A stretch of 50,278 nt of DNA, from the IMG/VR virus record IMGVR_UViG_3300009405_000003, positions 1 to 50,278 of that record; one strand, written 5' to 3'. Source of the stretch: a virus. Below are positions 1-50,278 of the stretch, piece after piece (position 1 is the first letter of the stretch; the number at the start of each line of letters is the position of its first letter). A program made the position numbers and the translations under genes. The notes below the pieces were generated by a model. That model was given only the letters and a program-made list of their open reading frames with translations. It was not told the origin of the DNA and made no database searches.

Positions 1-108
1 CCGGATATACCTGATTCACCGGATATACCTGATTTACCGGATATACCTGATTCACCGGATATACCTGATTTACCGGATATACCTGATTTACCGGATATAC
101 CTGAAGCA
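1..108. repeat. 18-bp tandem repeat, six copies, coding collagen-like GXY
   Basis: Six head-to-tail copies of an 18-bp unit beginning ccggatatacctga, varying only in the last few bases (ttca, ttta or agca). On the minus strand each unit encodes six residues, Gly-Ile-Ser-Gly-(Glu/Lys/Ala)-Ser, which is two collagen-type GXY triplets. The array runs off the window edge, so its true copy number is unknown. Such arrays expand and contract by slippage and often break assemblies. Confidence 0.95.
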
Positions 109-386
109 CCAGAAATACCTGGAGGGCCGGGATCACCGTCTGGCCCTTTTAACCCTTCACCGAATTCGTCTATAATTGAAACTTCAATTCAGTCAGTATT
201 TGGATCGTAGCCTCGACCATAAAATTTAACTATATGTGGACCGGTGGAGAGACCTGAAAATTCGTAGTAACCGTCTTCGTCAGTGGTAGTGACGTCGACT
301 CTGACCCCGTCGGGGTCGTAGATAGAGGCCATGACACCACGGTAAGGCCTATCTAAGGAAAGCCTATTCCGATAAGTGGCTGCCAT
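1..386 (-). CDS. Collagen-like fibre protein, N-terminal part (cut by window edge)
   Basis: The first 128 residues are visible and the C-terminus lies beyond position 1. Residues about 18-60 resemble a carboxypeptidase-regulatory-like or CNA-B-like beta-sandwich (DPDGVRV...TTDEDGYYEFSGL...GPHIVKFYGRGY). Codon 66 is TGA (189-191). Read as Trp, the frame continues through IEVSIIDEFGEGLKG into GXY triplets. Under the standard code the gene would stop at 65 aa, before any repeat. Collagen-like GXY tracts are common in phage tail fibres, where they form trimeric stalks. It is the last gene of the left late block, after the fibre genes. It may be the same gene as the collagen fragment at the right edge, but the frames do not join directly. 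Confidence 0.8.
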
Positions 387-389
387 GTA

Positions 390-809
390 TTACCCCGCTG
401 AGTCTACTTTAGGAGCGCCCGTAACAGAAATAGTACCTGTAAAGGAACATTCGTTATTAGGGGAAGAAGTGTCTGGATCATACGCATCAATTATTAAAGT
501 TCTATTTGAACCTTGGGCTGCAGTTATGTCCAAACTAATTGTAGAAGTAAATCGCCCTGTACCAGATACTTCTAATAAGGCGGCCATTGATTCTTGGCCT
601 TCTTGATATATTCTAATAATAGCAGGATCATTTCCTGTTATTCCAACAACACTTAAACATAAAAAATTAATATAGGTAATAGTAAAATCTACAGCTAAAT
701 TTTCCATATGTATTTCACGAGCTTCTTGTGTTGTACCAGTAAACCACTGATCTCCAGTAGCTAAACCCGGAATAGTTTTATCTAATTTTACTGTCTGTGT
801 AAATGGCAT
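390..809 (-). CDS. Hypothetical tail-appendage protein
   Basis: A 139-aa protein with no in-frame TGA, ending in TAA. The start follows a good Shine-Dalgarno (GAGG) and begins MPFTQTVKLDK. The sequence is rich in Thr, Ser and beta-branched residues (FTSTISLDITAAQGSNRTL) with alternating polarity, which suggests an all-beta virion protein. It sits between the 1221-aa fibre gene and the collagen-like gene, 3 and 9 nt from its neighbours, so it belongs to the same late operon. I do not recognise a family. A small fibre-tip or fibre-connector role is inferred from position only. Confidence 0.65.
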   Translation of the reverse strand: MPFTQTVKLDKTIPGLATGDQWFTGTTQEAREIHMENLAVDFTITYINFLCLSVVGITGNDPAIIRIYQEGQESMAALLEVSGTGRFTSTISLDITAAQGSNRTLIIDAYDPDTSSPNNECSFTGTISVTGAPKVDSAG

Positions 810-818
810 AATTAACCT

Positions 819-3800
819 CTAACTAAAATTGGTTGTGTGACTGTTAACTTGTGTAGTACCTTTTGTTGTAGAGCCTGTGGAGTCTGTAATTACCCAAGAA
901 TTACCTGTCTGTTCTCCATTACCCATCGTACAAGAATTACCTTCTGTATCATATGAATCTACAGTAACTGCTCCTGTTCCTCCATCAACTGTTACTGTAC
1001 CAGATGCTACAGTAATATCTACTGGCATCTGTACAATAATCTGGTCGCCAGGAGGTATACCGCCACCGCCACCTACAATATTACTATATACGCCTGAACT
1101 AACCGGCACAGTATTTTGTATCGCTCTCGCTTTAACATACCAGCGTTTAGGGGCATTTGCTGAAATAGGAACAAAAGTATTACTTGTAAATAAGTGGTGC
1201 ACATCACTAAAATTATTAAAGCTTGGGTCTTCTGTTTCCGAATAAATTATTTCATATTCATGTGCGCTATTTTGAGCATCAGCCGTAACTTGCCAAGCAT
1301 CACCTGCTACACTAATATTAAATCCTAAAGAAGTAGAAGTCAATGATAATGACGCCGTGCTGTCAATAACAGGTAACGAATGATCATAATCTCCTGTATA
1401 AGATACTGTATCTGAGGAGTCAAAATCATGATCAGGATCATACGATCCATCTGACATTGTAGTATAAGCTGACGAATACGCGGAGTTTTTACTTTTTAAT
1501 TTAAATTTCCAACGTTGATCCAACTCTAATTTAATTACATAAGATGAACTATTAATAAAATCTTCATCTAAGACAAATGTTTCAGATAAAGCGGATTCTT
1601 CTCATACATTGGTTGAAGTTTCAACTAATTGGATTACTTTTAATATGTAAGAGTCTGCATCCCTATCCACAATACGTACATAGTCATAGTCTGGATCATC
1701 CGCGTCAAAAGTACCATTAATAGTAACTTCTTTTGTGGATGTATCATAATCTGTAATTGCGTACTCATTTAAATGAGGGAATATAACTAAAGTTTTTCCT
1801 ACAATATTATTGGCAGTTGTTTCATTAAAAGTTTCTCCAGTACTATTTACAGTGTTGGTTTCAAAACGAGCTGTACTAGCTCCATCTACCGGCGCATAAC
1901 CAGAAGCAAAACCTAAATCACCATAGTTCCATTTCAAATGTATGTAGCCAGCTTTTTCATTTTTATTTGAAGTAGGGTAAGCATCCCAAACTCTAAAATT
2001 CGTTGGAGAAGTAGGAACCCCTGGGGCAGTCTGTAAAGTTTGTCCATTAACGTGTAAACCACTACCTACAATCTCTACCATTGAAGCTGTATTACCATTT
2101 TGTGTAATAGAGCTTGTACCTACATCTAAAGAATCTAAAACTGATATAGAACTAGCGGAAGCTGCTCCTAAGGAGCTAGCATTTGTTTCCATAGAACTAA
2201 GGAACATATCAGTTCCATATAAACCTACTGAAGCTTCTATAATCCCTGAATTAACTGTAAGCGCATTTTCAACTTCTAAGGAATCTGCAATTGTAATGTC
2301 TCCACTTGTTACATCGCTTGCGGTTATATCAGTCGATAACAGATGTTTAATAAAAGATGTGTTCTCCGAATCGGATATGTAGTTATTAGTATTACCACCA
2401 CGAACATGTAACCATTTTCTAGATAAAATTTGAGTTGTATTAATAGTTAAAACTTCATCTGTGTCATTTAGTGTGCCACCGGAGTTTTCATCAGCTAAAT
2501 AAAATCCTATACTTGCTCCAGAAGAATTTCCACCAACTTGAATAGCGGAAGTAGGCTTAGTTGCATCTTGTACAGACGTTAGCATACTTTCTCCAGAGTA
2601 GTCAATATTTACTCCTATACCAAGTCCTGAACCGTCTTGTTTATATGATGACACAGAAGGGTTAGTTGAACTTGTTGTTTTCCAAACAATTTTTTCACCT
2701 TTACCAATTTCAATCGCGTCACTATTAATTGTTCCTTGCACCACTTTTAATTTAAATGCTTCAGCTGTTTGTGCGCTAATATCTAATTTTAAAAGGGACG
2801 CTCCTGAATCATTTCTAAAAGTTAAATCGGAAGAAGTCACTATTGAAGCGCTATCTGTAAGTCCGTTAGAAGAAAAAATTAAACTTTTTGGAGATGCTCC
2901 TGCGTCTGATATGATCTTTAAAACTGCTTCACGATTTTGGTAGTACACATTAGTGGAGTAATTGTCAGGTGTAAGATTATCTACATTATCTCCTAAAATT
3001 ATAGCTGCATTTGTTGAGGAAGTTATTAAATTATCATTAACAATTAATTGTCCAACAGATAGATGAGCAGTTTGATTAACAGTTAAATTATTGCTAATTG
3101 TAACATCACCAGAACTATCAATATATAAATCATTAGCTGGGAACTGGGCTCTACCAATACCGAACACATTTGTCTCTGCTGATAAACGTACTGCATAAGA
3201 GGAAGTAGTTGCTCCAAGAAATGTTGTTTGAACATCTGTATCAGCAGTAGTACTTTCAATTAATAGCGCACCCGCACCAGCTCTAACTTGGAAAGGATAA
3301 GAAAGAGTATCACCTTCGGCATAGCCTACTCCTAACTTTTTACCACTAGCGACTGTGGTGTTATCGGCTAGATGAGTTGTTGAACTATGTAGAACAGATG
3401 AAGAAGCTGTAAAAGATTCAGCAACTGTTACTTCACCAGAAGAATCTATAACAAGGTCTGCCTCACCTGTAAGAGCAGTGTTCCCTCTTCCAATCCTTAA
3501 TTGATTAGGATTAGCGTCACTAACAATCATATATTCATTAGTAACATTCTTTAAAAATAGTTTAGATGCTCAATCCGTTGCAGTTTGTTCGATTCGCATT
3601 GTGCCGCGGTTTTGACCACCTTTAATATATACTTGAAAAAATTCAGATATATCATCTGTTTCGGCGAAGCCAATACCAATACTTTTATCTGTAGAAAGGG
3701 TAAGGTCTTCAGCTAAATGAACCCGATCTTTAAATGTAACTTTCCCATCTACAGGATTATTAGTTGCCTCTGTAGAATCTCTATCTTTAAATAAAACTTT

Positions 3801-4484
3801 TGTATCATCTATAGCATTATCTTTAAGTTGCGCTACGAAATATTTTCTGGTGTCAATGACACCATTATTAATTGTTATGTCAAGAGTGCCTGTATATTCA
3901 CTGCTCCAATCGTCTGTTGTTAATGTCATTTCTGGGGAACCTGATATGACTTTAACAACTGCCAATGGAATTTTATACGCAACATGGTTCATAACTGCAT
4001 CCATTGCAGCATCTGCAGTAGCATATTTACTGACTCTAAGTTTAGTTTGATCGTTTACAACAGTATTTATGGTGTTTGCTTCACCAGTAGGGTCATATAA
4101 AAATCCATTTATAACTGGTAATGGGTTACTTTGTACACTTTCCCATGACGCAGAAATAACACAATAAGGCTTACTTGGATCGGGACCTACTAAATTAAAA
4201 GCGTATAACTGATCTAGCCAGATAGGCTCGATAGAATCAACTATACCTATTGCTTTTCCATCACTGCCTACATTCACCTGCACACGTCTAATTAAAGAAT
4301 CTAATATAGAAATTTCCCAATCAGAGCTTGTTACAAGATTATTTTTAAATTCTACATCTAGCCCATAACTTTTAAATGTTCGATCTAATCTCTGATCAAA
4401 ATTTGTTTTAGTAAAATCTTGTAAAGAATCAAAAACAGTTTCAAATTTTTGTGCTGTACCAGCTGGTACTCTAATTTTTTTCAT
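819..4484 (-). CDS. Large tail fibre / appendage protein, 1221 aa with two TGA codons
   Basis: One frame runs from ATG at 4484 to TAG at 819 if TGA at 3570-3572 and 1602-1604 is read as Trp (TATD-W-ASKLFL and TSTNV-W-EESAL). Under the standard code it breaks into three fragments. The middle has repeated fibre modules such as DLVIDSSGEVTVAES and DLYIDSSGDVTISNNL, a pattern common in long tail fibres. The C-terminal part has fibronectin-like stretches (AGYIHLKWNYGDLGF, APKRWYVKARAI) and a Gly-rich turn. The start follows TAGGA. It lies in the fibre cluster after the baseplate genes. The function, receptor binding or fibre shaft, is inferred from composition and place. Confidence 0.8.
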
Positions 4485-4497
4485 TATATAATTCCTA

Positions 4498-6762
4498 TTA
4501 GCTTATTATAAAATCGCTGTTGCCTGAGCCTATCCATTCTAAACTGCATGATCTAACCTCACATCTATCCAAATCATCCTCATTGTTCCAAAGATCTACA
4601 ATTTTAAACCAAAGATTAGTAGAAGAATCGCTTGTTAAATGCCTAGTCCCAAACATTGCTCCTGTTCAATCAGTAGAATGATCGTTATTATAGTAAGTAC
4701 GTGCTCTATAATACCCTATTACAGTGCCAGAATTAAAAGTGTCTCCTACCCGCGCCTCTATTCTTACTCCATGGTACCCTTCCCCCCCATATTCAGTCAT
4801 TATAGACGCATTAAATCTATATACACCACTTTCAGGGATTTTAATATTTTCTACTTGGTAATATCCGCCTACATTCGTTGCGCTAAAAGAGTGGGTTCCT
4901 TCTCTCATGTAATATACAAGATATGGGACAGGTCCACCACTCCCACCATAAAAACGGTCAGCATAAATATCTCCAGTAGTTTCTATTTTTCCACCGGTAT
5001 GAAGTTTTATATGTTCAGGGTCATTTGAACCGTGTATAGATACATAATCAGTACCGGCGTCCGTAGCATCATCCGAAGGACATAGATGTAGTACACCCAT
5101 ATTTGTGTACCCTGTGGATGAGCATGTCTCATGAACAATTTGTCCGTTATCGTTAGAACTAGCAGCGTCTGTAAAATATATCTTATTTTGTTTAGTGGTC
5201 TCACTGTCAAAAGTGTCTGCTAAAGCCGCAGCTGTAGCAGAAGTGTTGATAGTCAATTGACCTTGTAAAGTAGTATTAGTATCCTTTCTTAAATATCGGT
5301 TATCTGACTCCGTCTCTGTATAATACATTGTATCATGACTGTGCTGCGCCCCATCTATAGTAACAGAAAGAGTAGCATTACCTGATCCATCCCAACTTCC
5401 AGAACCAGTAGCATCTCCAGTTAATGTTAATGTTCTTGCAGTTGTCCACTTGTCAGCAGAGGTTGCATTTCCTGCGATGTCACCAGAGAAACTTGTTGCT
5501 GACAGCACCCCTGTAACGGTTGCACCTGTATTGGTTGTGGCCAGCTTTACACTACCATTATAATAAAGACTGGCGCCTGCAGACTGTTCAAATTTAGCGC
5601 TTACATTGTTAGCATTATCGCGTACAGCAAAGTATCCTACATTCGAGGGGCCTCCATCAAAAGTTAAAAAGGAATTTGCCCCAGAATGCCCTAGCATAAG
5701 GCCTTCACCAGTTGGTCCGGAATAGAAGTATTTATTATCATCTACATACACATGACCTGATAAAAATATATCATTTCATTTGTGAGAGCTGTTACCTATG
5801 TCGAACGAGTCGTTCGTTCCAGGCTTTAAATTTAAATTAACCGTTAAATTACCGTCATTACCAACAGTTATATACTTAGTGGTATCATTAAATGCTCTTA
5901 ATGATACATTGTATGCATCGAAATAAGCAGTTCCTACAGAGTTTACAAATGTAGAATTCCCGCTTGCATCTTGAAGTGTAAGAGTTCCATTAGAACCACC
6001 TATAATACTTTTACTGGCTGGTTGAGTTATATTATCCCCTGCATAAAGTTTTTTTGTAACTCCTAGCCCACCTGCTGTATTTATGGAGCCTGTGGAGCCG
6101 CTTGTGGAATCAGTAGAATCGTTTTGATCGATAGCTCCTGCAGTGACAGTTATACCGCCAGCTGTTACATCTAAACCGCCTGCATCAATATTAATCCCAC
6201 CTGCCGCAACTGTTAGAGTATTAGTAAAAGTTCCTGCACCTCCAACCTTTAAAGTTTGGCTATCAGATGCATAAGGAGTATTTATATGTAATGTTTGAGT
6301 TCCAGAGTTTATGACAAAATTCTCAGGTACCATCACATTTAAATCATTTGTGGCTACAGTATGTCGTACTTCTAACCCATTTAGTCCACTAAGAAGTATT
6401 ACTTCATTAGTTTCGGCCGTCGAGTCGTATCCAATTCCCCAGTCAACGTCATCATCATCACCTACAGTTGGTTTCGGGTACTCTAAAGTACGAAAATTAA
6501 CTACATCACCACTAATGCCCGAGGTAGTTATAATTATATTATTTCCGCTTGTATACGAAATAACTTTGTTAGTTAAAGTCTGCGTAAGGTCTTCAAAAAC
6601 CATTCCACCATCAGCAGTATTCGCTTGGTGAGCTGCTGTATTTGTTATATGATCGTTTCATGCGTCTTGTACAGATTCAAAATTACTGTTTCAATCAGAC
6701 ATTCCTTGTGCAGGAGTTTGCCCACTTGTAACTACATTTAAAGATAATGATGTATCACTCAT
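4498..6762 (-). CDS. Tail fibre protein, 754 aa with four TGA codons
   Basis: The frame opens at ATG 6762 and closes with TAA at 4498, crossing TGA at 6691, 6658, 5776 and 4666. Without recoding, the true N-terminus (MSDTSLSLNVVTSGQ) and C-terminus are both lost. The middle holds low-complexity parallel-beta repeats (AGGINIDAGGLDVTAGGIT) and a classical phage fibre module (SFSGDIAGNATSADKWTTA, then TLTGDATGSGSWDGSGNATL). Residues about 580-690 resemble a C1q/TNF-like head (GTHSFSATNVGGYYQVENI, ESGVYRFNASIM). That head suggests a trimeric receptor-binding tip, which is inference. The next upstream gene ends 9 nt away. Confidence 0.82.
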
Positions 6763-6770
6763 AATAGTCC

Positions 6771-9101
6771 CTAATTATTCATTTCAGTTATTTTATTGTA
6801 AGGAATATTTAAATCCCCTAATTTAAACTCAGTGTCGCCCCAACTATCAAATTGATATTGTCCTGATACATATAGCACTGCATCATTTAAAACTATATTA
6901 AATTTGTCGTTCACCTCTAGCTCCATTGTTATTGCAGAATCCACTAATAAATTACTTGGTAGTGTTACAGTACTTTCTGATTGTTTATTGCCATTTATAA
7001 CAGGCTCATATTGAAAAGTATTTGTGTAGTCTGTAAAAGGTCCTTTATAACGCCACCTATAATATAATATATCATCTTCTGGGTCCGAAGTCAAGGCTGT
7101 AAGTGTGGCAATATTGTTACTCCCTGTGTAATTATAAAAATCGTCGTCCGCACTCCAAGCTACTTCTGGGGCCCGATTAAATACAGGAGTATAAAGATTA
7201 GCTGGTAAAATATCTTTAAGGTAAAATTTAGCTATATCGTCGCTGTAATAAAGGCCACTTAGTCTGTTAGTTTCATTAATCCCCATAACATGATAATATG
7301 CTTCCGGACTTGGCTCATGTTCTACTAAACTTTGAGTAATTCCAGAATCAATATGCCAGTCATATACATCTACACCACTTACTAAGATGTCAAACTTGTT
7401 TATTGAGTCTCCCGATGAGTAGTTATTCCATTCCACAGGCTGCTTAACTTCAAACGTATCATATACACTAGTTGAACCTGAAGTTAAAAGTTTAATGTAG
7501 TTTAAACCTCCTTCTGATCAAGAAGAGTCATAAGTACAATCATTATAAGCAAATGGAAGTCCTCTAACAAGTGAATAGCCCTGTCTATGATTAGAGATTG
7601 AAGGCTGTTGTCTTAGAACACCTACAGTAGCATGTATAAATTTTATAAGGTGGTTAGACCATACTTTCATTTGTTCATGTGTACTAGCAATATTTCAGTA
7701 GCCACTAACGAAAGGTACATAGACATCTCGCTGTAGATCTGCTTTAGGATTTGAACTTCCTAAGGCAGGGAAGTATATACTAGAAATTGTTGGATTTAGA
7801 ACTATACCTGATAATGTTGTGTAAGTTTCACCATAAGCCCCGCTGGCTGTTATAGGATCTACATAAATAGATGACGCATCCTCAGTTGTAGAAAAGCTTT
7901 TTAAGAATTTTAATTTAGAAAAATCATCTATAATATAATCGTCGTCCTCCAAAAGAACTTGCTCTGTTATATGCCCTTTTAAAGCTTTAATACTTAAATA
8001 GTCTGCACCACTTGGAAGATTGTAATAATAAAAACTTTTATTTAGTGGAGTATCAGTAGGTGTTCCTATCTGCTCTATTCCCAGCGAAGAACTTACGTAA
8101 GACTCTTCATCTACAACAAAGGTATCACATTGATGTTTATCTGATACATCCTTTATACTATTTCAAGATATTCCGCTAGAATCGTCTCGTTCTAGAATAT
8201 CCTCATGTGATAAAGCATAAATAGTCGAATTATAATTAAATAAAGCTATGATAGACGTGTTTGTGGAAGTAACAGCTGACCAGGAGACTGAACTTACAGC
8301 TGTTTCTAGTAGTCCATCACCAGCGCCCACATACAAATTTGTATTGTCTGTGAGAATATCCGTGATGCCACCCCTAGTTAAAATAGATGTCCAAGATATA
8401 TTAGTATTATCGGTCGAATGTATTCCAACATTCGTTGCTAGATAAATATCACTAGTTGTGTGAATCAATCTTAAATAACTCTCATCTAACGGGCTTGTAA
8501 TTTTAAAAGTTTCATCCCAATCAACAGTTCTATAAATGTCTGAGTCTGTACACACAAAATACCATCCATTTATGTATATTAAATCTTTTATACTTGTGCC
8601 TATATATACACTTTCAAAAATCGATGTCGCATTTAATTTGTAGATATTTGTAGACGAATAACTGTATACTTCCCCATTTAAAAATTTTATTTCTAAGAAA
8701 GAGTCATTTAATCCGACTGTACCAAATTCTTCTCAAAAATGATTATCTATAGAACACCTATAAATACCTGAATCTGAAGCGGCGTATAAATAATTATTAT
8801 TAGTTTGAAGAGACTTAATATTCATTCCTAACATTAGGTCAGAATTATAAATTGTTTTACCAGGCCCTTCTAAATACAAATTTAAATCCTCATAACTATT
8901 TTCAATATAGCCTCTGGACTCATTTAAATAATTTGTATAAGCTGATTGTTGTATATTATAATTTAACGCTTCAAGCCCTTCAAAAAATCCTTTTCAAACG
9001 GATTCAATAGTTTCTTTTTCTTCAGATGAGAGGAATTGATATACTGAAGGCAATATATCTCATATAGTACTTAAATCAAATTTTATATCAGGATTAAACA
9101 T
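6771..9101 (-). CDS. Baseplate/fibre protein with beta-propeller repeats, 776 aa, six TGA codons
   Basis: The ATG at 9101 shares a base with the TAA of the upstream gene. The frame runs to TAG at 6771 through TGA at 9060, 8994, 8733, 8518-8165 region (8163), 7695 and 7518. Residues about 90-330 contain repeated blades of about 40 aa with the pattern LYxAxxxGIYRSxDxxxxW, resembling YCF48/BNR propellers. The blade-closing Trp falls at residues 195, 237 and 274 (TGG) and at 123 and 313 (TGA). The N-terminus (IKFDLSTIWDILPSVYQF) looks like a baseplate attachment segment. The C-terminal third is Ig-like (APEVAWSADDD, TALTSDPEDDILYYRWRYKG). Likely a baseplate-anchored adhesin; the exact role is unknown. 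Confidence 0.8.
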
Positions 9102-11131
9102 TATATTTGTATAATACCTACTAATCGAGAGTTTGTAGTAAAAAATCGCGCCAGACTGCCCTCTGGAATTTTGTAGGTGTCTGCTTTTTCTTGTGTCTCA
9201 AATACAAAATCAGTCGTAGTGGTGGTGAGTTCCATATCAAAATCTGTGTTAACGTATGTTGCTCCAGCATTATAAAAAATATTAATAATATCAGACTTAT
9301 CTAGGCGAACAGCAGTACTATTATTAATTGCCTCAATAATTTTTCCTCTCATTTCAGAGGGCGCTGGCCCACTGGAGTACTCTAAATTTGTCAATTTAAT
9401 GAAATAAGGAGGCATAAGTTTTACCATAACATCAGCGCCGGGCGCCCTATTATCATCACTATTTAAAAAAGTTTGTATAGTATCTCCGACAGTTCAATAC
9501 TTATATACAAGATCTAGGCGGGATCCCTCTAAATTATCTTGAGAGAAGTGAATTTTATAACTATCTTCACCAGAAAAAGCCCTGCCAGGCTGCACTTTTT
9601 GAATAGAGTAAGTATTAGGGTTTAAAACTGTTTGAGAAATGTGCTGTCGAATTTCAATAAATTCCTGTATATAATGATCTATACCGGAAATTCCCCCTGT
9701 CACTAGATAATCATTGTCTAATGTAACAGTTGTGACACCAACTTTTACATTAGATGGGTCATGTACATAAACGTCTATAGCATTACCTTTATGAAAGCCT
9801 TCTAAACTAGCATTTGAGATAGAGACATAATAAGACTCAAGTTTATGATTTGCATCTTGGGAATAATCAGTTGTAACTACTTCTCATTGGCCAGTTTCTG
9901 GTACATAAACTTGTGTTTGTTCATACTGGTTTGTTTCAGAGTTATAAGTTGTTCCTGGAGCTGGCCCGGAATTTGCTGGGTGTGCTATAACCTGAACATG
10001 GCCATCACCATCTGTATAGTTAGATATAGGCTCAAAAGAGTTGGAGACAGTTAAAGTATCTTCACCATCAGTTAAATTTTTTGGAGTTTTAGTGTTAGAT
10101 CCTATAATATCTCATGTATTTGTGGAAATATTTCATACCCACGCTCTAACGAAACCTTTAATAGTATCATCCTGTAAGTACCTTTCATCATCATATCCTA
10201 CACCTTTATATGTTACTGTTAAGGGGCCGTCAGAAGGAAAATCACTGGAAGATGGTTTAAACTTGAATAAATGCATTGGAAAAGTTTCTATAAAAGATTC
10301 AATTAAAAGATCATCGAAATGTCATTCTGCATTATGGGTGTCTTCTACTCCAATTCCAAAATGACCTCCTGCTAATCCACCAAAGTAAGCAACTTTATCC
10401 GAATCTTTTGTCCCCCAGTATCTGGCCATTGCTACATAAGGGGGGTATGTTTGTCCTCGTCAAATGGTCCTGTGTTCCATTGAGGTAGGATCTGTTGGAG
10501 GATTATCAGTCTCATAAATCCAAGCGTCTATACCTAATTTATCATAAATTTTTATATTATAATTGTACCAAGTGTTTGGTACTATCCATTTTTTTGCTGC
10601 TTGAAGAAACTGATTCTTTCCTCCAGTTTGATCTCACAACATTTCAGGACTAACTCAAACATCTTCTTTTAGAATATCATTGTCTACTAAAAATACATTA
10701 TATTTTAAATAACGTTCATTATCTTTTATATGAACTCCGCTTGATTGTGCATCAGACACAGCGTCTTCAGCTGTAATTCCATAGTCTAAATAAAATTTAT
10801 TTATTAATTCTCCATCTATAAGCGATAATGCTGAGGAGGGATTTGTTGCAAGCTCTGCGTTAGCTACCCGTATTAAATGTTCAGGCTGTTTTCGTCATGC
10901 AAGTCCGTATCCATCGTGTGCTGCTATAATATTAGGGTTACGTGCAACAGTAATATAACATATATCTCCATTAGGTGTTGCGTCTGCAGTTTTCATTTTA
11001 CCGCTAATGTTTATCCCTAAATGTTGATCTATTGGGGCATGAAAAATAGGGCGTAAATTATTTAAATTATTTACATCTAAAAGCTGGTTAAACTCGTTGT
11101 AAACTTCATATAAAGGTGTTTGTACTGGCAT
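9101..11131 (-). CDS. Putative baseplate wedge/fibre-attachment protein, 676 aa with nine TGA codons
   Basis: This is the gene most dependent on recoding: TGA at 10895, 10655, 10634, 10460, 10322, 10133, 10112, 9884 and 9494. No standard-code ORF covers most of 9700-10890, yet the frame has no TAA or TAG from ATG 11131 to TAA 9101. Read as Trp, the contexts look natural: NAE-W-HFDDL, TGQ-W-EVVTT and HRTI-W-RGQT. TGG-encoded Trp is also present (AARYWG-like and DAWIYETD). It directly follows the baseplate J-like gene, a usual place for a wedge or fibre-connecting protein. No family is recognised with confidence. Confidence 0.8.
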
Positions 11132-11143
11132 AATGGCTCCTAG

Positions 11144-12418
11144 TTATCCTTGAATATCAACTTCGTCATCTATATCCACATCAGAGCTATTCTCAACTTC
11201 AACAGCTGTTACCAACATATTAAATAACCCCTCTAATGTAGAATAAGGTAAATTTACTGGTAAATCTTGTTGTGAAAGATCAACATATTTACCTACTTTT
11301 AAAACATTGTCCTCAACTCGTACCTCATCAGGATAAAAAAGCATTCCATTAGGGTTACGACTGTCATGTATTTCCCATATACCACTAACTGTATTTAAGG
11401 TATCTAAAACATTTCCTGAGATTACGGTTTCTTCATTAAAAAATTCTTGTGCGATAGTTTGAACGCGTGATTCAGCGAATGCTAAATCGTCCTCAAGCAT
11501 CAACCCTTCATACATCGCCAACTCAAACTCTTTAGTGAACCCTGTGGGTGAAGGTAGTTTAATAGCGGCCGATTCATCTAAGTCTATAAAGTCCCCATAT
11601 AAAGCCTTATGGTCCTTAGCAAATGCATTACCTGTCTGTCCTGGGTATACTTGATAAAAATCCTCTCTTTTAAAGTTTTCTAAAGCTTCGGCAAGTAAAG
11701 ATAGATCTCTAGTCATCCTTGGATCTGGTGATCCTACAACTTCTATGTCAATAATACCTGGGTACTGGTTTTTTATAGTACGTTTAATTCCACTTACAGA
11801 AGAAATGTTTGGACCTAAAATATTATCTTTAATTCTTTCATAAAATTCACTATTAGATTCAGAGGCTGTTCCACCTATAACTGGATTAGGATTCTCTATT
11901 TTAACAGGAGTACCACTAAAACTCACATTTGTATTAATTTCAAATACCTCAGCATTATAGTCTGTTCCTTTCTCAACAGACTTAATCCCTATAGGAGCTG
12001 AATTATACAAAGGATACTGATCTCTATTTAAAGCCATAGCACCTTTAGATATAGTATAATCAGCAGTCGTCTCATAAATTTTACTGCCGGCGTTATCAGA
12101 AAATCTTGTGCCTCTCGGAACAGTTACCTCAATTGGTGCTCTATAATAAAGTTTTACTTCGCCATAAGAATAAGCGCCTATATTTCTCTCCACTAAGAAA
12201 TTAGCGGCCATTTTATCTAGTATATCCTCAGATACCTGATCGATATTCTGTAAAGATATATTATTTAAAATATTAGTTTGTGTGGCATCAAATTCTTCTA
12301 AGATATGGCCTAACGGATTACCAACTAAGTCTGACCACACACTTCCTGGACGAGAGTCTACAGCAGTAGAGCCATTTTTTATAGCTTCTCGTATATAATT
12401 TTTAATATTAATTGCCAT
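11144..12418 (-). CDS. Baseplate J-like wedge protein (gp47/gp6 family)
   Basis: A 424-aa protein, no in-frame TGA, ending in TAA, with a strong Shine-Dalgarno (AGGAG) before ATG 12418. It has the layout of baseplate J-like proteins. An N-terminal helical region follows the SRPGSVWSDLVGNPL motif. Next comes a beta domain with VTVPRGTRFSDNAGSKIYETTAD. Then comes the segment GGTASESNSEFYERIKDNI...SVSGIKRTIKNQYPGIIDIEVV, which is typical of the family. These proteins form the wedge ring of contractile tails next to the gp25-like protein, and that gene is directly upstream. Family assignment is firm; the T4 equivalence (gp6) is by analogy. Confidence 0.85.
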   Translation of the reverse strand: MAINIKNYIREAIKNGSTAVDSRPGSVWSDLVGNPLGHILEEFDATQTNILNNISLQNIDQVSEDILDKMAANFLVERNIGAYSYGEVKLYYRAPIEVTVPRGTRFSDNAGSKIYETTADYTISKGAMALNRDQYPLYNSAPIGIKSVEKGTDYNAEVFEINTNVSFSGTPVKIENPNPVIGGTASESNSEFYERIKDNILGPNISSVSGIKRTIKNQYPGIIDIEVVGSPDPRMTRDLSLLAEALENFKREDFYQVYPGQTGNAFAKDHKALYGDFIDLDESAAIKLPSPTGFTKEFELAMYEGLMLEDDLAFAESRVQTIAQEFFNEETVISGNVLDTLNTVSGIWEIHDSRNPNGMLFYPDEVRVEDNVLKVGKYVDLSQQDLPVNLPYSTLEGLFNMLVTAVEVENSSDVDIDDEVDIQG

Positions 12419-12427
12419 TACGCTCTC

Positions 12428-12856
12428 CTATAAAGTTATATTAATAAAGTTATTTGCATGTGTTCAAATTTTTAGTTTTAAAATCCACCCAAGAAGATTT
12501 TCATCATAATCAATACTACTTAATTCAATTGCTAAAAGTCTTTCATCATCAGAGAGCTCTTCAAACTCTTCTTGCTCTGTAATAATATCTGCTTCTAAAT
12601 TTTTTAACATAATCGGTAGCATTGCTTTTGCATCATTAATATCTTCTTTTGTAGATGCTCCAAATAGACCTCCAAGTTGAGATCCAATACTAGGGAAATA
12701 TAAATCACTCCCCGGTAATGTTAATATACGTTTTATTATGGTCTGAGTCAATAGATCTATTCCACGAACTTCTTCGCCTAGATCGTTTAAACCAAACGTC
12801 ACTTGGCCCTCTTTACCTATATTTATAAATAAAAAATCTTTTAATTGCTTTTTCAT
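12428..12856 (-). CDS. GPW/gp25-like baseplate protein, 142 aa
   Basis: Short protein with the gp25 pattern: KEGQVTFGLNDLGEEVRGID, then LLTQTIIKRILTLPGSDLYF and PSIGSQLGGLFG. In known members this lysozyme-like fold starts sheath assembly at the baseplate. A TGA at 12464 lies close to the end. As Trp it adds THANNFINITL before TAG; as a stop the protein would be 130 aa and still nearly complete. The gene sits between a large hydrophobic protein and baseplate J, the usual gp25-gpJ order in contractile tails. Confidence 0.8.
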
Positions 12857-12857
12857 A

Positions 12858-15185
12858 TTAAGTTACCAATGAATATAACATAGTTAAGCGAGCCAATATA
12901 GATTCTAGTTTTGCTGACTCGTTAATAAATTGTGTTTTTAATTGCTCTTTACGTTCTAGAAATTCTTTAAAATCATCGTCATCTGTTATTCCACTTAAAG
13001 ATTCTATAAGTTTATTAGAAGCATCTTGTGCAGTTTCTTGTGCTTTTTCAAAATTATGTTGTATGGCATACTCTTCTGGAGACAGTTCAACATCAAAAGA
13101 TACTCCAGGAGGTGTGCCTAAAGCGTCTTTAGCACACTTCCCAATTGCTGAAACTGAAGAAAATGCGCTAGAAAATTCGGTTAATGCATTTACCATAGAG
13201 TTTAGGTTTCCAGCAGCTAATTCACTCCCTAACTGAGCCATAGGACCAGTTAAATTTGATGTTAAGTTTTCCCAGAACATCATTAATGTCTCAAAAGTAT
13301 CATTTTGTTCTATAAGTTCCATTATAGTTGTAGCTTGATTAAACACATACCCATCTACAGTTTGAGATTCATGTAAATTTGTTTTGATGTCTTGAAGTAA
13401 CGCTATAAATCCTTCAGGAGAGTTATCCTCTAAATCAGCCTCCATGTCCCACCACAGAGTCTGTTGTTTCTCCACATTATATGTACCTCCTGTAGCTATA
13501 GTTTTAAAAGCTTTTCCAGGGAGGGTTCGTAGTAGGTCATAGGCAGTATCGGCCGGTTGAGTTTCAAGTCCTTCTAAATAAAGGGACAACGCATTCCATT
13601 CACTTTCAACCATAGCTGCGTTACTTCCATCTAAGTAGTTTACATCTCCAACTCCCGGTAAGTTCAGTCCTGTTGTAAAAATACCTAAATTAGCGCTTAT
13701 GTTTTGTATCTGAAGTCCCCAAGACATTTTTTTACTTGTAGGGAACTTTGTGGTTCCTTTTAAAGCACTTCGCATATCATCTCTTACGACCTTTAAATTA
13801 CTTAAAATAGGTAAAAGTGCTAAAGCCACTGTATTACCAGCTCAAGCAGCTGCTAAAAAATTAGTTTTTAAAGTTATAATACTCAGTTCCGTTAATGCTA
13901 CTTTGTCATTTACTTTTTTTAGTGTAAAATTTTCAAAACTATCTGCATGTTGCTTAATGTCAGAAAGAGCATGCCCTAAATTTGCGTCTCCTGCAGTTGA
14001 ATCAAACAAACCTTCTAAGTTATTACTTTCCGTAACACTGTTCAATAGCTCTAATTGTTTGGCGATACCAGAGCCAAACATAGGAACTTTATTTGAAAGA
14101 TCATCTATACCCTTATCGACAAGAGTTTGTAAAGCCATTACTTTAATGACTCCTGGGAAGTTTTCCAATAATGCCTCTCAATCAAAGCTGTATTGAGTTT
14201 TAACTGCTGAGTCCCAAAGGTTCTCCATCACAGTTGTTAGATTATCTCAGCTTAAAGATACATTACTGCCTGTGCCTGGATTTACAGTTGATGCTGGATC
14301 ATCTATGTCAAAACTTCCTCCATAATTAATAGGATTAAGAAGGGCCTGTGGGAGTATCATTAAAGAGGTGTCTGTGGCACCGGTAAAAGACACTCCAGCG
14401 TTAGTGAAAGCTGCTTCAGTGGTTTCTAATAAAGCGGATACCTGACCACCGAATAAGGCATCTACTGCAGAATCTAGCTCTAACTTCGCTTCTACTAAAC
14501 TATCTAAATTTACGCCTTTACCAACTCCATCCACAAGAGCGTAACTACTCTCTGTTGCTCCTGTACTTATATTTGTTATCTGCTGTGAAGATACAAGTGC
14601 ACCACTCATTTCAAGCTCTGTACCTAAAATAATACTAGCTGTATAAACATGATCATATGCCTGTTTTAACTTATCATACTCAGTTCCCAACATAGTTTCA
14701 ATAAGATCTAAATTTTGGATCGCTTTTAAAAGTGCAATTAAATTTTCAATAGGGGTTATGATATAGGAACGAATAATTGTTTGGCGCTCTAGTATAGCAT
14801 TACGTACCGTCTTTAAAGCTAGGTACATTAAAATTAGCCATATACCTTGAACAGATGATATAATTAGAGCTAATCCTTGCATAAGTGTTCCGATAACGTT
14901 CCCAGTTAAAAAGCCTAGAACTCCAGCATGTGCTCCCATTAATATGGGACCTACAGTTTCTTGTAATAGGATAAGAATGACAAATAAGGCATTTTTACCT
15001 GCTAATTTACCAATGGAAATTACTCCATTATATAAATCAATGCCAAGTTCGATAATCATCTCCACTAACATTTCAACTGTTTTAAGAGGATTACAAGGGT
15101 CCGAATTACCAACCGCTCTACCGACTTCTTCTATTTTTTCAAGAGTGTCTAAAGTCTTTATTAAGTCTGTACCAACTACAGTCAT
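12858..15185 (-). CDS. Large hydrophobic/helical tail-module protein, 775 aa with three TGA codons
   Basis: One frame from ATG 15185 to TAA 12858 crosses TGA at 14247, 14178 and 13842. Residues about 48-115 are strongly hydrophobic (NALFVILILLQETVGPIL, VLGFLTGNVIGTLMQGLAL, ISSVQGIWLILMYLAL), enough for two or three membrane-spanning helices. The rest is mostly helical and low in aromatics. The C-terminus ends in coiled-coil-like helices (FKEFLERKEQLKTQF). I do not recognise a family. Its place between the late sigma factor and the gp25-like gene suggests a virion protein, possibly one that inserts into the host membrane during injection. That role is speculative. Confidence 0.7.
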
Positions 15186-15914
15186 CTAGATAAGCTCCTG
15201 CATTTTCTCCGCTAATTTTTGCTGTCGTTTTTTAACTTCATTTACAGTTAAGCTTAGTTTTGCTGCTACTTGTTTTCTATTTAAAGCTTCTCCTTGAACC
15301 CCAAAAATAGGGAGAGTGTATTCCATTATTTTTTTATCTATAGGATCTGCATCATAATAAATGAAGTGTCATAAATTTTCAGATTCTTGGTCCTGATTAA
15401 ATGGATTAGAGTAGTAATAAAACCCTCCAGCTGTGTCATCATCTGTATCATGTTTTATTGATAAATCTTTTCTAAGCTCAGTTTGAAGCCTGTTTACTTC
15501 CACAGGTGACCACTGCATCTGATCAGCTAACTCCTCTACGGTAGGTTCTCGTCCTTTATCAGACTCAATATTTTCATAAATAGTTTGATACTTACCTATA
15601 GCTATTGCTCTAGGTTCAGGAATGTGCCCAACGTTTTGATAACTCATTACAAATCTTTGTAATTTTTTTAAATAGTTCGTTACATGAGTACTTACTTTAG
15701 CTAAAGCTGGGTTATAGCTATCTAATGCCTGTATAGTAAGACGCTTAGCTTCCATTTCAATCGAAACTCTAGGGAGTCCTACTCCAGCGAATTTATTTAC
15801 CTGTCCTTGAATTACTGGCTCTAAAGATTTTAATAGGAGCTGTAGTGCTTGTTTATCTCCAACTTTATATCTATTCCAAAGCTCTATTTCTTGGTTTTTA
15901 AGGTCTATAGTCAT
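15186..15914 (-). CDS. Late-operon sigma-70-family factor, region 4 downstream of a TGA
   Basis: A 242-aa protein. Residues about 8-110 match sigma region 2 (LWNRYKVGDKQALQLLLKSL, LDSYNPALAKVSTHVTNYL). Region 3 follows (GREPTVEELADQMQWSPVEV). Codon 182 is TGA (15369-15371). Past it, about 60 residues carry a region-4-type helix-turn-helix (GEALNRKQVAAKLSLTVNEV) that would contact a -35 element. Read with the standard code the protein lacks region 4. The gene is embedded between virion genes, 2 nt downstream of one and directly followed by another. Phage sigma factors redirect host RNA polymerase to phage promoters. Here the product may sustain late transcription, and its completeness depends on TGA decoding. 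Confidence 0.78.
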
Positions 15915-15916
15915 AA

Positions 15917-16996
15917 TTATGTCGTCATGGTTTGTAACATTATTTTTTCATTAATTAATTTTTGCGCATTCTGAATATTATAAAGCTCGGTTAAATCCAG
16001 TCCTTCATCAGCTGGCTCTCACATTTTAAACCATTCAGTTTTAATACGAGTCTCGCGGTCATCTAAAAGAGCAGTTACATCCCCTCCAGACGCAGTAAAT
16101 TCTTCCGCTCCTATACTTAAGACTTTTAAAAAGTCACCTACATTGGAAGTTACGTTAAGACCATCATCAATGGATGTACGATAGTTAGATAGTAATTCAT
16201 CAAAGGTTGGTTCATATACATTCTGGTCTACGTTTTTAGATAGTTCTCCACGAACTAACGAATCTTTAGTATCTAAAATATTTGTAAGAAGGCCATGTTG
16301 GGCTGTACCTAAAGTCTCTAAAGCTTCTACAGAAGCTGTTTTAATACTGTTTTTTCTAACGTCAATATTACGTAAGATATCTTCTTTTCCAATAAGTCCT
16401 GCTATATCTGAAGTATGATCCTTAACTAAAAAACTTAGAGAAAATTGCATGACTTTATCAAAATCACTGTTAGCTTGAAATGTCATCGCTATAGGGTATC
16501 CTCATACATAATGATTCATTATCTGCATAATGGCTATTTGGTTATTTTCAACAAGTTTAGTTCCTCGCATATGATTATTATATAAATACATTAAAGAGGT
16601 TGCATGATAATACTCGCCTGTATCAGATCCTTGTGTATGGTGTTCAAGTGCTACCCCAGAGAAGTTATACACTTTTGCCGACTCGCCAAAAAAACTCGCT
16701 AAGGGGGTCCCGAAAGTTTCTTGGACCTGTACACGCTCTTTGAAATTCATATGCATACCCTGCATATAAAATTTATTAGTAATATATTTTATTGAAGACC
16801 CTTCTTGAACAATGATTGAAGCTCCTACATTACCGAACATGTTTATTTCTTCAGCTAGCCGTGTGGGAGTTTTCTTTTCCTTCATACTGCTGCGCAAAGT
16901 TCTTAAGGAAGGTGTATTAGGCACAACACCTTCAGGATAGCCCAAAACTACTTGTTTGGTCACGGACTGGTTTTCAAAGTCATAACTATTACTCAT
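15917..16996 (-). CDS. Hypothetical tail/baseplate protein, 359 aa with two TGA codons
   Basis: The frame runs from ATG 16996 to TAA 15917 through TGA at 16502 (MNHYV-W-GYPIAM) and 16019 (WFKM-W-EPADEG). The N-terminal half has a soluble mixed fold with IIVQEGSSIKYITNKFYMQG and MHMNFKERVQVQETFG, similar in feel to tail-tube-like domains. The C-terminal half is helical. The gene is 2 nt from the late sigma factor and 11 nt from the 825-aa hub candidate. I do not recognise a family. A baseplate or tail-tip role is inferred from location. Confidence 0.65.
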
Positions 16997-17007
16997 ATTC
17001 GCCTCGT

Positions 17008-19485
17008 TTATTTATTTTTAGTCCCGGCATTTATGGCCACGACATGATCTCTTCGTTTTTTAGTGAAAGGTTTAAGTAAATCTTTAAACTCATCATCAAC
17101 CGTATTTAAGTAATCGAACATAGATGGCGATCCATTACTCATATAATCTACAATTAAACGATTTATAGTCACAGGGTCCATGTCTTCTACAGAGCCATCA
17201 CTATTGGTCATTTTATAATGTTGATTTATATTCGGAGTAGAGCTTTTCTCATTTAATAAAAATTCTCAATACTGTTCTTTACTTATTAGATTCCTAGATG
17301 TAAAGTTGATTACAAATTCTCTTTCCCTACCAGTTTTTATAGCTTTTTCATATTGACGTTTTAAAACACGTACTGCGTGCGCCATACGTTTAGCTGTTAT
17401 TACATTTAATTCTTCTGTTGACTCGTCTACAGAGTAAATTGCATCTCTTCCTTCTCGGTTAGCTGTAAATTTTCCTGTGAAAGGGTCTCGTAATAAGTTA
17501 AAAATAGAACTGTCTATTGTTAGACTGTTGTCCGTGTTATTTTTAGTGAAGGTTTCTATATACATTTCCATCGAATGCTCAGGTCCGCCTGCATTACTTT
17601 CTGTGCCCCAGTTACTGTCTCCCGGTGTGTTAGTTTTTCGAGGACGTTTGCCTGTTGATATTATAGAGTATACATCCCTACCTATGTGTGCTGTGTCGTA
17701 CCAAGAAGGGTCCAGCCATTCAGGTAAAAAAGGTATAGGATCTGCTCCTCAAGAACTAAACTGATTCGATATCTGCTCCTGTTCTGTTAAAGATCGGTTT
17801 GCGATAAGCTCTTTTAAACTATCTTGGTCTTCTGCATCCCAGAGCACTCTTGAGTACGACAATGTCATTGTGGAGCTTGCAGTCCCATTTGCATCAATAT
17901 GTGTTGAGTGTTCTTCTAATAGTCCCGTGATAGCCGGACTTGTATCCGTATCAAACACTAGGGCTGGAAGTCCAACTACTCTAAAAGGATTTCAAGACGC
18001 TGAGATACTACAGCTTCTTGACCCATACCTAGCATTAAAAAATGAAAGCATAGCCGCATTCAACGCTAGCGCACCTTCACTATTATCACCTTTAGCTAAT
18101 GCTTGTATAGCTTTTTTGTCCCTTTCTTCAACACTTTCAACTTTACCTTGCTCTGTTCAAAGCTTTTTCAAAAAAGACTCTTCTATACCTGTAATTGTTG
18201 ATACCTCAGCCTTAACTCCTCGATAAGTTTCTTCTGGAGTAAAAGATAATACATAAGGAGACTTTACTGTTGGGTTAAGTTTAGCATAAAGACTTTTAGA
18301 TGTCTCATTAGAATTATCGATATTTAAAAAAGGTAGTCCAGGCGCTAGATAATGTGCTCTAAATGTACTCATAGATTCTGCATCTGATCGTAATAATAGA
18401 GGCGGAGAACCAGCCATTAAACGAGTAGGTTCACCAGACAAGCTTCTAGAATATTGTACATTGATAGTCTCGCTGGGGAAAATTACGTTTGAAAGAATGG
18501 GTGGGCCTCACTTTAAGTCAGGTAAAAAATAAGTTCTGACAGGAACTTTTTTATCCTCAACAGTTAGGTGATTTGTATAGGTGGGCGCAGACGGGAAAAG
18601 CATACCATAACTAATGAAGTTAAGGATTTGCATAATCAAAGCTAACAAAGTAACATTTTCTCCCATTGAGGCGTCCTGTTTTTTTAAGAGGTTTTCCCCT
18701 AAACTATAAGATAGTGCATCCACAATAGCGACATTAGGGAAAGTAAACACACTATCATTTATTTTAAATGCTTTTGAAAATACACTGTAGTAGTGATTTA
18801 AGGCTTCAACGCTTTTTAAAAGGTTTATAAAGAATGGGTACCAATCGCCTCTTGCTTTAGCCGTGGAGCCTTTAGCATCATTCTCTTCACACACTTTTCA
18901 AGCGGTTATTAAAAAATTAAAAATTCCCCCTAAAGAATTACTTGTGCCTGTATTATACTCAAACTTCTGATACTTCATTTTCTCTCCTTTATAGGTTTCC
19001 ACTTCCTTTTTTGTTAGCTCAGTCTCTTTAGAAACGGCTGTAGTTAAAGGTAGCTCGTATGCAGAGGAAGTCATAACATACAGAGCTGCTATGTATGACT
19101 GATTAGAGACTAAATCTACTGAACGTTTAAAGACCCTTGACCAATGATACATAAACGACTCTGCTGTAACAGAAATAGAGCGAGAAGCATCTGTTTTGGA
19201 ATACCCATATCCTGTAAGTTCCCCTTCAAATAATAATACATCTTTTGTCTCAATCTTCCCTAAAGAATTGTTATTACTATCTGAATACACTCCTCGAATA
19301 GGTACCTCACCAAAAATATGTACTATTGTTCCAGGCAATAATTTTAAAGCTTTAGTAGTAATGGGAAAAGTAACCCCACAGGTAGGAGGGTACCCTTTTC
19401 TCTCTGTAATCTGTACGGAGGTAAAAGGCACTTGAACCCCTTCCAAGTATAATGTACAGTTAATTTTAGTGGTGTTTACAGACAT
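17008..19485 (-). CDS. Putative baseplate hub/spike protein, 825 aa with six TGA codons
   Basis: A single frame from ATG 19485 to TAA 17008 crosses TGA at 18898, 18508, 18157, 17992, 17749 and 17266. The standard code would shatter it into at least six pieces. The N-terminal about 200 residues are beta-rich (INCTLYLEGVQVPFTSVQI, YPPTCGVTFPITTKALKLLP, GTIVHIFGEVPIRGVY), like the first domain of phage hub proteins of the gp27/gpD type. It directly follows the tape measure gene, the usual place for the hub. The C-terminal half is helical and unrecognised. The hub assignment is moderate, from position and N-terminal fold character. Confidence 0.7.
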
Positions 19486-19487
19486 TA

Positions 19488-22400
19488 TTAAGATACCTTA
19501 GAGTTTAGTATTATAAGATTATCATTTATAGCATCTAGCTTATTAAACTGTTTAATTCCTATATCCGCATTTTTATCTTCATAAGAATTAACTGCAGTTT
19601 TTAAGTCCTTAATACTCGCTCCAGACCCCCCAATAGATTGCAGTTCTTTTTCTATCTGTTTTTGTGTGTCCTCTATTCCAGTTGCTTTTAACCTATCTAA
19701 TTGCTCTAAACCAGCTTTCACCACCTCATACTCCTCATCAGAGAGTTCCCCAGATTTTTGAATAGTTCTAACACTGGAAGTCATCATGTTTATAAATTTT
19801 TCACTATCGACTGACAAGGTTCCTTCTTCATCCATTGTCACCCCTAACTTACCTATCATCTCTTGACGAGCTAATAACTTTTTAGCTTCAGAGAATGAAT
19901 AAGTCTCTTCCCCTATTGTCACTTCTGCTTCATCTCTAAAAGCAGTTGCCGCATCTAATAAATTTTTATAATGTGCTTTTTCCTGTCCTGTGGTATTTCG
20001 TACTTTTTTCTTTAAATGAGTATAAATCTCTTCACTATGTTCTCCTAAAACTGTTTCGGCAAAATTAGTGGTGTTGTCATCTGAAGATGTTCCAGTTAAA
20101 TTTTTAATAAACCCATGCAACTCTTCATTATCTTCCCAAAAATCCAATGCATCCTGTTTTCCAAACCCAGAGTCTTTCCGTAGTTTTTTATCAACCGCGG
20201 ATAAAACTTCACTAGATTCAATTCCTTTAATCGCACCGCTAACTGCGCTGGTCAATTTATCTGCGTCCATGGACGCCAGAAGCTCCATATCGGATTTTAT
20301 AGTTTCTTTTCGTACCTCAGCTAAGTTTATATTTACTTTATCTTCCTTACCAACTTGTTCATTAGCGTAATCTACTGCCTCTCTTACTTTACCGCGCTTC
20401 ACAAGGTTAATGATATGGTCGTCTCCTTTAGCAATCAAAGAGCTAACGAGTTTAGTAGCTTTAATACGCATATCCTTATCAACATTTTCCATACCTGCAG
20501 ATAGTGTATAAAATTGGTCCTCAGAAATATTATTATATTCGCTACTAAGTACTTCTTTCGGGCTATATACATTATACTCGACTGCGCCTGCGTATCCTTT
20601 AATCATTAGATCTCGCTGACCAGGTAATGAATAAGAGTTTTCATTATTACGAATTAGACGGTCTTGAATAGAAGTATTACGTATATCATCAGTTAGCCGA
20701 GTTTGCATACCCTCAAAAGTATCTTTCATAAGCTGTATATCTTCATCAGACGCCTCTCCTCGAGCAACATCCTGTAAAGTCTTTATATATTTTTTTTCGC
20801 TGGTAGAATAATTTTCACCTACATCTACTTTCCCTGATAAAGACTTGCCAATACTTTCTTTAAGATCTATAGAAACCTCTCCTAAATTAGTAAATCCCAT
20901 TTTTCTAGTTACATTACTATGCCATCATTCACCAGCATTACCTGTAAATTGGTCCCACCAACCTACATCCTGTGGTTTACTGAAGTTTCTCAGAGTGGCA
21001 GAAGTTTCTTGAAGTTTTTGTTCAGCGTCATTAGTTATAAACTGCTGAAAAAGGTCCATGGATTCTGCTATAGTTTTAACATTACCTTCCTGGACATTCC
21101 AATAATGGAAAGCTCCCAAATTTTCTTTTACGTCATCTGGGTCCCAAAAATTAGCGTTATCATGCATCAGCTCGTAAGAGGCTACAAATTTTTTGAGGGG
21201 AGTTGCTAAGCGCTGTCTAGCAATATCGCTTTGGTCTAGTTCTCCATCAGCTATTGCTTGGTCCTGTCTGTAACGCATTTTTAATACATCAAAAGCATTC
21301 ATGCCAGCTGCATTCCCTAGTATATCTTGACGATTACCTAGCGTACCTCCTTTTTCCCAGTTGTTATAACTTAATAGCCCTAATGTGGAGTTCATAAAAT
21401 TTACATTTGATTCAACTCGCCCTATAGTAGCTTGCTCAACTCCCCCAAGCTCTCTAACAATAGTTCTACCCATGTCAGAGCCTCGCAACATATCACGTGT
21501 GTCTTGTATAGCATCTGCCATAAGATTCATACCGCCGCCCATTCCTAAAGTGGACCCTCTAAACATTTCAGCTCCTTGCCTTACAAAGTTCATTACATTG
21601 GCGGAGCCCATACCAGTTATCTGTCCAAGACCTGCCATATTACTTGAGAATACGTCCATATCACCTACATCTACTAGCCCCTCTCTCTGTAAATCTGCCA
21701 TCACTTTAAGTGCCTCTGATTGGGTGGTACGTAGTGTTGTCATTACTTTTTTTGTGTTTTTAACTACTTCTAAAGCAGTGCGCTCGAATTCTTCTGCTGT
21801 TCTGACGCTGTCAAATCCGCCTGCATCGGCAAACCCTAAAAGGCTTTCTTGGGCAAAATCAGTATCCACCCCAGTTCGAATAGATGTAGCTGAACGAGCC
21901 TCTCGTAAAACTGAATCTGCTACGCCTCTAGAAGCCGTCTTGCCGAGTCCTCCTAACAAAGTATGAGAAGCTATTTGCTGGAATCCTTTTGCAACTTCGT
22001 TTCTTTCTTCAATCCTATCACCTCCTATCCATGCTCCTAGCTCTAATGCTCCCATCGCTAGCGCAGCCGGAGCAGCTACAGGAGCTAGTGGAGTAAAGCT
22101 TAGCCCGGCAAGTGCTGCCGTCGGTCCCCAGTCTACTAAAGCATTACTTACAGTCTGACTTAATCTGCCTCTTGCTGCCGTGGTATACTCATTATATGTC
22201 ATTGGCATATGATTATCATAACCTACACCTAATGAAGCTCCTAAAGACCCTACTGGATGTGCAGGTGCTTGAGAGAACAAAGGCGCGTTTTGAATAGTCT
22301 CTAAATTTAAAGAGAAAGTGTCCATTCCAGTCTGAGGGTATTGTATCAGAGGAGGCATCTCTGTCATTAACCCCATCTGTCTAAGGCCTGTACTAAATTT

Positions 22401-22712
22401 TCCATACCCTAAATTAAAAGCTTCAGACGCACTGCCGATAAATGCTGAAAGTCCTTGACTATCTAAAGAACTAGTGCTAAATACTTGATTTTCAAACGCG
22501 GAGGAAACTGCATTAATAGTGTTGTACGGGTTCATTTCTATAAAAGATCCGCCAGCACTTGTTATTGGGCTGTCAAACGAAGCAGATGAAGCAGCTGCTC
22601 CAAATGTCATTGCGCCTAAAGCACTATCTATCTGTCCTCTAACTTGCTCTAACTGACTAGCAATATCGGAGGAGTCTATATTAACTTTATAATTTAGGGT
22701 ATCTTCTGGCAT
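19488..22712 (-). CDS. Tape measure protein, 1074 aa, one TGA codon
   Basis: The frame runs from ATG 22712 to TAA 19488 with TGA at codon 596 (20925-20927), in GNAGE-W-WHSNVTRK. The N-terminus (LNYKVNIDSSDIASQLEQV) is typical of tape measure proteins. A hydrophobic stretch lies near residues 190-235 (TAALAGLSFTPLAPVAAPAA, MGALELGAWIGG). The remainder is long amphipathic helix with few aromatics, as expected for a protein that sets tail length. It follows two small chaperone-like genes, the standard order. Under the standard code it would split into 595-aa and 470-aa proteins, an implausible arrangement for this family. Confidence 0.85.
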
Positions 22713-22716
22713 AAAT

Positions 22717-23016
22717 TTATTCTCTAATTAAGGTCTTTAAATCTCCGGAGAAGCTTTCAGAAATATTTTTGTCTTTGTCTTCTGAAGCACTGAAAGAGGC
22801 TTCACCAAAGACTTTATCAAAATGTTCCATATCCTTTAATAGCTGTTTGTTTTCTTTTGATGTAGAATTAAAAGAAGCTATTTTCTGGTAATCTTTTAAA
22901 AGATCATTAAATTGTGAAACCTCAACTGACTCGCTTCTATCAAGTAATGAAGCTTTATATAACACTGTAAATCGTGCGGCCTCTATTTGCTCTTTATAAG
23001 CGAGATACTTAAGCAT
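22717..23016 (-). CDS. Small tail-assembly protein upstream of tape measure
   Basis: A 99-aa, highly charged, helical protein (EQIEAARFTVLYKASLLDRS, TSKENKQLLKDMEHFDKVF), no in-frame TGA, TAA stop. It lies between the 146-aa chaperone-like gene (2 nt gap) and the tape measure gene (4 nt gap). In tailed phages this slot usually holds a pair of tail assembly chaperones. The second is often made by frameshift; here the two are separate ORFs, with TAG closing the first. The chaperone role is inferred from position, size and charge. Confidence 0.65.
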   Translation of the reverse strand: MLKYLAYKEQIEAARFTVLYKASLLDRSESVEVSQFNDLLKDYQKIASFNSTSKENKQLLKDMEHFDKVFGEASFSASEDKDKNISESFSGDLKTLIRE

Positions 23017-23018
23017 TA

Positions 23019-23459
23019 CTATCTCTTTGTAACTGTCTCGTTCCCCGAAGTCTCCTGAGCGGCTTGCTCCTTCGAGTCTAAGTCGGTTGAGGGGTTTTCG
23101 AAAAAATTGTCTTCTATCTCCTCCCCGGTGTAAGCCTTGGCAACACTTTTTTCAAATTTGTTTTGTTCTTTAACTAAAAAGTCAATAACAATGCCAGGCA
23201 ATGTATCTAATAAATTTTTTGCTTGCTCTGGACTCTCAAAAGATGTTTTATTATATTTCTTAAGAGTTCTACTTAGTAACTCGATACTATAAGTATGTAG
23301 AATGTATGCTGTAGAGCCTTCAACATCGCTCATAAATTTTTCTAGCTCTAGCTGATTAGAGGCACTTAAATTTCTCAGTCTACAAGAAACTTTACCTTCT
23401 AACAGCTGAACGGAAACTTCAGCATATCCTTTATCAAACAATTGTTCTGCTATATTCAT
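23019..23459 (-). CDS. Putative tail assembly chaperone, first gene of the left late operon
   Basis: A 146-aa protein, no TGA, TAG stop. The sequence (EVSVQLLEGKVSCRLRNLSA, SNQLELEKFMSDVEGSTAYI) resembles tail chaperones that bind the tape measure: an N-terminal small beta region, then helices, then an acidic, disordered C-terminus. It is the promoter-proximal gene of the 23-kb minus-strand block, about 45 nt from a sigma-70-type promoter. Its start is preceded not by a Shine-Dalgarno but by AACCAAAA, the element seen before six plus-strand genes. Confidence 0.7.
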   Translation of the reverse strand: MNIAEQLFDKGYAEVSVQLLEGKVSCRLRNLSASNQLELEKFMSDVEGSTAYILHTYSIELLSRTLKKYNKTSFESPEQAKNLLDTLPGIVIDFLVKEQNKFEKSVAKAYTGEEIEDNFFENPSTDLDSKEQAAQETSGNETVTKR

Positions 23460-23467
23460 AATAATAA

Positions 23468-23475
23468 TTTTGGTT
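23468..23475 (-). promoter_or_regulatory. AACCAAAA translation-start element before 23459
   Basis: On the minus strand AACCAAAA ends 8 nt before the ATG at 23459. No AGGAGG-like sequence is present. It is one of seven AAYCAARA elements at nearly constant distance from a start codon, and the only one seen on the minus strand. Confidence 0.55.
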
Positions 23476-23504
23476 TATTTATTGGAAATATCTATTATAT
23501 TTAG

Positions 23505-23533
23505 AATATACCCTTTTTAGAGGTTCACGTCAA
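23505..23533 (-). promoter_or_regulatory. Sigma-70-type promoter for the left late operon
   Basis: Minus strand: TTGACG (23528-23533), a 17-bp spacer, TATATT (23505-23510). Spacing is ideal and only one base in each box departs from consensus. Transcription would start near 23498 and give a leader of about 40 nt. It resembles the promoters at 28591 and 49693, and the spacer end AAAAAGGG is nearly the same as in the 28591 promoter. No internal promoter of this quality was noticed in the 23 kb downstream. Confidence 0.8.
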
Positions 23534-23561
23534 CAGACAAATTTTTAAAATTTGGTATAAG
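23534..23561 (+). promoter_or_regulatory. Extended -10 promoter for the plus-strand block
   Basis: CAGACA (23534-23539), 16-bp spacer, then TGG-TATAAG (-10 at 23556-23561), giving an extended -10 with a weak -35. Transcription would start near 23568, about 20 nt before the helicase ATG. It diverges from the late promoter at 23505-23533 with the -35 regions adjacent, so one regulator could control both directions. Confidence 0.55.
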
Positions 23562-23587
23562 AAACATGAAACACAGGAGTAGAATTT

Positions 23588-24958
23588 ATGCAAAAATTAT
23601 TAATCTTTATAGAAGAGAAGGCCAAACTATTGGGACTGTCAGAAGCCCTTAGGGATGCTGTAAAAACTCTTCTAACAATACGTAACCCACTATTTCAAAG
23701 GGGGTTACAGCTTGGACTTACTAATTGGGGAGTGCCAAGACAATTAGAATATTTCACAGAAACAGAATCTTATTTAGAAGTTCCTGTGGGCGCATTAAAT
23801 GAAGTATTATTAATACTAACTGAGCATGGTATTGAAATCGAAAGTGATACAATAGTAGATAATAGATCAACTTATGAATTACCTGAAATTTTTTCTAACA
23901 TAAATTTTAAAGCAACTTTAAGAGGATATCAGCAAGAAATGCTAGATGCCTGTCTTGATAAAACTGTTGGAGTTATACAAGCAAAAACAGGTGCAGGAAA
24001 AACTTTATTCGCACTATCGTTAATATTAAAGAAACAGCAGAGTACGCTCTTCTTGGTGAACACAATTGAATTAGCCAACCAAGCTATTGAATCATTTGTT
24101 AAACATACTAATATAGAGAAAGAAGATGTAGGATTTATTGGGAGTGGGAAATTCTCATTAAAGCCTATTACGGTGGCGTTGCATCAAACTATGGCAAGAC
24201 TATCCGACCAACAATTTGAGATGTTAAATGATCATGTAGGAATGGTTATTGCAGACGAAGTGCATATCTGTCCAGCGAAAACTTATTATAACACAATGAC
24301 CCGTTTAAAAGCAAGATATAAGTGGGGTATTTCAGCAACTCCGAAAAGAGAAGACGGACTGACAAGAGCTATATTTTTTGCAACAGGCCCCTTAATACAT
24401 AGTGTGCCAGAAGAAAAGCTAGGGCAAGTTCTAATTACGCCGGAAGTAGAGTTTGTGCAAACAGACTATTCATTTCCTCTATTTTCAACTCAAGATTACC
24501 AGCCGATGATAACAGACTTATCAGAAGATGTAGAACGTAACCAACTTATACTTGACAAAGTACACGAGTATCCAGATAATTACTCTGTACTACTTTGTTC
24601 AAGAACAAGTCAAGTAGAGGCGCTACATAAAAAGCTTGGTAATACGTCGGTAATGTTAACATCAGCAATTCCAAAAAAGAAGCGAGCTGAAATAATGGAA
24701 CAGTTACAAAATAAAGAAAAGCAAATCGTTATATCTACCTACGGACTATTTAGTACCGGAATTGACTTGCCTCACCTGGATGCACTATTTTTATGTGCTC
24801 CTATGAAGTCTGAAATTAAGTTGCGGCAAGCTGCCGGAAGGCTAATGAGACAAGCAGAAGGTAAAACAAAAGCTATTATTATAGATTTTGTAGATAATAA
24901 TGTTGGGCTATTATATAACCAAGCTAGAACACGAAACAGAGTTTTAACAACTCTATAA
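23588..24958 (+). CDS. SF2 DNA helicase (UvsW/DEAD-like), 456 aa
   Basis: ATP-dependent DNA or branched-DNA helicase of superfamily 2. Visible motifs are Q-motif-like FKATLRGYQQEML, Walker A AKTGAGKT (132-139), DEVH box (223-226), motif III SATPKR, and motif VI QAAGRLMRQAEGK near the C-terminus. The about 100-residue N-terminal part resembles the DNA-binding domain of T4 UvsW-type helicases. The start follows AGGAG with 8-nt spacing. It is the first gene of the plus-strand block and ends in TAA. Phage helicases of this class act in recombination-dependent replication and fork rescue, which fits the neighbouring RecU, Sak4-like and exonuclease genes. Confidence 0.88.
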   Translation: MQKLLIFIEEKAKLLGLSEALRDAVKTLLTIRNPLFQRGLQLGLTNWGVPRQLEYFTETESYLEVPVGALNEVLLILTEHGIEIESDTIVDNRSTYELPEIFSNINFKATLRGYQQEMLDACLDKTVGVIQAKTGAGKTLFALSLILKKQQSTLFLVNTIELANQAIESFVKHTNIEKEDVGFIGSGKFSLKPITVALHQTMARLSDQQFEMLNDHVGMVIADEVHICPAKTYYNTMTRLKARYKWGISATPKREDGLTRAIFFATGPLIHSVPEEKLGQVLITPEVEFVQTDYSFPLFSTQDYQPMITDLSEDVERNQLILDKVHEYPDNYSVLLCSRTSQVEALHKKLGNTSVMLTSAIPKKKRAEIMEQLQNKEKQIVISTYGLFSTGIDLPHLDALFLCAPMKSEIKLRQAAGRLMRQAEGKTKAIIIDFVDNNVGLLYNQARTRNRVLTTL

Positions 24959-24967
24959 GGAATTACT

Positions 24968-25183
24968 ATGAACCAAAAACATATAAGTCATAAAATGACT
25001 GAAACAGAAGTAAAAGCACTTAGAAAAAAGTTGCTTGCTCCTGAAGCATGGTTTTACCCTCAGGGAATAGACCTAGTAGTAACAGCATCAGGAACTGTAA
25101 CTATGGCTCCTAAAACAATAGAAGAAGCTGCAGAGTTTAGAGAAAATGACCTTTGTGTGGAAGGGGTTGATTTCGATGATTAA
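24968..25183 (+). CDS. Hypothetical 71-aa protein
   Basis: A short acidic protein starting MNQKHISHKMTETEVKALRK after AAGGA, ending TAA. The N-terminal half is helical, the C-terminal half ends in EENDLCVEGVDFDD-like acidic residues. Its last codons overlap the start of the deformylase gene by 8 nt, showing translational coupling. No family recognised. Confidence 0.6.
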   Translation: MNQKHISHKMTETEVKALRKKLLAPEAWFYPQGIDLVVTASGTVTMAPKTIEEAAEFRENDLCVEGVDFDD

Positions 25184-25679
25184 AGACATAAACCAATTTC
25201 CTGCAAAAGTACTTCTTATGAAGTGTGCACCTGTAGCCTCGATTACAGGCCCATCACTTTGGAAAGATGAGATTCTCCAACTAAATGAAGATTTACTAGA
25301 CACAGTCAAGAGAATTGAAGCGGTTTCTTTAGGATTAGCTGCCAACCAGATATGGGATAGAGATGGTCCGGCGCCTGCAATGTTTACTATGAGGTGGCCA
25401 TCCGAAGACTACAAATCTTGGGAGTGGAAAACTATAATTAATCCAGAAATTAATGTTTCTGGTAAAAAATTAAAGCAGAAAGAAGGCTGTCTAAGCCTGC
25501 AGCACCCTAAAAGACGAGAAGCTGTTAAACAACGAAGAGCTAATGTAAATTTAGTGTATCAAACTATCGACAGCTTAGAGAAACAAACTATTAAATTTTT
25601 CGGTAATGTTGGCATGTATGCACGTATTGTGCAGCATGAATATGACCACTTACAAGGAAAACTTTGTATTGATAAATAG
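25176..25679 (+). CDS. def: Peptide deformylase
   Basis: Removes the N-formyl group from nascent proteins. All three metal-site motifs are present: GLAANQ (motif 1, GxGxAAxQ class), EGCLSL (motif 2, metal Cys) and HEYDH (motif 3, HExxH). At 167 aa it is close to the usual length. I chose ATG 25176 because AAGGGG lies 9 nt upstream and overlaps the preceding gene by 8 nt; an ATG 30 nt further up is in frame but lacks a good ribosome site. Phage deformylases are known in marine phages, where they may keep up translation late in infection. TAG stop. Confidence 0.9.
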   Translation: MIKDINQFPAKVLLMKCAPVASITGPSLWKDEILQLNEDLLDTVKRIEAVSLGLAANQIWDRDGPAPAMFTMRWPSEDYKSWEWKTIINPEINVSGKKLKQKEGCLSLQHPKRREAVKQRRANVNLVYQTIDSLEKQTIKFFGNVGMYARIVQHEYDHLQGKLCIDK

Positions 25680-25689
25680 AGGGGTTTAA

Positions 25690-26004
25690 ATGTATAACTA
25701 TGACGAACTAGAAGGGGAGGAGCAAGACCTTAAGGAAAATTTTAGAATTACACGATGCTGTGGAAATTGTAAATTTTTCTGGTATTACATGGGTAACCAA
25801 CGAAAAGGCAATTGCACAATTAATGACCCAGAAGCTCGTAACCCTCATAAAACTAAAATCGGGATGACCGATAAAAATAATCGAACTAAATGGCCTCCTG
25901 TACATATTACGTGTGTATGTGATAAACATCAAATGACCAGTAGAGTACATAGTCTAGCTAAAGTTACAGACTATTGTGGAGCTGAGTTCGAACCAGAGAT
26001 ATAA
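25690..26004 (+). CDS. Cys-rich, probably zinc-binding 104-aa protein
   Basis: Starts after AGAGGGG and ends TAA. Eight cysteines with CxxC-type spacing (RCCGNCKFF, GNCTINDPE, ITCVCDKHQM, DYCGAEF) suggest one or two structural zinc sites. The pattern resembles small phage zinc-ribbon proteins of unknown role. It is sandwiched between deformylase and the nucleotidyltransferase-like gene and is probably cotranscribed with both. Confidence 0.65.
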   Translation: MYNYDELEGEEQDLKENFRITRCCGNCKFFWYYMGNQRKGNCTINDPEARNPHKTKIGMTDKNNRTKWPPVHITCVCDKHQMTSRVHSLAKVTDYCGAEFEPEI

Positions 26005-26005
26005 A

Positions 26006-27484
26006 ATGTATAAACCAATAATCAAACTGTTAGAGTCCTATGGACATCAAGCTTACGTGAGTGGAGAAACTGCTAGAGATTTGTATAGAGGTGTTAAGCC
26101 TATAGAAAATCATGTTTCTGTTAATGCTGAGTTTATAACTCTACGGGATAACTTAAAAGATAAGATAATCTCTATAGACACTTACAGTTCCACCATTACA
26201 ATAAAGTATAAAGAAGAGTATTTTACGATACATCCTTTGCGGACAATTTATCTAAATAATACTTATTGTAACTATAAATTCACCTCTTCATTCGAAGAAA
26301 ACGCAAATCATATAGGATTTACTATAAACGCATTATACTACAATCCTTTAAACGACTCGTGGCTAAATCTTCATAATGCCAAACAAGATATTGACAATAA
26401 AATCATACGTTTTGTAGGTGAAGCTGAAGACAGAATTCTAGAGTCAAAAATTAGACTTCTGCAAGCACCAGTTTTAGCAAGCATACTTGGAGAAGACTGG
26501 GTGATTAGTGCGGAATCGCATGAAGCTATTAAAAAATATAACTTAAAAATAGTGATGGCACACACTTCTCAAATTCATAAAGAAATGAGAAAGATGTTTA
26601 AGCATTCACAAACACCTAGTAAATTCTTTAGTATACTTAGGTCCACAAAACTAATAGATAATATACTCCCAGAACTAACTGTGGGTGCGTCTATTTTACA
26701 ATCTAATAAACAAAAAAACCTTACTTTATACCAACATATAATGTATGCTATGGATTCAGTAAAGCTTGACCAGCCTAATTATTATATTATCAGGCTAGCT
26801 GCTTTATTACATGATATAGCTAAACCACATTGCTATATAGAGACTGAAAGTGGTGTACACTTTTATAGTCATGAAAATGTTGGTGCAATTTTAGCAGAAC
26901 GTATATTGTATAGATGGGGGTTTAATAAAACAACCAGTAATAAAGTATCATTACTTGTAAAAAACCATTTGTTTAATGCAGGACCACGGGTAACAGAAGC
27001 CTCAATTAAAAAACTAATAGCACGGATAGGTCCAGAAAATATCCATGATTTATTAGACTTACGAATTGCAGATAGATGGGGCACAGGTAGAAAAGATATT
27101 AAAATGACTCATGTAGAAAGAATGCGAACCAAAGTCAATAAATACTTAGCTAAAACATCTCCAAATAAATTTAAGTTAAGCCTATCTGAAAAAGATATTA
27201 GTAAAGCTATAAGATTTGCTACAGATGATAAAAAAGCTACAGTAAGGAATGTTAAACAATACTTAGAACATAAAGTTCTATATGGACGACTATCTAACAA
27301 GCCATCTAATCTAAAAAGAGCTATTCGAGAAGTTAATAAGCTGCCATGTCCTTTAGATAAACCGCACCTATTTAAAACATGGGCATCTATATTACAAGGT
27401 ACCGAAGACTCTTTTGATAATGGTACATTAAAATGTGGTGTATACTGTGATTTTATATGTGATAAGAAACGAGGTAAAAAATAA
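26006..27484 (+). CDS. tRNA nucleotidyltransferase/poly(A) polymerase-HD family protein with degenerate active site
   Basis: 492 aa. The order is that of bacterial CCA-adding/poly(A) polymerase-HD proteins: head domain, then a FTINALYYN motif and the RILESKIRLLQAPVLASIL segment, then an HD domain (RLAALLHDIAKP). In active enzymes the head begins GGxVRD followed by DxD; here these positions read VSGETARD and NHVSVNA, so the metal-binding aspartates seem missing. The HD motif is intact. It may have lost nucleotide transfer and kept tRNA or phosphodiester binding, or use other residues. ATG 26006 was chosen because it follows the upstream stop; an upstream TTG is in frame. Confidence 0.75.
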   Translation: MYKPIIKLLESYGHQAYVSGETARDLYRGVKPIENHVSVNAEFITLRDNLKDKIISIDTYSSTITIKYKEEYFTIHPLRTIYLNNTYCNYKFTSSFEENANHIGFTINALYYNPLNDSWLNLHNAKQDIDNKIIRFVGEAEDRILESKIRLLQAPVLASILGEDWVISAESHEAIKKYNLKIVMAHTSQIHKEMRKMFKHSQTPSKFFSILRSTKLIDNILPELTVGASILQSNKQKNLTLYQHIMYAMDSVKLDQPNYYIIRLAALLHDIAKPHCYIETESGVHFYSHENVGAILAERILYRWGFNKTTSNKVSLLVKNHLFNAGPRVTEASIKKLIARIGPENIHDLLDLRIADRWGTGRKDIKMTHVERMRTKVNKYLAKTSPNKFKLSLSEKDISKAIRFATDDKKATVRNVKQYLEHKVLYGRLSNKPSNLKRAIREVNKLPCPLDKPHLFKTWASILQGTEDSFDNGTLKCGVYCDFICDKKRGKK

Positions 27485-27858
27485 TGAATGTGTATTTAAT
27501 AGTAGCTTTTCTAATGATATTTATTGTTGGGGTATTTTATGTTACATGGCTATTAAATCAGTTAAACGAACATAAACAACATTATAAGAAACTGCTACAT
27601 CAGAAAAAAAGTAGTGAGGTACTGACAGGACACATAGCTGAAAAGTTTGTACCTTTTCTTGATGAGTTTAAACATGACCCCAGACAATCCACTTTCTGTG
27701 GACAACCTATTGATTATATTGTATTTGGAGACGATTGTATTACAATTGTTGAGGTTAAATCAGGTAATGCTAGGCTAAACGCCAAACAAAAACGAATAAA
27801 AAAATTGGTACAAGAAGGGAAAGTAGAATGGGAGGAAATTAGAATAAAATGAAAATAA
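27484..27858 (+). CDS. Membrane-anchored Holliday-junction-resolvase-related endonuclease (Endonuc_Holl-like)
   Basis: N-terminal helix (LIVAFLMIFIVGVFYVTWLL) is a signal anchor. Then come GQPIDYIVFGDD, ITIVEVKSGNARLN and KLVQEGKVEWEEIRI, a good match to the pattern of the predicted endonucleases related to archaeal Holliday resolvase; D and EVK would be the nuclease residues. The start shares TAATG with the previous stop. The frame meets TGA at 27850 inside an ATGA overlap with the next gene. As a stop it gives 122 aa; as Trp it continues only W-K to TAA, 124 aa. The end given here assumes Trp. Confidence 0.7.
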
Positions 27859-28604
27859 ATTCTTTGTATAGCAGTAGTTCAGGCAATGCATGTAGAATAT
27901 ATAACGACGATACAAGTATCTTAATTGATTGCGGCGTTAGTGGCAAAAAAGTATTTGCTGAGGGAGACTTCCCTATAGATGCTATATTTATTTCACATGA
28001 ACACGGAGACCACGTCGCAGGAGCAGGCGTACTTTGCCGTAAATTAGATATACCTGTATACATACATGAAAACTCATATGAACCTATAAAAGACAAAATC
28101 TTTAAAAATTGTGAAGACAATATAAGATTTATGAAGGGCGGAGATCGCTTAGAGCTAGGTGATTTTTCAATTAAAGCTTTTACTAGCAGACATGACTCTC
28201 AAAACGGAGGTCTAGGTTTTGTAGTAAAAGAAGTTTCAACTGGGAAAACTTTTGGGTATTTAACAGATACAGGCAGTATTACCAAAATGATGGCTGAGGA
28301 AATGAAAGGATGTGATGCCTATTTTCTAGAAGCTGATTACGATACTAAAATGTTATATGAGTATGAAAACTATGATACAGTTCTGAAAGAACGTATTGAT
28401 AGTCCTGTTGGCCACTTATCAAATGATCAAGTGATGGAGTTTATAGAATCCTTTATAGATCTATCCACAACCCAATGGATTATGTTCGGACATTTAAGTC
28501 ATCGAACAAATACGCCAGAACTAGTTAAGACTGCTTTTGTAGACAAATTTTCAAACTATAAAAATATTTACATAGCTCCACATAATGAGCTTGAAATTCT
28601 TTAG
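27849..28604 (+). CDS. MBL-fold hydrolase, WalJ/YycJ-like
   Basis: 251 aa. The N-terminus (SLYSSSSGNACRIY, then SILIDCGVSGKKVF) and the HxHxDH metal motif (ISHEHGDHVAG) are characteristic of the YycJ/WalJ group. Further motifs are FGYLTDTGSI, YFLEADYD, GHLSNDQ and FGHLSHR, which supply the remaining metal ligands. WalJ proteins are two-metal 5'-3' exonuclease-like enzymes best known in Bacillota. It starts in an ATGA overlap with the preceding nuclease and ends TAG. A role in DNA end processing together with the neighbouring exonuclease and RecU is likely. Confidence 0.85.
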   Translation: MKINSLYSSSSGNACRIYNDDTSILIDCGVSGKKVFAEGDFPIDAIFISHEHGDHVAGAGVLCRKLDIPVYIHENSYEPIKDKIFKNCEDNIRFMKGGDRLELGDFSIKAFTSRHDSQNGGLGFVVKEVSTGKTFGYLTDTGSITKMMAEEMKGCDAYFLEADYDTKMLYEYENYDTVLKERIDSPVGHLSNDQVMEFIESFIDLSTTQWIMFGHLSHRTNTPELVKTAFVDKFSNYKNIYIAPHNELEIL

Positions 28605-28619
28605 TAAAAGGGTTATATT
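28591..28619 (+). promoter_or_regulatory. Sigma-70-type promoter before the recombination genes
   Basis: TTGAAA (28591-28596), 17-bp spacer, TATATT (28614-28619). The -35 overlaps the end of the WalJ-like gene. Transcription would start near 28626 with a leader of about 30 nt carrying the AACCAAAA start element. The spacer end AAAAGGGT matches the late promoter at 23505-23533. Confidence 0.7.
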
Positions 28620-28642
28620 TAAGTATAGGACATAACTTAAAT

Positions 28643-28650
28643 AACCAAAA
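28643..28650 (+). promoter_or_regulatory. AACCAAAA start element
   Basis: AACCAAAA ends 6 nt before the exonuclease ATG at 28657. The leader lacks a Shine-Dalgarno; the nearest AGGA is about 30 nt upstream. Member of the seven-site AAYCAARA set. Confidence 0.55.
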
Positions 28651-28656
28651 AACTAA

Positions 28657-29310
28657 ATGGACTTATTAATATTTGATATTGAGACAATACCACAACAAGA
28701 AAAACTATCGGAAACCCAAGAACGAGTATTAGACAAAAAGATCAAGGCAAGTCTTAAAACAGACGACCCTTCCCCCGAAGCTTACGCTTCACAAAAAGAC
28801 CTCATAATGGGAACAAATCCGTACTTTGGAGAAATTGTTTGTATAGGTGTAAAAAAAGTTTTACGTACAGGAGAGTTCGATGCACGAACACTTATTGGAC
28901 CAGAAACTGACATCCTAAATAAGTGGTGGGAAATTGTTCGTAAACATAATGGTAGATTCGTACACTTTAATGGACTAAAGTTTGATGTACCATGGATTAT
29001 TAAACGATCAATGAAACATAATATTAGACCTACAAACAAAGAATTTCTTGAATTAAGGCGATTTATAAAGTACCCTCACTTTGATGTTCAAATGATTATG
29101 GCGGATTGGGATCGATACGCTTCTGCCACTTTAGACCTTACATGTGACTTCTTAAATATCCCTTCTCCAAAAGAAGGAGAGGTAAAAGCAGATGAAGTTG
29201 CTCAAGCTTTTAAAGATGGTAGAATAAAAGAAATTGCTGAATATTGTTTAAGAGACGTTGACGCTACACATAAAGTGTACAATATATTACAATCTTACGT
29301 AAAATTTTAA
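28657..29310 (+). CDS. DnaQ-like 3'-5' exonuclease (PolB-exo-related)
   Basis: 217 aa. The three exonuclease motifs are visible: LLIFDIETIP (Exo I, D and E), FNGLKFDVPWIIKRS (Exo II, D) and YCLRDVDATHKVY (Exo III, D). The layout matches the stand-alone phage family related to the exonuclease domain of B-family polymerases. It is followed by a Sak4-like ATPase and an SSB-like gene, so end resection for single-strand annealing or proofreading support is likely. TAA stop; the next start element overlaps it. Confidence 0.82.
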   Translation: MDLLIFDIETIPQQEKLSETQERVLDKKIKASLKTDDPSPEAYASQKDLIMGTNPYFGEIVCIGVKKVLRTGEFDARTLIGPETDILNKWWEIVRKHNGRFVHFNGLKFDVPWIIKRSMKHNIRPTNKEFLELRRFIKYPHFDVQMIMADWDRYASATLDLTCDFLNIPSPKEGEVKADEVAQAFKDGRIKEIAEYCLRDVDATHKVYNILQSYVKF

Positions 29311-29316
29311 TCAAGA
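29309..29316 (+). promoter_or_regulatory. AATCAAGA start element (variant)
   Basis: AATCAAGA ends 7 nt before ATG 29324, overlapping the exonuclease stop. It differs from the AACC form by one C to T. No Shine-Dalgarno is present in the 13-nt gap. Confidence 0.45.
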
Positions 29317-29323
29317 AAACTAA

Positions 29324-30244
29324 ATGAGCATATTTGAAAAAGCCGCTCCTAAGGCTAAAAGATTAAAGATGTTAATCTATGGAGATACTGGGACTGGAAA
29401 GACTGTAACGTCTCTCCACTTCCCAAACCCCGCTGTAATTGACACTGAACGAGGTTCAGAACATTATGGTGAGCAGTTTGAATTCTTTAGGCTAATGACT
29501 AGTAGTCCTAAAGAAATTAATCAAGCAATTGATGAACTACTAAAAGACCCACAGGAATTTAAAACTCTTGTGATTGATTCATTTTCTAATGTATGGGACG
29601 CAATACAAGATGTCTACATTAAGCATATGAGAATGAAAACCGGTAATATGAACTATGGGCTTCAGCCGTTAGATTATAGAAATTTAAAGGCTGAGGTCAA
29701 ATCTATGGTTACTAAATTATTGGCTTTAGATTTAAATATTATCGTGACCGCTAAATCCAAACCTTTGTATAGCCCTGAAAAAACAGAGTTTATGCAGATT
29801 ATAGGAACGCAAGCGGATGGGCCTAAAGATCTTCCATACATGTTTGATGTGGTCCTTGAATTAGTTATCGACTCTGATACAGGGCAGCGTATAGCTAAAG
29901 CTAAAAAAGATCGAACCAATAAACTTCCTGCAGAATTTGAGTTTAGTTATAAAGCATTTACTGACTACTTAGGGATTGAAGGTTTAGAAAGAGAGCCAGT
30001 TGTGTTTACACAACAGCAGGCACTTAACTCTTATGTTAAACGTGAAACAAAAGTTAAAGTAGACGGAAAAGATATTATGACTGCTGGGGTCACCTCAAAA
30101 ACTTTAAAAGCACTTTCTGAAGCTGCTGAAAAAGTTGGAGAAAGTGTTGTCTCAGTAAAACTTAAAGATGAGTTTATGGTCGATAGTCTACTAGACTTAA
30201 AAGAAGACGAAGGAAAATTCTTTCTGAAAGAACTAACAAAATAA
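29324..30244 (+). CDS. Sak4-like RecA-fold ATPase (AAA_24)
   Basis: 306 aa. Walker A IYGDTGTGKT lies at residues about 18-27, Walker B is FKTLVIDSFSNVWD, and a sensor-like segment is LNIIVTAKSKPLY. The family is the RecA-core phage NTPases known as Sak4 or phage nucleotide-binding proteins. They promote single-strand annealing together with a phage SSB. Here an SSB-like DUF669 gene follows directly and an exonuclease precedes, which is the usual Sak4 neighbourhood. TAA stop. Confidence 0.82.
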   Translation: MSIFEKAAPKAKRLKMLIYGDTGTGKTVTSLHFPNPAVIDTERGSEHYGEQFEFFRLMTSSPKEINQAIDELLKDPQEFKTLVIDSFSNVWDAIQDVYIKHMRMKTGNMNYGLQPLDYRNLKAEVKSMVTKLLALDLNIIVTAKSKPLYSPEKTEFMQIIGTQADGPKDLPYMFDVVLELVIDSDTGQRIAKAKKDRTNKLPAEFEFSYKAFTDYLGIEGLEREPVVFTQQQALNSYVKRETKVKVDGKDIMTAGVTSKTLKALSEAAEKVGESVVSVKLKDEFMVDSLLDLKEDEGKFFLKELTK

Positions 30245-30245
30245 T

Positions 30246-30253
30246 AACCAAGA
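30246..30253 (+). promoter_or_regulatory. AACCAAGA start element
   Basis: AACCAAGA ends 9 nt before ATG 30263 in an 18-nt intergenic gap without a Shine-Dalgarno. Confidence 0.5.
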
Positions 30254-30262
30254 GATATAAAC

Positions 30263-30691
30263 ATGAGTATAAATTTTAAAGAAACAGGACAAAATAACAC
30301 AGGGTCATTTGAACCATTACCGGAAGGTAGATATAATGTGAAAGTGGAAACTACCTCACTAAAAACCGCTAGTACAGGTAATCAAATGATTAATGCGCAA
30401 TTTGTTGTTACTGATGGAGAGTTTAAAAACCGAAAGCTATGGAACAATTTTACAATTACACCTAAATCCTTAGTGTTTTTGTATAGTTTTCTAAAAGCTG
30501 CCGGTAGCGATCTAATTTCAGAAGACAACGCTGATGAAAATGAGGTAGCTAATAATATGATTGGTTTAGCTGCCAGTGCATTTGTAGAGCCTACTGTTAC
30601 CAACACAGGTACACCTACAAATAAACTAGGTAAATGGGCTCCTGCCTTAGCAGATGGAGCTGTAGCCAGCTCTGGAAGCTTATTTTCATAA
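30263..30691 (+). CDS. DUF669-type SSB-like protein
   Basis: 142 aa. The start SINFKETGQNNTGSFEPLPE followed by GRYNVKVETTSLKTASTGNQ, with LWNNFTITPKSLVFLYSFL, is the DUF669 pattern, an OB-like family replacing SSB in many phages. It lies directly after its expected partner, the Sak4-like ATPase, and a strong terminator follows 15 nt downstream. So exonuclease, Sak4-like and DUF669 form one transcription unit from the promoter at 28591. Confidence 0.8.
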   Translation: MSINFKETGQNNTGSFEPLPEGRYNVKVETTSLKTASTGNQMINAQFVVTDGEFKNRKLWNNFTITPKSLVFLYSFLKAAGSDLISEDNADENEVANNMIGLAASAFVEPTVTNTGTPTNKLGKWAPALADGAVASSGSLFS

Positions 30692-30705
30692 ATAATCGAT
30701 TCTAT

Positions 30706-30738
30706 AAAGGGGAGTGTTATACGCAACGCTCCCCTTTT
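30706..30738 (+). terminator. Intrinsic terminator after the recombination unit
   Basis: Stem of 13 bp (AAAGGGGAGTGTT with AACGCTCCCCTTT, one G-T pair), 6-nt loop, followed by T-rich sequence. It separates the recombination genes from the glycan genes. Confidence 0.85.
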
Positions 30739-30758
30739 ACTTTAAAAATGGTAATATA

Positions 30759-32021
30759 ATGGGACAAACATCTCCAGAATTACAAAGGTATTTAAGTACC
30801 TTAGACTGGCAAAAAAATGAGCTAGAAAAAATACATGATACCCCTATAATACTTAGAGGTTTTTATAATAAAGCGGATGGTATAGGAGCGATTGCACCAA
30901 ATCTCTATGATAAAGTGTTTAAATACTATAAAAATGTAAGCCTAATAACTCAAAAAAATAGAGGACATTTACACTTTGCTGATATAACTTCTATACAGCT
31001 AAATATGGACTGTGTTCAAGAATTTAAAAAACATGGAAAATCTTTTGAATGGAACTTAAAATGGAAATCCTTGGAAGGCGAACATCTAAAACGTCCTAAA
31101 GACTTCCAAAATGCAAAATTTATTCATGCTGGTGGGTTTGATAATATTCACAATTTTGAAATCGAGTACCAACAAAACTACCTGGATATCTTCAAACTAA
31201 AAAAATTATTTAACGTAGAAACATATCTGTACCTCATGTGGGAAAGTACTGGCATAGAAATTTTTGAAAAGCTGTTTCATTTATACGACCACATAATTGT
31301 GACTAATACTTGGTTGCAGAAACTTATACAGGACAAATACCCCCAAGTTAGCGTGTTATTTGTTGAGCATGTAGCCAGTTATTATACTCAGTATGCGACA
31401 GGCGCAGGTAAGAATTTTACCTTTGGATTTTCTGGTGGTTTATGGGAACGAAAAAAAGCAGATATAGTTGTACGTGCGTTTAATCAAATTAAAACATCTA
31501 CAGACACCTTAAAAATACATTCAAGACAATTTGTAAACACTCCTAAAATGATAGAGATAGTCTCTAAAGAAATAAAAAAATCTCCAAATGGAATTGAATT
31601 TAAAAATAAAACCTTGCCTGATAAAGAATTTGCAGAGTGGTGGGACTCACTTAATTGCTATGTATTTGTATCAGCAGGAGAAGGATATAGTATTACTCCT
31701 AGACAAGCACTAATGCAAGGAACTCCTGTCATTTTAAGTAAAAACACGAGTCATCTAGACTTACTAGATGTGCCAGGTATTTTATGGGTGGAATGTGACC
31801 CTGGCGAATCAGAATGGTCTGGCGCACCTGATATGCATATATCAGCAGGACAACAATATGAGCCTAGATTGGGAGAAGTAGTTAAACAGATGAAGGAAAT
31901 TAAAGATAACTATGATTTTTGGAAAAAGGCCGCTTTTGAGGGCGGAGAAATAATTAAAAACCGCACTAATGATACTAATATACAAAAACAATGGAGCGCT
32001 ATACTATGAAACAAAAAATAG
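30759..32021 (+). CDS. GT-B glycosyltransferase (GT4-like)
   Basis: About 416-420 aa. The C-terminal Rossmann domain carries FGFSGGLWERKKADIVVRAF and the nucleotide-sugar motif FVSAGEGYSITPRQALMQG (E-x7-E-like region reduced) of GT4 enzymes. ATG 30759 was chosen because an upstream in-frame ATG falls in the terminator. The frame reaches TGA at 32007 inside an ATGA overlap with the next gene; as Trp it adds W-N-K-K to TAG at 32021. Together with GMD and the GT-A gene it makes up a sugar module; the acceptor (virion, host surface or DNA) is unknown. Confidence 0.78.
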
Positions 32022-32998
32022 CTTTAATAACTGGAATTAATGGAATGGATGGCAGCCATTTAGCTGATCTCCTTCTAAGTAAAAACTATATCGTCTATGG
32101 AATGGAGCGTCGCTCTTCAAGTAAAAATAGAGTTAACACGGCTCACTTGGAATCTATAGACAACTTCCATTTTATTAATGGAGATTTAACTGACCAAAAC
32201 TCTCTAGTAAGATGTTTACGTGAAGCAAGTCCTCAAGAAGTGTACAACTTAGGTGCTATGTCCTTTGTAGGAGAAAGTTGGAATACTCCAGAAAATACAG
32301 GAGATGTAAATGGATTAGGTGTTCTTAGAATGCTTGAAGCGATTAGAGAAGTAGACAAATCTATTAAATTTTATCAAGCGTCTACTTCTGAAATGTTTGG
32401 TAAAATGGTTGAAAATCCAGCTAATGAGAATACTCCATTCTATCCTAGAAGCCCTTATGGAGTTGCAAAACTTTATGGGCATTGGATAACTAAAAATTAT
32501 CGAGAGTCTTATGGAATGTTTGCTTGTAGTGGAATCTTATTTAACCATGAAGGTGAACGTCGAGGGCTAGAGTTTGTTACCCGTAAAATTACAAACGGTG
32601 TGGCTAAAATTAGATTAGATCTACAAGATAAAATTATGCTAGGGAACCTAGACTCATATAGAGATTGGGGCTATGCTCCAGACTACGTTGATGCTATGTG
32701 GCGCATGTTACAACAGGATACACCGGAAGATTTTGTTATCTCATCTGGAGAAACAAGATCTATTCGGAATTTTCTTGAGGCTGCCTTTGCTAGAGTTGGT
32801 ATAAATGCTTGGGAAAAATATGTAGGACAAGATCCTCGATTTTATAGGCCAGCTGAGGTAGATGTTTTACTCGGAAACTCAGCTAAAGCAAAAGAGATTT
32901 TAAATTGGGAGCCAACAACAACCTTTACAGCTATGGTTGATAAAATGGTAGAAAATGACTTTAACTTATTAAAAACTAAAGCTACAGAAACCTTATAA
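32006..32998 (+). CDS. gmd: GDP-mannose 4,6-dehydratase
   Basis: 330 aa from ATG 32006. Rossmann NADP motif ALITGINGMDGSHLADLL, catalytic ASTSEMFGK, YxxxK as YGVAKLYGHW, and NHEGERRGLEFVTRKI match GMD closely. The reaction turns GDP-mannose into GDP-4-keto-6-deoxymannose, precursor of fucose, rhamnose or perosamine. An in-frame ATG at 31991 is possible, but MKQKIALITG is the family's usual beginning. No reductase or epimerase for the next step is visible, so the phage may draw on host enzymes or use the keto sugar directly. TAA stop. Confidence 0.92.
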   Translation: MKQKIALITGINGMDGSHLADLLLSKNYIVYGMERRSSSKNRVNTAHLESIDNFHFINGDLTDQNSLVRCLREASPQEVYNLGAMSFVGESWNTPENTGDVNGLGVLRMLEAIREVDKSIKFYQASTSEMFGKMVENPANENTPFYPRSPYGVAKLYGHWITKNYRESYGMFACSGILFNHEGERRGLEFVTRKITNGVAKIRLDLQDKIMLGNLDSYRDWGYAPDYVDAMWRMLQQDTPEDFVISSGETRSIRNFLEAAFARVGINAWEKYVGQDPRFYRPAEVDVLLGNSAKAKEILNWEPTTTFTAMVDKMVENDFNLLKTKATETL

Positions 32999-33064
32999 TG
33001 AGAAAAAATAATTTGCAGAATGGTGGACATAAAAATATAAAAGCCCAGTGGAGGAGTATTATTA

Positions 33065-33835
33065 ATGAGTAAAATTACTATAGGAGTGGTTATGGTATTC
33101 CATAATGAGTTAAACCTTATTAAAGAATGGTTACCAAAAGTACAAGAATATGCGGACGAGATCGTTTGTGGAAACCATGCTAGTACTGATGGATCCAAAG
33201 AGTTCTTGGTAGAAAAAGGTGTAAAAGTTATTGACTTCGATTTTAGCTGTTTAATTAAAAACGGATTTAGTTATATGAAAAATGAATGCAATAAATTGTT
33301 AACTACTGATTGGATTCATAGTTTAGATGCAGATGAAATATTAGATAAACATAGTAGAGAAAATATACATAATACGTTAAAAAAAGTAGGGCAAGACTCG
33401 ATACAGATAACAACGAGAACTTACCATAGAACGATAGAACCTATAGACATGTCTTGGGATACTATAGTTAAACGGGTGAGTTCTTTTAATGACGACTATC
33501 ATAGAAGGATATTTAAACAAGGTTCGGGTATAGAATGGAAGGGATATATACATGAAGAGCTATTTAAAAATAATATGAATTGCGTGAGCACTTCTTGGCA
33601 AAACTCTCCCTTTATACATCGCCACTTCTCACACTTTAAACAAGAAGAGCCAAATGCATATAAAGAAAATTTATACACATATATGCTACTTAATGCATAC
33701 TATAACCAACCATTACAGGAATTTACAAACAGATGGTGGTATGATATATATGTACCACAGAAAATGACAGACTGTTCTAGAGAATGAATGGAAGAAGCTT
33801 ATAAGTATTTAATCAATCATAAAGATGAACAGTAA
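33065..33835 (+). CDS. GT-A (GT2-like) glycosyltransferase, with a TGA 16 codons from the end
   Basis: The N-terminus IGVVMVFHNELNLIKEWLP and the DxD-type motif WIHSLDADEI place it in the GT2-like GT-A group. TGA at 33785-33787 falls in SRE-W-MEEAYKYLINHKDEQ; read as Trp the frame ends at TAA 33833-33835 for 256 aa. As a stop the protein is 240 aa and probably still complete. The extension is charged and helical, looks like real coding sequence, and ends overlapping the next start, so I favour Trp. It is the only plausible sense TGA in the plus-strand genes. Confidence 0.78.
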
Positions 33836-34001
33836 AAAACTATTTGTAGGTGTTGGAAGATCTGGCACTGGGTATATATCAAAATTAATGTCTTTAAATA
33901 GCATAAAATGTGGACATGAACTCTTCTTTAACACTAAAGTACATGGTCCTATAGACACAAATTACCTAGCGGACTCAAGCTGGTTGTGTAAATGGAGCTA
34001 G
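33825..34001 (+). pseudogene. Truncated sulfotransferase (58 aa, PAPS-loop only)
   Basis: ATG 33825 to TAG 33999-34001. The first half, KKLFVGVGRSGTGYISKLMS, is the 5'-phosphosulfate-binding loop of PAPS-dependent sulfotransferases. The family usually needs 200 or more residues including a 3'-phosphate-binding segment, and all of that is absent. It overlaps the end of the GT gene by 11 nt and ends 1 nt before recU. It is probably a remnant of a glycan-sulfating enzyme lost by deletion. A short functional peptide cannot be excluded. Confidence 0.65.
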
Positions 34002-34002
34002 A

Positions 34003-34479
34003 ATGAAAACTAACCAACTAGAAAAACGCGCTAATAAGGCGAATTTAAAATACAGAAAGAATCAACGGGCGTTGATTTTAAAAGTGCCTACACCTATATT
34101 ATATACTGCGAAAGGACTAATTGCGCAGCAATCAACTGTTGACTACACAGGGCTAATTGAAGGAGGAACTTTTTTAGCGTTTGACGCTAAAGAAACTAAA
34201 GTAAAAACTAGCCTTCCCCTTGCAAATATACATGACCATCAGTTACAATATTTAGAATATGTTGAGGAACTTGGTGGAATTGCATTTTTCCTGGTCCATT
34301 TTAAAGAGGTGCACAAGGACGAAGCTTTTGTTGTTCCACTGGACATAGTAAAATACCACTGGTATGAAAGTTCCCGAAAATCTATACCAATAAAAGATTT
34401 TAAAGACCAATGGCTAGTAAAGATAGAGAACTACTTAGATAAAGTACTGGAGGTATTTGATGAGCAGATTAAACATTAA
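34003..34479 (+). CDS. recU: RecU-family Holliday junction resolvase
   Basis: 158 aa. The catalytic core is clear: TPILYTAKGLIAQQSTVDYT, then GGTFLAFDAKETKVKTSLPL (D and ExK-type residues) and NIHDHQLQYLEYV, with AFFLVHF closing the fold. RecU cuts four-way junctions and is characteristic of Bacillota and Mycoplasmatota and their phages. It is shorter than Bacillus RecU (about 200 aa) mainly at the N-terminus. GGAG lies 5 nt before ATG. TAA stop, overlapping the next gene by 20 nt. Confidence 0.88.
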   Translation: MKTNQLEKRANKANLKYRKNQRALILKVPTPILYTAKGLIAQQSTVDYTGLIEGGTFLAFDAKETKVKTSLPLANIHDHQLQYLEYVEELGGIAFFLVHFKEVHKDEAFVVPLDIVKYHWYESSRKSIPIKDFKDQWLVKIENYLDKVLEVFDEQIKH

Positions 34480-34717
34480 TCTTTTGAGTAGAAGTATAGT
34501 ACAAATTATGACAGATGATTTTAGTGGTATGGGGATTGTAGATACAGTATCTGAAGGATATTTATATTTACATCCACACAAAAACATTAAAATAATAGAA
34601 GAATTTGGGGACTCAATAACACACCCGTGTATTATCCCTATTAACAAAATAAACCTAATCATACTATTAATAAATGACGACAAAGAAGAAAGCGCCAAAG
34701 GCGACAAAGAAGAGTAA
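34460..34717 (+). CDS. Small beta-barrel-like protein, 85 aa
   Basis: ATG 34460 follows GGAGG with 7-nt spacing inside the end of recU. The sequence (IVQIMTDDFSGMGIVDTVSE, GYLYLHPHKNIKIIEEFGD, CIIPINKINLIILL) alternates like a five-strand small beta-barrel, and the spacing loosely recalls Sm/Hfq or SH3-type folds. That similarity is weak. The C-terminus is an acidic tail overlapping the dUTPase start by 44 nt. Function unknown. Confidence 0.55.
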   Translation: MSRLNINLLSRSIVQIMTDDFSGMGIVDTVSEGYLYLHPHKNIKIIEEFGDSITHPCIIPINKINLIILLINDDKEESAKGDKEE

Positions 34718-35141
34718 CACTCTTAAAGTTTTAAAACTTGATAAAACAGCTACCCTACCTACACGAACACACTCCACTGATGCTGGAATAGATATGTACT
34801 CAAACGTAAAAGGGAGAATTGCTGGAAATACCGTAGGTACCATTAGCACTGGTATAGCTATAGAAGTCCCTAAAGGGTACTTTGCTAAAATTTTTGATCG
34901 AAGCGGTTTCAGCATTAACAACACCCTTAGTGTTAAAGCGGGTGTAATTGATAGCGGTTATCGAGGAGAGATAAAAATTATAATGGCCAATACAGGTCCT
35001 TACCCTCTTGAAATAGATACTGGCACTAAAATTGCTCAAATAGTAATTCTACCAGTACCTGAATTTGAAATTAAAGAAGTAAAAACACTTTCAAAAACTA
35101 AGCGAGGAGAAAAAGGATTCGGCTCATCAGGGAGTAAATAA
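34674..35141 (+). CDS. dut: dUTPase (trimeric type)
   Basis: Hydrolyses dUTP to dUMP, keeping uracil out of DNA and feeding thymidylate synthesis. All five motifs are visible: STDAGIDMYS (1), DRSGFSI (2, usually PRSG), AGVIDSGYRGEIK (3), GTKIAQIVI (4), RGEKGFGSSG (5). 155 aa, plus a Lys-rich N-terminal stretch (TTKKKAPKATKK) not typical of the family. TAA stop directly followed by the reductase ATG. Confidence 0.92.
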   Translation: MTTKKKAPKATKKSNTLKVLKLDKTATLPTRTHSTDAGIDMYSNVKGRIAGNTVGTISTGIAIEVPKGYFAKIFDRSGFSINNTLSVKAGVIDSGYRGEIKIIMANTGPYPLEIDTGTKIAQIVILPVPEFEIKEVKTLSKTKRGEKGFGSSGSK

Positions 35142-37115
35142 ATGAACAAGAAATTTACATTATCGAGTAACTTTATAGACAAGTATAAAAGACGTAAACC
35201 TCCATTTGGATTTAATGGTTTAGGTGAATTAGTCTATATGCGTACTTATAGCCGAATAAAAGACAGTGGCAAAAATGAGAGGTGGTGGGAAACAGTTCAG
35301 CGTGTAGTAGAGGGAACTTACAATATGCAAATGGACTGGATAGATCACCATAGTTTAGGATGGAATCCATGGCAAGCACAGAGAAGTGCTCAAGAAATGT
35401 ATGATAGAATTTTTAATATGAAATTCTTACCTCCAGGAAGAGGTATTTGGGCAATGGGCTCCCCAATAACTGAAGAACGTAAATTATACGCTGCATTAAA
35501 CAATTGTGCGTATGTATCAACAGATAACATAAAAGAAGATTTAGCGAAGCCATTTACATTTTTAATGGATGCGTCTATGCTAGGTGTTGGTGTTGGATTT
35601 GATACAAAGGGCGCAGGACAGTTGGTAGTAAAAGGTCCTAACACAGATAGAAGTGAAGACCTATATGTGATCCCTGATACAAGGGAAGGATGGGTTGAAT
35701 CGGTTAAACGATTAATTGAGTCATATTTTCAAGGTACGGCTCCTATAACTTTTGACTACTCTAAAATAAGAGCTGAGGGTGAGATTATAAGAGGTTTTGG
35801 AGGTGTGTCTAGCGGGCATAGACCTTTAAAAGAATTACATATTCAAGTCACTAACACCTTACGTAATGAGATTGGAAACCCATTATCAGTTACAGCGATT
35901 GTGGATATACAAAACCATATAGGTAAATGTGTGGTCGCAGGTAATGTACGACGAACAGCTGAAATAGTTTTTGGAGACCCTTTATCAGATGAATACCTCG
36001 ACTTAAAAAACTATGAAGTGAACCCTGATAGAATGGAGCATGGCTGGACATCAAATAATTCAGTCTTTGCTGAACTAGGTATGGATTATGACGAGACTTG
36101 TAACCGTATTATAAAGAATGGTGAGCCAGGGTTTGCATGGCTAGAAAATATGCAAGCATACTCTCGTATGCGTAATGGTAAAGATTGGAAAGATCACAGA
36201 GCAACTGGAGGGAATCCATGTTTAGAACAGACATTAGAGTCATACGAACTTTGCTGTTTGGTAGAAACCTTTCCAAATAATCATGAAGATTTAGATGACT
36301 ATTTAAAAACACTTAAGTATGCGTATCTATACGCAAAAACAGTTACTCTAGGGAAAACTCATTGGCCCGAAACTAATCGAGTAATGTTACGAAATAGACG
36401 TATAGGAACATCTGTTTCAGGTATAGCTCAATTCAAACATGTACGTGGTTTACATGTATTAAGAGAATGGTTAGAGACGGGATTTGATAGAATACAAGAG
36501 TATGATAAGAAATACTCTGATTGGCTAGCAGTGCCTCGCAGTATTAAAACTACGTCTGTAAAGCCTTCTGGAACAGTGTCTTTACTTGCAGGAGCTACTC
36601 CAGGATTACATTATCCTGAGTCTAGGTTTTACATACGCCGCATGAGACTGTCAAGACATAGTGCCTTAATTAAACCTTTAGAAAAAGCTGGTTACTCTAT
36701 TGAACCTGCTTTCGGTAGTGAGGAAAGTACTGTAGTCGTAAATATTCCTGTAGATGTAGGAGAAGGTATAAGAACATTAGAGGAAGTTACTATGTGGGAA
36801 CAGTTAAGCTTAGCTGCCTTTATGCAAAAATACTGGGCAGATAATCAAGTTTCTTGTACAGTGGCCTTTGATCCTAAAATAGAGGGACCTCAATTAAAGT
36901 ACGCATTACAATACTTTCAATATCAATTGAAGGGAATTAGTTTTCTACCTAGATTGGAGAAAGGTGCGTACCCTCAGATGCCTTATGAGGAAATTACACA
37001 AACTGAATATACTAAAATGATTTCGCAATTGACCAAACTAAACTTTGGAGCAGTTAAAGGTGAGGAAGCGATTGTTGAAAAATTTTGTAATAATGATACC
37101 TGTGAAATAATTTAA
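35142..37115 (+). CDS. nrdJ: Adenosylcobalamin-dependent (class II) ribonucleotide reductase, monomeric RTPR type
   Basis: 657 aa, a little shorter than the Lactobacillus leichmannii enzyme (739 aa). Cys122 (NNCAYVSTDN) and Cys371/372 (ESYELCCLVETFPNN) would form the redox pair. GNPCLEQT gives the thiyl Cys360 and Glu362. The tail KFCNNDTCEII holds the reducing CxxxxC. RTPR reduces ribonucleoside triphosphates without a second subunit and needs B12. It pairs with dUTPase and the DNA polymerase for dNTP supply. Strong terminator follows. GGAG lies 8 nt before the ATG; TAA stop. Confidence 0.92.
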   Translation: MNKKFTLSSNFIDKYKRRKPPFGFNGLGELVYMRTYSRIKDSGKNERWWETVQRVVEGTYNMQMDWIDHHSLGWNPWQAQRSAQEMYDRIFNMKFLPPGRGIWAMGSPITEERKLYAALNNCAYVSTDNIKEDLAKPFTFLMDASMLGVGVGFDTKGAGQLVVKGPNTDRSEDLYVIPDTREGWVESVKRLIESYFQGTAPITFDYSKIRAEGEIIRGFGGVSSGHRPLKELHIQVTNTLRNEIGNPLSVTAIVDIQNHIGKCVVAGNVRRTAEIVFGDPLSDEYLDLKNYEVNPDRMEHGWTSNNSVFAELGMDYDETCNRIIKNGEPGFAWLENMQAYSRMRNGKDWKDHRATGGNPCLEQTLESYELCCLVETFPNNHEDLDDYLKTLKYAYLYAKTVTLGKTHWPETNRVMLRNRRIGTSVSGIAQFKHVRGLHVLREWLETGFDRIQEYDKKYSDWLAVPRSIKTTSVKPSGTVSLLAGATPGLHYPESRFYIRRMRLSRHSALIKPLEKAGYSIEPAFGSEESTVVVNIPVDVGEGIRTLEEVTMWEQLSLAAFMQKYWADNQVSCTVAFDPKIEGPQLKYALQYFQYQLKGISFLPRLEKGAYPQMPYEEITQTEYTKMISQLTKLNFGAVKGEEAIVEKFCNNDTCEII

Positions 37116-37148
37116 TATCGGGTATAAGAACTATAAGAAATAACTTTT

Positions 37149-37180
37149 ACTAAAAAAGGCCCTTAACGGGCTTTTTTAGT
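37149..37180. terminator. Intrinsic terminator after the reductase gene
   Basis: ACTAAAAAAG-GCCC pairs with GGGC-TTTTTTAGT around a 5-nt loop (TTAAC), with one bulged G and a six-T tract. It would work in either direction, though only plus-strand genes flank it. Confidence 0.88.
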
Positions 37181-37197
37181 TTATAAACAACATAAAT

Positions 37198-37205
37198 AAC
37201 CAAGA
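37198..37205 (+). promoter_or_regulatory. AACCAAGA start element
   Basis: AACCAAGA ends 7 nt before ATG 37213, directly after the terminator. Only 32 nt separate terminator and ATG, so either a promoter overlaps the terminator or translation depends on readthrough RNA. Confidence 0.5.
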
Positions 37206-37212
37206 AAGAATA

Positions 37213-37623
37213 ATGGAAAATATATTAGATTTAAGTGTTGGAAGAGCAGATAGAAAAGTAAAAATTTTAAACATTGAAGAAACAAAAGTTGAAGTCAGAG
37301 GAAAACTTTCAAGTAAAACTGTGTTTAAAGTTGAGCAGAATGATGGTAAAGAATTTAATATCTCAGATGTATGGGTAGAAATGCCTAATGGTGAGAAACG
37401 AATTCAAGGTCTTTGGATTAATTTAGATGATGACGGACAGCTGTCCGCAACCTCAACTTTAGCAAAATTTTTGCGGTACTACTCTAAAGAAACATTGTCG
37501 GACTTTATAGGGACGACGATAGATGTATACCCCGACCCAAACAACTTTTTAGTATTTGCATCATGTAAAATGCAAACTGAAAAAGTAGAAGAAAATCCAC
37601 AACAATTAAATTTGTTTGATTAA
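37213..37623 (+). CDS. 136-aa protein with C-terminal beta-clamp-binding motif
   Basis: The body (VKILNIEETKVEVRGKLSSK, FNISDVWVEMPNGEKRIQGL) looks like a small beta-barrel, possibly OB-like. The last residues are QQLNLFD, matching the bacterial sliding-clamp-binding consensus QLxLF at the extreme C-terminus, a usual place for it. No catalytic motif is seen. It may recruit host beta clamp, and no phage clamp gene is visible in the window. TAA stop, 23 nt before the 703-aa gene. Family unknown; the motif is short, so chance occurrence is possible. Confidence 0.65.
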   Translation: MENILDLSVGRADRKVKILNIEETKVEVRGKLSSKTVFKVEQNDGKEFNISDVWVEMPNGEKRIQGLWINLDDDGQLSATSTLAKFLRYYSKETLSDFIGTTIDVYPDPNNFLVFASCKMQTEKVEENPQQLNLFD

Positions 37624-37646
37624 CCCTTAATAAAGGACAACCATAA

Positions 37647-39758
37647 ATGAACACAACTAAAGAGCTGTTACCAGCAATAAATAACTTATACGACATAGGG
37701 TTGACTGAAGAGGACATAGATAAGTTACGTAACGCAACCTCTACCTTTCAAGAATCAAATTTAGGTGAGTTGTCTCTGTGGTATTTTATAGATACACCAG
37801 GAGCGTATGTAACAAATTCTGACCCTCACGAAAATGGCCCTATTGTAATACATCGAAAAGCAGATGCAGATCAAATGCCTCCTGACGAAATTGAACGTAA
37901 AACATTCTTAAAAAAATTTTCAAAGGGCTATGTACTTTCTTATGCAGGCTTAGGTATGTATAGAAATATGGTAGAGATTGAAGACTATGAATTATACTTA
38001 AAAGATATTCAAAGCACTGATAAAGATAATTTAGAGCTACTAGAATTTTTAATGGGGGAATTTAGGCAGAGAAATCTACACACCACCGATAGAAAAACTA
38101 ACTTTAATACGCCTCAAGATGCAATACAATACTTTGTACAAGAGTTTAAAAATGAAGGCCATAATGTAAATAGCGCGCAAGGGATCGAGTACACACAAGA
38201 GGATAGCTATAAAAAAGCGGTAGAGAATATAAAGACACTTTTCGCCCCTACTGTAATTACACAGCATATACTAACTGATGAACAGGAAACTTTGATAAAT
38301 CGAAGAAAAGCTTTTTCAATAATAACGGACATACTAGAAGTTGGAAACTATAGATTTGTGTTTCGTAAACATAAACAACGTAGATGGTCATATTACAATA
38401 CCTCTCCAACATACTCCTGGACAATGGTTGAGCATTCTCACCCATCGTACAACTACTGTGATGTTGGAAGGCTAACACATACTACGGATAGAGGAGACTA
38501 TGATATATTCCCTATTGGGGAACGTATATTTGAAGAAATGGATCCTATTATTCCAAGTAAAGAAGTGTTAAATGATGAATGGAGAAATTCCCCTAATGTA
38601 CCCGAGATAGTATCTAATAAAGAACTTAGTATTCTTACTAAACGTTACTCTCAAAGACTTTTAAGAGAGCAGCGTGAAGTAAAAGCTAGACAAGTTTTAA
38701 AAGATAAAACAGAAGAAAAGCTTAATACTTTAAAATACCCTGGAAAAACTTTAAAAATCAATGAAGTGGTTTACTCTAAGGATAGTATAGAATACCAAGG
38801 GCAAACATTAAAACTTGAAGAGAGTTCGATGGGAGAATTTTGGGTAAAGACATTACTTCAAAGCATGGTAAGAACCAGAGGTATAAACTCAATTACTTTT
38901 GATGATGTGCTTTCTGTTCTAACTAGTTACCTAGGTGAACTTGATAACGCAAAAGGTACTATTGGTGAAGTAGCATTCGACATTGAAAAAAGAGTAAGTA
39001 CTAACAGTTTAGGAGTATCTTCTTCTCGTTTGTATGTAAATGACAAACGTATTAATAAAGATGAGACAGGGCAAGTGCTTGAAAGAGCCTTATGCTACAC
39101 CTCTCAAGAAGACTATAACTACTTTATTAAATCAGTAAGTCAATGTTCTTTATTTATACACAAGTATTTACAATTAGGTATTGATATTAATGTTAGAGAT
39201 GACTTTGATAGAACTAGTGTACAAATGAAGTTTCCTCTTGAAAGACGTCGTGGATCAAACTATCTTGTTCTTGGAGACAGAGAATTTAAAGTTTCAAATA
39301 CTAAGAGACTAATTAATCTTAGAAAAGCTATGTCTTTAATAGATGTTATTAATATCTTACTTTCAGGCAAAGTTGTGCAAGATGTTGAAGCAACTGATAT
39401 TAAAACATTAATAGCAGATGGTAAGCAAGAATATATAGATGCAGTTACCAAAAGTAAAGAACTTCTAAAAGAAACTGAAGAATTGTTTAAGTTACACGTT
39501 GAGGAGTTAGAAGTTGATGGACGCACTAAACGTGGGTATAAAATTAATGGAAAAATACGTACTTATTTCTTAGAAAATAATGCTGACTCAGAAGAACATA
39601 ATAGTTGTGGAGTCTATGATTACAATACGGGTAAATATATCTGTATAGTAGATAAGTCAACAAGTCAAGTTGGTATGGATAAACTTGTAAATAGAATTTA
39701 TGCATTACATAATGATGCATTAGTAGCAGGACAAATAAATACATTAAATAACCAGTAG
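37647..39758 (+). CDS. 703-aa protein of unknown function, first gene of the ubiquitin-like cassette
   Basis: ATG follows AAAGGA. There is no Walker or nuclease motif. Charged helices alternate with beta-rich segments (YRFVFRKHKQRRWSYYNTSP, TMVEHSHPSYNYCDVGRLTH). The last about 55 residues read HNSCGVYDYNTGKYICIVD, then DKLVNRIYALHND. This recalls the HPN...G-x-I-C...L..I..L.ND layout of E2 enzymes, with Cys666 in the active-site position. That is a pattern impression only. Seven nt separate it from the ubiquitin-like gene, so they are likely cotranscribed. Other options are a structural or scaffold target of the modifier. TAG stop. Confidence 0.6.
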   Translation: MNTTKELLPAINNLYDIGLTEEDIDKLRNATSTFQESNLGELSLWYFIDTPGAYVTNSDPHENGPIVIHRKADADQMPPDEIERKTFLKKFSKGYVLSYAGLGMYRNMVEIEDYELYLKDIQSTDKDNLELLEFLMGEFRQRNLHTTDRKTNFNTPQDAIQYFVQEFKNEGHNVNSAQGIEYTQEDSYKKAVENIKTLFAPTVITQHILTDEQETLINRRKAFSIITDILEVGNYRFVFRKHKQRRWSYYNTSPTYSWTMVEHSHPSYNYCDVGRLTHTTDRGDYDIFPIGERIFEEMDPIIPSKEVLNDEWRNSPNVPEIVSNKELSILTKRYSQRLLREQREVKARQVLKDKTEEKLNTLKYPGKTLKINEVVYSKDSIEYQGQTLKLEESSMGEFWVKTLLQSMVRTRGINSITFDDVLSVLTSYLGELDNAKGTIGEVAFDIEKRVSTNSLGVSSSRLYVNDKRINKDETGQVLERALCYTSQEDYNYFIKSVSQCSLFIHKYLQLGIDINVRDDFDRTSVQMKFPLERRRGSNYLVLGDREFKVSNTKRLINLRKAMSLIDVINILLSGKVVQDVEATDIKTLIADGKQEYIDAVTKSKELLKETEELFKLHVEELEVDGRTKRGYKINGKIRTYFLENNADSEEHNSCGVYDYNTGKYICIVDKSTSQVGMDKLVNRIYALHNDALVAGQINTLNNQ

Positions 39759-39765
39759 AGGAAAT

Positions 39766-40020
39766 ATGGAAAATAATAAAATAAAAGAATTTAAAGACGC
39801 ACTAGAAACAGAGGTGTTAATTAAGGTGGTGTCATCTCGAGGACACGACGAATACACAGAACCGTTATCGAATGTTGTGGCACGAGTTCAAGATGAGTGT
39901 GATAATAATGGAAAATGGGCTTACATTAATGGAGTTCAAGTTAATCCAAGTGGATTATCTATTGATGACTTCATTGATGCTGAAGATGTGACACTTACAA
40001 ACGCACTTGTAGGCGGTTAA
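39766..40020 (+). CDS. Ubiquitin-like (beta-grasp) protein ending in Gly-Gly
   Basis: 84 aa. Predicted order is beta-beta-alpha-beta-beta: EVLIKVVSSRGHDEYTE, then helix LSNVVARVQDECDNN, then KWAYINGVQVN and DAEDVTLTNALVGG. The closing D-x-VTL-x-x-LVGG is the same style as ThiS, MoaD and PRTRC-C type modifiers, which are adenylated on the terminal Gly. The stop follows GG directly, so no processing is needed before activation. AGAGGA precedes the ATG. A JAMM peptidase and an E1-like enzyme lie 1 kb downstream. Confidence 0.7.
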   Translation: MENNKIKEFKDALETEVLIKVVSSRGHDEYTEPLSNVVARVQDECDNNGKWAYINGVQVNPSGLSIDDFIDAEDVTLTNALVGG

Positions 40021-40036
40021 ACTTTAAATTAAATTT

Positions 40037-40060
40037 AAGGGGCCTTTTTTAAGGTCCCTT
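40037..40060 (+). terminator. Hairpin after the ubiquitin-like gene
   Basis: AAGGGGCC pairs with GGTCCCTT (8 bp, one G-T) around TTTTTTAA, 16 nt after the stop. The T-run lies in the loop, and the sequence after the stem is only moderately T-rich, so termination may be partial and attenuate the downstream genes. Confidence 0.55.
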
Positions 40061-40070
40061 TACCCTTAGA

Positions 40071-40120
40071 AAAAACAAACTTAAAATTAAACTAGTTTAA
40101 AAACAAACGTAAAAATAAAC
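40071..40120. repeat. Pair of 22-bp direct repeats upstream of the HTH-like gene
   Basis: AAAAACAAACTTAAAATTAAAC (40071-40092 shortened form: AAAAACAAAC then TTAAAATTAAAC) recurs at 40099-40120 with 20 of 22 bases identical, 28 bp start to start. An ACTAGTTTAA stretch lies between. Nearly helical spacing (2.7 turns) and closeness to the ATG at 40135 suggest an operator for the gene's own HTH-like product. Iteron-like origin use is possible. Confidence 0.6.
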
Positions 40121-40134
40121 TACAGGAGTAGATT

Positions 40135-40956
40135 ATGGAAACTTTCGTGTATACAACGAAAAACAATACAACTGTCACAACGAGTGACGTTAAAAAGATT
40201 AAACGAGCAATAAAAGATTTATATTGCTTGGGCGGTAAAGAACTAGAGGTTGTGAGAACGGTCTCTCAAGAATTCAACATGAAGCAGTCTACAATAAAAG
40301 AACTGGTTCATGAAGAAGTAGATATGTGGAAAGAGTCTTTCAAGTATTGCCCAAAAGCGCAAACACGTGCTAGATTTTCATCTGACCTATTTCCGAACGC
40401 ATACCAAAATTACGGGCAGTTCGAGGCGATGGTACTAGACAATGATTCACCACAATTTCTACAAAAATATTTAGATAAAAAGGGTATTAATTATAATTAT
40501 AATACGCTGGTAGGGCTTATAAATAGAATTCTGGATAAATATCCTTCAGTGAAAGGTGACATCGATCCTTCACCAAGAGGGTCGGGGTTTCATCGCGCAC
40601 ACTTTCAAAGTGCTGTGACGGACGTCGACGGAACGTTAAGTTCCACACGTCTGGACATCGTTGGGTTCGAAGCAACAGAAGCAGAAAATTTAATGATGGG
40701 CCGCATAGCGGATCATTTTAATGTGGATGAGACTGTTATTATTAACACCTTTCCTCGCTATTTATTAAATAGGAAGACAAAGCAATGCTTAGTGAACTAC
40801 GTGAATACAAAAGCATTCCCACTCGGGAAGTTACATACTAAATATACATTTAGTGGGGTATTGCGTTCATATGGAATAGTGAACACAACACTACGTCAGT
40901 TGAGGAAGGCTGGCGGGGCGTTTACTGTGCCACGTAAACCCAGAGCGCATAGATAG
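40135..40956 (+). CDS. HTH-like protein of unknown function within the ubiquitin-like cassette
   Basis: 273 aa, AGGAG before ATG, TAG stop. Residues about 20-55 could form a helix-turn-helix (VVRTVSQEFNMKQSTIKELV). The rest is mixed alpha/beta with PSPRGSGFHRAHFQSAV and NTFPRYLLNRKTKQCL, and the C-terminus is basic (VPRKPRAHR). Synonymous positions use more G and C than neighbours (for example gacgtcgacggaacg), hinting at separate acquisition. It is followed after 1 nt by the JAMM gene. It could be the regulator, an adaptor or E2 substitute, or the target; none is shown by sequence. Confidence 0.6.
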   Translation: METFVYTTKNNTTVTTSDVKKIKRAIKDLYCLGGKELEVVRTVSQEFNMKQSTIKELVHEEVDMWKESFKYCPKAQTRARFSSDLFPNAYQNYGQFEAMVLDNDSPQFLQKYLDKKGINYNYNTLVGLINRILDKYPSVKGDIDPSPRGSGFHRAHFQSAVTDVDGTLSSTRLDIVGFEATEAENLMMGRIADHFNVDETVIINTFPRYLLNRKTKQCLVNYVNTKAFPLGKLHTKYTFSGVLRSYGIVNTTLRQLRKAGGAFTVPRKPRAHR

Positions 40957-40957
40957 T

Positions 40958-41386
40958 ATGGAACTTCACATACCTAAAAGCATTGAACAAGAGGTAACCA
41001 CTTATGGTGAATCCAGTTCGCTTGAAGTGTGTGGAGCTTTCTTAGGAAATAAAAATTCTAATACACAATGGACGTGTGACGAATTTATTCCTATGACAAA
41101 TGTTTCAGATCAGGGTCAGGAAGTACATTATATTCCTGACCCGAATGAACTGTTTCAGGTGTTAAAGAAAACTACCCATATGGATAAAAATGCTAAAAAA
41201 GATTTGATCGGAATTTTTCATACTCACCCAAATAATAGAGCAGTCCCTTCTATAACAGACTTGAAAGGGGCAGGGTATATGGGCTTTTACATGATTTACT
41301 CTCCTAAACATGATGAATTAAATACATTTTATTATGATGGAGGAGACCCCGTATTTGAACCTGCAAAAACAATAATAACCGCATAG
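40958..41386 (+). CDS. JAMM/MPN metalloprotease (JAB domain)
   Basis: 142 aa, a bare JAB domain. The zinc site is complete: Glu23 in SSLEVCGAFLGN and HTHPNNRAVPSITD giving His88, His90, Ser98 and Asp101, an exact H-x-H-x7-S-x2-D. These enzymes cleave bonds after the terminal Gly of ubiquitin-like proteins. As the modifier here already ends in GG, removal from targets is the likely task rather than maturation. It lies between the HTH-like gene and the E1-like gene. TAG stop. Confidence 0.85.
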   Translation: MELHIPKSIEQEVTTYGESSSLEVCGAFLGNKNSNTQWTCDEFIPMTNVSDQGQEVHYIPDPNELFQVLKKTTHMDKNAKKDLIGIFHTHPNNRAVPSITDLKGAGYMGFYMIYSPKHDELNTFYYDGGDPVFEPAKTIITA

Positions 41387-41394
41387 GAGAGAAT

Positions 41395-41991
41395 ATGGCT
41401 AATAAAAAAATATTAGTAGTTGGTGCTGGTGGAATTGGTTCATGGCTGGCTAGCCATTTATACGAACTAGAAACGCAGGGACAACTAAACGGAATAGATA
41501 TTACGTTCGCAGACGATGATACTGTGGACACAAAAAATTTAGCTTACCAAAACTTCGAAGCGGAGGATGTGCTAGATTACAAAACTGAATCTATATCAGC
41601 CAGATATGGGTTCGGATCAACTATAGATAGAATTGAGTCGGATAATGTGCTAAATGAGTATGACTGTATTATCAGCGCTGTTGACAATACTAAATTTAGA
41701 CGGATTCTATTTAAATGGGCTAATAATAGTCCAGAGAAGTATTGGATTGATTTAAGAAGTGAAGGACGTTCAATAGCTGCATTTACTAAAAATAAAGCTA
41801 ACGGCCTTGACTACATGTTATCCACACTTGGAAATGAAGATGTAAACGATGGAAGTTGCCAAAGACAGTGGGAGCTTGATAATAATATTATCCAAAATGG
41901 AAATAAAATTGTTGCCGCTATTGGTGCTCAATATGTGTTAAATTATATACGACATGATATGAGTCCCCCACAGGTAATCCTTTCATTATAA
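41395..41991 (+). CDS. E1-like / ThiF-family adenylyltransferase
   Basis: 198 aa. It has the Rossmann loop LVVGAGGIGS (10-15), the FADDDTVDTKNLAYQN segment matching ThiF's D-x-V...NLNRQ (the Arg is Tyr here), and IISAVDNTKFRR with Asp97. Cys155 in NDGSCQRQWE is a candidate thioester residue. It is shorter than MoeB/ThiF (about 250 aa) and close to PRTRC-type ThiF proteins. It would adenylate the Gly-Gly end of the protein encoded at 39766. AGGAGA before ATG; TAA stop. Confidence 0.82.
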   Translation: MANKKILVVGAGGIGSWLASHLYELETQGQLNGIDITFADDDTVDTKNLAYQNFEAEDVLDYKTESISARYGFGSTIDRIESDNVLNEYDCIISAVDNTKFRRILFKWANNSPEKYWIDLRSEGRSIAAFTKNKANGLDYMLSTLGNEDVNDGSCQRQWELDNNIIQNGNKIVAAIGAQYVLNYIRHDMSPPQVILSL

Positions 41992-41997
41992 ACAAAT

Positions 41998-42005
41998 AAC
42001 CAAAA
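41998..42005 (+). promoter_or_regulatory. AACCAAAA start element
   Basis: AACCAAAA ends 6 nt before ATG 42012 in a 20-nt gap lacking a Shine-Dalgarno. Confidence 0.55.
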
Positions 42006-42011
42006 ATAAAC

Positions 42012-42215
42012 ATGAATGACAAACTCATGTCACGAAAGCTATGGACCGCTGTTGGTGGTCTACTTCTTGTTTTTGCAACAGAATGGTTAGGTCTATCACC
42101 TGAACTATCAACTCAAATTATTGACGCGGTGGTTGTTATAGTACCTTCCTATCTAGCTGGCCAAGGTTTGGTCGATGCCATTGGTGCATACGACCCTAAC
42201 GGAAAAAAGAAGTAG
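42012..42215 (+). CDS. Small membrane protein, holin-like
   Basis: 67 aa with two hydrophobic helices (LWTAVGGLLLVFATEWLGL and TQIIDAVVVIVPSYLAGQGL) joined by a short turn and a charged Lys-rich tail (DPNGKKK). This is the size and topology of small holins and other phage membrane proteins. No endolysin lies nearby or anywhere recognisable in the window, so the holin call is tentative. It is a single-gene unit with a start element in front and a terminator after it. TAG stop. Confidence 0.55.
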   Translation: MNDKLMSRKLWTAVGGLLLVFATEWLGLSPELSTQIIDAVVVIVPSYLAGQGLVDAIGAYDPNGKKK

Positions 42216-42228
42216 CTGGATAACTAAT

Positions 42229-42256
42229 AGAGGTGGGCCAAACTTGGCTCACCTCT
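42229..42256 (+). terminator. Intrinsic terminator after the holin-like gene
   Basis: AGAGGTGGGCCAA pairs with TTGGCTCACCTCT, one G-T pair, tight loop, followed by TATTT. Strong stem. Confidence 0.8.
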
Positions 42257-42261
42257 TATTT

Positions 42262-42269
42262 AACCAAGA
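42262..42269 (+). promoter_or_regulatory. AACCAAGA start element
   Basis: AACCAAGA ends 6 nt before ATG 42276, immediately after the terminator. Confidence 0.5.
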
Positions 42270-42275
42270 GAAAAT

Positions 42276-42494
42276 ATGTTTTTTAAAAAATTAAAGATTG
42301 ATTTAATTGAGCGTATACGAGAAGTATCACAAGTTTTAATAACGCATATTTCACGTTACGATAAGCAAATAAAGCAGTTAGAAATAACTAATAAAAATTT
42401 GTATAAAAAGATTACGGACCTGGAACGTAAAGTTTTTAAAATTCAGAAAGTGATTGTGCATTTATATGAGCGTGATACCACTGGAGGTGAATAA
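42276..42494 (+). CDS. Short coiled-coil protein, 72 aa
   Basis: Nearly all helix with heptad-like spacing (RYDKQIKQLEITNKNLYKKI, TDLERKVFKIQKVIVHLY), Lys-rich and likely dimeric. TAA stop 6 nt before the sigma factor gene. It could be a sigma-associated factor or simply a small coiled coil; no family recognised. Confidence 0.6.
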   Translation: MFFKKLKIDLIERIREVSQVLITHISRYDKQIKQLEITNKNLYKKITDLERKVFKIQKVIVHLYERDTTGGE

Positions 42495-42500
42495 TGTACT

Positions 42501-43328
42501 ATGGAAAGATACTTTAACACGATTAAAGACTTTAAACCTCTTCCAAAAGACAAAGAACGAGAATATTTTAAACGCGCTCAAAATGGAGATAAAATAGCTT
42601 ATGAAAAACTCATGTCAGCTAACTTAAAATTCGTAATATCTGTAGCAAAACAATACCAAAATCAAGGGCTACCCTTAGATGAATTGATAGCAGAAGGAAA
42701 TTTAGGTTTAGTTAAAGCCTATAATAAATTTGATTTATCCTATAAAACAGGGTTTATTACATACGCTGTTTGGTGGATTCGTCAGTCGATTATGAATGCA
42801 ATACATGAAAATTCAAAACTAATTCGGCTCCCGTCTAATAAAATAGCAAAAGTAACTAAAATTAATAAAGCGCGTCAAGCACTCCAGCAAAAATTATTTA
42901 GAGACCCTATACCAGAAGAAATTTGTATACATCTTTCTGGGGATATGACTGAAGAGGTGGTGTTAGAAGCGTTAAAATTTAGTTACACCTATGTCCCATT
43001 AGATGCTCCTCAAACCGATAATAATAAAACCCTTCACGAAATTATAGAAGGTGATATTTTAGATAACCCGGAACATCTTACAGGCTCACTTAAAAAAGAA
43101 TTAAAACTAGTGATGTCTGAATTTACTGAACGTGAACAGCAGATTATAAGTATGTACTTCGGTATAGACCAGCCAAGGAATTACACGTTAGAGGAGATTG
43201 GTGTAGACTTGGGGTTAACTAGGGAGCGTATACGACAGATAAAACTAAAGATTTTAGAGAAATTAAAAATGACACATAGAAGTGATAAACTAAGGGTATA
43301 TTTCGAAGATGATATATATAACGAATAA
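42501..43328 (+). CDS. Primary-type sigma-70 factor
   Basis: 275 aa, no TGA. Region 2 is strong: SANLKFVISVAKQYQNQGLP, DELIAEGNLGLVKAYNKFD and FITYAVWWIRQSIMNAI. Region 3 is reduced. Region 4 has FTEREQQIISMYFGI and YTLEEIGVDLGLTRERIRQI. It lacks region 1.1 and resembles RpoD-like group 2 or phage sigma factors. It is encoded in the TGA-poor block and is complete under either code, in contrast to the late sigma gene. Its end overlaps the polymerase start by 20 nt. Confidence 0.9.
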   Translation: MERYFNTIKDFKPLPKDKEREYFKRAQNGDKIAYEKLMSANLKFVISVAKQYQNQGLPLDELIAEGNLGLVKAYNKFDLSYKTGFITYAVWWIRQSIMNAIHENSKLIRLPSNKIAKVTKINKARQALQQKLFRDPIPEEICIHLSGDMTEEVVLEALKFSYTYVPLDAPQTDNNKTLHEIIEGDILDNPEHLTGSLKKELKLVMSEFTEREQQIISMYFGIDQPRNYTLEEIGVDLGLTRERIRQIKLKILEKLKMTHRSDKLRVYFEDDIYNE

Positions 43329-45075
43329 AACTCATCTCTTAGAGGCGATAGACTATCTAAGTGATGAAAGCATACTAGCTATTGATACTGAAACTACTGG
43401 TCTAGATCCATTAGTTGATAAAGTGTTGTTAATTTCTATCGGAAATCAAAAAGAACAGTTTGTACTTGATGTTGCTCAGCTCGGTGAACACATTAATTCA
43501 TTTATAAAGTTTTTGGATTCTCCAAAGCTTATTAAAGTGTTCCATAACTCAAAGTTTGATTATAAAATGATAAAGTCTAACTTTGGAGTGGACATTCAAA
43601 ATTTAAAAGATACTTATCTTTTAGATTGTTTATTAACACAAGGACAATCATCTATAAGGCATGATCTTAGCTCTTGTTTAGAAAGGTACTTAGATAAAGA
43701 TATGTCAAAAGATGAGCAAATGACTTTTGTTGACATGCAGTACGGAGATGTATTTACTAAAGCACAATTAGAGTACTCTGCAAATGATGTGAAAGAATTA
43801 CTCCCTCTTTATGGTATCTTAATGAGTAATATTCGAGCTAGAGGGATGGAGTCTTTAGCTGCAGTAGAGTGTGAATGTGCGAGAGCTACTGGAGATCTAG
43901 AACTAAATGGAATACACTTAAGTAAAAACAAGTGGTTTGCGTTAAAAGATGTCGCTATTAAACAAAGTAACGACAAAAAAACAATACTAGATTTTCATTT
44001 TAATCATTATTGCGAGAAAGATGATAATGGTGAATTAGTGATAAACTACAGGTCACCTAAGCAACTTCTTCCGGTTTTACGTAAATTGACTGGCACGCAT
44101 CTAGCTTCTACTGATGTCCAAACGTTAAAAAAGTTTAATCACCCAGCAATAAAGGCACTGTTGGAGTATAGGATGGCACAAAAGAAAGTCTCAACTTATG
44201 GAGAGGACTTTTATAATAAATATGTTCATCCTAAAGACGGAAGAGTTCATGGAGACTTTTGGCAATTAGGGAGAGCCCATACCGGAAGGTATGCAAGTTC
44301 AAAACCTAATATGCAAAACATTCCAAGAGAGGCCGTTTATAGAGCAGCTTTTACAGCACAGTCGAAAGACTATAAAATAATCGCAGCAGATTTTTCGGGT
44401 CAGGAATTACGCCTTCTAGCGCATATTAGTCAAGAGCCTAAGTTTCTAAAAGCTCTTGAGGATGAGGTAGACTTACACACTAATTCCGCCAGCTTAGTTT
44501 TTGGTGTTCCTTACGACTCTGTGTCTAAAGAGCAGCGGAACTCTGCTAAATCAATTACATTTGGTTTAATTTATGGTATAGGGCCTAAGAAATTAAGTGA
44601 AAACTTAAAGATAGGTTATAATGACGCCATATACTTAATGAATAAATACTTCAAAACTTTTCCAAAAATTAAAAAAACTTTAGATAGATTTGAAGCACAG
44701 GCTAAAGATACTAAGATGGCTATATCGCCATTAGACGGTAGGCAAAGTGATTTATCTGAAAAGGATTGGAACAATAGAGGTTCAGTGGCTCACGCCTTAA
44801 ATATCGCAAAGAATCTCCCTTTTCAAGGAACGGGTGCAAGTACAACAAAACTTGCATTATGTCGCATAAAGAGAAGATTTGATGAGGCTGGATATGGTAG
44901 TGACGCACGTCTTATTAATGTAGTGCATGATGAAATATTAGTAGAATGTAAGAAAGAAATAACCGAAGAGGTTTCCGAAATAATAGAGACAGAAATGGTA
45001 AAAGCATTTAATATATATGCTCCCTCTGTACCTATGGAAGCTTCCGCAGAAGTAGGAGATTGTTGGATACACTAA
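43309..45075 (+). CDS. Family A DNA polymerase with 3'-5' exonuclease domain
   Basis: 588 aa. Exonuclease motifs: LAIDTETTGLDP (I), VFHNSKFDYKM (II), YSANDVKELLPLYG (III, Y-x3-D). Polymerase motifs: IIAADFSGQELRLLAHIS (A), RNSAKSITFGLIYGIG (B, with Phe in the O-helix) and INVVHDEILVE (C). There is no 5'-nuclease domain, as in T7-type phage enzymes. Both active sites look intact. It is likely the replicative polymerase. TAA overlaps the next ATG as TAATG. Confidence 0.93.
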   Translation: MIYITNKTHLLEAIDYLSDESILAIDTETTGLDPLVDKVLLISIGNQKEQFVLDVAQLGEHINSFIKFLDSPKLIKVFHNSKFDYKMIKSNFGVDIQNLKDTYLLDCLLTQGQSSIRHDLSSCLERYLDKDMSKDEQMTFVDMQYGDVFTKAQLEYSANDVKELLPLYGILMSNIRARGMESLAAVECECARATGDLELNGIHLSKNKWFALKDVAIKQSNDKKTILDFHFNHYCEKDDNGELVINYRSPKQLLPVLRKLTGTHLASTDVQTLKKFNHPAIKALLEYRMAQKKVSTYGEDFYNKYVHPKDGRVHGDFWQLGRAHTGRYASSKPNMQNIPREAVYRAAFTAQSKDYKIIAADFSGQELRLLAHISQEPKFLKALEDEVDLHTNSASLVFGVPYDSVSKEQRNSAKSITFGLIYGIGPKKLSENLKIGYNDAIYLMNKYFKTFPKIKKTLDRFEAQAKDTKMAISPLDGRQSDLSEKDWNNRGSVAHALNIAKNLPFQGTGASTTKLALCRIKRRFDEAGYGSDARLINVVHDEILVECKKEITEEVSEIIETEMVKAFNIYAPSVPMEASAEVGDCWIH

Positions 45076-45434
45076 TGGCTAAAAAAGTAACTAAACCAGA
45101 AAGCGCAGTTTCATACTGTGAAAGAGTTTACCCAGAAATGATGGTTAGATTTAAAGAAATGCAAAGAGAAGACTACGAAATCTTCTGTAGAAAACAAATG
45201 GATTATGGTCCCGGAAATATAAGTCTGGGAACCAGGTTAGACACAGAAGATGAAAAACGTATGAGTATCACTGGTCTTATTATACGGATGAACGATAAAA
45301 TACAGCGACTGCTAAATTTAGTAGTTAAGCATAACCGTTCCCCACAAAATGAATCAGTTGAAGATGCATTTGGTGATTTAACTGTCTACGGAACTATTGC
45401 AAGGATAGTTGCTGAAGATAAATGGGCAAAATAA
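45075..45434 (+). CDS. DUF1599 / nucleotide-modification-associated protein
   Basis: 119 aa. The segment REDYEIFCRKQMDYGPGNIS, followed by RMNDKIQRLLNLV and NESVEDAFGDLTVYGTIARI, matches the DUF1599 (Nmad1) pattern found in phages next to nucleotide metabolism genes. ATG 45075 was chosen because it overlaps the polymerase stop; an in-frame TTG upstream is less likely. Whether this phage's DNA carries modified bases cannot be told from sequence. The biochemical activity of the family is not known to me. Confidence 0.75.
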   Translation: MAKKVTKPESAVSYCERVYPEMMVRFKEMQREDYEIFCRKQMDYGPGNISLGTRLDTEDEKRMSITGLIIRMNDKIQRLLNLVVKHNRSPQNESVEDAFGDLTVYGTIARIVAEDKWAK

Positions 45435-45438
45435 AATA

Positions 45439-45466
45439 AAAAGGGTAGGCGTATGCTTACCCTTTT
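45439..45466. terminator. Bidirectional terminator between convergent blocks
   Basis: AAAAGGGTAGGC pairs with GCTTACCCTTTT around GTAT, with A/T tracts on both sides. It ends the plus-strand block and the right-hand late block. Confidence 0.9.
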
Positions 45467-45491
45467 ATTTTTTAGCTTAAAGATTTTAAAC

Positions 45492-46193
45492 TTACTCCGC
45501 TGGATCTTGGGCTTCTTCTTTTCCACCTATCATTGTAGCACTAATTGGAGTTACCGTAGTAGCTCTTAGTGATACATTTTCAAGTAAAACAGTTTGCTGA
45601 GCTGCCATTGAGAACTGGTGTCCTTGAATGAAGCACCCACCTAAATGGAACCCTGCATAAGCTTCCTGCTCCATATCGCGCATTAAGAACGCGAGACCTA
45701 TAGGAGCATTAAAAAACTCAGATGCTAAATTAATGTAAAAATCGCCTGCATAAGTAGAGTTACCATTTGTTGTAGTAATCTCTCCAGCTGCAGCTGCGCC
45801 ATCATAACCTAAAGCCTCCTCACCTTGGGCATAATTAGCCATACTTCCTGCGTTATTAAACTTGTACAAAGCTTTTAATAAGCTAGGCCCATTAAAAAGT
45901 ACACGAGAAAGATTAGAACTAATGTTTACGCGTCCTGGTACAAAGAAAGGTTTACGTGAACCAATTTCAAACAGTTGTTGTAATTGTTTACTTTGCTGAA
46001 CCGCTGCATTCTCTACCAGTCCAATAGGGATGAAGTTTGATACTGGATTAGCTGTAGCATCTACAAACTCTGAAGGAGCTGCGCACACTAGTACTGATTC
46101 AGAGGACAAGAAGTTAGTTCCTGCACCTAGTGATTGTACACTATTAGGGCCGAAATTATCTGCCCAGTTTGCTATTGTGTTTGGATCTGCCAT
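45492..46193 (-). CDS. Putative tail tube protein, 233 aa
   Basis: Directly after the sheath gene (13-nt gap, GAGG before the ATG), no TGA, TAA stop. Tube-like features are VNISSNLSRVLFNGPSLLKA and FYINLASEFFNAPIGLAFL, then FHLGGCFIQGHQFSMAAQQT, suggesting a beta-barrel with a long insertion loop. Sheath followed by tube is the standard order in contractile tails. Terminator follows 26 nt downstream. The call rests mainly on position; another tail protein is possible. Confidence 0.65.
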   Translation of the reverse strand: MADPNTIANWADNFGPNSVQSLGAGTNFLSSESVLVCAAPSEFVDATANPVSNFIPIGLVENAAVQQSKQLQQLFEIGSRKPFFVPGRVNISSNLSRVLFNGPSLLKALYKFNNAGSMANYAQGEEALGYDGAAAAGEITTTNGNSTYAGDFYINLASEFFNAPIGLAFLMRDMEQEAYAGFHLGGCFIQGHQFSMAAQQTVLLENVSLRATTVTPISATMIGGKEEAQDPAE

Positions 46194-46206
46194 ATTTATT
46201 TACCTC

Positions 46207-47814
46207 TTAAAATATAAGTTGAATTTTAATATAATTAACAGGATATTTTGGCAAGATATCAATATCGACCAGTATTGTATCAGGACTTAATTCGTCAACT
46301 TTTAAGCTTGACAATTTAAAGTCATTTAATACCCCTTCTCGTACTAAGTATAGTCCTTGACCAACAATAACAGAATTGAGCATTTTTAGAAATGCTGGTG
46401 TAATGTTATATCGACCAATATAAGGACTAACTCCATTTCTTACAAACTTAGCTGAAGCATCAATTGCTCGCGTAATGCTGAGCTCTCGTTTAGCAACACT
46501 TGTAATGTCTGTAGTCATCTGATGTCTAGACACAATAGGTGCGCCTGGACCAGCTTGAGTCATAATATAAGTACCACCAGAAGCCATTGTATTTAAATGT
46601 TCTTCTGAAAAGTAGTCTTGTGAGCCATAAGTTCTGTTAAACCCTGTGACAGCCATGTTCGTAAATGGTTGTTCAGGAGCTTGTCCTGCAGATTGTCCTG
46701 CAATAGCTGCACTGTAAGCCCAGCCTGGAACAGGAACAAAAGCTGCTAACTCATGAATCTCTGCAGTGATTAGCTCAGCATGCACTGTATTAGTAATCTG
46801 ATCTCATGCATAGTAAGTTTTATCACCAACTACTGTGGTACCTGTAAATCTTGCATAAAGACCGTATCCAGTAAAATCGTACCCATCACTCATACCATCA
46901 AAACTTGTTTCTATCCATCTGTTCTTTAAAGTAGATATGTGACGTACTTCAGTGTCATACACAAAATCTGGATGAGTAGAAACTAATCGCTTAGAGTTAT
47001 ACCCTGCATTAGCGTCTCTGATAGCTCCTGCTACCGTACCTTTGTTTTCAGATGCTCCTCGATAGTCTGCATTTGAAGCTGTAATTTCACGGTTTATAAT
47101 AGCAATACGCTCTTTCTTATTAACTGCAGATGACATACTTTCACAATGAGATTTAAAGTCGCCCGCCACATCTAAATGTGTCATTGGAGCTATACAATAA
47201 ACTTCTTCAAGTTCTAAAGCTGAGATCGCATCAGTTGTAAATTTAGATACTGTTTCATCCTGTGTTCCATAGTATCCAATAGAACTGCCCGCATTAGCCA
47301 TAGCTACGCTACAACCATATGCAAGAGGATTATAACTTACTGGTGTACCAATTTTTGTTTCAATATCTAACTGACTTTCTACAGTACTGTAAGTATTTAA
47401 ATCAGCTCTTAAAGATCTGTAAGATACTTTAATTGAAGCTTCTGCGTCAGCAGGAACCTCACTTAAAGATCCACTGATAGATATGCCACTTGTCGAAGCT
47501 GTAAAATCAAGTCCATTCACTAAATGAAAGGTTTGACCAGTAATAGACCCTTTAGTTCCCACTAAATCTACTATAACTAACTCAGTATCGCTAGCGTCTA
47601 CTGCTGCCCAATCACTATTAATATCACTGAAATTAACTGCTTTGGCTACACCACTATATAGAATAGCATCACCTTGTGCATCAACCACATCTGTAAGAGG
47701 TTGGATATGATATCCAGGACCTACAATTACTGATCTAAGATCTGGATCAGTAAATATAGGAGTGGCTGATTGCTGCACCTGTGAAACTTCTACGCCTGGT
47801 TTTCTATAGGCCAT
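46207..47814 (-). CDS. Tail sheath protein, 535 aa, one TGA codon
   Basis: The N-terminus MAYRKPGVEVSQVQQSATPI is typical of contractile sheaths, and the C-terminal domain shows KPVNYIKIQLIF-like end strands (KYPVNYIKIQLIF). TGA at 46804-46806 (KTYYA-W-DQITN) lies at codon 337. Under the standard code the sheath would lose its C-terminal 198 residues, which carry the conserved inner domain that contacts the tube. The start follows AGGAGG. TAA stop. Establishes the phage as a myovirus. Confidence 0.87.
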
Positions 47815-47828
47815 AATTCAATTTCCTC

Positions 47829-48566
47829 CTAATAATTATTAGTATTATTTCACGTTCCTTGTTGCATCTGTGCAAAAGGATCGCTTTTGTGTTTGTTTCT
47901 TCTATTCTTAGCTGCACTAAAACCCATAGATCCAAGCTCATAGGCTCCTGCCAATCCTGGCGCCACAGTCCATTTAGCCGCTTCAAATGTTGCTCTTCCG
48001 AGTCTGTTACCAAGACTACGTTGTCTGCCTTGGTTATCGTATTTGTTTCCCATAAATTCATAGGTTCCCCACGCCGGACCACTCATTGCGACACCGCCTA
48101 ATAACATACTAGCTGGTGTACGTTTAAGTACTGTTTGTCCATTATGGAACCCTACGACTTTACCTCCTCTGAACCAACCTTTTCTGGTAGCTCCAATAAC
48201 ATCTCCAGCTTTATGAGAAACTGTTTTATGAGTCATGTTATATCCTACTCGTTTACCAAAACGTGCAGGATTAGTAAGTAATGTGTGTAAATTTTCTCGA
48301 GCCTTCCCAAAAGAACCTCTTATTATTCCTGGTTTCTTTGTGGTTGCTTTTCCAGCAGCCTCGATAGTCTTCTTTACATTTCCTGCTTCTAAAGCAGTCT
48401 TTCTTGCATGGCGCATAGCACCAATAGTTTTCTTAGAACCTTTAGCAAGGCCTTTTAAGAAGCCTCCTCCTTTACTAAACAATCTTAAAAAAGGTGCTGG
48501 GTTAAAAGCAATCTTTTCAAGCTCGTCTATAAAAGCTTCTTGTATAATTTTATCTTTATTTACCAT
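47829..48566 (-). CDS. Basic virion-associated protein, 245 aa
   Basis: Very rich in Lys, Arg and Gly (GFLKGLAKGSKKTIGAMRHA, RENLHTLLTNPARFGKRVGY). The N-terminus AFIDELEKIAFN resembles the DELxKIA leader of some internal virion proteins. TGA at 47850 adds W-NNTNNY before TAG. A hydrophobic helix may lie at PASMLLGGVAMSGPAWGTY. It could be an internal or head-tail interface protein; unknown otherwise. Starts 7 nt inside the end of the upstream gene. Confidence 0.6.
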
Positions 48567-49510
48567 TCATTTCCTTCTGAAAAATCTGTAAAAGTACTTC
48601 CTAAACCAGAGTAAGTAAAATTAACTCCTCCCAACAATTTATAATAGCCATAAGCATTTTCACCTGATGGTAATGTAAAACTTTGGTTAGTGCCATCTAT
48701 TGCACCGACTAAGTCTTCTTTCGTTCTAGTTGCCCCTGTTGTACTTTCCTTATAACTGACTAATAAATCAGACCCCGCCTCAGGTATAAACTCTGTCTGT
48801 ATAGAGTGTCCACTAGTTAAAGTAAAATGTACTCCTTCAAAAAGCGCTTCTTCTCTACCTTCAAGTGGCGTGTAATACAAAGTTACATCAGCAGTAGAAT
48901 GTCCTGTTGTAACTTGTCGTTCCATAGTGTACTGAAATGTAATTGGAACAGTTGTCAGTTCTATATCACTATTTGATCTTAAAATCTGCTCATCTCCAAT
49001 AGTTAGCCCAGTAAGGCTATGTACACCGTGTTTATAAATCGAATTTTTAAACCCTGTTAAAGCAAAAAAAGCTTTATTAGCTATCTCTTCGGACTGTAGT
49101 CCGTGTTTAGAAATACAATTTATAGTTATACTGCCTCTTACCAAATCTACATAATCTGGTTGCTGTGCATTATTAATTTGCCAGTCTTGTAAGGTACTTA
49201 CTTGGTCAAGTTGTTTAGCAGCATGCCCTAACGCGGCCTGACCTCGTGTAGTATATGACCATCCAACTGGACCTCTAGATAAAATAATAGAAGGACGTTT
49301 TTCAACAACCCCAAGGTCAATAGCATTTTTATCAGCTATAATAACTTTAGTATATCTAACGTCTTTCTCCCATTTATATCTAGTCTCAGATGAAAATACA
49401 TACTGTAAAAAACTAGTGAACAAATGTTTAACATCAAGTGTTAAACTTCCAGTTCCAACATATGATATATCATCTGAAACGATGGAATCCTTAAAAGAAA
49501 ACTCAGCCAT
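48560..49510 (-). CDS. Neck/tail-connector-like structural protein, 316 aa
   Basis: No TGA, TAA stop. The first half (VKHLFTSFLQYVFSSETRYK, KNAIDLGVVEKRPSIILSRG, LVRGSITINCISKHGLQSEE, IANKAFFALTGFKNSIYKHG) has the look of head-tail or tail-completion proteins: a helix, then a beta-sheet with an interface loop. The second half is a beta domain. It lies two genes upstream of the sheath, the usual place for a neck or tail-terminator protein. Assignment by position and general fold character only. Confidence 0.6.
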   Translation of the reverse strand: MAEFSFKDSIVSDDISYVGTGSLTLDVKHLFTSFLQYVFSSETRYKWEKDVRYTKVIIADKNAIDLGVVEKRPSIILSRGPVGWSYTTRGQAALGHAAKQLDQVSTLQDWQINNAQQPDYVDLVRGSITINCISKHGLQSEEIANKAFFALTGFKNSIYKHGVHSLTGLTIGDEQILRSNSDIELTTVPITFQYTMERQVTTGHSTADVTLYYTPLEGREEALFEGVHFTLTSGHSIQTEFIPEAGSDLLVSYKESTTGATRTKEDLVGAIDGTNQSFTLPSGENAYGYYKLLGGVNFTYSGLGSTFTDFSEGNEW

Positions 49511-49512
49511 GT

Positions 49513-49686
49513 TTAATTAGTTTGAACCTTATCCAAAGATTCTGCAGACTTAAATAAAGTGCTCTTTAATGTCTTATCTACAGGCACTCCTTGTGCTTTA
49601 CTACTCGCATCCTCAGCTATTTTAGCTGCCAATTCTCTAGTCCTTAATTCGACCTGTGCCTCATTATCTTTAGGTGTAATTCTCAT
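49513..49686 (-). CDS. 57-aa charged helical protein, probably leaderless
   Basis: ATG 49686 to TAA 49513: MRITPKDNEAQVELRTREL at the start, then AAKIAEDASSKAQGVPVDKT. Predicted all helix. It has no ribosome binding site. A near-consensus promoter ends exactly 6 nt before the ATG, so the predicted first transcribed base is the A of the start codon. It is followed after 2 nt by the 316-aa structural gene. No family recognised. Confidence 0.6.
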   Translation of the reverse strand: MRITPKDNEAQVELRTRELAAKIAEDASSKAQGVPVDKTLKSTLFKSAESLDKVQTN

Positions 49687-49692
49687 CTATTT

Positions 49693-49721
49693 AATATACT
49701 TTATAAAACTAAAATTGTCAA
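49693..49721 (-). promoter_or_regulatory. Near-consensus sigma-70 promoter giving a leaderless transcript
   Basis: Minus strand: TTGACA (49716-49721), 17-bp spacer, TATATT (49693-49698), then AAATAG and ATG. The +1 expected 7 nt after the -10 is the A of the ATG at 49686. It serves the right-hand late block: the 57-aa gene, two structural genes, sheath and tube. Confidence 0.8.
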
Positions 49722-49785
49722 GTTTTAAATTTTAGCCTCAGCTCCATTTACTGTCTATTGTTAAATTATGTCCCAGAGAGAGCGT

Positions 49786-49925
49786 GGGCAGGGTGTCTAG
49801 AAAGTTTTCCACCGAAAACTAACTGACCTAACCTGCCCTACCCTTTTACACTTAGCCCCATTACGGGCAGCCTTGGACTTAGAAAGCACTTTATGTGTAA
49901 AGTACGGATGCAATCACATTAGTCC
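49786..49925. ncRNA. Candidate structured RNA between the collagen gene and the late promoter
   Basis: Within a 247-nt gene-free stretch there are nested and adjacent stems. GGGCAGG (49786-49792) pairs with CCTGCCC (49832-49838) and encloses a perfect 7-bp hairpin AGTTTTC/GAAAACT with loop CACC (49803-49820). GCCC (49855-49858) pairs with GGGC (49865-49868). GGACT (49875-49879) pairs with AGTCC (49921-49925) around GCACTTTA/TAAAGTAC (49886-49905). No tRNA, tmRNA, RNase P or riboswitch signature I know is present. The strand is undecided. Confidence 0.5.
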
Positions 49926-49933
49926 AAAATTTA

Positions 49934-50278
49934 TTAATTTAAAGTAATAACTAGATAGCCCTCAGAATCTTTTGTTATAGAAGTTACATTATTTAGATGC
50001 TGATTACCATTCTCACCAGTATTGCCTTTACTTCCTTTGGGACCAATAGGACCCTGTGCTCCCATTAATCCTTGTGAACCTTGATCTCCCTTTGGACCAG
50101 CAGGTCCAGCTATTCCTTGGTTCCCTTTGTTACCGTTTGGTCCCTGTGGGCCAACGTTTCCTTGATCACCTTTTAAACCTTGAGCACCTTGTTCACCTTG
50201 TATACCTTGATCACCTTGTATACCTTGATCACCTTGTTCACCTTGTATACCTTGATCACCTTGATCACCTTGTGCACC
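49934..50278 (-). CDS. Collagen-like fibre protein, C-terminal part (cut by window edge)
   Basis: 114 residues are visible, mostly GXY triplets (GDQ, GIQ, GEQ, then GPQGPNGNKGNQGIAGPAGP), followed by a short non-collagen tail NVTSITKDSEGYLVITLN and TAA. The start lies beyond the window. The composition differs from the left-edge repeats (Gln at Y here, Ser there). It could be the end of the same gene with missing repeats, or another gene. A trimeric fibre stalk is the likely structure. Confidence 0.8.
   Translation of the reverse strand, partial: GAQGDQGDQGIQGEQGDQGIQGDQGIQGEQGAQGLKGDQGNVGPQGPNGNKGNQGIAGPAGPKGDQGSQGLMGAQGPIGPKGSKGNTGENGNQHLNNVTSITKDSEGYLVITLN
50160..50278. repeat. 9-bp-period collagen-coding repeats at the right edge
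   Basis: Near-identical 9-bp units (accttgatc, accttgtat, accttgttc) repeat to the end of the window and encode GDQ, GIQ and GEQ on the minus strand. Together with the 18-bp array at the left edge, both window ends fall in slippage-prone collagen repeats. Confidence 0.85.

Follow-up and report, generated by a model that had tools for sequence, protein, structure and literature searches.

Why a phage should carry its own ubiquitin-like modifier (Ubl), beside genes resembling those that attach and remove such tags, is the question raised by positions 37647-41991 of the 50,278-nucleotide stretch of viral DNA analysed here, referred to as the window. A check of the window located five open reading frames on the + strand of this region (Table 1). 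A sequence-only reading had recognised among them a beta-grasp Ubl ending in GG, an exact JAMM peptidase and an E1-like enzyme, and this cassette proved to be real, as judged by its reading frames, family matches, AlphaFold2 fold and recurrence elsewhere. The overall reading developed below, a compact, reversible Ubl-conjugation module with the transcription initiation apparatus as its most likely target, has close to an even chance of being correct. Its two parts differ in strength: Ubl conjugation is probable, and the transcription apparatus as target is a hypothesis held somewhat more tentatively than the reading as a whole.

Table 1. Positions of the cassette genes, their key motifs and flanking features in the window.
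Feature	Position	Strand	Basis
136-aa protein, function unassigned, directly 5' of BIG (context)	37213..37623	+	protein cluster in 18/20 loci
BIG, 703 aa, no known family; directly 5' of Ubl in phages	37647..39758	+	relatives, profile matches
Ubl modifier, 84 aa, beta-grasp, C-terminus NALVGG	39766..40020	+	AlphaFold2, Foldseek/VIA; GG invariance
Gly83-Gly84 codons, Ubl C-terminus	40012..40017	+	ORF translation, alignment, tail census
273-aa ORF with HTH-like stretch, between Ubl and JAMM; non-constant	40135..40956	+	relatives without it
JAMM/MPN+ metallopeptidase, 142 aa	40958..41386	+	Prok-JAB and desampylase matches; invariant motif residues
JAMM motif, residues 88-101 (HTHP..., S98, D101)	41219..41260	+	translation, alignment
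E1-like (ThiF-fold) adenylyltransferase, 198 aa	41395..41991	+	ThiF and PRTRC_ThiF matches; 21-sequence alignment
SCQ motif of E1; C155 (41857-41859), candidate thioester cysteine	41854..41862	+	E1 comparison
Sigma70-family initiation factor (regions 2, 3, 4), 3' of E1	42501..43328	+	Pfam; recurs in relatives
Terminator-like 12-bp hairpin, after co-directional genes (context)	45439..45466	+	consensus scan only

The cassette is located on the + strand among replication and transcription genes, with the tail-type genes of the window on the - strand. No structured RNA was found within the cassette, and the count of predicted promoters was not above that of shuffled sequence. The Ubl matched no sequence-family model, and structure prediction, suggested earlier as a check of its beta-grasp fold, found that fold to be present. 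The AlphaFold2 model (pLDDT 87.8) follows the order beta-beta-alpha-beta-beta-helix-beta, and its top Foldseek rows in the PDB are nearly all ubiquitin, SUMO, NEDD8 or ubiquitin variants, the best match reaching E=1.5e-3 with a TM of about 0.47. The terminal GG is invariant across 28 aligned Ubls. A tail census recorded a bare GG end in 16 of 18 phage Ubls and 1-8 residues beyond GG in 27 of 30 magrovirus and 11 of 13 Poseidoniales Ubls, the latter tails fitting a precursor protease.

The JAMM protein matches Prok-JAB (E=1e-13) and an archaeal desampylase model (3e-16, although under the cut-off of that model), and its residues E23, H88xH90P, S98 and D101 are invariant among 17 aligned proteins. 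Profile-profile comparison of the phage and magrovirus JAMM sets aligned the 18-column motif alone, so that their homology rests on this motif together with location. The enzyme is present at every phage locus even though most phage Ubls already end in GG and need no trimming, which supports the earlier supposition that it deconjugates.

The E1-like enzyme matches ThiF in Pfam (8e-15), and its best NCBIfam model is PRTRC_ThiF (4e-16; 59.1 bits, well under the model cut-off of 144.75). Its active-site residues GxGGIGS, D40, D42, K63, D97 and C155 are conserved in a 21-sequence alignment. An SCQ motif is carried by 94 of 95 E1s of the module group, comprising phage, magrovirus, Methanosarcinales and Poseidoniales sequences, and by none of 45 comparison E1s of ordinary or PRTRC types. 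In the module E1s, Tyr or His also replaces the usual Arg, a signature missing from the same 45 enzymes. ATP activation by these enzymes is predicted, and the replacement of Arg is a point that counts against the conjugation reading. In an E1 tree, phage, magrovirus and Methanosarcinales sequences group together with a support of 0.88, falling to 0.57 when Poseidoniales are added; as this support is modest, no deep branching order is claimed. Searches for close relatives among named phages gave weak E1 matches and no BIG match.

BIG is the least familiar member, showing no significant match to Pfam (searched with 17 BIGs), NCBIfam or PDB sequences. It is marked by a C-terminal signature, GKYICIVDKSTSQVGMDKLVNRIYALHND, that includes C666. 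A profile of phage BIGs matches a magrovirus protein of 383-435 aa (hhalign probability 95.6, E 1.3e-8) and, more weakly, Poseidoniales proteins (probability 70-80). The conserved cysteine is present in 16 of 16 Poseidoniales proteins, a set not collected by motif; its invariance in phage and magrovirus BIGs is biased, since those sets were partly collected by motif. The whole-protein structure model (pLDDT 77.7, pTM 0.55) gave a best Foldseek E of 0.19 and a best VIA Z of 6.3 over residues 175-270, with Vif, KA1-type and RWD-type chains among the matches. Fold matches to residues 175-292 are weak, and a hidden E2-like domain is a possibility there. By eye, residues 263-277 (HPSYNY..G..T) also resemble the E2 pattern HPN....G..C; the alignment has no conserved Cys at that place, and an E2-like reading is therefore not claimed. 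Pfam scans recognised no E2 family in the cassette proteins or the 17 BIGs, and no E3 was recognised.

Relatives of BIG occur in about 19 phage contigs, and about 19 divergent phage contigs, counting the window, carry BIG, Ubl, JAMM and E1 in the same order and on the same strand. Together with dN/dS values of 0.06-0.17 in two pairs of relatives, this recurrence indicates that the cassette is more than a chance assembly. The module is not phage-specific: its relatives occur in archaeal viruses (magroviruses), on Poseidoniales chromosomes and in Methanosarcinales, which retain BIG and E1. These cellular copies were reached via E1; the phage BIG patterns confirmed no BIG in cellular genomes of the GTDB collection. 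The expectation that the genes would stay together in relatives held for phages, where they are always clustered, but not for magroviruses, where Ubl, BIG, E1 and JAMM are scattered across several kb with other genes intervening. A search of open papers yielded no description of the module. An SCQ-type module is proposed, defined by an SCQ E1 with Tyr or His in place of Arg, a Ubl with a GG end, a JAMM protein and a BIG with a C-terminal C-x-x...ND signature, and the window cassette has all of these features. In Methanosarcinales, a 166-aa reading frame after E1 looks Ubl-like by eye, and no profile detects it.

The sequence-only reading had likened the cassette to Bil and PRTRC systems while identifying it with neither, and this assessment stands. 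PRTRC, found on plasmids and in the jumbo phages Salmonella Arash, Bacillus KLEB27-3 and Acinetobacter ME3, shares the nearest NCBIfam E1 type, a JAMM-family protein and clustering. Its plasmid form likewise has a small Ubl, but one ending in GAKG, and an E2-like PRTRC_B (Prok-E2_D) is encoded on a Pseudomonas plasmid, with weak matches in Arash and KLEB27-3. The PRTRC E1 has R in the motif and lacks SCQ, ParB is present on the plasmid, and BIG was not seen. Six window proteins gave no match to the PRTRC_A, PRTRC_B (Prok-E2_D) or PRTRC_C models and no ParB-related match in general family scans; Prok-E2_D was silent across 18 virus records, as it was in the control. Bil comprises BilA-D, that is, a Ubl, an E1, a JAMM and the E2 BilB. 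The Ubl, E1 and JAMM are common to both and found here, whereas the window has no recognised E2, an additional BIG and a module shared with archaea. Compared with Cap2/Cap3 of type II CBASS, the 198-aa window E1 lacks the E2 domain of the E1-E2 fusion, the Cap3 model reached 15.9 bits where its cut-off is 200, and no CD-NTase match was obtained with five cassette proteins. The SAMP/UbaA/HvJAMM system of Haloferax has in common E1-only activation with no known E2, a GG beta-grasp Ubl and a JAMM desampylase, but it lacks BIG, and SAMPActivE1UbaA scored 21.9 bits against a cut-off of 450. Its genes are not known to form a single cluster. The lambda tail proteins TAPI/TAPK likewise bring together a Ubl-like domain and a JAB peptidase in a phage (PMC1779556). 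The cassette differs in lying outside the tail module, in having an E1 and in its JAMM protein, in which NlpC/P60 was not seen.

The clue to a target comes from the neighbourhood. A sigma70 gene is located 240-2002 nt 3' of E1 in 17 of 20 phage loci (L110, L103 and L001 break the linkage), a count that amounts to essentially one observation because the loci apparently belong to one phage family in which Pol A, dUTPase and RNR are conserved neighbours as well. Of 57 magrovirus loci, 52 have TFB near the module, and the examples listed place it between BIG and E1. A TFB-like gene accompanies the module in 11 Poseidoniales-type loci, and no TFB turned up in the vicinity of the Methanosarcinales copies. 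Archaeal viruses of this kind ordinarily have a TFB gene, which counts against a special link. Sigma and TFB are non-homologous, so what is conserved is the slot and not the gene. The usual presence of an initiation factor nearby suggests that the tag controls gene switching in infection. A precedent for a transcription target is SAMP2 of Haloferax, which an isopeptide bond joins to the transcription factor TBP2 (PMC4895103).

In the proposed mechanism, the E1 would use ATP to adenylate Gly84 of the Ubl and then take the Ubl onto its conserved cysteine, C155, as its family suggests. BIG, a partner peculiar to this module, might then guide the Ubl to a lysine of the target or complete its transfer there, with the conserved C666 as candidate acceptor. 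The JAMM enzyme, again judging by family, would take the Ubl off its targets, and the archaeal and archaeal-virus versions probably also trim the residues beyond GG. The most likely target would be sigma or TFB of the virus itself, or the RNA polymerase that it recruits, and the tag would help to time or redirect gene expression during infection. A bolder version is unlikely: BIG would represent a novel class of Ubl transfer enzyme that acts via the conserved C666 and needs no E2, and the module would be an ancient one of archaea and viruses that tags the initiation apparatus, with sigma and TFB swapped in one slot by host domain.

An alternative of comparably low probability is that BIG is a single dedicated substrate whose activity is switched by the Ubl, as with CBASS Cap2 and CD-NTase. 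In phages BIG sits next to the Ubl, no other non-enzyme partner is constant, and neither an E2 nor an E3 is seen; however, BIG, Ubl and JAMM are non-adjacent in magroviruses, and the fold and activity of BIG are not assigned. Slightly less probable is a sulfur carrier, in which the E1 would form a C-terminal thiocarboxylate on the Ubl (as in ThiS, MoaD and QbsE), delivering sulfur to a base, tRNA or cofactor, with BIG as the sulfur-using enzyme and JAMM trimming the precursor. The E1 and Ubl folds are common to ThiS/ThiF and MoaD/MoeB, the Ubl tails are consistent with trimming, and sulfur could come from the host. QbsC-D-E and ThiS-ThiF carriers also combine E1, JAMM and Ubl with C-terminal trimming, as here, but no sulfur-metabolism partner was found for the module. 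JAB-E1-ThiS clusters linked to sulfur metabolism (Iyer 2006; PMC1779556) favour this explanation, whereas the 18 virus records contain no rhodanese and one weak aminotransferase-V match, BIG matches no enzyme family, and JAMM is retained alongside Ubls that have a bare GG end.

Tagging of host defence or of capsid and tail proteins, the targets first suggested for this cassette, is equally doubtful. PRTRC-like E1 and E2-like genes of phage Arash are annotated as structural, but that system differs in having R in its E1, lacking SCQ and giving a weak E2_D match. The window cassette lies in the replication/transcription half, away from the tail genes, its recurring neighbour is an initiation factor, and the module occurs in cellular archaea. 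A mobile Bil-like anti-phage defence system carried by phages is very improbable: weak E1 and JAMM matches to the PADLOC E1-E2 and JAB models speak for it, while the cassette is core-like in syntenic phages, the phage patterns confirmed no BIG relative in GTDB and no E2 was recognised.

Reversible conjugation would make this a module with its own modifier common to bacterial tailed phages, marine archaeal viruses and archaeal chromosomes, and action on transcription factors would tie protein tagging to gene-expression control outside eukaryotes. With one E1, a partner, a tag and a removal enzyme, it would offer a very small system for studying conjugation with no recognised E2 or E3, and the Poseidoniales copies are relevant to the history of ubiquitin signalling in archaea.

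The HTH-like gene, initially counted as a regular member, is not a constant part of the cassette: it was found in the window only, and no relative of it was detected at other loci; in a few relatives its place is taken by unrelated or divergent reading frames. Between Ubl and JAMM, five other listed loci hold frames of 226-268 aa. Resemblance among these slot frames is confined to that of L089 to L107 and L108, which are identical to each other, and to the near-identical pair L083 and L084.

The cassette of the window is a real, conserved module, a prokaryotic ubiquitin-like conjugation cassette of a new variant type. Its quartet comprises a 703-aa partner protein (BIG), a ubiquitin-like protein (Ubl), a JAMM peptidase and an E1-like adenylyltransferase. 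All five cassette ORFs described in the sequence-only reading lie where it placed them, and its JAMM and E1 calls are both unambiguous by Pfam. Searches of viral contigs with E1 and BIG recovered about 19 distinct phage loci, including the window, that carry BIG-Ubl-JAMM-E1 in one order on one strand. BIG shares 21-40% identity with its relatives, and two pairs of relatives give dN/dS values of 0.06-0.17 across all four genes. The window itself is a linear virus record of 50,278 bases, with replication genes on the plus strand and tail-type genes on the minus strand; a sigma70-family factor beside E1 suggests a bacterial host. Relatives of the 273-aa ORF between Ubl and JAMM were sought among the loci and none was detected. 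Five other listed loci have ORFs of 226-268 aa in this slot (L107 and L108 identical, L083 and L084 83% alike, L089 26% alike to L107/L108), and the mid-size HTH-like ORFs of this gap differ by phage (window, L089, L083, L084, L107).

Positions of features in the window and in compared loci
Locus	Position	Feature
Window	31991-33787	genes resembling nucleotide-sugar dehydratase and glycosyltransferase (by eye), upstream of dUTPase/RNR genes
Window	37647-41991 (+)	cassette
Window	40135-40956	273-aa ORF
Window	510 nt past E1	sigma70-family factor, regions 2, 3, 4
L103	11363-12070	Ubl with about 150 residues after GG
L113	7956-9164	E1 and JAMM as a single fused protein (Poseidoniales-type)
L114, L125, L129, L130, L137, L138		same fusion
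L113	10644-14275	tandem BIG-like genes, N-terminal zinc-ribbon patterns, beside Ubl cluster
L137	7069-10429	same
L138	10513-13978	same
L134	7890-8852	E1 with C-terminal extension, SANT/HTH-type domain-like (by eye)
L186 (Arash)	1519-4539	PRTRC-like cluster: weak Prok-E2_D, PRTRC_A, ThiF

The Ubl matched no sequence family. Structure prediction gives it a beta-grasp with good confidence (pLDDT 87.8), bearing out the fold initially proposed, and Ub, SUMO, NEDD8 or ubiquitin variants fill nearly every top Foldseek row (best E 1.5e-3). In the VIA list, these are joined by UFM1-UBA5, sulfur-carrier and further ubiquitin-like entries at Z about 5, a common-fold level. GG is invariant in 28 aligned Ubls; the 78-aa Ubl of locus L001 ends in SVGG. 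In E1, the GAGGIGS loop, D40, D42, K63, D97 and S154-C155-Q156 (SCQ) do not vary among 21 aligned sequences. Of the 95 E1s in the phage, magrovirus, Methanosarcinales and Poseidoniales group, 94 have SCQ, against none of 45 others (43 ordinary cellular, two PRTRC). Just before the conserved Gln, all readable phage, magrovirus and Methanosarcinales E1s have Tyr, those of Poseidoniales His and the comparison E1s Arg; SCQ was absent from the patterns used in the genome and viral searches, but YQN was included, which partly biases the Tyr count.

Loci L025-L081 encode a TFIIB-type zinc ribbon protein, a TCP-1/cpn60 chaperonin and a histone-fold protein, gene content, rather than a taxonomy tool, by which they fit magroviruses, viruses of Poseidoniales. 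They carry Ubl, E1, a JAMM-motif protein and a 383-435 aa BIG relative (hhalign 95.6%, E 1.3e-8 against phage BIG), scattered across several kb. Separation of the gene pair in relatives had been regarded as counting against the cassette: phage quartets keep their order, whereas the magrovirus members extend over several kb. When the E1 alignment was run against GTDB species genomes, E1s of this type turned up in Poseidoniales contigs, which also carry 13 distinct Ubls and have JAMM adjoining or fused. One of these loci, L124, lies within a 2.06 Mb MG-II chromosome, where neighbours such as mutase-like and hydroxyacyl-CoA dehydrogenase-like proteins appear cellular. Beside the cluster stands a BIG-like protein, often as tandem copies and bearing a zinc-ribbon pattern near its N-terminus; its relationship to BIG is moderately indicated by profile similarity (prob 70-80, E about 1e-5). 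In two Methanosarcinales/Methanoperedens contigs, BIG adjoins E1. Six contigs labelled as bacterial MAGs (L116, L120, L126, L129, L139, L140) have archaeal or viral, including magrovirus-like, content and are probably mis-binned. A C-terminal C-x-x...ND signature in BIG is common to phages, magroviruses, Methanosarcinales and Poseidoniales, the first two sets having been partly chosen by that motif, unlike the Poseidoniales set. Searches with its predicted model gave BIG no recognised fold.

Conjugation by the module is probable. The rival role of sulfur carrier is weakened, since no rhodanese was found in 18 virus records. At least one residue follows GG in 27/30 magrovirus and 11/13 Poseidoniales Ubls, so a trimming protease is expected there; the long L103 Ubl is possibly a fused precursor. 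The JAMM residues E23, H88, H90, S98 and D101 are invariant (n=17), and every phage locus keeps JAMM, even where Ubl needs no trimming (16 of 18 phage Ubls end in bare GG). The simplest reading is thus a putative deconjugating enzyme that also trims where required, in agreement with the deconjugating role first suggested.

In 17/20 phage loci a sigma factor follows E1 at a distance of 240-2002 nt. The archaeal initiation factor TFB occurs in 52/57 magrovirus loci; the six that are listed have it between BIG and E1. A TFB-like gene belongs to the cluster of 11 Poseidoniales-type loci (L113, L120, L129, L130, L134-L140), two subsets of which match the magrovirus TFB family at hhalign 98.4% and 96.6%. 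Because each lineage provides roughly one independent observation and the genomes are gene-dense, this adjacency offers a lead, not proof, that the module may be linked to transcription initiation. A precedent exists in Haloferax, where a Ubl is attached to a general transcription factor (PMC4895103). Conjugation and transcription targeting, as worded jointly, fall just short of an even chance; targeting taken separately is somewhat more doubtful.

Searches of the openly licensed literature found no description of the quartet, whether in magroviruses, in Poseidoniales or in phages. One MG-II genome is reported to encode RING-type E3s and a UCH DUB (PMC4327156), which form a different toolkit. 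PRTRC-like clusters with R in the E1 motif, unlike the quartet, occur in the named jumbo phages Arash, KLEB27-3 and ME3, and those of Arash and KLEB27-3 have a weak Prok-E2_D match; by these sequence features, the quartet is distinct from PRTRC as tested. Arash is a cultured Salmonella phage whose annotation labels both the E1-like and the E2-like protein as structural.
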